Assembly (NCBI GenBank): GCA_937883785.1 | Contig: CALGDE010000027.1 | Span: 1 to 64,000, forward strand | Direction: 5' to 3' | Source of the DNA: an uncultured cyanobacterium | Lineage (GTDB): Bacteria; Cyanobacteriota; Cyanobacteriia; CACIAM-69d | DNA: 64,000 nt | In this document: positions 1 through 64,000 of the stretch, piece by piece | Layout: the number at the start of each line of letters is the position of its first letter | Numbering within the stretch: position 1 is the first letter of the stretch | Translations under genes and position numbers: made by a program | The notes under the pieces: generated by a model | The model's database searches: none | Seen by the model: only the letters and a program-made list of their open reading frames with translations | Told to the model about the DNA's origin: nothing

Positions 1-181
1 ATTGGTGGCCTGCATAACTCTCAATTTGGGGTTGAAAAAGCGGATTTCGTATGACCACGCTTCGACTCTGCTCAGCCTTTGCCAAATTCCAATGTCTCAT
101 TTTTGGGTCGAATGGCCCTAACGAGGACGTTGGAGCCTCGGGTGTTTCAACGCGCTGTCCAGGGAATTTTACAGGGCAAAT

Positions 182-1615
182 TCAGGCGTCCGTGGCTTGG
201 ATTTTTTCAGTGGGCTGCCAGTAGCTGGCGATAATTGCCACCATTAGCCACCACGCTGTTTGCACTTGGGGACGGTACCACACCGTGTCCACAGCGCCGT
301 GGGCCATCATGCCTAAAATTGCTGCCGTTGCCCCCAGAACCCAATAGCCGTCAGCATTCCATCGCTGTTGCAAGCGACGGGCGTGCTGCCATGCCTGATG
401 GAGAGTCACCACCACCAGCCAGAGGAAAGCGATCGCTCCAATGAGCCCCGTTTCCACGCAAATTTCCAGAAAGACCGAGTAAGCACTGAGGGCGGTGTAT
501 TTGGGGCGTTGATAGAGGGGATAGATTTTGTTGAAAGCGCCGTTGCCTGGACCGATGCCCAACCAGGGGCGATCGCGAATCATTTCCAGCACCGCCGTCC
601 ATACATTGATACGGAAGTTGTTGCTGCTGTCACCTCGCCCGGCAAAAATGCTGACCACCCGCGTACGAATGGGAGCGACGAATAACACTGCGCCCACTAG
701 CAATGCCGCGCCGGACCCTAGCAAAATAGGCAAGGCCCATTGTTTCCAAAAGGGAGAAAACCGCACGGACCACCACGCCACCAGCAGCACGGCGATCGCC
801 CCCAACGCCACCACCAATCCAATCCAACCGCCGCGACTGTAGGTCACCACCAGGCATGCGCTGTTTACCATCACCATCACCGCCGCCAGCGCCTTTGCAC
901 CCCACCGGCGCCAGTTAAACAGCGCCGCCACCGATAGGGGCACCGCTGGCACTAGATAACCTGCCAGTAAGTTGGGATTGCCGAGGGAGCTATAAACTCG
1001 AGTGGTTTTGGCGAGGGACGATTCAGCATCAACCCAGGTAGCCAGGGCAGGGGCGCCATGGAAAAACTGGTGAATGCCGTAGCTGGCAACTCCCAGGGCA
1101 GCGTACAGGTACACAGTAATCACCACGGAACGCCACTTGGGTGCTCGCAATACCCGCGCCATTAGGGCAAAAAGCACCAGGTACAATGCCAGCTTGATTA
1201 ATCCCGACAGAGCCGCGCGGGGCACGGGCGATAAGCCAGTGGCGGCAATCGCGATCGCGGCGTACAAGAGTAGAGGCAGGTGAATGGGCGTAAACAGGGA
1301 TTTAGCCGCCGCCGCATTGAATCGATGATCTTGCCCGTCGGCGATCGTTAACAACAACCAAAACCCCGCCGCTGCCGCCAGCCCAATACCAATAGGTCCC
1401 GTGCCAATAAACGGCGCTCCCGCAAAAATCAGCGCCACCATCAACGCCCCTACGGCGTCCCCATGGCTAATTAAAAAGCTGCCCGATTCCCAGGATCCCA
1501 ACGCCCCAATCCAGCGTCCCAAAAAACTATCCCGCCGCCATTGCCCCAATGCCGTCTGGGATAGCAACAGTGCATCTCGCCAGGCAGCAAGCATTGGAGA
1601 CTCTGGAAAACCCAT
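182..1615 (-). CDS. ictB: IctB-like O-antigen ligase (Wzy_C) family membrane protein
   Basis: This 477-residue polytopic membrane protein belongs to the O-antigen ligase/polymerase (Wzy_C) superfamily and most resembles cyanobacterial IctB. About ten or more hydrophobic segments are visible between residues 45 and 465. Family motifs include GNPNLLAGYL near residue 210, YSRGGW near 260 and GIGPGNGAFN near 355, the large loop typical of Wzy_C. IctB was first described as an inorganic carbon transporter, but its direct transport role is disputed, so a glycan-ligase function remains possible. The ATG start gives a length very close to IctB of model Synechococcus (about 467). It is followed in the same direction by nothing within the window. 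Family assignment is firm; the IctB name is inferred from overall resemblance. Confidence 0.82.
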   Translation of the reverse strand: MGFPESPMLAAWRDALLLSQTALGQWRRDSFLGRWIGALGSWESGSFLISHGDAVGALMVALIFAGAPFIGTGPIGIGLAAAAGFWLLLTIADGQDHRFNAAAAKSLFTPIHLPLLLYAAIAIAATGLSPVPRAALSGLIKLALYLVLFALMARVLRAPKWRSVVITVYLYAALGVASYGIHQFFHGAPALATWVDAESSLAKTTRVYSSLGNPNLLAGYLVPAVPLSVAALFNWRRWGAKALAAVMVMVNSACLVVTYSRGGWIGLVVALGAIAVLLVAWWSVRFSPFWKQWALPILLGSGAALLVGAVLFVAPIRTRVVSIFAGRGDSSNNFRINVWTAVLEMIRDRPWLGIGPGNGAFNKIYPLYQRPKYTALSAYSVFLEICVETGLIGAIAFLWLVVVTLHQAWQHARRLQQRWNADGYWVLGATAAILGMMAHGAVDTVWYRPQVQTAWWLMVAIIASYWQPTEKIQATDA

Positions 1616-1751
1616 GGAAGTAAAGGCTGTTTGAACGTAAAAGTTAGAACTGATCGTGGAATGTCGGCTAACGCACCAACCCTTGAAAAAACCGCTTAAG
1701 AAACTGAAAGTTGCATCAAGTGATCCCCTTAAAAGCGTTGATGGTGCCTTG

Positions 1752-2549
1752 TCATGCCTCCGGCGAACTCCAAGCAGGATGATTCATCAGAGCTTCCATC
1801 ACCCGAACGCCTCGTAGTTGGTTAGTCAGAGGCAGGTGTCCCTTCGGTGCATCGAGGGTCCACTGAAATTCGCCAGGGTATCGGGTCCAATGATTGCCCT
1901 CTTTCCAGTCAATTTTGGGCCACAGCTTTTCCCAGTCTTGCTTAACTCCCAGCCACAAATCCCGCTGCACAGAAAATCCAAATTTGCCCGACGAGTACAG
2001 CAGCCACAGTCGATCCAGCACCTGTAGCTCCAGGGGGGCAAACAGCTTAACTTCGGTGAAATATAGCCAGTTACGACCGGCGGCGGTGGGACTCGCCAGC
2101 TCGCACATTTTTTTCAGGGTGCGGCGATCGCCCTCTTCAAAATCCTGAACCATCAAGCAATCCTGAATGCTTTGATAGTCCACCTTGCAAGCCTTAGGCA
2201 ACTGGGCAATACCGCTGGGGTAATGCTCCGCCAGAAATCCCTTCACATGTTCGCTATCCGCCGCCGCCAGCTGATAGTAAATCGACCCCAACGCTAGCTG
2301 ATCGTCCGTTAAGTGCTGATCTAAAGCCACCGGAGTCGGCGAAATCGCCAGCGCCCGCTCCATCAGCAACGCCCAAGCCTCTGCCTGGGTTGCTTCAGCG
2401 ATCGCCGCCAGTTGTTTTTTCAGCGATCGCTCCGCCAGCTTTGCCTGTAATTTTCGGTGCAGTTCATCAGAGTCTGGGGAACTATCGCAAACGGGAGCAC
2501 TGGAAGGACTCATAGTGGGCAGAAAAGGTCTAGGGATTTGGGCCGACAA
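1752..2549 (-). CDS. GUN4 domain-containing protein
   Basis: The protein has 265 residues. The C-terminal half (about residues 120-255) reads as a GUN4 core: VDYQSIQDCLMVQDFEEGDRR, then LDRLWLLYSSGKFGFSVQRD and later LDAPKGHLP, all characteristic of the family. GUN4 binds protoporphyrin IX and Mg-protoporphyrin IX and stimulates Mg-chelatase in chlorophyll synthesis; many cyanobacteria also carry paralogues with unknown roles. The N-terminal 100 residues are charged and helical (KLAERSLKKQLAAIAEATQAEAWALLMERAL) and resemble the helical extension of Synechocystis Gun4. The gene stands alone, 136 bp upstream of ictB on the same strand. It could be the main Gun4 or a paralogue; the sequence alone does not decide. 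Confidence 0.85.
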   Translation of the reverse strand: MSAQIPRPFLPTMSPSSAPVCDSSPDSDELHRKLQAKLAERSLKKQLAAIAEATQAEAWALLMERALAISPTPVALDQHLTDDQLALGSIYYQLAAADSEHVKGFLAEHYPSGIAQLPKACKVDYQSIQDCLMVQDFEEGDRRTLKKMCELASPTAAGRNWLYFTEVKLFAPLELQVLDRLWLLYSSGKFGFSVQRDLWLGVKQDWEKLWPKIDWKEGNHWTRYPGEFQWTLDAPKGHLPLTNQLRGVRVMEALMNHPAWSSPEA

Positions 2550-2756
2550 GGAGGGCTCAACTTAAAGCCCCTCCCAGCAAAGTTTGCTTGGGGTTGGTCG
2601 GTTGTCGGTCAGATAGACGAAACGTTATGTTTTGCTCCAGACGATTTTATCTGAAAAATTCATCTTCCCCTTGAAAAGCCGCCTTAAAGCCACATTACCA
2701 AGGGCTGAAGTGGGAAAATCCATCAAAACTGGTAAAGAACCAGTAACAAAACGCCC

Positions 2757-3986
2757 CTACCAGTCTTCCCAATCTTCCCAGTCGCCCTCTTGGCGATCCC
2801 AATCATCAGGCGATCGCCCATCGTAGTCAGGATCCGCAGGGCGAATGACCCGATAATCCGCATCCATCACCGACTTTCGGGGCTGAGAGGGTTTAGGCGC
2901 CTCCGACTCCGGAGGCAAATTAAGGGGGGGGCGCTGGGCGCGTTGTCTTGGGGAAATTTCAGGACGAGATCGCTCCGGTACCGTTAAAGGCTCATCGTCA
3001 TCGTCTTGGTTAATCGCCCTAATAGGCGGTGTAGGGGATACCGGCGGACTGAACGATGAGTGGGGCTGGGCTGGCGGCGGAGTGATCAGCGGCTCTGGGC
3101 GACTTGTTTCTTCTGACTCACCGCCGTTAGCCCCATTATCCTTGCCTTGGTCACCTTTATCGGCGCTGCCATCAGCGCGATCCCCCGACCCATCATCCCT
3201 ATTTTGGTAGCTGTAGGAATAAATGGATCCCGTCTGTTCCCCTCGCAGCGGTCGTTGCTTCTCAAAATTTCTCAGCTCGGACGGCGGCGCTTCAGCTCTT
3301 CCTCGGTTATCCCCCTCTCGGGCAGGAATAGGGTTGGAGACAGCATTCTTCGCCCCACTCTCCACGGCGCCATTCACTGGCAAGTTATCTGACTGACGAT
3401 CCTTCGGACGCGGGCGATCGCGAGGAGGTCGCCGCCGCACCCCAGTTCCCGGCTGAGTCCACGCTTCATCCTCATCCCATTCCGGCTCATAATCCCAACC
3501 CTGTCGCGATCGATTGGGCTCATTCCAACCGCCAATTACCTCTTCTAATTCTTCATCGCCTGCTGATTCTGATTTAGGAATACGACGCGATCGCCGTCCC
3601 GAACCTCCCCCAGCGTCAGCAGTCTGCGCTGCAACACTCCACTCATCCTCTTCCTTCGCTGCTCCATCGCTGGCCGATCCTTCCTCATCCCAAATCTCCT
3701 CAGCCATGGACTCCACCGTTTGCCGCCGCGAAGATTCTCGACGCCCCGGCGATCGCCCAGGACGCAATTCCGGCTCTCGACGACGCTGGGGCAGTGGCGA
3801 ACCGATTAGCACCAACAGACCATTGGTCAATACTCCGGTGGCGATCGCAATACCCATCCAGACTCCCACCGGTAATGCCACCACCGGCTGCCCCAAAATC
3901 ACCAGCGGCAACACCACCGACAAATTTTGCAGCACCAGTATCGCTAATGCCCCCAAGGCTCCGCTAACTATAACCAGTCGCATCAC
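2757..3986 (-). CDS. Membrane-anchored protein with long disordered acidic tail
   Basis: I do not recognise a named family. The 409-residue product has two hydrophobic segments at about residues 3-30 and 36-62, a topology like LapA/DUF1049 small membrane proteins. About 330 residues of low-complexity, highly charged sequence follow, rich in Arg, Glu, Asp, Pro and Ser, ending in repeated DWEDW. The tail is predicted to be disordered and probably cytoplasmic. The start ATG lies about 155 bp from the divergent HD-domain gene, so the gap must hold both promoters. Codon use and HIP1 content look like those of its neighbours. Function is unknown. Confidence 0.7.
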   Translation of the reverse strand: MMRLVIVSGALGALAILVLQNLSVVLPLVILGQPVVALPVGVWMGIAIATGVLTNGLLVLIGSPLPQRRREPELRPGRSPGRRESSRRQTVESMAEEIWDEEGSASDGAAKEEDEWSVAAQTADAGGGSGRRSRRIPKSESAGDEELEEVIGGWNEPNRSRQGWDYEPEWDEDEAWTQPGTGVRRRPPRDRPRPKDRQSDNLPVNGAVESGAKNAVSNPIPAREGDNRGRAEAPPSELRNFEKQRPLRGEQTGSIYSYSYQNRDDGSGDRADGSADKGDQGKDNGANGGESEETSRPEPLITPPPAQPHSSFSPPVSPTPPIRAINQDDDDEPLTVPERSRPEISPRQRAQRPPLNLPPESEAPKPSQPRKSVMDADYRVIRPADPDYDGRSPDDWDRQEGDWEDWEDW

Positions 3987-4143
3987 TTCTGCCTTCCCTG
4001 GCTGATACCTATCGCTTCAACCCATCCACCACAATTCACCCAACCATTCCACCAATCAATGACTTAACCAACACTATCGGAGCACCAACACCCTTCGTCA
4101 CCTCATAAAATTTTGGTTGGTAGTCTTCCTACATTTTGGATTA

Positions 4144-4689
4144 ATGAGTATTTGGAGTCCAGAAAAATATTTACAGGCATGGCAGTTTGCAGCGATCGCC
4201 CACCTAGGTCAGCGTGAGCCGGGGTCAGAAATTTCGTACATAAAACATCTCGGATCAGTGGCAATGGAGGGTATGACGGCGATCGCCCTTGAGCCGACGA
4301 TTGAACAGCCCGACTTACTAATGCAATGCGCATTACTCCACGACACCATTGAAGACACAGCCGTCACCTTCGACGACGTGGAGCAAGAGTTTGGCTTAGC
4401 CGTCGCTCAAGGGGTATTGGCCCTGACTAAAGACTCAAGTCTGCCGACGAAAAAAGAACAAATGCACGATAGCCTCACGCGAATTCGCCAACAGCCTCGG
4501 GAAATTTGGATGGTCAAGCTGGGCGATCGCATCACCAACTTGAAAGCACCGCCCCACTATTGGAAACCAGAGAAAATCCAACGCTATCGCCAAGAAGCAA
4601 AACTGATTTTAGAAAGTTTAGGAGACGCTAACGAATACTTAGCCGCGCGACTGATGAAAAAAATTGATAGCTATCAATCCTTTCTGTAA
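4144..4689 (+). CDS. HD-domain metal-dependent phosphohydrolase (SpoT/MESH1-like)
   Basis: The 181-residue protein carries the HD hydrolase signature of the (p)ppGpp-hydrolase type: an upstream His (YIKH, about residue 35), ALLHDTIEDT (about 63-72) and KLGDRITNLK (about 128-137), matching the H...HD...D metal-ligand pattern of SpoT and MESH1. Single-domain proteins of this kind hydrolyse (p)ppGpp or related nucleotides; the substrate here is inferred. I chose the ATG at 4144 because the upstream codons (MVVFLHFGL) do not resemble the family, and the chosen start leads directly into the first helix. No synthetase domain is present. A 20-bp tandem duplication covers the stop codon. Confidence 0.82.
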   Translation: MSIWSPEKYLQAWQFAAIAHLGQREPGSEISYIKHLGSVAMEGMTAIALEPTIEQPDLLMQCALLHDTIEDTAVTFDDVEQEFGLAVAQGVLALTKDSSLPTKKEQMHDSLTRIRQQPREIWMVKLGDRITNLKAPPHYWKPEKIQRYRQEAKLILESLGDANEYLAARLMKKIDSYQSFL

Positions 4690-4723
4690 GACGCCTTGCT
4701 TGTCTGTAAGACGCCTTGCTTGT
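4684..4723 (+). repeat. Perfect 20-bp tandem duplication at a gene end
   Basis: The 20-base unit CTGTAAGACGCCTTGCTTGT occurs twice head to tail. The first copy contains the TAA stop of the HD-domain gene. It looks like a recent slippage or duplication event with no effect on the coding sequence. Confidence 0.9.
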
Positions 4724-5011
4724 AGTTATCTGTAGAAAGAAGAATCGCATAGCTCATGTTCAGAGGAGTAAAACCCAAATTTTTGCAGCCCTAAAGCTTT
4801 CCGTGGGGTCAGACAAGAATCTCCCTAGCCTCATAGACTTTACGCATCCTCGACCTTTTGTGTTTCGCCGACACAATCGTGTAGTTCTGCGACTCAGCAT
4901 GGAGTCATCGTCAGCCAGCCCCAAGAACATGACAATCCTGATAAGCAATCCTTGATAAAATGCGGGTCGGGATATTGAATATATCTAAGAAAAAGACTTT
5001 AGAGGTTGACC
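4724..5011. other. Intergenic region upstream of psbO
   Basis: About 290 bases without a convincing gene. The psbO promoter should lie here. A loose candidate is ATGACA (4929-4934) with GATAAA (4954-4959) at 19-base spacing; this is weak. A Shine-Dalgarno-like AGAGG sits at 5001-5005, six bases before the psbO ATG. Confidence 0.4.
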
Positions 5012-5836
5012 ATGAGATTCCGTGCCTTGATCGCCGCACTGCTCGCGATCTGTCTAGGCGTTCTCACCGCTTGCTCCAGCGACCCCGGAGACAACGGTGC
5101 ACCCTTGACCTACGAAGAGATTCGCAATACCGGACTGGCCAACAATTGCCCGTCCATCACATCCGTTAGCCGAGGCAGCATCACCCTCAATCCCGGCGCT
5201 GAGTATTCGATTTCTTCCTTATGCCTTCAGCCAGAACAGTATTTTGTGAAGGAAGAAGGACTTAATAAACGTAAAGAAGCAGAATTTATTAAGGGACGTG
5301 TTTTAACCCGTAAAACCAGCTCCCTAGACCAAATTGAAGGACCGCTGCAAGTGCAAGCAGACGGTAGCTTGAAGTTTACGGAAACCGATGGTTTCGACTT
5401 CCAAGCCATCACCGTATTGCTACCTGGTGGCGAAGAGGTACCTTTCCTGTTCACCATCAAGAAGTTAATCGCGACTTCCCAGGGCAATGATCCTGTCATC
5501 AACGCCTCTACGGACTTTGAAGGCGACTTCTTCGTTCCCTCCTACCGTGGCGCGACGTTCTTGGATCCCAAGGGTCGCGGTATTGCTAGCGGCTACGACA
5601 ACGCGGTGGCACTTCCGGCTCAGGCAGACAACGACGAGCTAGAGAAAGAGAACATTAAGAGCTACGACCAGGGCGAAGGTCACATCTCCCTACAAATCAC
5701 CAAAGTTGAGCCTGACACCAGCGAAATTGAAGGTACGTTTATCAGCGTTCAGCCTTCAGACACGGATTTGGGATCTAAGGAAGCTTTGGACGTGAAGATT
5801 ATCGGTTCCTTCTATGGCTTGATTGACGAGGCGTAA
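5012..5836 (+). CDS. psbO: Photosystem II manganese-stabilizing protein PsbO
   Basis: PsbO is the 33-kDa extrinsic subunit that stabilises the Mn4CaO5 cluster of photosystem II on the lumenal side. The 274-residue precursor begins with a signal peptide (MRFRALIAALLAICLGVLTACSS). The mature part starts with LTYEEIRNTGLANNCP and contains CLQPEQYFVKEE, with the Cys pair that forms the conserved disulfide. Family blocks such as FLDPKGRG and TKVEP...EGTF follow. The region before the start Cys (LTACSS) is lipobox-like, as in some cyanobacterial PsbO. ATG 5012 is preferred over an in-frame TTG six bases upstream because AGAGG is correctly spaced. The gene is monocistronic, with a strong hairpin terminator 60 bp downstream. 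Confidence 0.98.
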   Translation: MRFRALIAALLAICLGVLTACSSDPGDNGAPLTYEEIRNTGLANNCPSITSVSRGSITLNPGAEYSISSLCLQPEQYFVKEEGLNKRKEAEFIKGRVLTRKTSSLDQIEGPLQVQADGSLKFTETDGFDFQAITVLLPGGEEVPFLFTIKKLIATSQGNDPVINASTDFEGDFFVPSYRGATFLDPKGRGIASGYDNAVALPAQADNDELEKENIKSYDQGEGHISLQITKVEPDTSEIEGTFISVQPSDTDLGSKEALDVKIIGSFYGLIDEA

Positions 5837-5895
5837 ATACGACTTGTCTAAGCGGCATTAAGGACGAATCACTGACCAACATAAAGCGCAATATC

Positions 5896-5945
5896 AAAGC
5901 CAGGTTTCTATGGGTTCTCAGAGAACTCGAAAGAAACCTGGCTTT
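5896..5945 (+). terminator. psbO hairpin terminator
   Basis: A perfect 14-bp inverted repeat: AAAGCCAGGTTTCT (5896-5909) pairs with AGAAACCTGGCTTT (5932-5945). The 22-base loop holds a second small palindrome, GTTCTC-A-GAGAAC. There is no long T run, so it may act as a 3' stabiliser as well as a terminator. Confidence 0.8.
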
Positions 5946-6213
5946 GGCGTTTCCTAAGGATGATTTGCAGGTCCTTGAATTAAATCTGCTGAATTAGACC
6001 TGCTACACAAACCTGAAAAGCAGTAGCTGGCTGATCCGAGAATAGCCTTCGAGAAGCGTTGGCAAATGCTTCTCGCGCAACGTGCCTGTGACGCTGACGC
6101 TGCACAAAGGGCGCTCCTCATCCCTCAATTGCTGCCGCCGAAAATTTGACGGCAAAGGGTCATGTTTTACCGCTCTGCTCAGCCCGCATCAGCGAACCGA
6201 CAGCCTTCCATCT

Positions 6214-6253
6214 TCTATGAATTGAGACTTGCCTCTATGAATTGAGACTTGGA
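6214..6253 (+). repeat. Near-perfect 20-bp tandem duplication
   Basis: TCTATGAATTGAGACTTG is repeated at 20-base spacing (6214 and 6234); only the last two bases of the unit differ. There are just two units and no spacer, so this is not a CRISPR array. Confidence 0.85.
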
Positions 6254-6511
6254 ACTCAAAAATCAGCCCGCACAACAGCCCCTAAGATCTCTCGCGCTGA
6301 CGCAGAAACGGTTAATCGCCCTTATTTTTTGTGATCTAAGCCCGCCCAAACCCAAACACCTCAATAAAATTTAATAAAAAACATCGAGCAGTTTGTTGCG
6401 TAAGGGGCAATTTTTTATACGGGGTGTGACCCTCTGGGCTGTAGGCTGGCTCTCGTGAATCTGGCAATTCTGGATGGGGGCGATCGCCGAGGCTGTGGAT
6501 AGAAATTACAG

Positions 6512-6541
6512 ATCACCTGTGATGCGAAACACACCTGTGAT
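6512..6541. promoter_or_regulatory. Candidate CRP-type operator upstream of sigF
   Basis: TGTGA-TGCGAA-ACACA (6518-6533) differs by one base from TGTGA-N6-TCACA, the consensus for cyanobacterial cAMP receptor proteins such as SYCRP1. It overlaps a perfect palindrome ATCACCTGTGAT (6512-6523), and CACCTGTGAT recurs 18 bases later (6532-6541). It lies about 110-140 bp before the sigF start. Assignment to a given regulator is inference. Confidence 0.45.
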
Positions 6542-6651
6542 CCAGCCACCTGAATAGGATTTAGAGCAGTGCAACCCTGCAAGGTTGTTCAAGTTACGTT
6601 TCCGCGATATTTAATTCGCTGTTCGAGACACTGCTTTCTGACCTAGTGATT

Positions 6652-7440
6652 ATGGCCGCCGCACAATCCCAAACAAAGACTCAAGCCCTCAAGACCCAGT
6701 CTATGGAGCTTCTGGCAAGTTACCGCCAATCTCCTTCCACATCGGTGCGTAACCGCTTGGTGGAAATGAACATTGGCTTGGTACGCAAGGAGGCCTACCG
6801 ATGGGTTAGCCAGTGCAGCGAGGGGTTTGATGACCTGATGCAAATCGGAAGTTTAGGGCTTATTCGTGCGATTGAACGGTTTGACCCCACCAAAGGCGCA
6901 GCATTTAGCTCCTTTGCGTTGCCTTATATTCGCGGTGAGATTCAACACTATCTTCGCGATCGCAGCACCTCTATCAGGATTCCCAGACGCTTCCTAGAAT
7001 TACATCACCGCGCTGCCCAGATTTCCCGCAAGTTCCTTGATGCCCACGGGCGATCGCCCAGTGAGTCTGAAATTGCCGACGCCTTGGAAATCACCTCCAG
7101 CCAATGGCAAGACGTACGTCTGGCGTGTCAAAACCGGTCTTTGCTTAGCCTAGATGCTCCCCTGACGGACAGCGACAACGGAACAACTTCCCTGGGGGAA
7201 ACCGTCCTAGATCGCAAATATCACAGCTTCCAGCTAGCGGAAGAGGATCGCATCCGTCTTCAGCAGGCTTTGGTGCATCTGGAGTCGCGGACACGAGATA
7301 TTTTGGAATTTGTCTTCCTGCAAGACCTCACTCAAAAAGAAGTTGCCGACAAAATGGGCATCAGTGCCGTCACCGTATCGCGACGGGTGCGTAAAGGCTT
7401 GGATTCCCTGCAATCGTTGATGGTAAAAAGCGACGATTAG
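6652..7440 (+). CDS. sigF: RNA polymerase sigma factor SigF (group 3)
   Basis: The 262-residue protein has sigma regions 2 ([22 protein letters not shown], about 58-80, then FSSFALPYIRGEIQHYLRD), 3 (IPRRFLELHHRAAQI) and 4 (LTQKEVADKMGISAVTVSRRVRKGLDSL, about 227-254). Absence of region 1 and the RGEIQHYLRD motif place it in the SigF/SigB/WhiG-like group 3. In Synechocystis SigF is needed for type IV pilus formation and phototactic motility; that role is carried over by homology. ATG 6652 is preferred, although a GTG six bases upstream is in frame. The next gene encodes a PilP-like lipoprotein, which fits a pilus role. Confidence 0.93.
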   Translation: MAAAQSQTKTQALKTQSMELLASYRQSPSTSVRNRLVEMNIGLVRKEAYRWVSQCSEGFDDLMQIGSLGLIRAIERFDPTKGAAFSSFALPYIRGEIQHYLRDRSTSIRIPRRFLELHHRAAQISRKFLDAHGRSPSESEIADALEITSSQWQDVRLACQNRSLLSLDAPLTDSDNGTTSLGETVLDRKYHSFQLAEEDRIRLQQALVHLESRTRDILEFVFLQDLTQKEVADKMGISAVTVSRRVRKGLDSLQSLMVKSDD

Positions 7441-7494
7441 GTGACGACTGAATATTATTGGTTACAATTTGGGCGTATCCCTTGGAGAAGCGCT

Positions 7495-8391
7495 ATGGTA
7501 TCTGGCTTCGCTCGATTTGCTGTCACGGCCGCCGTTCTTGGTCTAATTACCGCCTGTGGCGGATCGCCGGAAACCACCCCGGAATCTTCGCCTTCCCCCA
7601 CAGAGGAGGAAGGTGCCTCTGTGCCCGTTGAAGAAGGTGTCCCCGCCGCAGATTTTGATGCGCCGTTGGTGCCTGGAGAAGTTGAGGAAGGCACAGCCGA
7701 AGGAGCGTCGCCAGTGCGAGTGGCACGGCTAATTGCGCCCACCAATCCTGATGCGCGAGCGCGGCAAACGGAGGCGGAGCTAAAGAAAACACGCACGGCG
7801 GCCAATCGCGATCCGTTTTCAATTCCCATCAATGTTTCGCCCTCGGTAGCAACCCCCAGAACGGCTGCTGAAGTGGAAGCAGCACGGGCGGAGGTAGAGC
7901 AAGGTGAAGAAGGCACAGGGCCAATAGCCATTCCCCGCCAAGCACCTCCAATTGTGACTAATCCCCCTGCACCGCCACCTAGCGCCCGCAGTTCTTCTCA
8001 GGCGTCCCGATCCTCCAGTGGTTCAGGATCTTCCTCTAGTTCCAGCAGCGCTTCTTCTAGTACGCCGTCTCCAGAACCGGCGCAGCCGGCACGCCCTGCG
8101 GGTCCTCCGGCACCTTCCGGTGCTTTGGGTATTCGAGTGACTGGGGTTGTGCAGGTGGGTAACGACTACAAAATTGTGCTCGAAGTGCCTGGGGAGCCTA
8201 CCGCTCGCTATGTGTCCGTCGGTGATCGCCTAAGCGGTGATGTGCTGGTTAAGCGCGTGGAATTAGATGATCTTTTGGATCCCATCGTGGTCTTCGAGCA
8301 GTTTGGGCAAGAAGTGTTAAAACCGGTAGGAGAGGAGCCGTCGGAGCAAGTGGCGATCGCCCCTAATACCGGCTCTGAGCCTAGGTTTTAA
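7495..8391 (+). CDS. Putative lipoprotein with PilP-like C-terminal domain
   Basis: The 298-residue product starts with a lipoprotein signal (MVSGFARFAVTAAVLGLITAC, lipid-modified Cys about residue 21). A long Pro/Ser/Glu-rich linker (about 22-205) includes a serine run near residues 180-190. The last 90 residues (GALGIRVTGVVQVGNDYKIV ... RYVSVGDRLSGDVLVKRVEL) read like the beta domain of PilP-type pilus assembly lipoproteins, where a VGD motif precedes the final strands. PilP links the PilMNO inner-membrane platform to the secretin. An in-frame GTG at 7441 directly after the sigF stop would add 18 residues, but the signal peptide favours ATG 7495. Co-transcription with sigF is likely. The pilus assignment is inference. 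Confidence 0.68.
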   Translation: MVSGFARFAVTAAVLGLITACGGSPETTPESSPSPTEEEGASVPVEEGVPAADFDAPLVPGEVEEGTAEGASPVRVARLIAPTNPDARARQTEAELKKTRTAANRDPFSIPINVSPSVATPRTAAEVEAARAEVEQGEEGTGPIAIPRQAPPIVTNPPAPPPSARSSSQASRSSSGSGSSSSSSSASSSTPSPEPAQPARPAGPPAPSGALGIRVTGVVQVGNDYKIVLEVPGEPTARYVSVGDRLSGDVLVKRVELDDLLDPIVVFEQFGQEVLKPVGEEPSEQVAIAPNTGSEPRF

Positions 8392-8481
8392 ACCTCTTTA
8401 TGCAGCGTAAGCTTCATTGGGTTTGAAATTAGGTTAGCCCCTAGAAACAGCATAGAAATAACGTTGGGAGAAGGTGAGGCC

Positions 8482-9024
8482 ATGGCAGTTTCCAAGACGC
8501 TTCGTTCAATTTCGGCGGCTTTGGCGGGCTGTCTTGTGGCCTTTGGCGGCGGCACCCTAAGTCCGGTGGAAGCGCAATCAACTTGGCCCCCTGGATTCTA
8601 TCGCCGGGTCAATGAACGGCGGATTCGATATATTTCCGAAGATGGTCGCATGTGCCAGGTGCTGAATAGTCAGCAAATGCGGGCGTTTGGCGGTGCAGAT
8701 CAGGTTCGGCTTGTGGGATCGCGATCGCAGTATGACCAGCGACGCACCAGCACAGGCACCTGTCCTTGGCCCGACGGCATTTACCGTGAGTCGCGCTGGA
8801 ACGGCATTTGGCAATACTTATATACGGCAGACAGCGAGCGCTACTACTGCAACATCACCACATTCCCTCATCTCCAGGCTTACATTCCTGAGGGTGGTAA
8901 TGCGAATTTATATATTCTGGTGGTGCCCAATCGTTCACGACTGGGGCTGAAGCGCAAGTGGGGCGGCGACTGCGCCTGGCCTGCAGGTCCTGTAGAAATC
9001 CAAGAAATTCCGGGTAACAGCTAG
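8482..9024 (+). CDS. Secreted protein with two Cys/Trp-rich repeats
   Basis: I do not recognise a named family. The 180-residue protein has a signal peptide (about residues 1-32, ending SPVEAQS). The mature part is an imperfect duplication of about 65 residues. Each unit begins with WPPGFYR or WPDGIYR, has an aromatic middle with one Cys (RMCQVLN; RYYCNIT) and ends with a Cys-Trp-Pro boundary (CPWPDG; CAWPAG). The four Cys could form one disulfide per unit. The start ATG follows a GGAGAAGGTGAGG purine tract. It lies 90 bp after the PilP-like gene. A periplasmic or outer-surface location is inferred. Confidence 0.72.
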   Translation: MAVSKTLRSISAALAGCLVAFGGGTLSPVEAQSTWPPGFYRRVNERRIRYISEDGRMCQVLNSQQMRAFGGADQVRLVGSRSQYDQRRTSTGTCPWPDGIYRESRWNGIWQYLYTADSERYYCNITTFPHLQAYIPEGGNANLYILVVPNRSRLGLKRKWGGDCAWPAGPVEIQEIPGNS

Positions 9025-9339
9025 CAATAGCCAGGGCTGCTTAACTCATTTCAACCCCCTATGACTTCCCTTCTTTGGGACGTACCGCTGGCGTTTCGAA
9101 AGCCTATATTTCTATAAGTTCTGAGGGATTGAGCTGCCTGAGAGCGATAGGGATATGACTCGGTGGTGCCCCCTAGAATCTTGTAGAAATATAGAGTTGG
9201 CAATAAAACTTAAACTGTCGATTTTTCGGGAGCGCGTTTTGGGATATTAGACCTAGAGCCTTAAGGTTTAAACAGCTTTGAGCGCTTTAACTTTACTGAC
9301 CTAAAGTGACCTAAATCGTTAAGAGAGGAGAGTAAAACC
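9025..9339. promoter_or_regulatory. psaE upstream region with a spaced 11-bp inverted repeat
   Basis: This 315-base leader holds CTATATTTCTA (9104-9114) and its exact complement TAGAAATATAG (9184-9194), 69 bases apart. No gene is visible. GAGAGGAG (about 9323-9330) is the Shine-Dalgarno sequence of psaE. The inverted repeat could be a pair of regulator half-sites or an RNA stem; no known light-response element was recognised. Confidence 0.5.
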
Positions 9340-9534
9340 ATGCCTAAGCGCGGCGATACGGTTCGTATCCTACGTCCTGAGTCTTACTGGTATCGGGAAC
9401 TGGGCACCGTTGCATCAGTTGACCAAAGCGGTACTAAGTATGCTGTGATTGTCCGTTTCCAAAAGGTTAATTACGCCAATATCAACTCGAACAACTTCTC
9501 CATCGCTGAGTTGGAAGTTGTGGCCAGTAAGTAA
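9340..9534 (+). CDS. psaE: Photosystem I reaction centre subunit IV (PsaE)
   Basis: PsaE is a stromal-side subunit of photosystem I that helps ferredoxin dock and supports cyclic electron flow. The 64-residue protein has the SH3-like fold signature: [21 protein letters not shown], then [16 protein letters not shown] and a final ELEVV strand. Its length is at the short end of the family (about 64-75). A strong Shine-Dalgarno sequence GAGAGGAG precedes the ATG. psaE next to mutM is a common cyanobacterial arrangement; the gap here is 113 bp. Confidence 0.98.
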
Positions 9535-9647
9535 GCCTGTGACCAGAAATCAAATACCAGCAACTAAAGCACACGCGCGAGTTGGGCCACTGTCCGCTAG
9601 CGTTTGATTTTGCATTTTGCTGCTTTGTTTTTTAGGAGCCGAGGATC

Positions 9648-10529
9648 ATGCCAGAATTGCCTGAAGTCGAGACCGTTCGACGGGGGCTACAGCGGTTGAC
9701 CCTCGGTTTTGTGGTGAATGAGGTGGATGCCTTATTGCCCAGGACGATCGCCGCCCCAGAGTCGGTGGACGCATTTGCCGCTGGCGTTGTGGGCAGTGGC
9801 TTAACTGGGTGGCAGCGACGGGGTAAGTATTTGCTGGGAAAGCTGGGGGATGATGAACAGAGGGGCGATCGCGGTTGGCTAGGGGTGCATTTGCGGATGA
9901 CCGGGCAACTGCTGTGGGTGGCTCCCGATACGCCGGTGTCGAAACATACCCGCGTGCGGTTGTTGGGGGTGGCCCAAGATGGGGCTGGTGAAAGACCTTG
10001 GGAATTGCGCTACGTGGATCAACGCACCTTTGGGCGACTATGGTGGGTGCCGCCGAGGGTAGAGACTGATGCTGTGATGACGGGACTACAGCGATTAGGT
10101 CCAGAGCCATTTTCTGATGAGTTTTCGGTGGCGTATTTACGGCGATCACTTCAAAATCGCAAGCGCAGTATTAAGTCGGCGCTTCTGGATCAGGCGCTGG
10201 TGGCGGGCATCGGTAATATTTACGCTGACGAATCGCTGTTTTTGAGTGGGATTCATCCGTTAACCCAGTGTGCGACGCTGGCGGAGGAGCGGGGCGATCG
10301 CCTAGATAAGCTGCAAAAAATGGTGGTGCAGGTGTTGCGCACTAGCATTGACGCTGGGGGAACCACCTTTAGCGATTTTGTGGGGGTGACGGGGGTGAAT
10401 GGTAATTACGGCTGTGAAGCGTGGGTTTATGGGCGGGACGGGGAGCCTTGTAAGGGGTGTGGTGCAACGCTAGAACGGTTGAAAATTGCGGGGCGATCGT
10501 CCCATTTCTGTCCCAGGTGCCAGAAATAG
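9648..10529 (+). CDS. mutM: Formamidopyrimidine-DNA glycosylase
   Basis: This bifunctional base-excision repair enzyme removes oxidised purines such as 8-oxoguanine and cleaves the abasic site. The 293-residue protein begins MPELPEVETVRRGL, with catalytic Pro2 and Glu3. RRGKYLL carries the conserved Lys (about residue 60), and the helix-two-turn-helix segment includes GIGNIYADESLF (about 187-198). It ends with a zinc finger of four Cys (CKGCGATLERLKI ... FCPRCQ, about 268-291). AGGAGCC lies just before the ATG. Its place after psaE fits repair of photo-oxidative damage, though this link is contextual only. Confidence 0.96.
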   Translation: MPELPEVETVRRGLQRLTLGFVVNEVDALLPRTIAAPESVDAFAAGVVGSGLTGWQRRGKYLLGKLGDDEQRGDRGWLGVHLRMTGQLLWVAPDTPVSKHTRVRLLGVAQDGAGERPWELRYVDQRTFGRLWWVPPRVETDAVMTGLQRLGPEPFSDEFSVAYLRRSLQNRKRSIKSALLDQALVAGIGNIYADESLFLSGIHPLTQCATLAEERGDRLDKLQKMVVQVLRTSIDAGGTTFSDFVGVTGVNGNYGCEAWVYGRDGEPCKGCGATLERLKIAGRSSHFCPRCQK

Positions 10530-10655
10530 GATGCTGAATCAAAGCTGATGGAGATTACGCCAGCGGTCAGGCGACAGTTACAATCCCTAAAGCTACAATC
10601 AATTTTTGATTACGTCACGACTGCGTCACACCTGTCCCATTTCAGTTTTTAGACT

Positions 10656-10877
10656 ATGCCAGCAAAGAAAATCAAAAAAGGAACCATGGTTCGGGTAATT
10701 CGTGAGGCGCTTGAGAATAGTGTTGAAGCAACGTCCAGCGATCAGCGTTTTTCAAATTATGTGTTTGAAACCGACGCTGAAATTTTAGAAGTGGATGGTG
10801 ATTATGCCCTGATACAGTGGGGTGCCGTGCCGACGCCCAACGCTTGGCTGCGGGTGGATCAGCTGGAAATTCTGTAA
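10656..10877 (+). CDS. ndhO: NAD(P)H-quinone oxidoreductase subunit O
   Basis: NdhO is a small oxygenic-photosynthesis-specific subunit of the NDH-1 complex, on its cytoplasmic face, and is involved in cyclic electron flow and respiration. The 73-residue protein shows the family pattern IKKGTMVRVIREALENSVEA, SDQRFSNYVFETDAEI, DGDYALIQWG and a final PNAWLRVDQLE. It starts 126 bp after mutM and ends 20 bp before xth, so it is probably co-transcribed with xth. Confidence 0.94.
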   Translation: MPAKKIKKGTMVRVIREALENSVEATSSDQRFSNYVFETDAEILEVDGDYALIQWGAVPTPNAWLRVDQLEIL

Positions 10878-10897
10878 CGCTATTTCACCGTTTCACC

Positions 10898-11680
10898 ATG
10901 AAAATTACCACCTGGAATGTGAACTCCATTCGCACCCGTTTGGAGCACGTAACCGATTGGCTGGGCGAAAATCCAGTGGATGTGCTGTGTGTGCAGGAAA
11001 CGAAGGTGCAAGATAAGCAGTTTCCTGAGGCGGCGTTTCGCGATCGCAACCTCCAGGTGGAGTTTTTTGGGCAAAAATCCTACAACGGCGTGGCGTTAAT
11101 TAGCCAAGAGCCGCTTACTGCCGTGGCGAGGGGATTTAGTGCCGTATTGGGGGACTCGGTATCTGAGTGGGATGAACAAAAGCGGGTGATTTCTGGAATG
11201 CTCGGCGATGTACGGGTGGTGAATTTGTATGTGCCCAATGGGTCGGCGATCGCCAGCGAAAAGTACGAGTACAAGCTGGGCTGGCTGGCGGTGCTGAAGG
11301 ATTACCTCGCTAAGCTTTTGGAAGAGTCACCGAAGCTATGTGTGTGCGGCGATTTTAATATTGCCCTGGAAAACAAAGATATTTACAAGCCAGAAAAAGG
11401 CGGCAACCACATCATGGCTTCTGAGGCGGAGCGGGAGGCATTGCAGGAGATATTGGGGCTAGGGCTGCGGGATTCCTTTCGCAAATTTACCGACGAGGGC
11501 GGTCATTATAGCTGGTGGGACTATCGCGCCGCCGGATTTCAGCGCAATCGTGGCTGGCGCATCGACCATTTGTATCTGTCCGACGCCCTTTACGATGACG
11601 CCGCCGATTGCACCATCGACGCAACGCCACGGGGTTGGGAAAAACCCAGCGACCACACCCCCGTGACAGTTACGTTTTAG
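10898..11680 (+). CDS. xth: Exodeoxyribonuclease III / AP endonuclease
   Basis: The enzyme cuts DNA at abasic sites in base-excision repair. The 260-residue protein has the endonuclease-exonuclease-phosphatase fold: TWNVNSIRTR (3-12), LCVQETKVQD with metal-binding Glu (about 34), KRVISG, VVNLYVPNGS, CGDFNIA (about 150), WRIDHLYLS and the terminal SDHTPV with catalytic Asp-His. ATG 10898 is chosen because upstream in-frame codons are the end of ndhO in another frame. Together with mutM just upstream and nth at 57.5 kb, the window holds three base-excision repair enzymes. Confidence 0.96.
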   Translation: MKITTWNVNSIRTRLEHVTDWLGENPVDVLCVQETKVQDKQFPEAAFRDRNLQVEFFGQKSYNGVALISQEPLTAVARGFSAVLGDSVSEWDEQKRVISGMLGDVRVVNLYVPNGSAIASEKYEYKLGWLAVLKDYLAKLLEESPKLCVCGDFNIALENKDIYKPEKGGNHIMASEAEREALQEILGLGLRDSFRKFTDEGGHYSWWDYRAAGFQRNRGWRIDHLYLSDALYDDAADCTIDATPRGWEKPSDHTPVTVTF

Positions 11681-11759
11681 CCGGGTGATTCTGGAAAAGG
11701 CGAGCGTTACGGACCCGCTTTAAGGGGCTCTTTAGGTGCCCTGAGTTTTGCCCTGGAGT

Positions 11760-12791
11760 TTATTTATTCTGGTTCTGCGAGACTTGCATTTGCTGGCGGG
11801 CTTTATTGAGCCCCTCAACGGCGCTGTTGGGATCTAGCCCCAGGGCAATTTTGTAATAGGCGATCGCCTCGTCCGGTCGGTTCAAAGCTAGGAGGCGATC
11901 GCCAACCCTTTGATAGTGCCCAACGTCATCGAGGTTGCCATTTAGGGCAAGAAAATCGCCCTGAAGCTGCTCGTCCAAGTCCCCTTGCACCGACTGGTGA
12001 TAGGACTGTAGTGCCTGCTCGAGGGTGATATCCGTTTGCTGCGCCAGACTTTGAATGAGCTTTTGGGACAGGTTTGGCAGCTTGGCATCGATGGCGATCG
12101 CCTGACGATACGCGTCGCTAGCTTCGCTCCACCGCCCCTTCTCCTCTAGGATTTCCCCCAACGCCACATAGTTCCAGGGGAAATCGGGCTTTAGCTCAAT
12201 GGATTTTTTAAACGCCGCGATCGCTGGGTCCCATTGACCAATAGACCGCAGGCAATGACCCCGGTGGTGGGCTGGCCAAGGATTACGTGGCTGAATTTCC
12301 TCCGCCTGCTCAAAGGCCACAATCGCCTCTTCCCAGGATCCGTTGCGCTCTAGCTCCTCCGCCAAATCCTGCCAGCCCCAGAAAAAGTCGGGAGCCAACC
12401 GGGTCACCTGTTGGTACGCATCTAGGGCAAGCTGTCGCCACAGTTGCGATCGCCCCCCGTCCTCCTGACTGCGCCGATGCCAGAGTTTGCCCAGGGCGTA
12501 GTGGGCCCAGGTGAGGTCAGGCTCCTGGGCAATTGCTTCCCGATAGGCTGCCTCCGCCCGGGAAATATCTCCCACCTTCTCCAAATTTTTGCCCAGATCA
12601 TGCCACGCAGCACCGTAGTCGTTGGCAAATCGAGCCAGCTTGTGGACATATCGAAATACCGTTTTTAGCTTGCCCCGCCCCAGGGCTTTTAGCATGAGCT
12701 GAACGTAGCAGCGGCGCGGATTGGTTAGGGGCGCGATCGCCGGAGCCTGGGCATAGAGAGCCGTGGGAAGAGGAAGGGCAGCAACGGTCAT
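11760..12791 (-). CDS. Tetratricopeptide repeat protein
   Basis: The 343-residue protein is mostly TPR units, clearest at about residues 60-95, 125-160, 160-230 and 290-330 (for example YVALGEILEEKGRWSEASDAY, AIAYYKIALGLDPNSA). No enzymatic domain or clear signal peptide is seen, although residues 3-20 are mildly hydrophobic. TPR arrays are protein-binding scaffolds; the partner is unknown. Its upstream neighbour on the same strand, about 95 bp away, is a TPR-CHAT protein, so the two may work together. It ends 79 bp from the convergent xth gene. Confidence 0.8.
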   Translation of the reverse strand: MTVAALPLPTALYAQAPAIAPLTNPRRCYVQLMLKALGRGKLKTVFRYVHKLARFANDYGAAWHDLGKNLEKVGDISRAEAAYREAIAQEPDLTWAHYALGKLWHRRSQEDGGRSQLWRQLALDAYQQVTRLAPDFFWGWQDLAEELERNGSWEEAIVAFEQAEEIQPRNPWPAHHRGHCLRSIGQWDPAIAAFKKSIELKPDFPWNYVALGEILEEKGRWSEASDAYRQAIAIDAKLPNLSQKLIQSLAQQTDITLEQALQSYHQSVQGDLDEQLQGDFLALNGNLDDVGHYQRVGDRLLALNRPDEAIAYYKIALGLDPNSAVEGLNKARQQMQVSQNQNK

Positions 12792-12886
12792 AGGGGCAAG
12801 TTGGCGTGGTAATGAGCATTTAACAGGAACTCGAGCGCCCTTTTATTGAAGGAGAAAACCCAAGGGAAAACGCGGAATTGAGACAG

Positions 12887-15790
12887 CTAGGTAGATTCGC
12901 CAAGGAGCATAAAGGCAGACCAATTGTACGGCTGAGGATAAGCGTCGCGGGTGGTCAACATGGCATGGCGCAGGGCATCGGCTTTTGATTCTCCCTTCTG
13001 GAGCTGGCGGTAAAAATCCGTCATTAATACCGCCGTTGGTTCATCGGGCACTTTCCAAATGGAGACCACGGTGCTGGTGGCTCCCGCCGCCGCAAAGGAG
13101 CGCGCCAGTCCCACAACCCCGTCACCGGTGACGCGCCCATTACCGGTGTTGCAGGCACTCAGGACCACTAAATCTGCTTTCAAGTTCAAATTGATGATTT
13201 CCGGCGATCGCAACAATCCAGCGTCATCTTCCGTGGGGGTTAGGGCGATCGCCCCCGGCACCCCGGCGGTACCCAAATCGTCCAATAGTCCGTGGGTGGC
13301 GAGATGAATGGTTTTCGCAGTGCTGATTTTTTCTAACACCGCGTCCTTAGTGGCCGATGCTCCCAATAGCGCCTTGGACTGTAGCATCTGGCTAATGGTT
13401 TCCGCCTCTCGCTCCGCCCCCGGCAGCGGCTCCAAAGGCTCCGGCGGCGCACCCACTCGGGGAGGCACCGACGGCATAATGGGATTACCCACCACCAGAG
13501 CACCGGGGTCAGCGCCTACGTTTCCCTGGGGGGTGCTGTGCTTGGCCGTCAGCACCGATGCCTGAATTGCCGGCGAAATATAAATGGCATGATCCTCAAT
13601 CAGGTAGCTCCCCGTTTCAGATTTCAACGCCGCAAAGGGCAGCAAAAATAGCTTGCCCTGGGGCACAATTAGCATTGGCTCGCGGGGATCCTTGGGCAAG
13701 TCCCCTTCTAGGGGGGCAATTAAGTCGTCATATAGGTACCGCAGCAGCAGTGCTGACCGCTCTTCCTCAAAGAAATTTCCCGGCACCGTTAGGCTAAATC
13801 GGGCGTCAAGCACCCGCTTTTCCAAAAGCTCCTTGGTGGACAGTACAGTGCGCATGTCGGGGCGATCGCCTCGACCAGAACGCTTCGGCGGCTGCACGGT
13901 CAACGGATGATACTTCACCGTGCCATTGGGCTTCACCACCCAACTGTGGAGGGTTTGGTGCCCAATGGCGTACTCTACTACGGTGACATCCCGCTCCCGA
14001 GCCAACTGCTTAATTTCTTTGAGGGTCAACGGCTTCTGGGGCAAAGCAGAGGTATCCATTGAAGGCAGCCCCGCCATCATTTGTGCAGTTTTGCCAATGG
14101 GTGCCCCATTTAAACGATTCGCCAGCAGCTCCACAAACGCCCGCGCCCGCGCCCGTTCCGCTGCCACCAGCGCCGCTTCCGGTTCGTTGTTGCCCACTAG
14201 CGCCTCCACCAGCCAGGTGTAGGTGTCCGCCTGGGTGTCCGCCAGGGAAATTTTATTTTCGTCGGTTAATCCCGGTCGCAATGCTTCCCACTGGGTGGCG
14301 GCGGCGCGCAGTTGATCAATGGCTTTTTTCTTGTTTTTGCGCTCAATAGATAACTGTCCCAAGGCAGTCAGCGCTTGCCCAGCGGCCACTTGAGCACCGC
14401 TATTTTTTGCCAATGTGGCCGCTTGGTTAAGGGCTAAGTCCGCCTGATCCCACTGTTTTAGGGTCAGGTAGGTGAGTCCTTTTTGCTGGAACACAAGGCT
14501 TTCCCCCGGGCGATCGCCCATACTCTGGGCAAACTTTAGCGCCTCCTGAAAAGAGTTCAGGGACTGTTCCGGCTGGTTGAGCGATCGCTGCACTTCCCCC
14601 AGCAGGGTCCACGAGCGCCGCAGTCCCGAACTCTTTTCCGGGTAGCCGTCCGGTAAATAGCCGTAATATTTCAACGATTCCTGAGCTTGCCTTAGGGCCT
14701 CCCGCAAATCCCCCTGGCGCAGTTGTAACCGCCCCATCCATCGGGCAATTTCCCCCTGCAGCCGGGGCAGTTCGTACACCCCACCGTCTAGGGGAATGGG
14801 ATCCGCCTCCTGCTTTTGGGCATTTGCCTGGGCTTGAAAGAGCCATGACGCTGCCTGATCATACTGTCCCAGCCGCTCGTAAAGCTCCGCCTGGCTAGTC
14901 ATCAAGGTGCCAATTAGGGGCGTATCTTCCAGATCCTGGGCCTTGGCGTAAGCTGCCTGATAAATTCGCAGGGCTTTGGAGAAATTTCCCTGCTGGGTAG
15001 CCACGTCCCCCAAACGGTCAAAGGTACGGGCAAGACGACGGTTATCTTTTTCCTGCTCGTAGATAGCCTTTGCTTGGGTGTAAGCAGCGATCGCCTCATC
15101 AAAATCCCCTTCATCAAGGGCCCGCTCCCCCGCTTTAAACTCCGCCTCGCCGCCGTCAGAAAATTCGCAAATTTTAGCGGGACGCAGGGGGCAAACTTTT
15201 GACTTAAGGGGATTATTTAGCAGGTTGAGTCGCTGGAGTGGCGGCGATTTAAACGTATCGGGAATGGTTTCAATTTGATTGCCTTCCATGATCGCCGTCA
15301 CCAGGCTGGGCATTTTCCCTAGGGGCGCAATATCCCGCACGGGATTCATGGCCACCATTAAAAATTCCACGCTTTTAAGGTTGACCAGAGGCTCCACGTT
15401 TTCGATGCGGTTGCCCACCAACATTACCGAAGTCCAGTGGTCCAGCAGGGTAATGGGATACACGTCCCGTAGATTGGGATCCTGGGAATTAAAAGTCGGA
15501 CGCTGGCTTAGGGTTTCAGCGGCGGCGGTGCAGCTTTGGGTGTCCGCCTGTTTCAGCATGAGTTCCACGGTGTAGCGGGCGTCAGCGTCAGCAGTGGCAC
15601 GGCTTTCGCAAAAAGCCACAAAGACGCTGGTGTCGGTGGCGGCGCTAGGGTGGAATATGCCGGGGGCGATCGCCAAACAAAATCCTAGGGCGATCGTCGC
15701 CACCCACCACAGCTGCGGCCAATTACTACTAATCAGCCGACGACTACCCAAGCGACTCCAGCTCATACGCTGCTTCACTCGATACGCCAT
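12887..15790 (-). CDS. LRR-TPR-CHAT domain protein (caspase-like peptidase family)
   Basis: This 967-residue protein has, in order: one N-terminal membrane segment or signal (about 27-47), a short leucine-rich-repeat block (about 115-200, e.g. IENVEPLVNLKSVEFLMVAM), TPR units (about 215-500) and a C-terminal CHAT domain (about 640-965). The CHAT domain has the caspase-type catalytic pair, His in HLATHG (about 830) and Cys in LSACNTG (about 879), both intact. CHAT proteases in other bacteria act in regulated proteolysis, including defence (e.g. with type III-E CRISPR), but most cyanobacterial members have no assigned role. The export signal suggests a periplasmic or membrane location. No toxin, sensor or pore gene is adjacent apart from the downstream TPR protein. 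Confidence 0.88.
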   Translation of the reverse strand: MAYRVKQRMSWSRLGSRRLISSNWPQLWWVATIALGFCLAIAPGIFHPSAATDTSVFVAFCESRATADADARYTVELMLKQADTQSCTAAAETLSQRPTFNSQDPNLRDVYPITLLDHWTSVMLVGNRIENVEPLVNLKSVEFLMVAMNPVRDIAPLGKMPSLVTAIMEGNQIETIPDTFKSPPLQRLNLLNNPLKSKVCPLRPAKICEFSDGGEAEFKAGERALDEGDFDEAIAAYTQAKAIYEQEKDNRRLARTFDRLGDVATQQGNFSKALRIYQAAYAKAQDLEDTPLIGTLMTSQAELYERLGQYDQAASWLFQAQANAQKQEADPIPLDGGVYELPRLQGEIARWMGRLQLRQGDLREALRQAQESLKYYGYLPDGYPEKSSGLRRSWTLLGEVQRSLNQPEQSLNSFQEALKFAQSMGDRPGESLVFQQKGLTYLTLKQWDQADLALNQAATLAKNSGAQVAAGQALTALGQLSIERKNKKKAIDQLRAAATQWEALRPGLTDENKISLADTQADTYTWLVEALVGNNEPEAALVAAERARARAFVELLANRLNGAPIGKTAQMMAGLPSMDTSALPQKPLTLKEIKQLARERDVTVVEYAIGHQTLHSWVVKPNGTVKYHPLTVQPPKRSGRGDRPDMRTVLSTKELLEKRVLDARFSLTVPGNFFEEERSALLLRYLYDDLIAPLEGDLPKDPREPMLIVPQGKLFLLPFAALKSETGSYLIEDHAIYISPAIQASVLTAKHSTPQGNVGADPGALVVGNPIMPSVPPRVGAPPEPLEPLPGAEREAETISQMLQSKALLGASATKDAVLEKISTAKTIHLATHGLLDDLGTAGVPGAIALTPTEDDAGLLRSPEIINLNLKADLVVLSACNTGNGRVTGDGVVGLARSFAAAGATSTVVSIWKVPDEPTAVLMTDFYRQLQKGESKADALRHAMLTTRDAYPQPYNWSAFMLLGEST

Positions 15791-15945
15791 ATCGCCTATC
15801 GCCCCTTACTGCCTCTTATCACCCCGTTGCTGCAGGTGATTTTATTTACGTCAATCTCCTCCCACTGTAGCGAACCCAATCCGGTTTCTTGCCGAGGCGA
15901 CCGCCCAGGTGACCCCGCCCCTGGATTGAACCCTCTCTGCGCCTC

Positions 15946-16812
15946 CTACACCCGCTTATCGAGCATGTCCGCCAGCAAGGCAAAAAGGGTGACCTGAGTC
16001 GCGAATACAAACAAAATTACGGTGGTGTCCGTCAGGTTCCACTCTACAAATATGTCGTGCGCCAGGGACGCCAGAGAGCACAGGTAAAAAATGCTGGCAA
16101 TGGGCAGAAACACCCGCAGCGGCGCAAAATACACCCCCACCCGCAGAATTAGCTGCACAAACCGAGCGGTGTCACGAATGGGTTTAATTTTGCTCCGCCC
16201 CAGCCGCGCATGGTAATCGATGGGCTCGTAGCGCACCCGGTACCGGTTGGTGAGCATGGACAAGGTAATGGTGGTGGTAAAGCTAAAGGTGTCCGGCAGG
16301 ATTTTGAAAAATCTCTCCGCTACATCCTTACGAAACACCCGCAGACCACTGTTGAGATCGGGGATAGGGCGCTTGGCAATCCATTGGGCAAAGCGCACCA
16401 AAAAATACTTGGGCACCTTGCGAATAAAGGGATAGGTAACATTTTCCCCCGTGCGCGATCCCACCACCATATCCGCTTCGTCCATTAGGGCAACCAAGTG
16501 GGGAATGGCGTTTTGGGGGTAGGTACCGTCGCCGTCAATGATGGCAATAATTGGATAAGTGGCACTACGAATACCGGTTTTTAATGCCGCCCCATAGCCC
16601 TGGTTTTGCTGGTGATGAATGATTCGGCAGTCCGTGCGGCTGTCCAGTAGGTCGGCGGTGCGATCGCCCGATCCATCATTAACCACCACCACTTCGTAGG
16701 CGCACTGGGCATTCCGCAGAACCTGGTGCAGATCATCTAGCGTTTGGGCAATTCCCAGCTCTTCGTTATAAGCAGGAATAATCACCGAAAACGGCGGGCA
16801 GGTGGAAGCCAT
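15946..16812 (-). CDS. Family 2 glycosyltransferase, dolichol-phosphate-mannose synthase type
   Basis: The 288-residue protein has a GT-A fold with VIIPAYNEE at the N terminus, VVVNDGSGDRT (about 42-52), IIDGDGTYP as the DxD metal site (about 91-99) and SGLRVFRKD. Two hydrophobic segments at the C terminus (about 225-250 and 260-280) anchor it in the membrane. Such enzymes usually transfer a sugar to a polyprenyl phosphate carrier; the sugar is not predictable. It is the last gene of an apparent three-gene minus-strand operon, starting 12 bp after the aminotransferase stop. Confidence 0.88.
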   Translation of the reverse strand: MASTCPPFSVIIPAYNEELGIAQTLDDLHQVLRNAQCAYEVVVVNDGSGDRTADLLDSRTDCRIIHHQQNQGYGAALKTGIRSATYPIIAIIDGDGTYPQNAIPHLVALMDEADMVVGSRTGENVTYPFIRKVPKYFLVRFAQWIAKRPIPDLNSGLRVFRKDVAERFFKILPDTFSFTTTITLSMLTNRYRVRYEPIDYHARLGRSKIKPIRDTARFVQLILRVGVYFAPLRVFLPIASIFYLCSLASLAHDIFVEWNLTDTTVILFVFATQVTLFALLADMLDKRV

Positions 16813-16824
16813 GGGAGAGATAAA

Positions 16825-18048
16825 TTAGACAGCGGCTGGTGCCTGCATATCGTACCGGATACCTGCTTTTTCCAACCGGCTTAAGGCTTCTCCCAGGCGA
16901 TCGCAGTCAGCAATCAAACTCACCCGCACGTATCCTTCGCCCCCTTCTCCAAAAGCATTACCCGGCGTCATCACCACGCCCGTTTGCTCCAGCACCGACA
17001 GGGCAAAATCTGTGGATCCCATCCCCACCGGACAGGGTACCCACAGGTACATGGTGGCGCGAGTTTTGGGCACATCCCACCCCAGCTTGGCAAAACCGTC
17101 AATTAGAAAATCACGGCGGGTACAATAGCGATTTTGCACTTCCGTTAAATAGGTGTCAGGAAGAGACAGGGCGGTTTCGGCGGCCGTTTGCAAAGCGGAA
17201 AATAAGCCGTAGTCCAGGTTAGTTTTTAAGGTGCGCAATCCTTGAATAATTTGGCTATTGCCCACCACAAAGCCCACACGCCAGCCAGCCATATTGTAGG
17301 TTTTCGACAGGGTATGGAACTCTACGCCGATATCTTTACCGCCGGGAATTTCTAGCAGGCTGGTGGGCTGGTAGCCGTCAAAAGCAAGCTCCGCGTAACA
17401 CAGATCGTGCACCAGCATAATTTCGTAGTGCTGGGCAAATTTCACCACCTCTTCAAAAAATTCCCGCGGGGCGGTGGCAGCAGTGGGGTTGCTGGGGTAG
17501 TTGAAATACAGGATTTTGGCGCGACGGGCCACGTCTTCAGGAATCGCCGACAGGTCAATTAGCCAATTATTTTCCGCCGTTAGTGTCAAACTGTGCACTT
17601 TTGCTCCGGCAATTAGCGGTCCGCGAAAGTGAGCGGGATAAGCGGGGCTAGGCACCAACACCGTGTCCCCTGGGTTTAAGTAGGCGATCGCCAAATGAGC
17701 CAACCCCTCCTTGGACCCCAACAGCGGCAGCGCCTCATTATTCGCGTCTAGGTTTACCCCGTAACGTCGGTAATACCAGTCGGTAATAGCTTTACGGAAA
17801 TTCGCCGTCCCTTCAAAGGGAGGATAGCCGTGGTTGCTGGCATCGGCCAGGGCTGCCTGGGCCGCCTCAATCACCGGCGCAGGGGTAGGACCATCCGGAT
17901 TACCCATCCCCAAATCGATTAAATCTAGCCCCTGCTCCCGCGCTTTAGTCTTTAGCTCATCGAGACGGGCAAATACATAGGGGGGCAAAACGCGCACCCG
18001 GTCGGCAGTTTCAAAGGTTACCGGCTTTGCTGTATTGGGCACCGTCAT
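16825..18048 (-). CDS. Class I aminotransferase, LL-diaminopimelate aminotransferase-like
   Basis: This pyridoxal-phosphate enzyme of 407 residues has fold type I motifs: LGMGNPDGPTP (about 42-52), FNYPSNPTAA (about 182-191), HDLCYAEL (about 214) and the Schiff-base Lys in HTLSKTYNMAGWR (about 245). Cyanobacterial members are annotated as LL-diaminopimelate aminotransferase (lysine and peptidoglycan precursor) or as aspartate/alanine aminotransferase; the precise substrate cannot be fixed by eye. Its ATG overlaps the end of the upstream dehydrogenase gene by four bases, so translational coupling is likely. Confidence 0.87.
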   Translation of the reverse strand: MTVPNTAKPVTFETADRVRVLPPYVFARLDELKTKAREQGLDLIDLGMGNPDGPTPAPVIEAAQAALADASNHGYPPFEGTANFRKAITDWYYRRYGVNLDANNEALPLLGSKEGLAHLAIAYLNPGDTVLVPSPAYPAHFRGPLIAGAKVHSLTLTAENNWLIDLSAIPEDVARRAKILYFNYPSNPTAATAPREFFEEVVKFAQHYEIMLVHDLCYAELAFDGYQPTSLLEIPGGKDIGVEFHTLSKTYNMAGWRVGFVVGNSQIIQGLRTLKTNLDYGLFSALQTAAETALSLPDTYLTEVQNRYCTRRDFLIDGFAKLGWDVPKTRATMYLWVPCPVGMGSTDFALSVLEQTGVVMTPGNAFGEGGEGYVRVSLIADCDRLGEALSRLEKAGIRYDMQAPAAV

Positions 18049-19271
18049 AGGGTTATCTCCTCAGAATGGCGATCGCCATCGGCGTCATAGGGTTGAACGG
18101 GGTGAGCTGATTCTAGCGACGGAGGGGACACACGGGTAGGGGCATTGGTAGAAACCATGGCGCCCATCACCACCGATGGCGATACCGGGAAGGGCAAATG
18201 GTGAATATCGGACCGCTTGTGGCAGGCAAACGTTGCCGCTGCATCCAAATCCTCTAGGGTAATCGCGCCCATACCCATGTCCGCCAAGGTTGTCGGCAGA
18301 TGAATCGCCCGATAAAACTCTAGCAGTTGCTGTCGGGCGGTTGCCGCCAACTGGCTACCCTGCACCATTTCCTCCAGCCGCAGCTGAACCAAAATTCCGT
18401 AGGCTACCTTTTCTCCATGCAGCGTGCCGTGACTGGCAGGCAACTGAGTTAAGCCGTTGTGCACCGCATGGGCTGCCACCGTTCGACATTGGGCACCACC
18501 CACACCGCCAATGACCCCAGCCATCAGCACCGAAGCATCCACCATTTGTTGCCAAGCTTCACCCCCCGGCTCATCCAAGGCCGTAATGGAATATTGCAAC
18601 AATAGATCTCGCAATACTCGCGCCTGCTGCACCGCCGACACAATTAGAGTGTCCTGGGATGTGCCGCTGCTGATGGACGCTTCGTACCACTTCGCCAGGG
18701 CATCACCAATTCCCGCCGCCAGCATCCGATTGGGCGCCGTCGCCACCAGGTTGTAGTCCAAAATCAACAGATCAGGACATTGGTCCAACGGCACGTCATA
18801 CAAAAACGCCCCGTTGTCAGAGTAAACATTAGACAGCGCTGTCCATGCGGCACAGGTCGCTCCCGCAGTGGGCACGGTGACGACAGGAAGTTGACGCTGG
18901 TGGGCTAGAAGCTTCGCCGTATCCAACGCTTTACCACCGCCCAAGCCGATTACAAAATCCGCCTGATGGGTAGCTGCCACTTGGTTAAGACGTGCCAATA
19001 CGGATTCGCTGCAGTCGGGGGCGGTGCTGGCGGTGGTGGCAGTAAAGCCTGTTAAAGCAGTGTCTAGGCTGGCTTGGGCTGCGGCGATCGCCCGTTCTCC
19101 CCCCACCACAATGGGACGGGAGCCAAATTTTTCCAGCGCCGACCCGGCACCGGCCAAAATCCCTGAACCACGCACCACTCGACCTGGTGCGATCGCCAAT
19201 GCGCCCGAGAAAGCAGATACGGGAGCCGATTGGGGCAAGGTGGAGGTGGTGGGGTCTGGAAAGTTGGACAT
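18045..19271 (-). CDS. Iron-containing alcohol dehydrogenase family protein (GldA-like)
   Basis: The 408-residue protein belongs to the group III metal-dependent dehydrogenases. The nucleotide-binding GLGGGKALDTAK (about 115-126) is present. Likely metal ligands are Asp in GIGDALAKWYEA (about 189), His in AAHAVHNGLT (about 270) and His in SHGTLHGEKVAYG (about 286). Substrates in the family include glycerol, small alcohols and sn-glycerol-1-phosphate; none is indicated here. The last 40 residues, beyond the catalytic domain, are polar and family-atypical. It is the first gene of the operon with the aminotransferase and glycosyltransferase, preceded by MITE copies. Confidence 0.85.
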   Translation of the reverse strand: MSNFPDPTTSTLPQSAPVSAFSGALAIAPGRVVRGSGILAGAGSALEKFGSRPIVVGGERAIAAAQASLDTALTGFTATTASTAPDCSESVLARLNQVAATHQADFVIGLGGGKALDTAKLLAHQRQLPVVTVPTAGATCAAWTALSNVYSDNGAFLYDVPLDQCPDLLILDYNLVATAPNRMLAAGIGDALAKWYEASISSGTSQDTLIVSAVQQARVLRDLLLQYSITALDEPGGEAWQQMVDASVLMAGVIGGVGGAQCRTVAAHAVHNGLTQLPASHGTLHGEKVAYGILVQLRLEEMVQGSQLAATARQQLLEFYRAIHLPTTLADMGMGAITLEDLDAAATFACHKRSDIHHLPFPVSPSVVMGAMVSTNAPTRVSPPSLESAHPVQPYDADGDRHSEEITL

Positions 19272-19411
19272 AAAAGATTTAGAGCAATAAATCTGAACGG
19301 CTTAATGGACTGTTAGAAATTCGCTGGCATCAATTTGCGGAGGCTTTTTAAAACTGACTGATCACCTGTCTGATTACTTGTTGTTCATCTGGATGGTTGC
19401 TTGCGAAACCG

Positions 19412-19540
19412 AGGGCTGTCATCGTTTAAATCTCAAAGCCAGTAACTAAAGAGGTTTCAGCCCCTCATATACTTTGTTTTAAAAGGGCGTGAACTCCCTA
19501 CTGTGTAAGGCTTCTGATGCTGAATTGATGACACGTTCTA
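19412..19540 (+). mobile_element. MITE-like repeat, copy A
   Basis: A 129-bp member of a dispersed family. The left half is bounded by GGGCTG and CAGCCCC. The right half runs GGGCGTGAACTCCCTACTG ... TTCTGATGCTGAATTGATGACACGTTCT. The left end AGGGCTGTCATCGTTTAA and the complement of the right end TAGAACGTGTCATCAATTCA are imperfect terminal inverted repeats. No coding capacity. Confidence 0.75.
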
Positions 19541-19687
19541 AGTTTTGCGACACCTGTTTTCCAGTAACGCTGGAAGTCACAAACTGATCGCTAACTCCTA
19601 ACAGTTGATTCACTATCGTAGCAATTTCAGCCAACCAAGAAGACGGAAGCCTACCCATTAATGCCGCCCCTAGCAAGGAGCATTAAC

Positions 19688-19832
19688 GGGGACTGTGGTC
19701 ATTTAAGCCTCAAAGTCTTTAGCTCAAAGCCCTTAGCTGCAAGGGTTCCAGCCCCTAAAACTTTTTACGCTAAAAAGGCGTGAACTCCCCACCACGTGAA
19801 GCTTTTGATGCTCAGTGGATGACATGCCCTAA
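19688..19832 (+). mobile_element. MITE-like repeat, copy B
   Basis: A 145-bp copy in the same orientation, 148 bp from copy A. It shows GGGTTCCAGCCCCTAAAA in the centre, AAAGGCGTGAACTCCCCACC, and the right end GATGACATGCCCTAA, which abuts the stop of ycf51 on the other strand. Copies A and B fill most of the intergenic gap between ycf51 and the dehydrogenase operon. Confidence 0.75.
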
Positions 19833-20332
19833 TGGGGATAGATAGTTACCGTTGGGTTTTCGTCGATGCGCTTAGTGAGCGATCGCGAAATTTCTCCCAC
19901 ATACGCCGGCTCGGAAACTTCATCATCTAGGTGCCGAATTTCCCGTGCCCGCACCACCAATGGAGCCACCGCCGCCCCCAAACGACCGGGCGAGTATAGG
20001 TCTAACGCCGCCTGCCGCAACGTGGCATCCAGGGTGTCGTCATCTAAGTCCATGGGCACGGCAATCACCGTATCAACGCCGCCAGTGTCGTAAACCAGGG
20101 AATAGCGAGCTGCTCCTTCGATGATGGGACGCTGGAAAAACGCCAGCCCAAAGCCAAACAGCCCCGCCACCAAAACACCGGTAAACGCGGTGATTCCCAC
20201 CATACGAAAGCGAAATCCCCAGCCGAAAACAAAAGCCAAAATCGTAAACAAAAGGCAGGCGATGTCAAACAGCCCTAAGTATTTTGCCCCTTCCAGGGAC
20301 AGGGCAGTGACGTCAAGGGAGCTAATATCCAT
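19829..20332 (-). CDS. ycf51: Ycf51 family protein
   Basis: The 167-residue protein has two membrane segments (about 15-40 and 45-68) followed by a soluble domain with the Ycf51 pattern RYSLVYDTGGVDTVIAVP, TLDATLRQAALDLYSPGRLG and GEISRSLTKR. Ycf51 is found in cyanobacteria and red-lineage plastids and has no assigned function. The gene is 82 bp downstream of the ABC1 kinase gene on the same strand; they may share a transcript. The stop codon touches MITE copy B. Confidence 0.9.
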   Translation of the reverse strand: MDISSLDVTALSLEGAKYLGLFDIACLLFTILAFVFGWGFRFRMVGITAFTGVLVAGLFGFGLAFFQRPIIEGAARYSLVYDTGGVDTVIAVPMDLDDDTLDATLRQAALDLYSPGRLGAAVAPLVVRAREIRHLDDEVSEPAYVGEISRSLTKRIDENPTVTIYPH

Positions 20333-20414
20333 AAATTTAAATACGGCAGTACACGGGATTAAATGCGACGGAAACGAAGAATTTAAACAGCTTTAACCAG
20401 CAAGCTTTATTTTT

Positions 20415-22100
20415 CTAATTTTCCATCAGTTTGTCTAGGCGCTCTCGCAATTGCAGGCGAATCAGCGATCGCACAAATACAAAACCGCCGACGCCGGCGA
20501 TCGCAAAAGCAAAAATCGCCCAGTTCATCAAATTGCCGCTCACCAGCACCGCCCCCACCAACGCTCCAAATCCAGTGATTACCCCATAAATTAGGGACTT
20601 AATGCCCATATTGATTCGGCGCAGGGCGCGATCGCTTTCCAACGCCTGCACCCGAATTTCCAGCTCCCCCTGCATTACCCGCTCTTCCAGGCGCAACACC
20701 GCCATTTCCAGTGGGCTGGGCTTGCGGATTTTTTCCGTCAGAAACAAGGTCGCCTGCTTCGCCACCTCCAACAACCCGCGACTTCCCGCTTCCTGGATTC
20801 CCGCCCATCGCTTCACAAAGGGTTTTGCCGCTGCCAACAGGTTATAGCTGGGATCCAACCGTCGAGCGATGCCATCCAAAGTGGTCAGAGATTTCAGCGC
20901 ATAGGTCATCTGCGCCGGCAATCGAAAAGGTTGCTCCTCAAACAGGGATGCAATTTCCTTTTGCATTTGCACAAACTCGCCCACCTCCACTGGTCGTTCG
21001 GCAAATTTTTCCAGCGTAAAATCCAACAATTTACGCACCGGTCTCATATCAGAAACCGGCTCAATAAATCCCATTTCAATTAAAGTATTCAGCACCCCTT
21101 CTGTGTCTTTTTTCAACACAGAGAACAGGGTTTGAACCATTTGCTCTTTGGCTAACGACTGCATCTCCACAGCCATACCAAAATCGTAGAAAATCAGCTC
21201 GCCTTCAGGAGTCACTGCTAAATTTCCCGGGTGGGGATCCGCATGGAAAAAGCCGTCCTGTAAGAACTGTTTTAAATAGCAGCAAATCCCTAGTTCATTA
21301 AGGGCTTTCACATCAACACCCATGGACTCCAGGCGGGGCACATCGTCTACTTTAGTGCCCGATAAATACTCCATTACCAGAACTTTAGACGTGGTGTAAG
21401 GCCAGTAAATCTTAGGGACAATTACGCCTGGATAGTTCTGGAAGTTACCGCGAAATCGTTCAGCATTTTGGGCTTCTTGGAGATAATCAATTTCCCGAAA
21501 TAAGATTCGGAAAAATTCATCATAAATTCCTTGTAAATCGTAAGTCTTAGCCCAAGGAAAGCGCTTGTTGCAAAATTCAATTAGCTGCTGAACAACGGTG
21601 GAGTCTAACTTAATCAGCGGCTCCAGCCCCGGGCGCTGCACCTTAACTACCACTTCTTCCCCGTTGGGCAACATAGCCCGATGCACCTGACCCAAACTGG
21701 CGGCAGCGATGGGGTTGGGGTCAAAACGCTGAAACAGTTCGCCAATATGCTGCCCCAACTCCTGTTCCACTCGGGCGATCGCCTCAGCGGAACTAAAAGG
21801 AGGCACTGAATCTTGAAGTTCGCTTAGGGCTGAAATATAAGTTTTTGGAAGTAAATCAGGACGGGTGGACAACGCCTGCCCCACCTTAATAAACGCTGGT
21901 CCCAACTCCACCAGCTTTTGCACCAGCCACCGGGCTCGCTTTTCCTGGCGCCGTTCATTTTTATGGCGCCCCAGCGCAATATCTAGCCCAAGCCCGGTAA
22001 AAAATCTGGCAAAAGCGCTGAATACGCTGATGCGGCGGGACATCAACGAATACCGCGATCGCTGCCAAATAGGTTGAGGGGGAAGTTGCCGAGCCAGCAT
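20415..22100 (-). CDS. ABC1/AarF/UbiB atypical protein kinase
   Basis: The 561-residue protein carries all UbiB signatures: the KxGQ motif in FIKVGQALSTRPDLLP (about 70-85), the Ala-rich loop AAASLGQVH (about 131-139), HADPHPGN (about 285-292) and the DFG metal site YDFGM (about 304). The C terminus holds two membrane helices (about 495-545). ABC1 kinases are ATPases/kinases linked to prenyl-lipid metabolism (quinones, tocopherol) at thylakoid plastoglobules in plants; the target here is not known. Neighbouring ycf51 lies downstream. Confidence 0.92.
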   Translation of the reverse strand: MLARQLPPQPIWQRSRYSLMSRRISVFSAFARFFTGLGLDIALGRHKNERRQEKRARWLVQKLVELGPAFIKVGQALSTRPDLLPKTYISALSELQDSVPPFSSAEAIARVEQELGQHIGELFQRFDPNPIAAASLGQVHRAMLPNGEEVVVKVQRPGLEPLIKLDSTVVQQLIEFCNKRFPWAKTYDLQGIYDEFFRILFREIDYLQEAQNAERFRGNFQNYPGVIVPKIYWPYTTSKVLVMEYLSGTKVDDVPRLESMGVDVKALNELGICCYLKQFLQDGFFHADPHPGNLAVTPEGELIFYDFGMAVEMQSLAKEQMVQTLFSVLKKDTEGVLNTLIEMGFIEPVSDMRPVRKLLDFTLEKFAERPVEVGEFVQMQKEIASLFEEQPFRLPAQMTYALKSLTTLDGIARRLDPSYNLLAAAKPFVKRWAGIQEAGSRGLLEVAKQATLFLTEKIRKPSPLEMAVLRLEERVMQGELEIRVQALESDRALRRINMGIKSLIYGVITGFGALVGAVLVSGNLMNWAIFAFAIAGVGGFVFVRSLIRLQLRERLDKLMEN

Positions 22101-22681
22101 GCACCAAAAAGCGAAAAACCAACGAACTCTAATCTAGGAAGAACAAAAATTCAGGAAAAACAAAGGCATTCAAACACTAGCAAGCACACCGTCACTAAGA
22201 CGTTAAATCTCAAAATGCTTTTCTTTTGCTGGTCCTAGTGTACGAGATTTCAGAGCCTAGCCCATAGTTATCCGCCACCTTTTCGGTATCTCTACCTATC
22301 CGCCAGCAAATCCCCCGCTTTTCCGTTGAACCCTTGGGACACCGGCATAAACCCTGTTTAGCTTCCTTCAAACTCAGCGATCGCCTTTTAGCGTCGAATA
22401 TTGACCAAACTTTAGTCAGCATCAGTAACATCCTTGACCAAAAACACCCTCCGCGTCACTTTTTGAGACAATAACGAAAGGGTGTTCTACGGCTGTCCTT
22501 TGCACTTTTCCCGCCTCTATAGGGCGATATATCGGGCAATATAAGGAAACAGAAAAAGTGGCATTGGGTGGTCAATATACGGAAAGTCAGAGTGCGTTAT
22601 TAACAAACCGCCAGACGTTACTACGAAGTTAGGAATCCCATGTCCACCACCACACAACCGTCCACTTCAGCATAAACACGA
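22101..22681. other. Intergenic region upstream of the ABC1 kinase
   Basis: About 580 bases without a convincing gene. A 73-codon reading frame on the minus strand (22210-22431) has no family resemblance. No hairpin terminator or known RNA was recognised. MITE copy C begins at its end. Confidence 0.4.
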
Positions 22682-22811
22682 GGAGCCATCACCATTTCAG
22701 CCTTAACGTCTTTAGCCGTGAGGGTTTCAGCCCCTAACCAATGTTTTTTGGAAAGGGCGTGGAATCCCTGCTGCGTAAAACTTCTGGCACTCAATGATGA
22801 CACGCCCTAAA
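22682..22811 (+). mobile_element. MITE-like repeat, copy C
   Basis: The right two thirds are well preserved: GTGAGGGTTTCAGCCCCTAA, AAAGGGCGTGGAATCCCTGC and the end CAATGATGACACGCCCTAAA. The left end (GAGCCATCACCATTTCAGCC) is diverged. GGGCGTG (22755-22761) and CACGCCC (22801-22807) form the right-half hairpin. Confidence 0.72.
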
Positions 22812-22839
22812 CTTATGACGCTTAAACTCGTGATGCTGA

Positions 22840-22891
22840 GCTGGTCCCCTTACAGCTCTTGGCTTCGAGATTTAATGGGTCACAGCCCTCA
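22840..22891 (-). mobile_element. MITE-like repeat, partial inverted copy C2
   Basis: Read on the minus strand, this gives GAGGGCTGTGACCCATTAAA then CTCGAAGCCAAGAGCTGTAA, matching the left half of the family. It lies 28 bp from copy C in opposite orientation. The right half is absent. Confidence 0.6.
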
Positions 22892-22940
22892 ATAGCAAGT
22901 TGATAGAAACAACACAGGATACGTGGACAAAACGCGCGAC

Positions 22941-23648
22941 ATGGAAAATTCCGGCGACGGTCAACAGCGAATTAAGCAATGGATGAGCCAGGTGAAGTGC
23001 CGTAGCTGGCGGGCGTTGGCTGAGCGATCAGGCGTTTCGCTCTATCAAATTCGTCAGCTTCGCGAGGGGGAAGTGGCGCGAATGCGACTGGAAACTTTGG
23101 GGCAGCTAGCGAAGGCATTGGAGGTTACCACCGTTGATTTGCTGGCCGCCGTTACTGAAATTTCTCCAGACCTAGGCACAGATGGAGAGCTGGAGCCTGA
23201 TGAGGACGGGGCAGAAGCCCTATCGGGTGGTTTGGTGGACAGTGCCCGAGAACTGGCGGCAATTCAGCAAGAATACGATCGCCTGAAGGACGAAGTTCAA
23301 CATAACCAGGACCAGGTTTGGGAAGGGTTTCAGAAAGATTCCCTGGCGATTTTGGAGCCGTGGTTGCTGAGCTGGTATAAAGCGGTGGAAGCGGTACAGA
23401 AAAATCCGCAGATTCCCGCTAACCGATTGCTTTTATTGCTGCGCCCCCTGGACGAATTGCTGGAGCATTGGGAAGTGGTGCAAATTGCCCCCATCGGCGA
23501 GGAGGTGGCTTTTGATCCCCAGTGGCACCAGGTGTCCCAGGGCAAAGCAGAGCCCGGCGATCGCGTCCAAGTCACCATGCCCGGCTTCCGCCACCACGGA
23601 AAACTACTGCACCGTGCCCAGGTAAAACCCGTTAATTTGCTGGACTAG
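22941..23648 (+). CDS. XRE helix-turn-helix protein with GrpE-like C-terminal domain
   Basis: From ATG 22941 the product has 235 residues; an in-frame GTG at 22923 would add six. Residues about 8-70 form an XRE-type helix-turn-helix (RALAERSGVSLYQIRQLREG ... LGQLAKALEVTTVDLL). A coiled-coil stretch follows (about 105-135). The C terminus (about 160-233: LLRPLDELLEHWEVVQIAPI, GEEVAFDPQWHQ, VQVTMPGFRHHGKLLHRAQV) resembles the GrpE beta-head, where GxxFDPxxHxA and LxxxRVxPAxVxV are typical. The DNA target, if any, and a DnaK link are inference. The stop codon overlaps a degenerate MITE copy. Confidence 0.78.
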   Translation: MENSGDGQQRIKQWMSQVKCRSWRALAERSGVSLYQIRQLREGEVARMRLETLGQLAKALEVTTVDLLAAVTEISPDLGTDGELEPDEDGAEALSGGLVDSARELAAIQQEYDRLKDEVQHNQDQVWEGFQKDSLAILEPWLLSWYKAVEAVQKNPQIPANRLLLLLRPLDELLEHWEVVQIAPIGEEVAFDPQWHQVSQGKAEPGDRVQVTMPGFRHHGKLLHRAQVKPVNLLD

Positions 23649-23712
23649 GGGCTTAATCATTTAACCTTTTAACCTTAAAAGCCTCTAATGACAAGGATTT
23701 CAGCCTCTAGAC
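23646..23712 (+). mobile_element. MITE-like repeat, degenerate partial copy D
   Basis: TAGGGGCTTAATCATTTAAC and GGATTTCAGCCTCTAG match the left half of the family at low identity. The repeat begins at the stop codon of the XRE-GrpE-like gene. Confidence 0.45.
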
Positions 23713-23745
23713 TGTCTTGCTTTGATAGCCCCCTAGGCAAAGTAA

Positions 23746-24732
23746 TTAGCGTGCCAAGGTGGGGTCTAGCCATAGCAGCAGCTCATCGAGTAGGCGATTT
23801 AAATCTCGGTAAACAATTTCATCTTTGACCCAATTACCAATGGCGTTAAAGGAGTCGCCAACATTGCCGAAGCGATCGCCCAACCCGGCTAATCCAGAGG
23901 CAGACAATTCCATCTCCTGACCAATGGGCGTTAAATGGTTGCCTGCCAGCAATTGAATTGAGCTTAAATGCCCAAAGCGTTCTGAAAAAATTGAGTACAG
24001 CTCCCGCGACTGATCAATTTCATCAGTTTTAAACTTGACGATTAAATTGCGGCGAATATGATATTTCTCCTCAATTAATTGAAAAGTTTCATCGGGCGTT
24101 GGATCAAATTCCAAGTTGTTAGAAATTGGGCTAAATCGACGCCCTAAATTTGGATTTTCCTGGCGGCGATCGCCCAGCCATTGATTCACTGACTGGTTGA
24201 TCGACTGGCTAATCGACCGCCCTAATTCCCCCGGCAAATTGACATTAACTCCCTTGTCCAACCCATCCTGCATATTCCGCTCCATCCGCTGCACTAGGGG
24301 CGCAAACTGATCCATCAGCGGCACCGCCCGAGTGGCTGGAAAATTATTGAACGAAATAAACATATTCCCTGCCCGCTCCACCGACATGGCGCTCCCCAGC
24401 AACAAATGCAGCTTGCAGCCCATACTGTGCCCAAGACCGTACACTGGCAAAGTGCGCCGCCGCAGTTTACCCAGGCGATATAGGTGATCGCGAGTTTGCT
24501 CAAATTCTGTAAATACGTCTCGGGCGATCGTCCAATGGTCAAAGGTATTAACAAAGGGCGTCGCAACAATCGCATACCCTTGATCCGCCAAATGCTCCAG
24601 CAACCAGCGATAGGTAAACTGAGGAGCCGCTGCGATAAATGCCCCGCCGAGGAAGTGGATTAGGGCGATCGGTCGAGGGGGCAGCAATACCCAGTTGCCA
24701 TTAATTTCTTGCCAAGACGTAGATGACGCCAT
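23746..24732 (-). CDS. DUF1350 alpha/beta-hydrolase-like protein
   Basis: This 328-residue protein belongs to the DUF1350 family of cyanobacteria and plants. An alpha/beta-hydrolase-like layout is visible: a HFLGGAF strand-turn near residue 27, a nucleophile-elbow motif GLGHSMGCKLHLLL (Ser about 102) and LLAGNHLTP with a candidate catalytic His late in the chain (about 263). No lipobox or signal peptide is present, so a cytoplasmic or peripheral membrane location is likely. Substrate unknown. A lid-like insertion with SISQSINQSVNQ is low-complexity. It is 23 bp downstream of the nuclease gene on the same strand. Confidence 0.85.
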   Translation of the reverse strand: MASSTSWQEINGNWVLLPPRPIALIHFLGGAFIAAAPQFTYRWLLEHLADQGYAIVATPFVNTFDHWTIARDVFTEFEQTRDHLYRLGKLRRRTLPVYGLGHSMGCKLHLLLGSAMSVERAGNMFISFNNFPATRAVPLMDQFAPLVQRMERNMQDGLDKGVNVNLPGELGRSISQSINQSVNQWLGDRRQENPNLGRRFSPISNNLEFDPTPDETFQLIEEKYHIRRNLIVKFKTDEIDQSRELYSIFSERFGHLSSIQLLAGNHLTPIGQEMELSASGLAGLGDRFGNVGDSFNAIGNWVKDEIVYRDLNRLLDELLLWLDPTLAR

Positions 24733-24755
24733 ATGAGGTAGAGCTTATTAAAAAA

Positions 24756-25832
24756 CTACGTACTATGGTATCGACTCTGTTGGTCAAAAGTTGCTTTCTC
24801 GAAACTTGCCCAGTTTTTAAGACGTTTCAACCAATCTCTCTGAGCTAGCTGCAAGAACTCGCTGACGCTAATAGCCAATGGCACATCTTGCTCTAAATTT
24901 CTTTCAGAAGCGTACCACCTGAAATAGCTTTTTAAATATTCTTCAACTTGAATAATTCCATCCTCAGGCACGCCTCTGAGAGGACTTGAGGCACCTTTAC
25001 GAAAGCGTTTCGGTAGACGTAAGCATTCGACCGTTCCATCCAACGTTGAGTAAAGCATTTCCATTTTCAAGATTTTGTCGCTCCGTGGAAGGTACGCAAA
25101 TAGCTTCACTCGATCTGGTTGTCCGAGTCCCTGGACCTTAATACAAGAACGCCAGTCACCAGGATATATTTTATTTCTCCCTCGACTCTGACCGAAAGTA
25201 ATCCCTAATTTAGTAACTTTCGAACCCATTGCTGGATGTAAAGAGAAACATTGCTCACGCAAATTCAAAATCCATTCAACCAACCTCCTATCTTTTCTCT
25301 GAAGAGCCTTCCTCCAAGTTTCTCCATACTGATCTATCTGAATTTCAGACTTATTCTCTAAGTTAATGCTAGGAAGTTTTAATCGCTTTCCAACAGCCTC
25401 ACTTGCATTGGCATCAGTTAGCTGAAACAAAAACTTCTCATTTTCTGGCACTACTGAGAAGCAGAGAAGCTGGAATTGGAGGGTGGAATATTTTTGATCA
25501 ATAAAGTTATGGCGGTGAAAGACAGGAGCGATCGCAATCAATTTTGGTTGACGCAATAAATCAACGCCAGGAAGATTAGGAGCTTCGTTAATCAAGTTGT
25601 CGTAATAACGAGTCAACTGCTGAACAACGTATCGATCTTCCGTATTTTTCAATTCCAGAATGACTATTGTCCCATCAGCATCAGCCGCCACGATATCGCA
25701 GATTTCCCCTGCGATTCGAAGCTGCTGAGCGACAGGACAATATCCTAAACACTCCTCTAAATTCTGGAAAAGAAACTTCTCTAGCGCTGCCTCATTTTCA
25801 AATTGCCACTTCCCATCAACCAGCTTAAGCAT
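24756..25832 (-). CDS. NucS/DUF91-like PD-(D/E)XK nuclease family protein
   Basis: The first 130 of 358 residues resemble the NucS/RecB-like nuclease fold: EICDIVAAD (Asp46), then ILELKNTEDRYVVQQLTRYY with Glu60 and Lys62, giving the D-ExK active-site pattern. The rest (about 170-358) has no family I recognise. Predicted activity is DNA cleavage, perhaps on branched or mismatched DNA; the substrate is unknown. The start codon lies only 14 bp after the chlL stop, so it is probably co-transcribed with the DPOR genes, an unusual partnership. The gene looks more AT-rich and has fewer HIP1 sites (one, about 25529) than most neighbours, which suggests separate acquisition. Confidence 0.75.
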   Translation of the reverse strand: MLKLVDGKWQFENEAALEKFLFQNLEECLGYCPVAQQLRIAGEICDIVAADADGTIVILELKNTEDRYVVQQLTRYYDNLINEAPNLPGVDLLRQPKLIAIAPVFHRHNFIDQKYSTLQFQLLCFSVVPENEKFLFQLTDANASEAVGKRLKLPSINLENKSEIQIDQYGETWRKALQRKDRRLVEWILNLREQCFSLHPAMGSKVTKLGITFGQSRGRNKIYPGDWRSCIKVQGLGQPDRVKLFAYLPRSDKILKMEMLYSTLDGTVECLRLPKRFRKGASSPLRGVPEDGIIQVEEYLKSYFRWYASERNLEQDVPLAISVSEFLQLAQRDWLKRLKNWASFEKATFDQQSRYHST

Positions 25833-25846
25833 TGACTTTTAACTTT

Positions 25847-26776
<930 letters not shown>

Positions 26777-26824
26777 TTACTGTTGGCGGGGACTGGGTAA
26801 AAGACTGGAGAAACGATAAATTGC

Positions 26825-28489
26825 TTACTTACCGATACGGGCTTTTGCCTCATAAAGGGTGTCAACGGTGATTTCTGTAATGCCTAAACCTTGGGCAAAT
26901 TTTTCCGTATTTCGTTTCACTTTGCCGCGCACAAAAAACGGTATTTTCTTAAGCTCGGCAAGACCACTAGGAGCCCAGGTAACACCCGACTCTTCTTCCG
27001 GTGCAGATTCCGCAGGTTTGGCTTGTTCTTCGGCAGCGATCGCCACCTCAACCGCCTTTTCCATATCGGCACTGTTGGATTCGGCAGCCGTATGCAGATG
27101 GCTCATATGCCCTTCCGCAAACTCGAAATCATCGCGGAACATACCGATTAAATGCTCTTCCAAGCCCATCATTAGCGGATGGACCCAGTCATCAAAAATG
27201 ACGTTTGCCCCTTCCCAACCCATCTGCGGGGAATAGCGAGCGGGCACGTCTTGCACATGAATCGGCGTTGAAATTACGGCGCAGGGCAGCCCCAGCCGCT
27301 TGGCAATATGGCGCTCCATTTGAGTGCCCAAAACCAACTCGGGTGCAGCTTCAGCCACGGCGGCTTCCACCGCTAAATAGTCGTCCGTAATCACCGCCTC
27401 CAAATCGTGTTCTTTTGCTAAGGCGCGTACCTGTCGAGCAAACTTGCGGCTATAGGTGCCAATGCCCACCAGCGTAAAGCCCAGCTCCTCCGTAGTGATT
27501 CGGGCGGCGGCAAGCACATGGGTGGCATCACCAAAAATAAACACCCGCTTACCCGTCAAGTACGTGGAATCCACGGATCGGGAATACCAAGGCAGCCGCG
27601 ACGCACCGGGAGCTTCCGTCGACGTTATCCGGGACGCACTCCAGTTTCCCAACGTATCGGAGCGCGATCGCACCAGCACCGCCCCCACGTCAATGCCCGT
27701 TACGTCGCCAATTTCCTGAATAAAATCACGGGTAGCGCCTACGCCCAGAGGCACCGTTTTCACCGTGGGCTGCTTAAAGGATCGCTCTAGCCAACTGCAA
27801 ACGGTGTTGGAAATTTCTGGGTAAAGGGAAATATTAAAGTCCGCATCGGGCATCCGGCGAATATCGTCAGGCGTCGCCCCCAAAGGAGCCACCACGTTCG
27901 CATCAACGCCTACTTCCCCCAGCAGCTTAATTACCTCCTGAATATCGTCCCGACACCGAAATCCCAGTGCAGTGGGACCTAAAATATTCGCCTTGGGGCG
28001 CACCTGGGGATCCCGCTCGGGGCGCTGGAATCCTGGCTCTGGCACCAGCGGCAATAGGAGGGTTCGTATCAGGTGATATAAGGTCTCGCTGGCACCCCAG
28101 TTTTCCTTTTTGGAATAGGCGGGCAGCTCCAAATTCACCACCGGCACCGGCAAATTCATCCCTTGCGCTAGTGCCCCAGGCTGATCCTGAATCAACTCCG
28201 CCGTACAGCTTTCCCCCACCAACATCACCTGGGGCTGGAAGCGATCATAGGCATCCTGCACCGACGTTTTCACCATTTCCGCCGTATCGCCCCCGAGGTC
28301 TCGTGCCTGGAAGGTGGTGTAAGTAACCGGCGGACGGCGATCGCGACGCTCAATCATGGTGAACAGCAGGTCGGCGTAAGTATCCCCCTGGGGGGCATGA
28401 ATTACGTAATGCACCTGCTCCATGGAAGTGGCGACGCGCATAGCCCCCACATGGGGCGGTCCCTCATAGGTCCACAGAGTTAATTCCAT
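26825..28489 (-). CDS. chlB: Light-independent protochlorophyllide reductase subunit B, purple-bacterial BchB type
   Basis: With subunit N this NifK-like protein forms the catalytic component of DPOR, which reduces protochlorophyllide ring D without light. The 554-residue protein starts [20 protein letters not shown], as in purple BchB, not like the MKLAYWMYAG start of cyanobacterial ChlB. Asp36 ([11 protein letters not shown]), the unusual aspartate ligand of the NB cluster, is present. PVHVQD-type and [10 protein letters not shown] blocks and the C-terminal [17 protein letters not shown] domain are intact. An insertion of about 15 residues ([20 protein letters not shown]) is not in the purple sequences I recall. 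Three HIP1 octamers occur (27036, 27664, 28337). It is 54 bp after chlN. Confidence 0.97.
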
Positions 28490-28543
28490 ATCTCAAACCA
28501 AAATTAAAAAATCGGCGGTTAAAAGCGGGCTGAAAAATTGACA

Positions 28544-31007
<2,464 letters not shown>

Positions 31008-31262
31008 ATGCAACCATCTTTCGAGAACACTCGTCCCTTTCCCATTAACAGCATCGTTTGCCATGCCGATTATCCAGAGTCAAAGTTCCGTGTGATCGGA
31101 CATCTAGGACCCGACTTATGCAAGCTGACCTGCATGAACACTCCAGGTCGCTTCGGACAAATGGCAAATATTCGCCAGCTCAGCCTAGTGAAGGTGATTC
31201 CACCGTCCCAACCTGCCACCCGCGCTGTATACACGCCCAGCATCCTAATTCGTAACGTTTAA
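31008..31262 (+). CDS. Small hypothetical protein
   Basis: I do not recognise a family. The 84-residue product has a compact, protein-like sequence (INSIVCHADYPESKFRVIGH, ANIRQLSLVKVIPP) suggestive of a small beta domain. A Shine-Dalgarno sequence GGGAG stands seven bases before the ATG, which supports translation. It is isolated between the DPOR leader and MITE copy E. Confidence 0.55.
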   Translation: MQPSFENTRPFPINSIVCHADYPESKFRVIGHLGPDLCKLTCMNTPGRFGQMANIRQLSLVKVIPPSQPATRAVYTPSILIRNV

Positions 31263-31275
31263 GTCGCAGTGGTCT

Positions 31276-31417
31276 AGGGGCTGTCATCATTTAAGTGTCA
31301 AAGCCTTTGACGGCGAGGGTTTCAGCCCCCAGCATTTCTGCGCGTTAAAGGCTCTGCGTTAAGGGGCGTGTATTCCCCACTACGTAAGGCTTCTGGTGCT
31401 CAATGACGACACGTCCT
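31276..31417 (+). mobile_element. MITE-like repeat, copy E (best preserved)
   Basis: This 142-bp copy shows the family plan most clearly. Left hairpin: GGGGCTG (31277-31283) with CAGCCCC (31323-31329). Right arm: GGGGCGTG near 31363. Left end AGGGGCTGTCATCATTTAA; complement of the right end AGGACGTGTCGTCATTGAG. No reading frame is present. Confidence 0.8.
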
Positions 31418-31525
31418 GGGCTTCAAAACCTCAAGAGTCTGAAGTGCACAGCATTCAAGGCGCAGGCGAATCAATAACAAGGCGAATACAAGGCGAAAAA
31501 GAAGCAAAAATAAACCGCTATTCAA

Positions 31526-31567
31526 AAAGCCCCGGCATCGAGAGTTTCTCTACGATGCCGGGGCTTT
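31526..31567. terminator. Strong bidirectional hairpin terminator
   Basis: AAAGCCCCGGCATCG (31526-31540) pairs perfectly with CGATGCCGGGGCTTT (31553-31567) around a 12-base loop. An A tract precedes and a T-rich stretch follows, so it can serve both the plus-strand small gene and the minus-strand DUF1517 gene. Confidence 0.88.
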
Positions 31568-31668
31568 ACTTTTAAGCTCGTTTGCCCAAACCTTTCTGCT
31601 TAAGCTTTAAACATCACGTGCGTTTATTCACACACAGGACCTGCCAGTTCCAGACCCGTTTGGCATTA

Positions 31669-32691
31669 TTACACCAAGCGCAGATCTGGGTAGTAAGCCA
31701 AAATGTCGTCTTTGCTAAGCACATCGCCGTTGGCTTGGGGGCTCCACAGAATTTCCACAGCCACCAGGTCTTCAGGGGAAATTGATCCCAAGCTGCTTAA
31801 GGTTTGGCGCAGTTCCGTTTCACCCGTAATGGGCGTGGGGAAATCCAAACGGCGCTCAGCGGCGACCAAAATGGTAACCACAATGTATTCGTTAGTGGTT
31901 TCAGTGGTTAACAGAGCATCAGCACCATCTTGGGTGTTACCTCCCTGGGAAAGGGATTTTTGACTTTGGGCGCTGTTGTAATTGGACAGGGTTTCCTGAG
32001 TGAACTTTGATCGTTCTTCTAGGGACAGGCGATTGAAACCTACCTCAGCGGCATCAAGGGAAACCTGATCAGACTCAGCGTTACCGTAAACCCAGCAGTC
32101 TGGGTGGCGAAGCAAGGAGAGGGTGGCTTCCTGGAGTACCTGCGATCGCCCCACAGCGGTTCCGGTATCAGCAGTTTGAGCCATGCGGTCCAAGTCCGTT
32201 TGCAGACTGCGCGCTTGGGCCAACAGTCCCACCTGCACCTGAGCGACCGATACCAAGGATCGGGATCCCCGCTGCGATCGCTGGGCAATCATCGGCGCAC
32301 CATCATCGCTGGTGGCATTTCGCAGGGCATTGGTGACGTAGTTAATTAAGGCAAAGCCAATCATCAAGGCAAACAGGGAGCCAAAGCCGCCACCGAAACC
32401 GAAAAACGGAATCAAAAACGGAAAGCCCACGCCGCCGCCGTAGCCGCCACTGCGATAGCCCGATCCGCCATAGGAGCGTCCGCCGCCAGAATAGCTGGGG
32501 GTTGAGCGCCGGAAGGAGCCACCGCCAATACGTCCACCGCTGCGGGCTGCGAGGGCACTGCTGGCAGGACCGAAGGTAAGGGCGGCCACAAGGCCGACTA
32601 CAAGTAGGCGTTTCAACATAGGACGAAGGGCGACACTAAGGGATCGCAGACGAGATAAAAAAGCTTCTGGTAGGGAAATTTTCTTCATCAA
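31669..32691 (-). CDS. DUF1517 family membrane protein
   Basis: The 340-residue protein has an N-terminal signal or membrane segment (about 25-48, ending ASSALAAR), a Gly/Ser/Tyr-rich linker (about 50-90), a second membrane segment (about 92-118) and a conserved DUF1517 domain (about 140-340: VQVGLLAQARSLQTDLDRMA, LRHPDCWVYG, TNEYIVVTILVAAERRLDFP). Homologues occur in cyanobacteria and chloroplasts; a thylakoid or chloroplast-envelope role in acclimation to fluctuating light has been reported for plant FLAP1, which shares this domain. Role here is unknown. Confidence 0.88.
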   Translation of the reverse strand: MMKKISLPEAFLSRLRSLSVALRPMLKRLLVVGLVAALTFGPASSALAARSGGRIGGGSFRRSTPSYSGGGRSYGGSGYRSGGYGGGVGFPFLIPFFGFGGGFGSLFALMIGFALINYVTNALRNATSDDGAPMIAQRSQRGSRSLVSVAQVQVGLLAQARSLQTDLDRMAQTADTGTAVGRSQVLQEATLSLLRHPDCWVYGNAESDQVSLDAAEVGFNRLSLEERSKFTQETLSNYNSAQSQKSLSQGGNTQDGADALLTTETTNEYIVVTILVAAERRLDFPTPITGETELRQTLSSLGSISPEDLVAVEILWSPQANGDVLSKDDILAYYPDLRLV

Positions 32692-32835
32692 CGGTTGTTA
32701 CTAAAAGTTGGCAGAAAGGGCGTTGTCAAAGTTGGCAAGAAAGTCGGCAAACTCAATTAATGGAAACAAGCAAGGAATTTGGAACATACCCACAAAATCG
32801 AAGTGATTTGGGCTTTAGCTTTGTCCTAAACTTCC

Positions 32836-33078
32836 TTACCCTCCTCCAACAATTGTAACGACCTCAAAAGAGTCGCCTGCCTGTACTGGTGTGGTTTCCC
32901 AGAACTGTCGGTGGAGAATTTCCCCGTTGTACTCCACCGCAATCAGCCGAGGGTTTAGGTTCCAGTGGGTTAAAGCGCCGTACACCGTTAGCCCCGCGCC
33001 ACAGGTACGGGATTCCCCATTCACCTGAACCTTAAGGGGTTGAGCTTCTGTGGGAGCACCTTCCACGCTGTTCTCCAA
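32836..33078 (-). CDS. thiS: Sulfur carrier protein ThiS
   Basis: ThiS carries sulfur as a C-terminal thiocarboxylate for thiazole synthesis in thiamine production. The 80-residue protein has the ubiquitin-like fold with LKVQVNGESR at the start of the domain, VAVEYNGEIL-type sequence (here IAVEYNGEIL) and the terminal VVTIVGGG, ending in the required Gly-Gly. An N-terminal extension of about 14 residues precedes the domain. thiE/thiG are not adjacent. Confidence 0.92.
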   Translation of the reverse strand: MENSVEGAPTEAQPLKVQVNGESRTCGAGLTVYGALTHWNLNPRLIAVEYNGEILHRQFWETTPVQAGDSFEVVTIVGGG

Positions 33079-33289
33079 TGTTTTGACTGATTAGTGACCA
33101 TTGATTCAGTCGCCGCCCCGATTATCCGAATCCGACCGCATAATTTAGCCGCATGAATTGTTGCAGGGCAGCGACTATTTTGATCCTAGTGCCAATTATT
33201 TTGAGTGGGGTCCAAGGGCAATTTTTTAGTAACCGTTTTTAGCAATTGCCTTGAACTTTTATTGTGATAAGCACGATTATTTTGAAGTT

Positions 33290-35815
33290 TTAAAGTTGCT
33301 TCAGGACCCGAGGTCGCCACTGGCTGGGCACTTGAGCCAGCACGGTTTGGGGAGAAGAACCGTAGCTTCCCCGCAGTAACGTTTTAACCGTGGCAATTAA
33401 ACCATTTAGCAGGGGATGCTCGCTTGCGCCTTTAGACAGGTGCCGTAAGCCGTGGTTATAGGCTTCCACAGCGGCGCCTAGGTGATAGTCGGCGGAGGAG
33501 CGATCGCCCATTCCACTGGCACTTTCGCTGGTGAGTCCATGTTGGGCAAGGTACTGGTGAAGCTGGGCTAAATGGCGAGCGGTGGTGGCCCGATCAAAGG
33601 TGACGGGAATATGGGATTCAATGGCGAGGGCTTCGTTATAAAAGGCGATTCCCTGTTGGCAATAGGTCCACTCGGCGTGGGGATCCTGGCGCTGGGCAAA
33701 ATGTCCCAGGGCGCGATAGGCAATGCCCAGGTTATTGCAGGTGGCCGCGTAGGCGGCGGGATACTGTTGGCGATCGCGATAGTTCAACGCCGCGTGATAA
33801 GCAGTCACCGCATGGTCCAGCCACTGGGGATTGCGATCGCCCCGGTGCAACGTTAAATAAGCAGTGCCCAGGTTAGTTTGCAAGGTGCCGTAGTGGTAGT
33901 CGGTGGGTAAAACGCTGTCAGAGTAACGGCGGTTCCCATAGCAGCCCAGCCCTTGCAAATAAGCATGGACGGCGCGTTTAAAGCAACGGTGCGCCGAAGC
34001 CGCGTTAGAGCGATCGCCATTGCCCTGCGCCCAGTACGCCATTCCCAAGCTGTTATAGGTTTGCACCAGCCATTGAGCATCGCCGTCAGTGAATTTCCGG
34101 CGGCGGCGAATTTTCAACCACTGACTGGCGATTCCCTGGCGATAGTTTTTCACCGCCGACTCTTGATACTGGTCAACTTTATCGGTGTTGGAAGCACCCC
34201 CGTAGCGCACCAGGCTTTGCTGGGTTTCTGCCAAGGTGCGCAATAGGTTGGCGCGACGCTTAAGAAGCTGATTATTTTGCCCATCGCGACGCTCCAGAGC
34301 CCGGTTAGCCAAAGACTTATCTAAAGGCTCCAATGCCCACTGGAAACAGTCGCACGCCTTTTGCAAATCTCGCGCGATGGCGCGATGGTGGGCATCTCCC
34401 AACCGTCGCCGCTGGTCTCGGGTAACGGTTAAGGCGCGGGCGCTGTGGCAATGCCCCAAGGTTTCGTAAATTTGCGCCTGTTCAAACAGAGTGGGGCGAT
34501 GATCCGCCAAAAGCTGATGCCCAATTTCAATGGCCCGATCCATCAGCCGGCGATCGCCCGGAGCACCCTGGGCGGACTGGGCCAGCACCAACCAAGCATC
34601 CAACGCATTGGGCACAGGAGCATCGGTAGGAAATTTAGGGGAAGCGTTGTTGAACGCCCGTTGGTTGGGTGCAGGCTTGTTAGGCGCAGGTTTGTTAGAC
34701 GCAGATTTATTCAGGGCAAAACTATTCGGTGCAGGCTGACTAGATACAGGCTGGCTAGCCGATTGAAATGCCAACTGCGAATCTTTCACCTGTTCACCTC
34801 GCTGAGGAAGTAGCTTTTGAGACAGGAGCGCAGTTATTTCAGTGGAATCAACCCCAGCGGCATCACCGCCAGGGGAGTCTTGCCAAGGGAACGCTTGGAT
34901 AGGATCAAGCTGGGGCTGAAACGATGGCTGGGAAGACACATCGTCATCAGCCTCAGGATCAAAGGGACGGGGATCGCCGTCAAACTCAAAAAATCCTGTG
35001 TGCCACTGCCAAAAATCGGGTGCCGATTGACAAATGGAATTGGCCCACGGACGGGTCACCCACAGGATTAGTGCGCCGGCAGCGGGGAGCGGACGCTTCG
35101 GCAGTTGGTTGAGATTTTGAAGAAACTGGCGCTGAATATGGGCCGATTGTCGGGTCAGGTCTTCAATGCCAAAAAGCTGAACCACCGGATCATGGTTTGC
35201 GGCGGAGCTGGTTAAATAGCCCTGAGGCATGGGGCGATAGTGCTGATTCGTGTGCCGATATTGCTGGAATCCATCAAAGATCGATTGCTGTAGGCTGGGA
35301 CGCTGGGCATCCAAAGTGACCGTGACCACCTGGGAAATCAACTCTCCTCGATGGGTGCCCATGGCGCGATCGCGAATCAACCGCTGAGACAGATGGGCGC
35401 GCACCACCAAATCATCACACACCGCCACAAACACCTGCCGTCGTAGATCCAGCCCTAAGGATTGCTTAAGGCGATCGTAGGTTTTCTGGTTCCACTCTGA
35501 TAGCTCAATGGGGCGCCCCAGGGATGGAAACCCGGCGCCATAAGTTGAATCGTTGACGCCCATCGATAAGCCCGATGCAGAGTTAGAGGGGGCGGTTGAA
35601 GGGCGAGGAGAAGAACCGCCCAGCTTCTGGTATCCAGCGAATTTTTGATGTCCGGCAAAGTTGCCTGCCGCAGGACTGCTAGTGAGCTGATTCCCGGAAA
35701 GTTGGCTTCCCGAAAGCTTATTGAGAGTGGGCATTTGCTGAGCAGACATGGGGCAACCGGTGATAGTGGGGGACCTGCGGTTGGCGATAAATGCTTCCCT
35801 GGGCGAGTTATCCAA
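33290..35815 (-). CDS. Large TPR protein with low-complexity linker
   Basis: The 841-residue protein has a Ser/Gly-rich N terminus (about 1-100), a conserved-looking globular part (about 100-265, e.g. LGLDLRRQVFVAVCDDLVVR), an Asn/Pro/Ala-rich linker (about 340-395) with repeats like NKPAPNKPAPNQ, and TPR-like helical repeats (about 400-800). No catalytic motif was recognised. A later in-frame ATG (MSAQQMP, residue 23) could be the true start. It is likely a scaffold; partners are unknown. Its promoter lies in a 500-bp gap shared with the divergent DinG-like gene. Confidence 0.72.
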   Translation of the reverse strand: MDNSPREAFIANRRSPTITGCPMSAQQMPTLNKLSGSQLSGNQLTSSPAAGNFAGHQKFAGYQKLGGSSPRPSTAPSNSASGLSMGVNDSTYGAGFPSLGRPIELSEWNQKTYDRLKQSLGLDLRRQVFVAVCDDLVVRAHLSQRLIRDRAMGTHRGELISQVVTVTLDAQRPSLQQSIFDGFQQYRHTNQHYRPMPQGYLTSSAANHDPVVQLFGIEDLTRQSAHIQRQFLQNLNQLPKRPLPAAGALILWVTRPWANSICQSAPDFWQWHTGFFEFDGDPRPFDPEADDDVSSQPSFQPQLDPIQAFPWQDSPGGDAAGVDSTEITALLSQKLLPQRGEQVKDSQLAFQSASQPVSSQPAPNSFALNKSASNKPAPNKPAPNQRAFNNASPKFPTDAPVPNALDAWLVLAQSAQGAPGDRRLMDRAIEIGHQLLADHRPTLFEQAQIYETLGHCHSARALTVTRDQRRRLGDAHHRAIARDLQKACDCFQWALEPLDKSLANRALERRDGQNNQLLKRRANLLRTLAETQQSLVRYGGASNTDKVDQYQESAVKNYRQGIASQWLKIRRRRKFTDGDAQWLVQTYNSLGMAYWAQGNGDRSNAASAHRCFKRAVHAYLQGLGCYGNRRYSDSVLPTDYHYGTLQTNLGTAYLTLHRGDRNPQWLDHAVTAYHAALNYRDRQQYPAAYAATCNNLGIAYRALGHFAQRQDPHAEWTYCQQGIAFYNEALAIESHIPVTFDRATTARHLAQLHQYLAQHGLTSESASGMGDRSSADYHLGAAVEAYNHGLRHLSKGASEHPLLNGLIATVKTLLRGSYGSSPQTVLAQVPSQWRPRVLKQL

Positions 35816-36318
35816 CCGTTCATATTTCCTTTTTCTGACGTTGATCCCAATTTCAGGATGTCCAAACGGTAGAAATTCCTATGAACCCCCGGAGAAAGGG
35901 GGCGATCTCCCGGCGATCAGAGAGCGATCTATTTCCCGTGGCGATTATTGCGGTCCCAATAATCTGTGTCACCCTAGACAGTGCCCAGGGCAATTCTGGC
36001 GCAGAATATTTGCATTTACCACGGACAAGGCAGTGTCAATTTTTGCAAAGGCTTCGTCAAAATAACCGAATCTACATCCGTTATTTCACGGAGTGTATAC
36101 GGTTGCCAAACCTTTAATTGAAATTGCCAAAACTTTTCCCTATTGCATCGAGAGTGATCCCAATTTTGGCTATTTGCTCCGTCAATCGCTGTCTACGGCT
36201 ATTTCCTGGAACGGCGATCGCCAAACTTAGATTCAAACCTAAGTCCAAATAAAATCCAAACTCAATTCCCTGCCCAAAATTTTCACCACAGTGCCCCATT
36301 TTGCGTAATGCTGGATTC
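35816..36318. other. Intergenic region between divergent genes
   Basis: About 500 bases holding two divergent promoters. Short frames here have no family resemblance. No repeat, hairpin or RNA was recognised. Confidence 0.4.
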
Positions 36319-38010
36319 GTGATTGAAACTGACGTCCACCAACAGTTAAGAGCCTTTTTACGGTCCCAGGGGGAGCTACCGTGGCTACACCATCTAACGA
36401 TGGCTCGGTTGGTGGCGCGATCGTTACGGGTAAAGCGCACTGCCATTATCCAAGTGGGATCAGCAGCGGGTACCGGTCGCCATCGCCTTAGCTACCTCAC
36501 CCCGGTGTTGTTGGCACCGGAGTCTGTGGTAATTGTGGCGGCATCGGACGTGCAGCGGCGGTTAATCCACATTGAGCTGCCGCGCCTGCGCCAATGGTTA
36601 GGAAATCGCCCCCACGCCCAACGCCCTATTATTCAGTGCCAGGATCGATCAACCCTGCCTGATTTAACCCGCACCGCCGCCCTGGTTCTTGTGTCTCCTG
36701 AAATCTGGCTGGCCAGCACCCTCGCATGCTCATCATCCAGTTCGTGCCCCTTTCGCGGTATCACCACAATTATTGATGGCGCCGATGATTTGGAACAATG
36801 GGCGCGACAGATTTTGACCCTAGACATTCAACCGTCCCACTGGCAGGGGCTGATGTTGGCCTACCCTGATGCCGCCGACACCATCCGCGATACCCGCGTT
36901 GCCCTAACCCACCATGTGCTGCGCCATCCCCCAAGCCCTTACGAATGTTGGAACCTCGATAACCAAGAACGCCAATGGTTGCAGGATTTGTTGAACCGTT
37001 TGGAGCATATCGGGGACCTGGGCGATCGCGCCTTACCCCACTGGAAACAGTTGTCCAATACCCTTGCCACGCCAGATCATCCGGTGCTGGTGCATTTGGA
37101 CCGGCGCATGGGGCAGTTTCATCTATCCTGTAGCCCTCTCCATTTGGCGAATCGCCTGGCTCCCCTTTGGCATAGTCAAACCACGATTCTTATCGGCAGC
37201 TGTCTCGACGGTGACGCCCAAGCCTCCATTTTTCAGCAGCGAGTGGGGCTAGACCGGCTGCAAAATTTGGACACTGCCAAGCCCCCCCATGGGAGTGATG
37301 CTCCACAAAGTCAAACTGGGGAAAATGGAATCGCCCCAGATATGCCCCATCCCACCCTTACCTGCCTAAAATTTTCTCCGGATCGCCAACAGGAATCGAT
37401 TCAGCTTTACTTACCGGATCGCCTGCCCCTACCTAACACTCCCCAATATCAACAGGCGCTGTTGCATCATATTCACCAGCTTTTAAGTCGCTACGATGCC
37501 CTTGATGGCGATGTTCAAGGAGAGCCCGGCACCACCGTCATCCTCGTTAGTGATCTTCCCCTTAAAAATCAGCTTGCCACCCGATTAGCGGCTAATTTTG
37601 GTTCGCGGGTACGGGTCGAGGAAACAGGCTTGGACGACAACGGCATTTTGGTGTGTACCTGGGAATTTTGGCGATCGCACCAGCAAAATCTACCGGTGCC
37701 CCAGCTATTGGTGATGGCAGCCCTTCCGATCCCTTCCCTGGAAGATCCCCGCGTCGCCAGCTATGTGGCGTATTACAAACAGCAGCGCCAGGACTGGTTC
37801 CGCCTGTACCTGCTGCCCACCGCCCTCAGCGAACTGCAACGGGCGATCGCTCCCATCCGCCAAGCTGCCGCCCAGCCTAATGCTCCTGAAAGCCTGGTGG
37901 CTCTACTGGACAGCCGCGTCGTCCATCGCAGTTACGGTCAACAGGTGTTAGCGGCCCTAAGCCCCCTGGCGCGCATCAGCTATATAGACGAAAACTGTCC
38001 CCGCCCGTAA
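36319..38010 (+). CDS. DinG/Rad3-related helicase-like protein, degenerate motifs
   Basis: From GTG 36319 the product has 563 residues. It resembles cyanobacterial DinG-family superfamily 2 helicase-like proteins, starting VIETDVHQQLRAFLRSQG, then HHLTMARLVARSLR. The Walker A position reads GSAAGTGRHRLSYL, lacking the GKT lysine, and the DEAH box position reads IIDGADDLE. The C-terminal half has helicase-C-like blocks (TTVILVSDLPLKNQLATRLA, QQRQDWFRLYLLPTALSELQRAIAPIRQ). Loss of these residues argues against ATP-driven unwinding; a DNA-binding or structural role is possible. A TTG at 36301 is a less likely start. Fe-S Cys clusters are not seen. Confidence 0.68.
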   Translation: MIETDVHQQLRAFLRSQGELPWLHHLTMARLVARSLRVKRTAIIQVGSAAGTGRHRLSYLTPVLLAPESVVIVAASDVQRRLIHIELPRLRQWLGNRPHAQRPIIQCQDRSTLPDLTRTAALVLVSPEIWLASTLACSSSSSCPFRGITTIIDGADDLEQWARQILTLDIQPSHWQGLMLAYPDAADTIRDTRVALTHHVLRHPPSPYECWNLDNQERQWLQDLLNRLEHIGDLGDRALPHWKQLSNTLATPDHPVLVHLDRRMGQFHLSCSPLHLANRLAPLWHSQTTILIGSCLDGDAQASIFQQRVGLDRLQNLDTAKPPHGSDAPQSQTGENGIAPDMPHPTLTCLKFSPDRQQESIQLYLPDRLPLPNTPQYQQALLHHIHQLLSRYDALDGDVQGEPGTTVILVSDLPLKNQLATRLAANFGSRVRVEETGLDDNGILVCTWEFWRSHQQNLPVPQLLVMAALPIPSLEDPRVASYVAYYKQQRQDWFRLYLLPTALSELQRAIAPIRQAAAQPNAPESLVALLDSRVVHRSYGQQVLAALSPLARISYIDENCPRP

Positions 38011-38060
38011 GACGAATAAAACGCACCGTTTCCAGAGCGCCAAAGACAAGCCCAAGAAAT

Positions 38061-38438
38061 TTACGGCAGGGAGCCGGTGGGGTGATCACAATTGCAGCCT
38101 TCAAAATCAGCGCAGTTAATTGCATCTTCAGACAAGGCAGTGGTGGGATGTACCGTGCATTTCAAATGCATATCATTCGTAAAGTATTGGCATTTTGCGC
38201 AGGGAATTTGATGCAGCGTTTCCAATCGCTGTCTCCCATCTCGCATTAAATGAAAAAGATTACTGATTAAGGATCCAATAAATAGCCACGCCGCCACAAA
38301 ACAAATGGGTCTCAGCCACACTTCTCGACCAGTCCAAAGATCCGCCAGCAGCGTTGCACCAAAACGATAAAACTGCGCCGATAGACCAGAGCTATCGAGG
38401 CAGAACCAGTTCAAAATCCAGTGAAAAGCGCCCATCAT
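38061..38438 (-). CDS. Conserved membrane protein with C-terminal Cys motif
   Basis: The 125-residue protein has a hydrophobic segment (about 45-65) and a soluble tail with CAKCQYFTNDMHLKCTVHPT and AINCADFEGCNC. The CxxC-x10-C...C arrangement could bind zinc or an Fe-S cluster. I recall similar small proteins in many cyanobacteria, all without function. It converges on the DinG-like gene with a 50-bp gap. Confidence 0.75.
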   Translation of the reverse strand: MMGAFHWILNWFCLDSSGLSAQFYRFGATLLADLWTGREVWLRPICFVAAWLFIGSLISNLFHLMRDGRQRLETLHQIPCAKCQYFTNDMHLKCTVHPTTALSEDAINCADFEGCNCDHPTGSLP

Positions 38439-38460
38439 AAGCTCAGCGGTTCATCACACA

Positions 38461-38586
38461 AAAGCCATAGTCATTAAATCCCAAGAGCTTTGGCTGTCAG
38501 GGTTTCAGCTCTTACTCTTTTCCGTTTAAAAAGGGCTGTTACTCCGCACCCAGTAGGGTCTTGAGCGCCCAATCGACACACACCCA
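38461..38586 (+). mobile_element. MITE-like repeat, copy F
   Basis: A diverged full-length copy: CATAGTCATTAAATCCCAAG, then GTCAGGGTTTCAGCTCTTAC, AAAAGGGCTGTTACTCCGCA and the right-end TTGAGCGCCCAATCGACACA. It lies between the Cys-motif gene and the M16 peptidase. The remaining 220 bases to 38810 hold nothing I recognise. Confidence 0.6.
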
Positions 38587-38810
38587 ACCCCATAGAGAAG
38601 GCCGTGAAAACTGTATCTTTTCACCCGTGCCAGCCACCTATTGCCAACCACTGGCAACTACAGACATCAATTTAGATCTCCTATTCCCGAAGCAGGAAGC
38701 GCCGTTACGTTTTGACAAAAATATTTTTGGATTGTCTTGATCCAAAAAATCTCCTGCCCTGCCGCTGCGTACCCACTGCACTGCCCCCTGGATATGGGGT
38801 TTTAATACGG

Positions 38811-40085
38811 CTACTTCGCAGAGATGTTGGGCTCAAGCACAACGGAGCAGTAATGGCTATTGGCTAAATACTTGTCAGCCACCTGCTGAATCAAATCTGC
38901 AGAAATATCCTGCACCTGCTGGGGGTAGGTTAAAGCGTCCTCGAAAGATCCCATAACGCTGTAATACCCGTAGGTGGCGGCCAACTGGCTGGGTGTTTCC
39001 CCGGAAAACTGGTGATCGTTAATGAGTAGTCGTTTCGCCCGATCCAGCTCGATCGCCTCCACAGGAAGCTCCCCCAGCGATCGCAGCTGATTCCGAATAA
39101 ATGCCTCCACCTGCGCCACCTGGTCCATATCCAGCCAGGCAGTGATTACAAACAACGTGCTGTCCGTTTGCACATCGCACTCACAGGCAATGTCATAGAC
39201 CCATTGGCGTTCTTCCCGCAGTTCCCGCACCAGACGCGACATTCGCCCCGTTCCTAAAATCACCGCCAACATATCCAAAGCATTGGTAGTGTCCTGCTCC
39301 GCCCAACCAGGACACCGCCATCCCATCATCAACCGGGACTGCTCCAGATAGGGCAGCTTTAGATGCTGTCGTTCGCTGCGAGGCAATGTGGGCGCGATCG
39401 CCGGCACCTTCACAGGACAAAACTCTGGACGCGGGAACCGACCAAACATGTCATCAATCCACGACATAGCAGTATCGTGATTGACCTGACCGGTTATCGC
39501 CACGGTCATATTTGTAGGCTGATAGTGACACCGGTGGAACTGACGCATTTCTTGAGGGGAGCGCTCCAACAATGTTTCTGGCGTCCCTAAAATCGGACGT
39601 CCGTAGGGATGGTCGGGATACACCATGCCTAACAGCGCCTCGTAGCCCAGCCAATCAGGATTATCCGCTGCCTGACGAATCTCCTCCAGCACCACGGACC
39701 GCTCCCGATCAAATTCTTCATCTGGAATCGCTGCCGCCGTTAACAGCTCTGCCAAGGGCTCTAATGCTGTTCTACCCTGAGTCGCTGCCACCGTTACGTA
39801 ATAGTGGGCGTAATCATAACTAGTCGCAGCATTGGTAGATCCCCCTACCCCTTCCACTAGCTGATCAAAGACGCCGGGGGCTAGCGCTTCGGTGCCCTTG
39901 AAAATCATATGTTCTAAGAAGTGAGCCATTCCTGACCAAGGCTCCGGCTCCAACCGCGATCCCGCCCGCGTCCACACGTCCATGGTTACCACTGCGCTGT
40001 CGTTGACGGCATGATGAATAACCGTCAATCCGCTATCCAAAGTGGTCACAGTGGGCTTGGTTTTAGCCGCCAGGGTCAAGGGCAT
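38811..40085 (-). CDS. M16 family zinc metallopeptidase (processing peptidase-like)
   Basis: The 424-residue protein has the inverted zinc motif HFLEH (His55, Glu58, His59) in WSGMAHFLEHMIFKGTEAL, and a distal Glu in RSVVLEEIRQAADNPD (about 135) as third ligand, so the active site is intact. The rest follows the two-domain M16 layout, with the MSRLVRELREERQWVYDI block at about 290-310. Members degrade or process peptides; in cyanobacteria they resemble mitochondrial and plastid processing peptidases. No signal peptide is evident. Confidence 0.93.
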   Translation of the reverse strand: MPLTLAAKTKPTVTTLDSGLTVIHHAVNDSAVVTMDVWTRAGSRLEPEPWSGMAHFLEHMIFKGTEALAPGVFDQLVEGVGGSTNAATSYDYAHYYVTVAATQGRTALEPLAELLTAAAIPDEEFDRERSVVLEEIRQAADNPDWLGYEALLGMVYPDHPYGRPILGTPETLLERSPQEMRQFHRCHYQPTNMTVAITGQVNHDTAMSWIDDMFGRFPRPEFCPVKVPAIAPTLPRSERQHLKLPYLEQSRLMMGWRCPGWAEQDTTNALDMLAVILGTGRMSRLVRELREERQWVYDIACECDVQTDSTLFVITAWLDMDQVAQVEAFIRNQLRSLGELPVEAIELDRAKRLLINDHQFSGETPSQLAATYGYYSVMGSFEDALTYPQQVQDISADLIQQVADKYLANSHYCSVVLEPNISAK

Positions 40086-40666
40086 ACGGATCTCCTAGCC
40101 AGTGTGGCTGGGTAAAACGGGTGGTGTCGTGTAATGGACACGCCACGATGAAAACAGCAAACAAATGCGCAATCACCAAAAGACGCAAGGAAACACCGGA
40201 AGAAAAGAGGTGTTGTGATGGGGCGGAGCCTTCAAGCTCCAGGCACCCACAAAAATCTAACGGTTCCACAATCTAACGGTTCCACACTGTACCCCTTTGC
40301 CAAGGAAAAGCTAGAGAAAGTTAAAAGTTGCCAACATTTCGTGCCCCAGAAAGCGATGTAGGTGAGGGTCGACAGCGATCGCCACACACGGTCCTTTCAT
40401 CTGCTTATCGCCCAATCACCCCTTAAGTCAAAATTTCATGACATCCAAAACAATCCGCAAAGTCAATGTCATGGTTTCATGACTAGCATGGGTCGCAACA
40501 CCAGGAAAACCGTTGTTTTGTGGAGAAGCGATCGCAGACCCCCCTTGATCCCCACAAAGACTTTCGGCAATATATAGCCAAGCTTAAAAAGCGTTCTCCG
40601 CAGTGCTCTCAGGGTGTTTCTTTGGGTGCTGATTTGGGGGATGTGGTCGTAAGAGAGGCAGAAAGC
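40086..40666. other. Intergenic region with a short tandem repeat
   Basis: About 580 bases shared by divergent promoters. It includes a small hairpin GGAGCCTTCAAGCTCC (about 40225-40240) and a 16-bp tandem duplication (40255-40286). In-frame sequence from 40520 could extend the downstream protein by 49 residues, but that stretch lacks domain features. Confidence 0.4.
40255..40286 (+). repeat. Perfect 16-bp tandem duplication
   Basis: ATCTAACGGTTCCACA occurs twice head to tail upstream of both the M16 peptidase and DUF4912 genes. Each unit contains TTCCACA, part of a DnaA box, but two partial boxes are not enough to propose an origin here. Confidence 0.88.
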
Positions 40667-42187
40667 ATGAGTTCTAAAAATCCGAGACCGCCCCTAGAGG
40701 AAATGACCTTGCGTCAGCTTCGCCGCGTTGCCAGTGAGCTAGAAATTTCTCGCTATAGCCGTATGCGCAAGCAGCAGCTTTTGGAAAGTATTCGCCAGAA
40801 GCTACCGGAATCGAGCTTGCCTGAAGTAGCGCCAGCCACTGCCCCGCCCACGGAGGTTAGTGCTCCCCCAGCAGCTTCAGTGCCAGCAGCAATGTCCGAG
40901 AGCACGCCCGAACCGGCACCAGCAGATTCCACCCCGGTGTCTAAAGTTGCCGAGTCAGCGCCCGCACTTACCCCCCCGCAAACCACATCTACACTTCCCG
41001 AAAGGATTCCCGCCATGTCCAATGTTTCTCCTGGAGTATCCCAGTCGTCGTCAGCATCGATCACTTCAGAGTCAGCGACTCAAGAAGCCGTGGAAGCAAC
41101 CAAATATGACGTGGGCGTACCGGCATCGACGTTGACCATGGAAGAACTGGCGACCGTTGATGAGGATTTAGCAGAGCTGCCGGATGGTTACGGGAAAAGC
41201 ACCATTGCTCTGATGCCGCGAGATCCCCAGTGGGCATACGTGTATTGGGATGTGCCCAACGACCACAAAGATGCGATGCGCCAGCAGGGGGGGCAGCAGC
41301 TTGCGTTGCGGATCTATGACGTAACCAGCATTGATATCAATAGCCAACGTCCCCACAGTTTGCAGGAGCACGCCTGTGATGAGCTGGCGCGGGAATGGTA
41401 TTTGCCTCTGCCGGTTAGCGATCGCGACTACGTTGCCGAAATTGGTTACCGTTGCAATGATGGACGCTGGCTGATGTTGGCTCGGTCCGCCACCGTACGC
41501 GTACCGCCCGTGTTCCCCTCCGATTGGATTGAGGATATTTTTGTCACGGTTAACTGGGATCAGGAATTACAAGGTAGCCAGATTGCTACGTTGGTACCTC
41601 CCAGCGAGAAAGCGTTGGCCGATGCGGCGAACCGCCAAGGTGAAGGGGCTATGCACGGTAATATTTATGCCCTGTCTGAGGAGGCGGAGGCAATGCGCGT
41701 AGCAGGGTCCCTCCCCTACGGCTCTCATGTGGTGGGCTCCCTTCAGCACTTAGACACCCTCAGTTCCTATGTGTTCCCCTCGGGAGTGGGCATGTGGGCG
41801 TCAGGCGCTGGCTTAGCTGGCGTTGGCGGTGTAACGGGCATGTCCGGTGCTGGGTTGGCGAACTTCTCGGGCGCAGGTATGTTCAGCGCGTCGGCGGCTC
41901 CCATTCGTCCCCGAAGTTTCTGGTTGGTGGCTGATGCAGAGTTGATTGTTTACGGTGCAACGGAGCCGGATGCCACGGTCACCATTGCCGGTCGCCCCAT
42001 TAAGCTGAATTCTGACGGTACTTTCCGCTTCCAGATGTCGTTCCAAGATGGTGTCATTGACTACCCAATCATGGCTGTGGCCGCGGATGGGGAGCAAACG
42101 CGTTCGATTCATATGAAATTTGAGCGTCAAACCCTATCACGGAATACAAACACGAAGGCGGAAGCACCGATAGAGTGGCTGGTGTAG
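40667..42187 (+). CDS. DUF4912 protein with SAP/Rho-N-like N terminus
   Basis: From ATG 40667 the product has 506 residues. Residues about 8-45 (LEEMTLRQLRRVASELEISR ... QQLLESIRQKL) resemble a SAP/Rho-N helix-extended-helix nucleic acid binding motif. A Pro/Ser/Thr-rich linker follows (about 45-165). The DUF4912 domain spans about 170-310 (STIALMPRDPQWAYVYWDVP, LRIYDVT, YVAEIGYR), then a Gly-rich stretch with repeated SGAGL and a C-terminal beta domain (FWLVADAELIVYGATEPDAT). Function unknown. An upstream in-frame ATG (40520) is less favoured; GAGAGGC stands about 9 bases before the chosen start. A hairpin terminator follows. Confidence 0.8.
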   Translation: MSSKNPRPPLEEMTLRQLRRVASELEISRYSRMRKQQLLESIRQKLPESSLPEVAPATAPPTEVSAPPAASVPAAMSESTPEPAPADSTPVSKVAESAPALTPPQTTSTLPERIPAMSNVSPGVSQSSSASITSESATQEAVEATKYDVGVPASTLTMEELATVDEDLAELPDGYGKSTIALMPRDPQWAYVYWDVPNDHKDAMRQQGGQQLALRIYDVTSIDINSQRPHSLQEHACDELAREWYLPLPVSDRDYVAEIGYRCNDGRWLMLARSATVRVPPVFPSDWIEDIFVTVNWDQELQGSQIATLVPPSEKALADAANRQGEGAMHGNIYALSEEAEAMRVAGSLPYGSHVVGSLQHLDTLSSYVFPSGVGMWASGAGLAGVGGVTGMSGAGLANFSGAGMFSASAAPIRPRSFWLVADAELIVYGATEPDATVTIAGRPIKLNSDGTFRFQMSFQDGVIDYPIMAVAADGEQTRSIHMKFERQTLSRNTNTKAEAPIEWLV

Positions 42188-42251
42188 GGCAAAAGACTCG
42201 GTTTTGTCGAGACACTGGTGCTCAACTTTTCTTCTTTCCTAAGACTGCGAT

Positions 42252-42279
42252 AAGGGCCTCATTATGGGGCTCTTTTTTT
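42252..42279 (+). terminator. Rho-independent-type terminator after the DUF4912 gene
   Basis: AGGGCCTC (42253-42260) pairs with TGGGGCTCT (42265-42273, two G-T pairs) and is followed by a run of seven T. The rest of the 357-base gap to 42544 holds no gene I can support. Confidence 0.72.
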
Positions 42280-42544
42280 GTGGCTTATTCCTTGTCCTTT
42301 ATTCCCCGTTTGACACAAGGCTGTCAGATATTCCCCGTTACATAGACGATCGCGGGTGCGAAATTCTACATAAATCCTACAAAAACGAAAGATTTTGCCC
42401 CTGGGGAGGCGATCGCCGGATATAGCTGTTTTAATCGTGGTGAGTATGCCGGTTCTCAAGGGTAGAGCCACTCGCCTTTCGGGGACCAATGCCGGCAGCA
42501 CCTAGTGAAAAAATTGCCTCAATCATCAGATCAAATCGCCAGCA

Positions 42545-43615
42545 ATGTTATTTGAATCCCTTACATTTCTACTGCTCTGGATTTTTATCGGATGGCTGAT
42601 TTGGTATCTCCTGTTCAAGGTAAAGTTTGTTCCCGTCGCCTATTACACTGGGCTGGGAATTATTACCGTGGCGGCGCTGTTGACCATTGCATTTATGAGT
42701 CCCACGGGGCGTACGTCAGAAATTTTAGGCAGTTTGCTGTCGTTGCTCTTTACGCCCCTGGGGCTGGCACTGCTGCTGTTATCTCGGTTTAATCTCAAAA
42801 GTGGCTTGGCAAAGTTCGCGGGCAATGGGTTTGCGGCGGCGGCATTTTCGATTTTGCTCTTTTCCAGCGTTCCGGTGGTGGGCTTTTCTTTGGCCGAGCA
42901 GTTAGAGCGCAGTGCCATCCGTGACCTCAATACGGACCAGGTAACCCAGGCGATTGTTCTGTTAGGGGATGGAACCACCCGTGTGGCTGGTATTGGCGAT
43001 CAACGCATTGAGCTAACGGAAAGTGGCGATCGCATTACCGAAGCAGCCCAGCTATACCGGCGAGGCGTTGCCCCTCGCATTATTGTCAGCGCTGGATTTC
43101 GCCCTGAGCGTAATGCTTATTGGCTGTCGGGGCGCAGCGGTTGTGTGGACGGCGAAGTGGAAGCATTCCGGGAATGTCGCCAGGGGGAATCAACGGATAT
43201 TCGAGCGTTGCTAGAGCGCACAGGGGTGCCTGCCAATGCAATTTCGGTGCCCGAAGGAGAAATCGTTAACCGTCGGGAGATTGTAGATATTCGCACCAGT
43301 GCCCTGGACGTACAGGAGGAGTTCGGTGGAAATGTAGAGGGTGTGCGTATTACGTTGGTCACGTCGGCGATTAATATGCGCCGCGCCGTTTTGTCCTTTG
43401 AAAGTCTAGGGTTTACGGTGGTTCCCGCTCCTACAGACTTTTATACCCTGCCCTATGATGCGCCTGATATTCCCCCGGCGCCGCTGCGCTATTTAGGTAT
43501 TCCTGGGCTAATTCCCAGCGTTGAGGGATTGTCAGTGAGCACCAAGGTGGTTAGTGAATACTTGCTTAGCGTGTTTTATTTCCTACGGGGATGGATTTCG
43601 CCGTTCCGTATGTAA
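42545..43615 (+). CDS. YdcF/ElyC (DUF218) family membrane protein
   Basis: The 356-residue protein has four hydrophobic segments (about 5-27, 33-52, 58-80, 93-115) and then a DUF218 domain (about 133-345) with AIVLLGDGTTR, ITEAAQLYRRGVAPRIIVSAG and TLVTSAINMRRAVLSFESLGF. ElyC and related E. coli proteins affect envelope integrity and peptidoglycan at low temperature; YdcF binds S-adenosylmethionine. An insertion after the first motif includes two Cys (GCVDGEVEAFRECRQG). No operon partner is evident. Confidence 0.87.
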   Translation: MLFESLTFLLLWIFIGWLIWYLLFKVKFVPVAYYTGLGIITVAALLTIAFMSPTGRTSEILGSLLSLLFTPLGLALLLLSRFNLKSGLAKFAGNGFAAAAFSILLFSSVPVVGFSLAEQLERSAIRDLNTDQVTQAIVLLGDGTTRVAGIGDQRIELTESGDRITEAAQLYRRGVAPRIIVSAGFRPERNAYWLSGRSGCVDGEVEAFRECRQGESTDIRALLERTGVPANAISVPEGEIVNRREIVDIRTSALDVQEEFGGNVEGVRITLVTSAINMRRAVLSFESLGFTVVPAPTDFYTLPYDAPDIPPAPLRYLGIPGLIPSVEGLSVSTKVVSEYLLSVFYFLRGWISPFRM

Positions 43616-44051
43616 CGTGGCGGAGTTTTCCCAAGGCTGAGGCGGCGATCGCACGGTTGCCTTATCCTACTTAAGAAGCAAAGTGTTGCCTACAATCCGC
43701 TCTAGGTATCACTAGCTAAATTCCATAGTTAAAGTCCATCATTTCAACGCTGTAGGGAAATTCACCTTGGGTCGCCCCCTCGAAAGCAAAGCGTTCTTCG
43801 AGCCTAGCCCCATGCAGTTACTTCCTTACAGCCATTAATTCTGAAATTTATGGTCAATTCGATAAAAAACAGGATGATTTTGAGTCCCGTAATCGAAGCT
43901 AAATTCCCATTATTGGCTTTGCCAACCCTTCGCGGACGACTGTACTCAGCGATCGCTGACTGTTCTACTCATTAAAGGGTCGACCATAATTTAGTAGAAG
44001 CTTCCGGAAATCACAGCCCCAGAAATCACAGCCCCAGAAATCAAGCAATCC
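43616..44051. other. Intergenic region upstream of the ABC ATPase
   Basis: About 435 bases without a gene. It has a small inverted repeat CTCGAA/TTCGAG near 43790 and ends in a 15-bp tandem repeat (44007-44043) just before the ABC ATPase start. No terminator was recognised. Confidence 0.4.
44007..44043 (+). repeat. 15-bp tandem repeat, two and a half units
   Basis: GAAATCACAGCCCCA is repeated twice and followed by GAAATCA, eight bases before the ATG at 44052. It occupies the position expected for the ribosome binding site, and no purine-rich Shine-Dalgarno sequence is visible there. Unit number could affect translation. Confidence 0.88.
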
Positions 44052-45284
44052 ATGATCGAAGCAGACGGCTTAACCAAGATCTACGGCAGCACCACGGTGT
44101 TGAACGACGTAACGTTTACCGTTGAGCCAGGTCAAATTCTGGGCTTTTTGGGTCCCAACGGTGCAGGAAAAACCACCACGATGCGCATCCTCACAGGATA
44201 CCTACCTGCGACAGAGGGCACAGCTCGTGTGGCAGGGTTTGATGTGCATGAAAAATCCATTGCAGTGCGCAAGCGTATTGGCTATCTGCCCGAGGCGCCC
44301 CCCCTATATCCAGAGATGACCGTCGAAGGATTCTTGCATTTTGTGGCACGTATTAAGGGGGTGTCTTCGGGGAGTCGCCGGGAACGGGTGCAATGGGCGA
44401 TCGACCGTTGCAGTCTGGAGGAGAAGCAAACGCTGCAAATTCGCAAGTTATCTAAGGGGTTTCGTCAGCGGGTAGGGATTGCCCAGGCGATCGTCCACAA
44501 TCCGCCGGTCATTGTGTTGGACGAGCCCACAGTAGGGCTGGACCCACGGCAAATTATTGAGGTGCGGAACCTGATCAAAAGTCTGGCAGGGGACCACACC
44601 ATTATTTTGTCCACCCATATTCTGACGGAGGTAAGTGCCACCTGCGATCGTGTGGCAATTATCAACCGAGGCAGCCTGGTGGCCACGGACACCTTGAGCA
44701 ATCTGACCGGAGCGCTGGGAAATCAGTGGCGTTATACCGTCGAAATTGCCCATGGGGAAGCTCCATTTTTGATGGAAACGGTGGTGGAAAAATCCGTTAG
44801 CGAAATTGCAGAAGAGGATGGGAGTACAGAAGAGGTAAGCTCGGAGCACAGTCAGGAGACAGACACTAAAAACGAAAATCCCGACGACGCCAGCAGCGAG
44901 ATTGAGAACGTTAATGACGAAGTGGCGCTGGAAGAAGATTGGACAGAGTCTGTAGATGCAGGAGACGTTGAAACTGAGGAAATTCGCTGGGAGTTAACGG
45001 AATTTGGACAACAGTGGTGCGATCGCCTCAAGGAAATCCCTGGCGTAGCAACGGTAAACCCAGAACTAAATCAGCTATCTAGCCCTGACGACGTTGATCC
45101 AAAGCGGTTGCGCCTACAGATCCACAGCGAAGCAGAGGCGGATCCGGGGCAAGGAATTGCTGCGATGGCTATCCGGGAAGGGTTAGGGCTTTGTGAAATG
45201 CGGCGCGATCGCCCCAGCCTAGAAGAGGCATTTTTGAGGTTGACCACCTCTGGATACAGTGCGCCACCAACCGAAGCAGAATGA
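44052..45284 (+). CDS. ABC transporter ATP-binding protein with acidic insertion
   Basis: The 410-residue protein has a complete ABC nucleotide-binding domain: Walker A GPNGAGKTT (about 36-44), Q-loop region, signature KLSKGFRQRVG, Walker B VIVLDEPTVGLDP (about 153-165) and the switch His in ILSTHIL. It resembles the GldA/NatA-like exporters that work with an ABC-2 permease. Residues about 240-305 are a highly acidic, Ser/Glu/Asp-rich insertion that splits the C-terminal domain, unusual for the family. No permease gene follows; instead a hypothetical gene overlaps its stop by four bases. Confidence 0.9.
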   Translation: MIEADGLTKIYGSTTVLNDVTFTVEPGQILGFLGPNGAGKTTTMRILTGYLPATEGTARVAGFDVHEKSIAVRKRIGYLPEAPPLYPEMTVEGFLHFVARIKGVSSGSRRERVQWAIDRCSLEEKQTLQIRKLSKGFRQRVGIAQAIVHNPPVIVLDEPTVGLDPRQIIEVRNLIKSLAGDHTIILSTHILTEVSATCDRVAIINRGSLVATDTLSNLTGALGNQWRYTVEIAHGEAPFLMETVVEKSVSEIAEEDGSTEEVSSEHSQETDTKNENPDDASSEIENVNDEVALEEDWTESVDAGDVETEEIRWELTEFGQQWCDRLKEIPGVATVNPELNQLSSPDDVDPKRLRLQIHSEAEADPGQGIAAMAIREGLGLCEMRRDRPSLEEAFLRLTTSGYSAPPTEAE

Positions 45285-46138
45285 CCGCCGAGAGCGCTGA
45301 CACCGATAAATTTCCTGCTCGCCTCCACGTCATCATTGCCCGTAACGCCAATCGGGCGATCGTCTTTAGGCGGGGTCCTTCCAAGTATGTCTGTACAGTG
45401 CTGTGGAATATGGACAACGATGAGTTTTCCGTGGGGCAGTGGCTGAAAGGGCGTATTTATGAGCGGCGATCCGATATTTCCCCCAATGGACAATATTTGA
45501 TTTATTTTGCTCTAAACGGAAAATGGAGTTCACCAACCGGCGGTTCCTGGACAGCCATCTCGCGTACTCCATGGCTCAGGGCGATTACGCTGCTGGGTAA
45601 AGGAGACGGCTGGCATGGCGGCGGACTGTTTGCCGATAACCGTTCCTACTGGCTCAACGATGGGTACGGTCACAAAGTCATGCGGCAGAGCAACGAGGTC
45701 AGCCGAAACAAGGAATTCAGCCCTGAGCAGTACTTTGGGGGCGAATGCCTCAGCGTGTACTACCCTCGATTGATGCGGGACGGTTGGACCTTAAAGGAAC
45801 AAGAGAAAACTGAACAAAGCTGGCACAGCATTACCGTATTTGAAAAAAGTATTCCTTCGGGCTGGGCTCTTAGAAAACTTGCCCATGCACAGGTGAATTC
45901 TCCCCAAGGGAAGGGATGCTACTGGGATGAGCACGTGCTTATTGATGGGAGAAACAAGACTGAGCAGGCTGAACCGCTGTGGGAGTGGGCAGATTTTGAT
46001 GGGAAAAGCTTGGTTTACGCTGAGGGGGGGTGTCTGTATCGGCGATCGCTGATCAATCCCAAGAAAATCGGCGAGCCAAAATGCATCTTCGACTTCAACC
46101 CGATGACCTTTAAAGCAATCAAAGCTCCCTACGATTAG
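45281..46138 (+). CDS. Hypothetical protein, translationally coupled to the ABC ATPase
   Basis: I do not recognise a named family. The 285-residue protein has no signal or membrane segment. It is rich in Trp, Tyr and Gly with repeated short strands (HVIIARNANRAIVFRRGPSK, GQYLIYFALNGKW, GLFADNRSYWLNDGYG, KSLVYAEGGCLYR), suggesting a beta-propeller-like or all-beta fold. The ATGA overlap with the upstream ABC gene indicates coupled translation and possibly a shared function. It lacks the multiple membrane helices of an ABC permease. Confidence 0.65.
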   Translation: MTAESADTDKFPARLHVIIARNANRAIVFRRGPSKYVCTVLWNMDNDEFSVGQWLKGRIYERRSDISPNGQYLIYFALNGKWSSPTGGSWTAISRTPWLRAITLLGKGDGWHGGGLFADNRSYWLNDGYGHKVMRQSNEVSRNKEFSPEQYFGGECLSVYYPRLMRDGWTLKEQEKTEQSWHSITVFEKSIPSGWALRKLAHAQVNSPQGKGCYWDEHVLIDGRNKTEQAEPLWEWADFDGKSLVYAEGGCLYRRSLINPKKIGEPKCIFDFNPMTFKAIKAPYD

Positions 46139-46177
46139 CCACAATAGTTGCGCCCAAAACTGCGCCCAAGGCAAGCT

Positions 46178-46438
46178 GTGAAACACACTGACCAAGTAAA
46201 AAACTATCCAGGCAGCCACGAAGAATTGGCAGAAAACCTCGGCGATTTGTACTACGGTTCCCTTGCCGAATTTCTTCACCAGCTATCCGCAAAGCTTGAA
46301 AAGGATGGACATGCAGACAAGGGTCGGGGACGCTCCCGATTAGCCACAGAACTGCTTGCCTGTAGTCAGCGTTTGCAGGAAGCCGCAGCCCATATTGATC
46401 GAGCGTGGGAAATCTGTGAGCCCTACGTCAAAAAATAA
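46178..46438 (+). CDS. Small conserved hypothetical protein
   Basis: From GTG 46178 (after AAGGCAAG) the product has 86 residues. It is helical and charged: LAENLGDLYYGSLAEFLHQL, ATELLACSQRLQEAAAHIDRAWEICEPYV. A TTG at 46148 is an alternative start but would add Arg/Pro/Lys-rich residues unlike the rest. No function is apparent. It lies 39 bp after the preceding hypothetical gene and ends at a hairpin shared with sigA. Confidence 0.6.
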   Translation: MKHTDQVKNYPGSHEELAENLGDLYYGSLAEFLHQLSAKLEKDGHADKGRGRSRLATELLACSQRLQEAAAHIDRAWEICEPYVKK

Positions 46439-46464
46439 GGGGGATACCGAAAACGGCTCCCCCT
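46438..46464. terminator. Bidirectional hairpin between convergent genes
   Basis: AGGGGGA (46438-46444) pairs with TCCCCCT (46458-46464), extended inside by CCG-AAAA-CGG. It lies between the small hypothetical gene and the convergent end of sigA. Confidence 0.65.
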
Positions 46465-46495
46465 CAAGGATTTGGTATTTCGCTATGGATTCAAA

Positions 46496-47656
46496 TTAGC
46501 GAATGTACTCTTTTAAAATGCTGTTGCGGTTGGGATGACGTAGCTTACGCAGCGCCTTCGCTTCAATCTGACGAATCCGCTCACGGGTCACGTTGAAGAT
46601 TTGCCCGATTTCCTCCAGGGTCTTCATGCGACCGTCATCCAAGCCATAGCGTAGGCGCAACACATCACGCTCGCGAGGGCTCAGGGTATCTAGAACGCTT
46701 TCTAGATCTTCCCGAAGCAGGCTCTTGGCTACCTGATCCTCAGGGGTTTCACCGTCGGACTCGATAAAGTCGCCTAGGCGAGAATCCTCTTCCTTACCAA
46801 TAGGCGTTTCCAGTGAAATAGGCAGCTGGGCCGACTTGGCGATGAAACGCAGCTTCTCGATGGTCATTTCCATACGAGTTGCAATTTCTTCCTCGGTGGG
46901 CTTACGACCCATTTCCTGGGAAAGCAGTTTGGTGGTCTTCTTAATCCGTGAAATGGTTTCGTACAGGTGCACCGGTAGGCGAATGGTGCGGGACTGGTCC
47001 GCGATCGCCCGAGTAATCGCCTGACGAATCCACCAGGTGGCGTAAGTGGAGAACTTATAACCCTTCTCGTGGTCAAACTTCTCTGCCGCCCGAATCAAAC
47101 CGAGACTACCTTCCTGGATTAGATCCTGGAACGACAGCCCCCGGTTCATATATTTCTTGGCGATCGACACCACCAGACGCAAGTTGGACTGCACCATCTT
47201 GTCCTTGGCGCGGCGCCCCCCATGAAGGCGACGACGGAACGCCGACAGCTTCATCTCCATGGCGTCCGCCCATTCTTGGTCGGTGGGAGCTCGATCCAGC
47301 TCCTCATCCAGGGCGTCATAAACTCGCTCCATCTCAAGCAGATCAGCGATCTTACGAGCCAACTCAATTTCCTCGTCGGCACGCAATAGACGAATCCGCC
47401 CAATTTCCTGCAAGTACAGACGAATAGAATCTTCGGTGTAGTGCTTCTTTTTCGCAGCGGCAGCTTTGCGGCGCGCAGCAGCCTTACTTACCTTCGTGGG
47501 CGTGCTCTCAGGGGCAACCTTTGCCGCACCGCTGCCGTCAACGTTGCCATTTCCGTCAACTGCCTCCATGTCGGGCTTTGGATTTGCCTTTACTGCCTTC
47601 TTCGGCGTTTCCTCCAGAACATTCCCCTTCTTGGTAAGTACTTTGGCTTGGGTCAT
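46496..47656 (-). CDS. sigA: Primary RNA polymerase sigma factor SigA (RpoD)
   Basis: This 386-residue group 1 sigma factor directs housekeeping transcription. It has a Lys/Ala-rich N-terminal extension (about 1-75), region 1.2 ([16 protein letters not shown]), region 2 ([40 protein letters not shown]), region 3 ([20 protein letters not shown]) and region 4 with the -35-binding helix ([20 protein letters not shown]). The length and the N-terminal [10 protein letters not shown] segment match cyanobacterial SigA. A 586-base leader precedes it. A second sigma factor, sigF, is at 6.6 kb. Confidence 0.96.
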
Positions 47657-48242
47657 GCTGCGTTCCTCGCTCTCCTGATAAAACTAGGTGGACTATTTGG
47701 GATGGAATCGAAAGCGGTGTCTTATTCAAGGACCTCCGCCATGGTGAATCGATCTCAAAAGTCCAACCCTATATTGTGCAGGTTGATACCAATGAGACCA
47801 ATCTGTCTACAGAATAACTTCGGATTTCAGAAATCCGCCACTAGACTGTAGCTTGTTTTACGAAAAAAATCTGGAATCTCTGGACATTTGTCGCCAACTG
47901 TGCGCCTGAAGAGGCTAAAAGGGGATTTTTTCAGAGTTCTCGATCTACAACCGGAGCGAACTTGCTTCCATCCTGACCATCTTAATGTTGGTTTTATAAA
48001 TTTGGGGACGGTGGGTTGCACTTTACAGTCTTGCAACAGTTCAATCTAATTTGAATTCTAGTCTAAGTTTCGCACTCTGACAGTGAGTGATTATCCCTAG
48101 TCAGCCGATTAGGGCTGATCGCCCTCATGTGGCATCCACAGGCGCTAAGTCAGAAAAAATGCGGTCCTCAGCCATATTGCGAAATCCAAAAGCCCGTCTT
48201 TCCAAGATCTCTTGCCGAGATCATTGGCGCATCAGAAGTGCA
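47657..48242. other. Long sigA leader
   Basis: About 586 bases between divergent-facing sigA and the end of gloB. No gene or strong hairpin was recognised. The sigA promoter should lie within it; no convincing -10/-35 pair can be fixed by eye. Confidence 0.4.
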
Positions 48243-49046
48243 TCAAAATAAGTCTTTTCGTCCCCGCAGCCGCGCAAAGGTGCGGACGGGATCGTCGGGG
48301 GTTCCCATCGCCTGCTGTACCTGAGGATCATCCCACCGGAGAAATAAGTTGATTTCTTTTTCTGTGGCTAAACAAGTGGGTAGCGTTGCTTCCCGGCGCT
48401 GCCGTCGCTTCTGGATTTCTCGGCGATAGCGGATGACGTCAGGATCATCGGGAACGATGGAGCAGGCGAAATTTAAATTGCTTTCAGTGTATTCGTGGGC
48501 GCACCAAATGCGAGTGTTGTTGGGAAGCTGGCGGAATTTATCCAGCGATCGCACCATTTGAACTGGCGTGCCCTCGAAAAGACGCCCACACCCCGCCGAA
48601 AATAATGTGTCTCCACAGAATAAGTCCCCAAACGCCCCTGCCCCCACCGCTTCATCCGGCGCAGCATCCAGTGCGGGAGGAAAGTAATAAGCCACATGTC
48701 CTAAGGTATGTCCTGGCACTTCCATCACTACGGCGGTGCGATCGCCCACGGTCAAAGAATCACCCTCCGCCACAAAGTCTGTCAGCGTAGGAATACGCTC
48801 AGCATCGTGGGCACTCCCGAACACCCTGGCATTGGGATAACGGGCAAGCAGTTGGCGATCGCCCCCAATGTGATCATGGTGGTGGTGGGTATGCCAAATG
48901 GCTGTCAGCGGCAGTTCCAGCTCTCCCAATCGTCTCAACACTGGATCCGCCTGACCCGGGTCAATCACTACAGCACCGTCGCCAGCCGAACTAATCAGCA
49001 CAAAAATATAGTTACTTTGTAGAGCGCTTAGTCGTTCAATTTTCAT
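48243..49046 (-). CDS. gloB: Hydroxyacylglutathione hydrolase (glyoxalase II)
   Basis: This metallo-beta-lactamase-fold enzyme hydrolyses S-D-lactoylglutathione in methylglyoxal detoxification. The 267-residue protein has the metal site HTHHHHDH (52-59), GHTLGHVAYY, CGDTLFSAGCGRLFEG (about 143-158) and HEYTESNLNFA (about 185-195), all diagnostic of glyoxalase II. The C-terminal lid helix carries RRREATLPTC-like sequence, as in the family. It faces away from the small gene at 49286. Confidence 0.95.
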   Translation of the reverse strand: MKIERLSALQSNYIFVLISSAGDGAVVIDPGQADPVLRRLGELELPLTAIWHTHHHHDHIGGDRQLLARYPNARVFGSAHDAERIPTLTDFVAEGDSLTVGDRTAVVMEVPGHTLGHVAYYFPPALDAAPDEAVGAGAFGDLFCGDTLFSAGCGRLFEGTPVQMVRSLDKFRQLPNNTRIWCAHEYTESNLNFACSIVPDDPDVIRYRREIQKRRQRREATLPTCLATEKEINLFLRWDDPQVQQAMGTPDDPVRTFARLRGRKDLF

Positions 49047-49285
49047 CGGGTTTCGACGGCAAGGATTTGGGTGGCGAAAATTTAGGAGGCGAAAACCTCG
49101 ACAGCAGATGGGACAAGGTTGCCTCTTAAAACCATTAACGCAGAAAATAGCGAAACAGGGGATAGTAAAACAAGGGGGGATAGACGCCCTTCTTTTTCGT
49201 CACGCCAATTTGTCACGCCAACTCCTCTATAGCCACCGCCGCCCCGATACTTTCCCATTCACGCTTTACACACTCTTTAAAACCC

Positions 49286-49486
49286 ATGGCAGCTCCCCAA
49301 GCAAATTTAAACCTGCGCCAAACCCTAGATCGCATTGACAGCACTAGCCGTATGTCTCGCCAGGACTATTTAAATTTGACCCACGCGCTCTTGGGTGGCT
49401 ATGCCATGACGGATGACGATTACCGCCGCGTCAACCGCTGCTTGGATAGACTACAAAATGGACGCGTCACTTTAGCCCAAAGTTGA
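49286..49486 (+). CDS. Small cyanobacterial hypothetical protein
   Basis: The 66-residue protein is hydrophilic and helical: TLDRIDSTSRMSRQDYLNLT, then MTDDDYRRVNRCLDRLQNGR. I recall similar small proteins in other cyanobacteria but no function. No clear Shine-Dalgarno sequence precedes the ATG. It is isolated, 239 bp from gloB and 161 bp from the next gene. Confidence 0.65.
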   Translation: MAAPQANLNLRQTLDRIDSTSRMSRQDYLNLTHALLGGYAMTDDDYRRVNRCLDRLQNGRVTLAQS

Positions 49487-49647
49487 CCTCGGCGATGGAC
49501 CGACCTTAGAGTCTGGACTCAGCGCCTGGATTGTTCATTGGTTTTCACTGGTTATTGATTTCTAAGGGATCTGGCGCCTAATGTTCCGGGCATGTTTCGT
49601 CAATTTGTGAACGTGATAGAACAGGAGTCAATACTTACGAAGTCGGA

Positions 49648-50880
49648 ATGAAACAGCGATCGCCCCACTCCAAAACCGCCCCATCCCCCCTCAATCGCCC
49701 TAAAAAAATTTCGATTCTAGTGAGCGACTTTTCCCAGGAAAGCGTTGGACGGTGGGGAGGTAGCGTTCGCACATTTATTTTGGCGGAGGCTCTGGAAACT
49801 CTCGGCTACGACGTTGAACTGGTGGGGGCAAATTTTGGTGACCACTATCCAGCGCTGGAAGCGATGGGACGACGATGGTCTCTAAAGGTGGAGCCTGGAA
49901 CTCGTTACCCCAGCTTTTTTAAATCCGCATGGCGCATTTCAAACCACGTAGATGGCGACATTATCTACGCCCATAAACTAAAGCCCTCCAGCTTTGGCAT
50001 TGCCTTGCTGCAAAAGTGGTTTAAGGGCAAGCCCGTAATTCTCGATATCGACGATTGGGAAATGAGCTGGCACAAGGGGGATAACTTTCGATATCGTGTT
50101 CGCCCCATGAAGCTGCTTAGGGACTTATTTGGTAAGGATGGCTGGCTACAGGATCCTAACCACCCTTTATATATGAGCTGGACCGAAAAGCTGGTTTCCC
50201 AGGCAACCCAGGTCACGGTTAACACGGAAGCCTTGCAACAGAGGTTTGGAGGTGCCCTAGTGCCCAGCGGCAAAGATATGTCCGCCTTCGATCCCACCCT
50301 CCACAATGGTGAGGCGTCCCGTGCCCACTATGGGTTAAGCGACTATAAAGTGCTGATGTTTCCAGGGGCGCCTCGGGCTTACAAAGGGGTTGAAGATATT
50401 TTGGAGGCGATGAAAATCCTGGGATGGCGCGATTTAAGGTTGGTGATTGTGGGGGGTAGTCCCTATGACCGCTATGACCAGGAACTGCAAAAAAACTGGG
50501 GAGAGTCTTATTTGATTCAGTTGCCCAAACAGCCGCCGGAAAAGATGCCCCAAGTGGTGTCCGCTGCTCATGTGGTGGTGGTTCCCCAACGGGATACGGC
50601 GGCTACTCGTGCCCAGTTTCCCCTCAAACTTACGGACGGTATGGCGATGGCAAAACCGATTTTAACGACACAAGTGGGCGATATACCCAGTATTCTCGGA
50701 GATGCTGGGTATATTGTTGAACCAGAGTCTCCGCGATCGCTAGCGGCGGCATTAGAATCAATTTTTGCCAATTATCCGGAAGCGGAAGAGCGCGGACGGC
50801 AGGCGCGACAGCGCTGTTTGGAAAATTTCAGTTTGGGGGCGATCGCCGGTCATCTTCAATCGATTTTTGAAGCCTATTGA
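49648..50880 (+). CDS. Family 4 glycosyltransferase
   Basis: The 410-residue protein has the GT-B layout: an N-terminal GGSVRTFILAEALETLGYDV block (about 37-57), a linker, and a C-terminal GT4 domain with LMFPGAPRAYKGVEDILEAM (about 233-252) and the acceptor/donor region ending FPLKLTDGMAMAKPILTTQV (about 323-342). A second half DDWEMSW region (about 135) is typical of some exopolysaccharide enzymes. The donor sugar is unknown. Close proximity to an ABC exporter and another glycosyltransferase suggests a role in surface polysaccharide or glycolipid production. Confidence 0.88.
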   Translation: MKQRSPHSKTAPSPLNRPKKISILVSDFSQESVGRWGGSVRTFILAEALETLGYDVELVGANFGDHYPALEAMGRRWSLKVEPGTRYPSFFKSAWRISNHVDGDIIYAHKLKPSSFGIALLQKWFKGKPVILDIDDWEMSWHKGDNFRYRVRPMKLLRDLFGKDGWLQDPNHPLYMSWTEKLVSQATQVTVNTEALQQRFGGALVPSGKDMSAFDPTLHNGEASRAHYGLSDYKVLMFPGAPRAYKGVEDILEAMKILGWRDLRLVIVGGSPYDRYDQELQKNWGESYLIQLPKQPPEKMPQVVSAAHVVVVPQRDTAATRAQFPLKLTDGMAMAKPILTTQVGDIPSILGDAGYIVEPESPRSLAAALESIFANYPEAEERGRQARQRCLENFSLGAIAGHLQSIFEAY

Positions 50881-51194
50881 CCGTATCAATCGAACGTCAT
50901 GAACCGTGATATCTACGACCATTGCAGTCCTATCCGCCACCGATCCAGCCATAGGGATAATATTTTGAGTTCAGCAAGCACTACTCCACCGCTTTTTGTC
51001 CATTTCTCCTGCAATGCCCCCTTGCCCTCTGTAATCTGTAATGGAGCCGTGTCCCAGGAGCGTCCATACCGAAAATTCAGTTCGTTTTCAAACTTTTAAA
51101 GAGCGTAGCTCCTGTAAAGTCCACCCCCTGGAAGCGCAAAACGATTTCCGGGCTAACTCATTCCCTACCGCCTAATTCACCGCCTAAGCCAACT
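50881..51194. other. Intergenic region upstream of the ABC exporter
   Basis: About 314 bases with no gene, repeat or hairpin I recognise; it probably holds the exporter promoter. Confidence 0.4.
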
Positions 51195-53456
51195 ATGTCT
51201 AAACGCCGCCTGCTATGGGGCTTTGCCCGCAAATATCCGGTGCTGATGTTCTTCAGTGTTGCATTCGGCTTTACGGGGGCACTCTTTGCAGGGATAGGAA
51301 CTACCTTACTGGTGCCGGTAATTTTGCGCGTTGTGGGGCAGGATGCACTGCTGAAAGATGGTCCGCCCCTTTTGCAGGCGCTATTTTCCCCTTTCAATAG
51401 CCTGCCCGAACAATACCAGTCGATCGCGATGGCGGGGGCAGTTATTGTGGCGATCGCGCTGAAGAATTTAACTGCATTTTTAGGGCTTTACACGTCCAAT
51501 AAACTACAACGTGGTCTCGCCTCAGATTTACGTATGAGCGGATGCCAGATGTTATTGGACGTGGATTTGAGCTACCACGCCAAAACCAGGGCGGGAGATA
51601 TTACCAATCGACTGGGCGCAGAAAGCAATCGTGTTGCTAGCACCATTAGCAACATTATTAAATTGTTGATGAAACTACTTTCCATCACAGTTTTTGCAGT
51701 TCTACTCATCACTATTTCATGGCAGCTCACCATCATCGTGACCGCTTTGCTGAGCACAGTGGTGATATTAAATCAGTGGTTTGTAAAGCGAGCCCGCATC
51801 TTAGGGCAGCAGCTATCCATAGCCTCTCGAGATTATTCCCGTGGTCTTTTAGACATGCTGTTGGGAATGGCTCTGGTGCGCACGTCGGCAATGGAAGCTG
51901 TAGAATTCAAGAAATTAAAATCTTTAATTAAAAACTTAGAAAATCGGCAATTGATGTCCCAGCTCAACGGCTCCGCGGTGGGACCGGTGACGGAGCTAGC
52001 AAGCATTACCTGTCTGATGAGTATTGTGATCATCAGCCGCTTTGTTTTTGAGGATATAGAAGCGCTGTCGGCAGTTTTACTAACATATTTGGTGATTTTA
52101 TTCCGGCTGTTGCCGCTACTTTCAGAGCTGAATAGCCTACGCAGCAACATCTCCAACACCCTGCCTAGTGTGGAAATTATTGAGGACTTTTTAAGCCGAA
52201 CCAATAAGCCTTTTATGAAGGCAGGCAACATAGGTTTTCCCGCGCAATTAGAGCAGGGTATTCACTTCGACAACATTCGATTCGCTTACGAGGGGGCAGA
52301 CGATTTAACTCTGAAGGGGATCGAGCTTTATCTGCCGAAAGGCACAACGCTGGCCCTGGTGGGAGGATCCGGCGCCGGGAAGTCAACGTTGGCAGATTTG
52401 CTGCCTCGCTTTGCGGACCCCAGTGGTGGAAAGATCACCGTAGACGGTGTGGATTTACGAGATTTTGCCTTAGGCACTGTGCGCCGGGCAATGGGTATCG
52501 TCAGTCAAGATACATTTCTCTTCAATACATCGGTGCGGGACAACATCACCTACGGCACCCCTGGTTCAACGGAAGAAGAGTTGTATGATGCAGCGCGGCG
52601 TGCCAATGCGCTGGAATTTATTGAGCAGTTACCACGCGGATTTGATACGCCCATTGGCGATCGCGGGGTTATGCTTTCGGGGGGGCAGCGCCAGCGATTG
52701 GCCATTGCCCGGGCTCTAATTAGTAAGCCCACCATTTTGATTTTGGACGAAGCCACCAGCGCCCTCGACACCGTATCGGAGCGGCTGGTGCAAGAAGCTA
52801 TTGAAAATCTAAGTCGCGATCGCACCTCTTTGGTCATTGCCCACCGCCTATCCACGGTACAAAATGCCGATCAAATTGCGGTCATGGAAAAAGGCAAAGT
52901 GGTGGAAGTGGGCACCCATGGTCAGCTACTGGCAAAAAACGGCCACTACGCCAAGCTTTACCGTATGCAGTTTGCGGCTGAGTCCCAGCAATTAGTTACC
53001 GCGAACGAAACCTTTAACCGCACCTCCTATGAACTTCGCAGTCGCCTCAATGTGACCATTGGCGCCCTGCAGCTGTTAGTGGAAGACTGGCTCGACTCGC
53101 CGGAAGAAGCCCAAGAGCTGATTGAACAGTCCTACAAGTCCTCCATTCGGATGTTGAGCACCATGGAGCTGTTTGAGGACAGTTTGCAAATGCAAAAATC
53201 GCTGTATCGCAAAGGAGGAAAAAGCTCCAATGTGGTAACGCCCAAGTTGGCGGCTCGCTACGAGACTTTTACAAAAACCTCCTACGATGTGCGCGGTCGT
53301 TTGAATGCGATGATTGGCGGCTTGCGGTTTGTGATGGATGATTTAGCGGATTCGGGCGACGAGCGTATGTTGATGCTCAAGCAAACTTATGATGCAGCGC
53401 TCTATATTTTCGACACCTTTGAAAGACTAGAGTCAGCGGGCAATAAAGTTCAATAG
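51195..53456 (+). CDS. ABC exporter (permease-ATPase fusion) with tandem degenerate DHp-like tail
   Basis: The 753-residue half-transporter has a six-helix membrane domain (about 10-330) and an ATPase domain (about 345-590) with Walker A GGSGAGKST, signature LSGGQRQRLAIARAL and Walker B ILILDEATSALD. It resembles HepA/MsbA-type exporters of polysaccharide or lipid substrates. The tail (about 600-753) is unusual: two modules (about 606-665 and 690-748) share FxxTSY[ED][LV]RxRLNxxIGxL. They resemble the phosphoacceptor helix of histidine kinases (SHELRTPLN), with Tyr in place of His, so no phosphotransfer is expected. Flanking glycosyltransferases support a polysaccharide role. A strong terminator follows. 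Confidence 0.92.
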   Translation: MSKRRLLWGFARKYPVLMFFSVAFGFTGALFAGIGTTLLVPVILRVVGQDALLKDGPPLLQALFSPFNSLPEQYQSIAMAGAVIVAIALKNLTAFLGLYTSNKLQRGLASDLRMSGCQMLLDVDLSYHAKTRAGDITNRLGAESNRVASTISNIIKLLMKLLSITVFAVLLITISWQLTIIVTALLSTVVILNQWFVKRARILGQQLSIASRDYSRGLLDMLLGMALVRTSAMEAVEFKKLKSLIKNLENRQLMSQLNGSAVGPVTELASITCLMSIVIISRFVFEDIEALSAVLLTYLVILFRLLPLLSELNSLRSNISNTLPSVEIIEDFLSRTNKPFMKAGNIGFPAQLEQGIHFDNIRFAYEGADDLTLKGIELYLPKGTTLALVGGSGAGKSTLADLLPRFADPSGGKITVDGVDLRDFALGTVRRAMGIVSQDTFLFNTSVRDNITYGTPGSTEEELYDAARRANALEFIEQLPRGFDTPIGDRGVMLSGGQRQRLAIARALISKPTILILDEATSALDTVSERLVQEAIENLSRDRTSLVIAHRLSTVQNADQIAVMEKGKVVEVGTHGQLLAKNGHYAKLYRMQFAAESQQLVTANETFNRTSYELRSRLNVTIGALQLLVEDWLDSPEEAQELIEQSYKSSIRMLSTMELFEDSLQMQKSLYRKGGKSSNVVTPKLAARYETFTKTSYDVRGRLNAMIGGLRFVMDDLADSGDERMLMLKQTYDAALYIFDTFERLESAGNKVQ

Positions 53457-53477
53457 AACAAGGAAAAGTGGCTGGCA

Positions 53478-53528
53478 AAAAATATGCCCTTGCAAAATCT
53501 CGAACATATTTTGCAAGGGCATATTTTT
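53478..53528. terminator. Strong bidirectional terminator
   Basis: A perfect 21-bp inverted repeat with a 9-base loop (53478-53498 and 53508-53528). The GC core is GCCCTTGCA, with A and T tracts on the outside. It separates the ABC exporter from the convergent glycosyltransferase. Confidence 0.93.
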
Positions 53529-53575
53529 ATGGGTTTCGGTAATGATTTCGTTCAGGGCTCAATACAGAAGCCCTT

Positions 53576-54433
53576 CTAAAATTCACCCTTTGACTCTCGC
53601 CAATCATTATTTAGTTGAGTTGGGAGGAAAAACCTTGCTAAGCGGTCAAATATTCGGGTCATTAGCGACCGTGTTACATCCTTAGCGTACTGAGGTCTAA
53701 TCGGATATGTGCAGTGCAAAACTTTCACCGGACTATCCAATTCCCCGTAGGTATTTTTCCATTGGCTCATAAAGTTGTAGGACGCCGGCAGTTGTTTTAA
53801 ATGCGGCTTGGAAAATTCAATTGCCGCCGCCAACGCCCCTTGGTCGCGCAACCGAAATACGTCCTGATTGTCCAAAACTTTATACAGGTAGTCTTGATAC
53901 TTACTGAACAGGGTTTGCATCACGTCACTTTTCCGAAATCCAGCCAGCCCGCTATTGTAGTGATCCGTGGCGTCAGTACAGGGAATGTCCGCTTGGTTGA
54001 GAGCAGCAATTACGCCATAGTCACCGTCAAGTTGTTTGCCCCTAAGTAAATTAGTTGCTTCGCGGAGCTTTGGCTTCATATCGTGAGTCATTAACAGATC
54101 GTGCGCGTCTAATGCAGAGAATAATTCTGGAATTGGCGACAAAAGGCAAATATCACTGTCAAGGTAAATAGTTTTTTCAAACGGAGATAAATTGTACAGA
54201 TTAACCTTGGCAAGGCGAGACGCAAGAACTGGATTTTTATTCCGAGGGGCTTGCACGAATGACACGTTTTTAAATGACTGTAATATCAGTTTTAGAAACC
54301 ATGGAACTTGATCAATAACAATAACAATTGGTTCTTGATGAAAGCGTCTAACTGAGGCCATGAAATGCAGACAATCCTGGTAAGAGTACAGACCAATCAA
54401 AATTGTTATAAATCCGCTTCCTTGAGATGGCAT
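53576..54433 (-). CDS. GT8-like glycosyltransferase
   Basis: The 285-residue protein has a nucleotide-sugar transferase (GT-A) layout with the DxD motif in KTIYLDSDICLLSPIPELF (about 88-106), HYNSGLAGFRKSD (about 158) and a late HCTYPIRPQY. This order matches GT8 and related families. No signal or membrane segment is seen. It is convergent with the ABC exporter and likely part of the same surface-glycan locus. The sugar donor is unknown. Confidence 0.8.
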   Translation of the reverse strand: MPSQGSGFITILIGLYSYQDCLHFMASVRRFHQEPIVIVIDQVPWFLKLILQSFKNVSFVQAPRNKNPVLASRLAKVNLYNLSPFEKTIYLDSDICLLSPIPELFSALDAHDLLMTHDMKPKLREATNLLRGKQLDGDYGVIAALNQADIPCTDATDHYNSGLAGFRKSDVMQTLFSKYQDYLYKVLDNQDVFRLRDQGALAAAIEFSKPHLKQLPASYNFMSQWKNTYGELDSPVKVLHCTYPIRPQYAKDVTRSLMTRIFDRLARFFLPTQLNNDWRESKGEF

Positions 54434-54832
54434 GGTTAGGTACTTTGCTCGCTATCTTCCAAAGGATTTGTTGCTCTTTAAGGGTATAGCACAGCAAAAA
54501 TTATGGGCGGCGGCAGCGTACCACTGGGCAAGATAAATGCCTGAGCAGCACCAGCGAGGAATTTTTGGGGACGTGGAGCTACGTTTCCACTACCTTCAGT
54601 GTGTGAAATAGTCGGTCGTAGCCTTTCAGTGGCATTCCAGATCTTGAGGGCTGCTCTCACACTTTGGGGGGCGTATAAGGATGAGCAGATTTGATGTAGG
54701 TTATTGACAGGTTTTTGAGGAGCAGCCCACAAGCTCTTTTTAAAATCACCGGCTGCTAAGGGTAACTGGCAGCAGAGTTATTCGTGAATTTGTTCTTGTG
54801 CCTTCAATTATGGCGAGCTTTTTTATACGACT
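54434..54832. other. Intergenic region upstream of sat
   Basis: About 400 bases between divergent genes. An 84-codon minus-strand frame (54478-54732) has no protein-like features. No sulfur-responsive site or riboswitch was recognised. Confidence 0.4.
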
Positions 54833-56008
54833 ATGAACCTAACCAGCACTGATGCGATCGCACCTCACGGCGGCGTTTTAATTAACCGCATTGCTTCCCC
54901 GGATCAAAAAGCAGACTTTCTCGCCCAGGCAGAGTCGTTGCCGCGAGTGACCCTGGATGATCGCGCCCTGTGTGATTTGATTACGATCGCGATCGGTGCC
55001 CTAAGTCCGCTGGAAGGGTTTATGGGCAAGGCGGATTATGACCCCGTTGTGACCAATATGCGGCTGGCTAACGGGTTGCCTTGGTCTATTCCCGTAACCC
55101 TGTCGGTGACGGAAGCGGTGGCAGAGCCGCTTAAGGAAGGTGGTCTGGTGCGGTTGGATGATCCCGACGGCAAGTTTGTGGGGGTGCTGGAGCTTCAGGA
55201 AAAGTACACCTATGACAAAGCCCACGAAGCGATCAATGTATATCGCACCAATGAGGAAGCTCATCCCGGCGTCAAGGCCGTGTACGACCAGGGCAATGTG
55301 AACTTAGGTGGTCCTGTGTGGTTATTGGAGCGCGGCACGGACCCTCGCTTCCCCACTTACCAAATTGATCCCGCTGACTCCCGCCATGCTTTTCGGGATA
55401 AAGGGTGGAAAACCATTGTTGCTTTCCAAACTCGAAACCCCATTCACCGTGCCCATGAGTACATTATTAAATGTGCTCTAGAAATTACTGAAGGGCTATT
55501 TCTGCACCCGTTGGTGGGGGTCACCAAGAGCGATGACATTCCGGCGGAAGTGCGGATGAATTGCTACGAAATCATGATGGAGCATTACTTCCCCCGCGAT
55601 CGCGTCATCCTAGCCATTAACCCCTGTGCCATGCGATACGCCGGACCTCGAGAAGCAATTTTCCATGCTCTAATTCGTAAAAACTATGGCTGCACCCACT
55701 TTATTGTGGGTCGCGACCATGCTGGCGTTGGCGATTACTACGGCACCTACGATGCCCAAAAACTCTTTGATGAATTTGAGTCGGGAGAGCTGGGCATCAC
55801 GCCGCTGAAATTTGAGCACGCGTTTTACTGCACTCGCACCAGTGGTATGGCCACCAGCAAAACCAGCCCCAGCACCCCGGAAGAGCGCATCCATCTTTCA
55901 GGAACCAAGGTGCGTGCCCTGTTGCGCAAAGGGGAAACCCCACCACCGGAATTCTCTCGTCCTGAGGTGGCCGCTGAGCTAGCCCGCGCAATGAAGGTAT
56001 CGTCCTAA
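54833..56008 (+). CDS. sat: Sulfate adenylyltransferase (ATP sulfurylase)
   Basis: The enzyme activates sulfate with ATP to adenosine 5'-phosphosulfate, the first step of assimilation. The 391-residue protein has an N-terminal PUA-like domain (about 1-165) and a catalytic nucleotidyltransferase domain with [10 protein letters not shown] (about 199-208) and [12 protein letters not shown] (about 292-303), the HxxH and GRD motifs. It lacks an APS-kinase domain, as usual in bacteria. It stands alone and ends before a long hairpin. Confidence 0.96.
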
Positions 56009-56082
56009 AACAAATGATTTCTAGGGGATGGCAGCCGATCAAGGGCTATCGTCGTCGTGCAAGTAATAACGTGGCCCGTCTG

Positions 56083-56128
56083 ACAAACAAGCGCTTGGAA
56101 CAGAAAAGAGGTCCAAGAGCTTGTTTGT
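56083..56128 (+). terminator. sat hairpin terminator
   Basis: ACAAACAAGCGCTTGGA (56083-56099) pairs with TCCAAGAGCTTGTTTGT (56112-56128), one mismatch in 17, with a purine-rich 12-base loop. The rest of the gap to 56325 has no gene I can support. Confidence 0.8.
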
Positions 56129-56325
56129 TAATGACAAGTCTCAAAATACTGTAGAAAAAACCACATGGTGCGATCGCCATTGTTTTTTTCCACAGCTTTT
56201 GCACGAAGGTTTCATAGACACTTTCCAGGAATCTGGGAGAAACATCTATACTGGTAAGCCAATGTCAACCGCTGATACCGCAACGGTTTTTCACTGGAAA
56301 CCTTTTCTTGACCCATTTCTGACCT

Positions 56326-57420
56326 ATGTCCGTTTTTGTTGCGATCGCCGTTTTGCTGTCCTTGGTGTTTATTCATGAGCTAGGACACTTTTTAGCAGCA
56401 CGACTTCAGGGCATTTATGCGACAAAATTTGCCATTGGCTTTGGTCCCGTCGTGTGGCGATACCAGGGAAGCCAAACGGAATATTCCTTTCGCGCCATTC
56501 CTCTGGGCGGCTTTGTAGGCTTTCCCGATGATGATCCTGACAGCGATATCGATCCTGCCGACCCGAATTTACTAAAAAACCGCCCCATTGCAGACCGGGC
56601 GATCGTGATTTCGGCGGGGGTTATCGCCAACCTGGTGTTTGCCTACGTTATTTTGGTGACCCAATACGCGGGATTGGGCATTCCTGATTCCTTTTCTTAC
56701 GAGCCGGGGGTAGCGGTGCCCCAGGTGCTGTCTCCTGATAATCCTGCCGGTCAGGCGGGGGTGAGAGGGGGAGATATTATCGTTGCCGTTGATGGGATTA
56801 CTTTGGGCGCCGACACCGAAAGCCTAGATTTATTGATGAATCGCATTCGCGGTAGTTCCAATGAGTCGTTGCCCCTGACGTTGCAGCGAGGCGAGGATGT
56901 TTTTGATGTGGATGTGACGCCAGCACCGGATGCGGATGGTGTCGGGCGTATCGGGGTGCAACTAGCGCCTAACGGTAAAACGGTGTATCGGCGATCGCTC
57001 AACCCGCTGGAAATCCTCAGCAAGGCAGCGGATCAATTCCAAGCGATGGTGCTGCAAATTATTGGCGGCTTTGTTGCCTTGGCGTCGAATTTTCAACAAA
57101 CCGCGTCCCAGGTATCTGGTCCCGTCAAAATTGTGGAGTGGGGAGCCAATATTGCTGAATCCCAGGCTGCTCAGCTATTGCCCTTTGTGGCGCTGATTAG
57201 CATCAACTTGGCGGTGGTTAATATTTTGCCCTTGCCAGCCCTAGATGGCGGTCAACTGCTTTTCTTGATCGTTGAAGCGCTGCGCGGCAAGCCCCTGCCC
57301 AAGCGTTTTCAGGAAAGCGTGATGCAAACGGGTTTGGTGCTGCTGCTGGGCATTGGTGTTGTTTTGATCGTGCGCGATACCACCCAGCTAGAGTGGGTGC
57401 AAAATCTCTTCCAACAGTAG
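56326..57420 (+). CDS. rseP: Site-2 protease family zinc metalloprotease (RseP)
   Basis: This intramembrane protease of family M50 has 364 residues. HELGH (17-21) in the first helix is the zinc site; NILPLPALDGGQL (about 300-312), with the second-site Asp, is in a C-terminal helix. A PDZ domain lies between them (about 125-205: GQAGVRGGDIIVAVDGITLG). RseP cleaves membrane-bound anti-sigma factors and similar substrates; the substrate is not visible here. The length fits the bacterial family. A hairpin terminator follows. Confidence 0.95.
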   Translation: MSVFVAIAVLLSLVFIHELGHFLAARLQGIYATKFAIGFGPVVWRYQGSQTEYSFRAIPLGGFVGFPDDDPDSDIDPADPNLLKNRPIADRAIVISAGVIANLVFAYVILVTQYAGLGIPDSFSYEPGVAVPQVLSPDNPAGQAGVRGGDIIVAVDGITLGADTESLDLLMNRIRGSSNESLPLTLQRGEDVFDVDVTPAPDADGVGRIGVQLAPNGKTVYRRSLNPLEILSKAADQFQAMVLQIIGGFVALASNFQQTASQVSGPVKIVEWGANIAESQAAQLLPFVALISINLAVVNILPLPALDGGQLLFLIVEALRGKPLPKRFQESVMQTGLVLLLGIGVVLIVRDTTQLEWVQNLFQQ

Positions 57421-57474
57421 CGAGGCTGACGGTTCAAAACGGGTTAGCGCTCCACTGAAGTAGTGTTCTAAATT

Positions 57475-57514
57475 AAAGGCAACAACAGGATTTAGAGTTC
57501 CTGCTGTTGCCTTT
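57475..57514 (+). terminator. rseP hairpin terminator
   Basis: AAAGGCAACAACAGGA (57475-57490) pairs with TCCTGCTGTTGCCTTT (57499-57514), one mismatch in 16, loop of eight. It ends 34 bases before the nth start. Confidence 0.82.
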
Positions 57515-57548
57515 GCTTTTACCCGTTTTATGACTGTATTTAGGAACT

Positions 57549-58427
57549 ATGGCGATCGCCGAAAAACCGCCCGCCAAGAAGACACTCACCAAAAAACAGC
57601 GCGCCCTAGAAATATTTGATCGCCTCACGGGGCTATATCCCGACGCATTGTGCAGCCTGGATTACGAAACGGTGGTGCAGCTGTTGGTTGCCACAATTCT
57701 GTCCGCCCAATGCACCGATGAACGGGTTAACAAGGTCACCCCTGCCCTATTTGCCCGCTTTCCTGATGCTAAAGCCTTGGCGGAAGCGGACCGGGATGAG
57801 TTGGAAAGTTTGGTGCGCTCCACCGGTTTTTACCGCAATAAAGCCAAAAATATCCAGGGCGCTTGTCAGATGATTATGGAAAAATTTGACGGCGAAGTGC
57901 CCCGCACGATGGAAGAGCTGCTGCTATTACCAGGGGTGGCTCGAAAGACTGCCAACGTAGTTTTAGCCAATGGATTTGGCACCAACATGGGGGTGACGGT
58001 GGATACCCATGTTAAGCGCCTAACCTATCGCTTTGGATTGACTAACCATACGGATCCAGTGCGTGTTGAGCGGGATTTGATGAAGCTTTTACCCCAGCCG
58101 GAATGGGAAAACTGGTCCATTCGCACCATTTACCACGGGCGCAATATTTGTGATGCGCGAAAGCCGTTGTGTGGGGAATGTACGCTGGTGGATCTGTGCG
58201 ATCGCCGGGACGTGGACAAGCCAAAGGGGAAATCTAAGCGTAAGTCCACCACGGGCAAAACCCAGTCAAAATCCACGGCAAAATCCCGGAAAAGCCCCCG
58301 TACAGCCCCTGTCACTTCCACAGCAAAAAAAAACACGGCAAAATCCACAAAAAAATCCGCCATCACAAAATCCACATCTAGCAAATCCTCGAAAAAGTCC
58401 CCTAAAAAATCGCCGGTTAAACAATAA
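57549..58427 (+). CDS. nth: Endonuclease III with basic C-terminal tail
   Basis: Endonuclease III removes oxidised pyrimidines and cuts abasic sites. Residues 15-220 hold the conserved core: ILSAQCTDERVNKV, the helix-hairpin-helix LLPGVARKTANVVLANGFG with catalytic Lys, GVTVDTHVKRL with catalytic Asp, and the [4Fe-4S] cysteines CDARKPLCGECTLVDLC. About 70 further residues form a Lys/Ser/Thr-rich tail resembling eukaryotic histone H1 tails, absent from the E. coli enzyme (211 residues). The tail may aid DNA binding; this is inference. Confidence 0.95.
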   Translation: MAIAEKPPAKKTLTKKQRALEIFDRLTGLYPDALCSLDYETVVQLLVATILSAQCTDERVNKVTPALFARFPDAKALAEADRDELESLVRSTGFYRNKAKNIQGACQMIMEKFDGEVPRTMEELLLLPGVARKTANVVLANGFGTNMGVTVDTHVKRLTYRFGLTNHTDPVRVERDLMKLLPQPEWENWSIRTIYHGRNICDARKPLCGECTLVDLCDRRDVDKPKGKSKRKSTTGKTQSKSTAKSRKSPRTAPVTSTAKKNTAKSTKKSAITKSTSSKSSKKSPKKSPVKQ

Positions 58428-58525
58428 GGAAAATGCTGCGGTAGGACGAGGACTAGGGCGTCAATAAGCGGTAATCTGAGCACGATACTTTGGGCGCTAA
58501 CGTTACCGTAAATCTTGGGGTTGAA

Positions 58526-59506
58526 ATGACCGCTAATTCCCTGTCCCTATGGGCTCCAGCCAAGGTGAATTTGTACTTGGAAATTGTGGGCGATCGCCCC
58601 GACGGCTTCCACGAACTGTCCACAATTTTCCAAAGCATTGGACTGATGGATCGGGTGACGGTGGCGGTGCATTCGGGACCAGCAAAAATCAGCGTTGATT
58701 GTCCTCATCCGCTGGTGCCCAATGACCAAACGAACCTGGCATACCGCGCCGCTGAATTGATGGTACAGGCGTTTCCCGACGCCGCCTCTCGCCAAAGCAC
58801 CATTGATATTGCGATCGCCAAAAATACCCCTGTGGCCGCTGGACTTGCCGGGGGTTCCTCCAACGCAGCGGCGGTGCTGGTGGCGCTCAATATGCTGTGG
58901 GAACTGGGACTAACTCACCAGGCGCTACAGGATTTGGCGGCAAAGCTGGGTTCAGATATCTCCTTTTGCGTTAGCGGCGGCACCGCGCTTGCCACCGGTC
59001 GCGGCGAGGTGTTAGACCCGCTGCCGAGCGTGTCTGATTTATGGGTGGTTTTGGGCAAATACGACAACCTCAGCATTTCCACCCCCTGGGCCTACAAGCG
59101 CTATCGGGAACTCTTTGAAGGGGAATATGCTCGTGATGCAAATACCCAAACGTCCCGCCATGACCAGGTACGTTCCGGAGCAATGGTGCGACTGCTCAGT
59201 CAGCTTGCCCAGGGAAGTCGCGACAATTTAGACAAAATCCGAGCCCTATTGCGTAATGATTTGGAACGCGCAGTACTGCCGGATCACAACAAAATTAAAA
59301 CCTTGAGAGACTGCTTCCAGGGACAGGCACCTTTGGGAGCCATGATGTCCGGGTCGGGTCCCACGGTGTTTGGCATCGCCGCCGACGGAGCTAACGCCAA
59401 ACTTATTCAAAGCGCTATTCGCCAATATATTCCTGACCCGGACCTAAGCCTGTGGACGGCTCCGTTTATTGCCCAAGGCGTCCATTTAGCGCCCAACACT
59501 GTTTAG
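58526..59506 (+). CDS. ispE: 4-diphosphocytidyl-2-C-methyl-D-erythritol kinase
   Basis: IspE phosphorylates CDP-methylerythritol in the MEP pathway to isoprenoids, which feed carotenoids and the phytyl tail of chlorophyll. The 326-residue protein has the GHMP kinase layout: APAKVNLYLEIVGDRPDGFHEL near the N terminus, the ATP loop PVAAGLAGGSSNAAA (about 100-114) and MMSGSGPTVFGI near the C terminus. ATG 58526 is chosen over 58490 because the family begins just before WAPAKVNL. It is 98 bp after nth. Confidence 0.96.
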   Translation: MTANSLSLWAPAKVNLYLEIVGDRPDGFHELSTIFQSIGLMDRVTVAVHSGPAKISVDCPHPLVPNDQTNLAYRAAELMVQAFPDAASRQSTIDIAIAKNTPVAAGLAGGSSNAAAVLVALNMLWELGLTHQALQDLAAKLGSDISFCVSGGTALATGRGEVLDPLPSVSDLWVVLGKYDNLSISTPWAYKRYRELFEGEYARDANTQTSRHDQVRSGAMVRLLSQLAQGSRDNLDKIRALLRNDLERAVLPDHNKIKTLRDCFQGQAPLGAMMSGSGPTVFGIAADGANAKLIQSAIRQYIPDPDLSLWTAPFIAQGVHLAPNTV

Positions 59507-59568
59507 CGTCCAATATTTAGCGTCTGATATCAGCCTGTAAAAACATTAGCGGCGAGGTTGTAACCCCA

Positions 59569-60255
59569 GTGAAAGCAGTTGTTTTACTTTCCGGTGGCTT
59601 GGATTCGTCCACGGTGGTATACCAAGCGAAGGCGGACGGGTGCGAGTGTTACGCCATTTCCTTTGATTATCAACAGCGCCATCGTCGAGAACTGGATGCG
59701 GCACGGGCGATCGCCCAACTGGCAGGGGTGGTGCAACATCAAATTGTCAACTTCGACCTAACTCAGTGGGGTGGTTCAGCCCTAACGGACGACACCATTG
59801 ACTTGCCCAGCGATCGCCCCGTGGAAGCCATGGCGTCGGAAATCCCCGTCACCTACGTGCCCGCCCGCAACACCATTTTTCTCAGCTTTGCCCTGGCCTA
59901 CGCTGAAACCTTGGACGCAGAACGCGTGTATATCGGCGTGAACGCCCTGGATTACTCAGGCTATCCCGACTGTCGCCCTGACTATGTGGACGCCATGCAG
60001 GAGGTATTTCGCCTAGCCACCAAACAAGGACGGGAAGGCAATCCCCCACAGATAGTGTCTCCATTGCTGGAGCTGAAAAAGACCGACATCATTCGCCTAG
60101 GCAACCAGCTAGGCGTGCCCTGGGAAAAAACCTGGTCTTGCTATGCAGGTGGCGATCGCGCCTGTGGGCGCTGTGATTCCTGTCTATTGCGCCTAGCAGC
60201 TTTTAAGGAGCTTGGCCTAGAGGATCCGCTACCCTACGATGCACCTTCCCCATAA
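59569..60255 (+). CDS. queC: 7-cyano-7-deazaguanine synthase
   Basis: QueC makes preQ0 from 7-carboxy-7-deazaguanine in the queuosine (tRNA modification) pathway. The 228-residue protein starts at GTG with KAVVLLSGGLDSSTVVYQA, the PP-loop ATP site, followed by DYQQRH and VPARNTIF. The zinc-binding Cys set is CYAGGDRACGRCDSCLLR (about 191-208), intact. It begins 62 bp after ispE and may share its transcript. Confidence 0.96.
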   Translation: MKAVVLLSGGLDSSTVVYQAKADGCECYAISFDYQQRHRRELDAARAIAQLAGVVQHQIVNFDLTQWGGSALTDDTIDLPSDRPVEAMASEIPVTYVPARNTIFLSFALAYAETLDAERVYIGVNALDYSGYPDCRPDYVDAMQEVFRLATKQGREGNPPQIVSPLLELKKTDIIRLGNQLGVPWEKTWSCYAGGDRACGRCDSCLLRLAAFKELGLEDPLPYDAPSP

Positions 60256-60456
60256 AGCCCCTTACCCAAAAAGTTCGAATACGGCTTTGATGGCTGCCTC
60301 GGCAAATTTATAGCCCTTGTATTAATTTCTTCAATGGGGGTGTGCCGTGGCGGAAATCAGAGCACAGACTTGCCTGCTTAGACAGGAGGCCATAGGAGTC
60401 GGTGGCAATAGAAGGATTTTGGTGAGGCGCCCCTGGATTCTGCCGCGGACGTCGCT

Positions 60457-60512
60457 AGGACGTGCACTCTCCACAGCGTGAAGCTTCTGGCGCCTAACGG
60501 AGCACAAGTCCC
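60457..60512 (+). mobile_element. MITE-like repeat, partial right half (copy G)
   Basis: AGGACGTGCACTCTCCACAG, GCGTGAAGCTTCTGGCGCCT and GGAGCACAAGTCCCA match the right half of the family. The left half is not recognisable. Confidence 0.55.
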
Positions 60513-60608
60513 AGTCACCATTGCAAAATATCTCAACATTATTAGCGCCCATAATTTTGCCGGGTAATTGCCAAAAATAATCTTTTCTTAACTCGCCTGA
60601 TTTAGGAC

Positions 60609-60869
60609 TTTTCCACAGATAGTGATCACGCACCCTGGGCATGGGGATTGCCAAGGGGGACCACACTATACCTAGTGCGATCGCCCCAAAAACCGTGAAA
60701 CCCCTTTAGTTACGTTGTTTTAACAGCAAGAATTTTTTATTTTTTCAAAAAGTCTTCCACAGCGTTTCCACAGTTTTTCCACAAGATCCCAAAAGTTTTC
60801 CACAGCCCAACGGGAGTTTTCCACAGCCCTTAGCGATCCCATAAGGGTTTAGGGCGTTTCTGTGGAATT
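60609..60869. other. DnaA-box cluster, candidate replication origin
   Basis: The exact box TTTTCCACA, reported as the cyanobacterial DnaA box, occurs at 60609, 60775, 60796 and 60817. Near matches are TCTTCCACA (60753), GTTTCCACA (60764) and, inverted, AATTCCACA (60861-60869). An AT-rich tract (about 60714-60750, including TTTTTTATTTTTTC) stands just before the main cluster, like a DNA unwinding element. The region sits in the 890-bp gene-free gap between queC and the DUF2811 gene. dnaA or dnaN are not in the window, so origin function is inference. Confidence 0.6.
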
Positions 60870-61146
60870 CTCCCCCTGTGACGGTCGATTCTCAGAAAAG
60901 GACGCTTTTTATTGCGGAATTTTAAGTCGAAACGGCTGAAAGCCTGATCCCTTCGTTGGCAGCCATTTCAAAAACAACGAAAAATGACAGGGTGCCGCGT
61001 TGACAACCTCCGGTCCCCGTAACGAGAATAGTGCCGCAGCCGGTTCCCTTCATCCGTCCTTAATCCGGCTTTCAAAACCCTCAAAATACAGTTTCAATAC
61101 GCTGTCAGCCCACTGCCACTGCTGTTCTCACGCCGGAGCCTTGCCC

Positions 61147-61476
61147 ATGATTACCCCCACCCAGCGCGTTTGCGCCGATGTTCCTCAAATCCTTCTGGAA
61201 GCTCTCCAGGATTACTTAGCTAAACACCCAGACTGGGATAAAAACCGAGTCCTTGCCGCCGCCTTGTCCCTATTTCTATTGCAAAATGCCGAGGGCGATC
61301 GCCGCGCGTCCAAGGTTTACCTAGACACCCTATTTCGTCCCAGCAGCCCCAGCGGGATCAACGGCGATGATGGGGTCATCGACGATATGACCGGCGGTGA
61401 ACGCAAAGTAGAGTCCGGGGCGGCGATCGCGTCCCCCCTGGCGCCTTCACCTCCACCGCTTAAGTCTGCCTCTTAG
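61147..61476 (+). CDS. DUF2811 family protein
   Basis: From ATG 61147 the product has 109 residues. The core VCADVPQILLEALQDYLAKH, PDWDKNRVLAAALSLFLLQN matches DUF2811, a small cyanobacterial family without known function, resembling a ribbon-helix-helix-like fold. The tail (about 50-109) is polar and Pro/Ser-rich. An in-frame TTG at 61000 would add 49 residues unlike the family. It lies about 280 bp after the DnaA-box cluster. Confidence 0.75.
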   Translation: MITPTQRVCADVPQILLEALQDYLAKHPDWDKNRVLAAALSLFLLQNAEGDRRASKVYLDTLFRPSSPSGINGDDGVIDDMTGGERKVESGAAIASPLAPSPPPLKSAS

Positions 61477-61501
61477 CTTTTTCCCAACGTTGCTAACGTT
61501 C

Positions 61502-64000
61502 CTAGAACCGCTTTTCAAATTGAATTGAGAAGCGGTTTTCTCCTGTAAAGTCCGTGGATCCCCGAATTAAAGTGTTTTCGTTGAGGCGATAGTTTAAATT
61601 CAGGCGGGTGGTGGTGTCGGCGGTGGAAAACACCTGGGCGACGGAGGCGGACAGGCGGTTGGTAATATCTAGCCCCAGCTCTAGGGCCAGCCCCACACTG
61701 GTTTCCACGTCTTCCTCATCGTCGTCATCGTTGTCGGGGCGAGAGCTGACCACGGTGGGATACACCCGAAAATCCGTTAAGCCCAGGGTGTTGGCGATAT
61801 TGCTTTGGATAGTATTGAGCAAGCTGGCTCCGGCAAGGTTGGCGATCGCCACGGTGCCGCTGGATTCATCGCCGACGCTGTTGGCTAAGCTGCCGCCGAT
61901 TAAAGCCAGAATTTGACCCTCGCTGCGGGCGGGGCGGCTGGTAAGGGCCAGGTTATTAAGGATTTCGCTAGCATTCCCTTCCACGGAGGCCCGTACCCGC
62001 ACCGTTTGCCCCACACCTGCCCGATCCACAAAGTTTTCGCGGATTTCGGTGCTGTCGGCGGCGGTGTTGTCGGTGGTGAAAGGATTATTGCTGGATTCCA
62101 CCACGTTAGCGATTAGATTAACGTCCAGGTAAGGATCCAAGCCGTCTTCCGGTCGAAATTCCACAAACTGGGGTTCGCCGCGCTCTAGGAAAAATTGGGT
62201 GGCAAAAAGATTCACCTGTCCCCGCCGCACCTCAATACGTCCCGAGGGCTTTAGATCCGCAAGACGACCATCCAAGGTGAGTCCGCCCCGGGCCAGGAAA
62301 TTAAGCAGGGGACGCTGGACAATTTGTAGCCCCTTGCCCAGGCTGATTTCCAAGTCGTTAAAGCTTACGGGAATATCGCCACCGGCAGCGGAAGCAGCGC
62401 CCCCGCCGGCGTTTAGGGCCGTGGGATCAGTGGGCAACACAACGCGCCCCCCCACCAAGCCGATCTTGCCACCGATTTCTGGGGCGATCGCCGAGCCATT
62501 CACCACAATTTGCCCGTTTACGCCCCCTTGGTATAAGTCCCGCAAGGTAAGCCGTAGCTGGTCCAAATCAACGGTGATGGGCTTGGTAATGGGCGGGGCC
62601 GAGTTGGGAAGGGGGAATAGGGGCAGGGCTCCGTCGATGCGGATTTGCCCTTCGGTAAGGTTGCCTTGGATATTGTTGACGATAAGGCGATCGCCCTCCA
62701 GTTGGGCCGTACCGCTAATGCCTTTCAGGGGCTCCGGCAGCTCGGAAATAGCCACTTCCGCATCGTTCAACACCAGCTCGCCGTTAGCAATAGGCTGGCT
62801 AAGGGTGCCCGCCACTTCCACGTCCGCTCGCCCTTCGCCCCCCAGCCATTGGAATTGGGGGGCAATCAAGCTAATAAGCCCGAATTCTTCATTGGTCACC
62901 GAAGCCTTAAAGCGAATTGCATCACTGTCCGGCTGCACGGTGGAAATGGGCAACGGCAGGGGTAAACCGCCGCTAATGCGAATGGGATCGTCCCCTTTAC
63001 CCTGCACCAACACCCGGCTACCGAAGTTAAGGCGGGCGGCACTGTAGTTAAAGGAGCCGGTGGCGCTTTGGACCGGCAGCTGATTCAGACGACCGTCCAA
63101 GAGTTCAATTTGCCCTCGGGCATTGGGATTACCCAGGGTGCCCGCTAGGGAAGCGTCGATATTGAGCGTGCCCGACAGCAGAGGCAGGGGCGCTTCCGCG
63201 TACAGCTGGCGAATTTGGGGAACCCGGCGCAGCAGTTCCGCAGGAAAGTTTTCCAGTTCAAATTTGCCGTTGGGCTCCTGACCAATCAGTCCCACATAGC
63301 GGGCAATGGTTTCTCCCGTTTGAAATTCGGCAGGCTCCAGGTTTAAGGTGCCGTCGTTCAAGGTACCGGCAAGGGTGGCGCGGTCAATGGTGAGGTCGAT
63401 TTGGTCACCGCGACAGTCTGCTTGGGTGGGCCACTGCCAGTTATTGCCGGAAATATTAAAGTTGGCATTGGCTCCGGTCGCAACGGTGCCGGAAAAGGCG
63501 ATCGCCCCGTCAAATTCCCCGGTCACCTGACTGAGGGGGGGAACCGGCAAGGCTCTACAGTCGCGCTGCACCTCTTGGGCTAAGAGCGCCTGAATTTCGT
63601 TGAGCTTATATAGCTGATCCAACACCGTAAATTCAGAGGTGTTAATGCCCAGCAGCCCCAAATCAGAAGCACGACCGGGATTGGGGGGTCTTAAGGTGGC
63701 AGCCCACACGCTGAGGGCATCAAAATCCGTTAGGCGCAAAATCCGCAGCACCTGCTCCAGGCGTCCGTCGTTAACCTGTAGCTCCCCATCAAATTTAGGG
63801 TCATCTTGGAGCACCAAATCTGCCCGGAGACCATAAACGCCGTCTCCCCGGCGCAGTTGGGTATCCCAAATGGCGATTTTATTCGTGCGAAAGCCGCTGT
63901 AGGCGATATTGCCGGCGGCGCGATCGCCCCACACCGTTTGCAGACCTGGATTATCCACCCCAAACTGAGCTTGAGCTTGACCATCCCTAAGGCGAAAAGT
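61502..64000 (-). CDS. TamB/DUF490-like outer-membrane transport protein, C-terminal part
   Basis: The reading frame is open to the window edge, so the N terminus is missing; 832 residues are visible. The sequence is built of repeating beta strands (GELVLNDAEVAISELPEPLK, GGVNGQIVVNGSAIAPEIGG) and ends with the TamB C-terminal domain (about the last 300 residues) finishing ENRFSIQFEKRF, an aromatic terminus typical of outer-membrane-associated proteins. TamB-like proteins bridge the periplasm and help move lipids or outer-membrane proteins. An internal acidic stretch (DNDDDDEEDVE) is unusual. Cyanobacterial homologues are usually much longer than this fragment. Confidence 0.88.
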   Translation of the reverse strand, partial: TFRLRDGQAQAQFGVDNPGLQTVWGDRAAGNIAYSGFRTNKIAIWDTQLRRGDGVYGLRADLVLQDDPKFDGELQVNDGRLEQVLRILRLTDFDALSVWAATLRPPNPGRASDLGLLGINTSEFTVLDQLYKLNEIQALLAQEVQRDCRALPVPPLSQVTGEFDGAIAFSGTVATGANANFNISGNNWQWPTQADCRGDQIDLTIDRATLAGTLNDGTLNLEPAEFQTGETIARYVGLIGQEPNGKFELENFPAELLRRVPQIRQLYAEAPLPLLSGTLNIDASLAGTLGNPNARGQIELLDGRLNQLPVQSATGSFNYSAARLNFGSRVLVQGKGDDPIRISGGLPLPLPISTVQPDSDAIRFKASVTNEEFGLISLIAPQFQWLGGEGRADVEVAGTLSQPIANGELVLNDAEVAISELPEPLKGISGTAQLEGDRLIVNNIQGNLTEGQIRIDGALPLFPLPNSAPPITKPITVDLDQLRLTLRDLYQGGVNGQIVVNGSAIAPEIGGKIGLVGGRVVLPTDPTALNAGGGAASAAGGDIPVSFNDLEISLGKGLQIVQRPLLNFLARGGLTLDGRLADLKPSGRIEVRRGQVNLFATQFFLERGEPQFVEFRPEDGLDPYLDVNLIANVVESSNNPFTTDNTAADSTEIRENFVDRAGVGQTVRVRASVEGNASEILNNLALTSRPARSEGQILALIGGSLANSVGDESSGTVAIANLAGASLLNTIQSNIANTLGLTDFRVYPTVVSSRPDNDDDDEEDVETSVGLALELGLDITNRLSASVAQVFSTADTTTRLNLNYRLNENTLIRGSTDFTGENRFSIQFEKRF

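Follow-up and report, generated by a model that had tools for sequence, protein, structure and literature searches.

What does a cluster of DnaA boxes do when it lies between queC and a small gene of the DUF2811 family in an uncultured cyanobacterium, with dnaN not adjacent to it? The stretch of DNA that we analysed (64,000 nucleotides, hereafter the window) carries four exact copies of TTTTCCACA, the box that is bound by cyanobacterial DnaA (PMC4674748, PMC7198777), at 60609, 60775, 60796 and 60817, just as an original prediction made from the sequence alone had stated. The last three stand 21 bp apart and are preceded by two near matches on the same strand, TCTTCCACA at 60753 and GTTTCCACA at 60764, which add two further steps of 11 bp and complete an array of five co-directional boxes (60753–60825, + strand; spacings 11, 11, 21 and 21), so that the predicted clustering and helical spacing are both borne out. 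A third near match within the same 260 bp, the weak box AATTCCACA (60861–60869, − strand), is inverted, has two mismatches, and lies 44 bp beyond where the last forward box starts. By eye, sequences resembling an inverted ATCCCCA/TTTCCACA lie near +44 in many DUF2811 loci, and an inverted box with at most two mismatches occurs at +44/45 in only 8 of 112 loci. The remaining exact box (60609–60617, + strand) is isolated, 144 bp upstream of the array, and is common to the same-genus genome only among the loci examined. Chance grouping is very improbable, as four exact boxes within 217 bp would be expected 4.5e-7 times genome-wide (Poisson, from 105 exact TTTTCCACA boxes in a 4.84-Mb genome). The AT-rich tract that was said to precede the cluster is present directly upstream of the array (60706–60755, 78% AT versus 47% across the window), and family matches confirm the neighbours as queC (59569–60255, + strand) and a 109-aa DUF2811 gene (PF10929; 61147–61476, + strand; E = 9.7e-23). 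The surrounding genes had also been described as pointing toward the cluster, and here the prediction was mistaken: queC reads toward it, while DUF2811 reads away. No credible Rfam match was found in the 58–64 kb region of the window.

Clustered boxes with an adjoining AT-rich tract, itself a feature of oriC, had led to the proposal that this is the chromosome origin, and the array does resemble the cyanobacterial oriC beside dnaN (PMC4674748) in its box sequence, its 11- and 21-bp spacings and its AT-rich flank; it differs in lacking dnaN and DnaA-trios and in having nearly all of its boxes in one direction. The proposal is refuted by the same genome, where contig C15 carries exactly the stronger cluster beside dnaN that the prediction had named as evidence against itself: ten boxes, facing both ways, immediately precede dnaN and are accompanied by DnaA-trios, (TAG)4, and an extended AT-rich tract. 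Another gene of the dnaN family lies on contig C14 (77076–78194) and shares 58% identity with the dnaN next to oriC. DnaA-trios, which take part in origin unwinding (PMC8287927), accompany 13 of 14 dnaN-side clusters and none of ten arrays near guaA (see below), and none was found when the window cluster was searched for them; a TA-rich trio match occurs in 10 of 113 DUF2811 arrays, mostly in Nostocales, where it reads TAATAATAA on the opposite strand. The dnaA gene is also located elsewhere in the genome, and GC skew over 76 kb of the contig has no clear switch near 60.7 kb, although the signal is noisy in this fragmented assembly. Judged on these sequence features the window cluster is not oriC, and that it should act as the chromosome's origin, or as a second one, is barely credible.

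The position of the array across cyanobacteria points instead to the gene downstream. For this comparison DUF2811 loci were taken from 39 relatives and from 80 named genomes; dnaA was checked directly in the relatives, in ten named genomes and in the set of 390 genomes described below, and its presence was taken for granted in most of the 80 named loci. Leaving aside genomes known to lack dnaA, 116 loci were counted: 113 of them have two or more chained boxes upstream of DUF2811 and on its strand, and 89 have three or more. The same loci yielded 0 arrays on the opposite strand, 0 with the reversed pattern, and at most 2 with any of 200 permuted 9-mers. Spacings of 22 bp predominate (157 times), followed by 21 (36) and 11 (28). 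The chained array is absent from three genomes in which dnaA is present (G018, G037 and G013). Clusters of three boxes in the relatives are found mostly beside dnaN, downstream of guaA or upstream of DUF2811; a few lie near none of these genes (L053 7046–7096, L068 8589–8639, and another in L058). The pairing with queC is restricted to the genus, and queC was rejected as a conserved partner of the array.

Between array and gene lies a conserved, sigma-70-like promoter (61000–61029, + strand; TTGACA, 18 nt, GAGAAT). An exact TTGACA is present between the array and the ATG in all 114 of 114 loci, versus 3.6 for control hexamers, and in 95 of 121 loci it starts 173–175 bp beyond the array (174 bp in the window), a count favoured by our choosing, in loci with several TTGACA, the one nearest 174. 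The distance from TTGACA to the ATG, by comparison, varies from 111 to 274 bp (10th–90th percentile); the array is thus placed relative to the promoter. Most of the remaining loci depart from this array–TTGACA spacing by about one helical turn (163–166 and 183–187 bp), a phasing that is weak (P = 0.03, 15 cases). Alignments also reveal that AAGCCTGATCCCTTCGT (60940–60956, + strand) is conserved in the stretch from array to promoter and that a AAACCCTGAT..TTTCGT block is conserved across the array-to-gene interval (60826–61146 in the window, and aligned loci); a loose pattern, used with no control, places an HLR1-like (RpaB-type) motif in the array-to-promoter stretch of 39 of 114 loci. We regard the array as belonging to DUF2811, not to queC, and as a very old, rigidly built element kept across the class.

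We therefore read the cluster as a regulatory array through which DnaA controls the DUF2811 promoter, and DUF2811 as a gene whose product acts in the DnaA pathway or downstream of it, and we give this reading a probability of about 0.72. DnaA would occupy the helically phased boxes, all facing one way, and, from a constant 174 bp ahead of the −35 element, act on RNA polymerase at the TTGACA promoter, either as an activator or as a repressor. At about 174 bp the array is unusually distant for a classical activator, which counts against the reading and means that the DNA must be assumed to loop or wrap. Expression of DUF2811 would thereby reflect how much DnaA is present or which nucleotide it carries, and the DUF2811 protein may work in or below that pathway, perhaps by feeding back on DnaA itself. 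A parallel exists in the DnaA-activated sda promoter of Bacillus subtilis (PMC4447404, PMC8203912), where several DnaA boxes likewise lie upstream of the promoter of a small-protein gene, and the DUF2811 locus has the same kind of feature, a DnaA-box array at a constrained distance upstream of a promoter. The two differ in that sda belongs to another phylum, has no known sequence relation to DUF2811, and encodes a protein that acts on sporulation kinases, whereas the DUF2811 array keeps a rigid spacing to the −35 element and DUF2811 mostly disappears along with dnaA.

This joint loss was followed in 390 genomes, each at least 95% complete, with dnaA scored as absent where no match reached E <= 1e-20. 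DnaA dependence has been lost several times in cyanobacteria (PMC7198777), and dnaA is absent from 18 of the 390. Whereas 370 of the 372 dnaA-bearing genomes have DUF2811 (the two exceptions being drafts of 380 and 460 contigs), 13 of the 18 dnaA-less genomes have no DUF2811 match, two have copies broken by stop codons (pseudogenes), and three have intact genes. The association is strong (Fisher 2.6e-22; 3.9e-13 at genus level), although these values overstate independence, since the counts are phylogenetically non-independent and the dnaA-less set comprises some eight lineages by genus label, counted without a tree. Several genera (g78, g130, g134 and g82) hold both states, and the losses were therefore repeated. 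Genome shrinkage was rejected as the cause because dnaA-bearing genomes of only 1.5–1.8 Mb keep DUF2811, and the dnaA-less ones measure 2.8–5.9 Mb. Going by gene content, DUF2811 thus usually tends to disappear when dnaA does, which is why we place it in the DnaA pathway. The three dnaA-less genomes with intact DUF2811, together with Richelia intracellularis HH01, count against the reading proposed above. Even in those three the array is decayed, with zero, one or three near boxes left, and two chained boxes are kept in only one of six DUF2811 loci from dnaA-less genomes. Richelia HH01 (G039, L144) was first picked out by its missing array, and only afterwards was its dnaA found to be broken into pieces that contain stop codons; the genome keeps DUF2811 and TTGACA, while the other Richelia genome has both an intact dnaA and the array. 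The possibility that some protein other than DnaA reads the TTTTCCACA-like repeats is very unlikely, as the motif equals the boxes bound by cyanobacterial DnaA (PMC4674748) and exact box pairs vanish genome-wide without dnaA, being found in 2 of the 18 dnaA-less genomes versus 12 of 12 matched dnaA-bearing ones.

The DUF2811 gene also occurs in 13 plasmid records, with an array upstream in seven of the nine examined; among these records are large cyanobacterial plasmids (L235–L240 and L242) whose DUF2811 genes have their own DnaA-box arrays. By this sequence evidence, the array moves together with the gene. None of 50,697 phage records carries DUF2811, and one IMG/VR contig (L233) encodes a DUF2811 protein but lacks boxes over the 900 bp that precede the match. 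Plasmid copies would add DnaA-binding capacity, as would suit a DnaA titration or nucleotide-exchange site that times initiation and beside which the neighbouring gene is incidental. The E. coli sites datA, DARS1 and DARS2 (PMC5010248, PMC4585315) are, like the window array, clusters of DnaA boxes outside oriC, and the genome has a second such cluster of strong boxes: its third array overall, downstream of guaA (contig C153, 3008–3069; spacings 11, 11, 10 and 21) and found in a dozen relatives as well. This guaA-side array resembles the DnaA-binding region downstream of gcp and ydiF in B. subtilis (PMC4447404), also outside oriC and at gene ends, from which the window array differs in lying upstream of a promoter. 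The guaA-side array was not found in the genomes tested from four families (f30, f32, f33 and f34) nor in G010, G018, G026 and G034, and its far-side neighbours vary; it is therefore limited to some lineages, and a matching array everywhere was rejected.

Titration nonetheless leaves unexplained why the DUF2811 array is fixed to one promoter, always on the DUF2811 strand and at a set spacing, why it travels onto plasmids, and why it decays once dnaA is lost. Whereas E. coli datA and DARS keep their relative distance from oriC (PMC5010248), the array lies about 0.93 of 4.68 Mb, 0.23 of 5.46 Mb and 1.17 of 4.44 Mb from oriC in the closed genomes G023, G029 and G010, or some 4% to 26% of the chromosome. 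The array is furthermore retained in Nostocales, even though Nostoc sp. PCC 7120 can do without DnaA for replication (PMC7198777). We thus consider titration an unlikely primary role, one that may act in addition to control of the DUF2811 promoter.

The DUF2811 protein itself offers few clues from its structure. Models of DUF2811 are helical at modest confidence (pLDDT 63 and 73; the AlphaFold model, at 73, is all-helical), and comparison with the PDB gave no match below E 0.27 by sequence or below E 1 by fold. A ribbon-helix-helix protein is unsupported, given the all-helical model and a CopG profile comparison of 0.2% that used an approximate CopG sequence. Neither DUF2811 nor PF10929 is mentioned in the literature searched, which mostly excluded subscription journals. 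Its promoter and pattern of loss suggest that this small, uncharacterised cyanobacterial protein could be a DnaA partner or target that has so far escaped study. We put at even odds the more specific idea that DUF2811 belongs to the DnaA pathway as a component peculiar to cyanobacteria, such as a feedback regulator, and that its promoter is read by a class-wide DnaA array. dnaA is essential in Synechococcus elongatus, and the candidate role is testable there. Little is known of how DnaA is controlled in cyanobacteria, for which DUF2811 is now a concrete candidate; if the idea is true, array, promoter and gene would form a phylum-specific circuit for the control of initiation.
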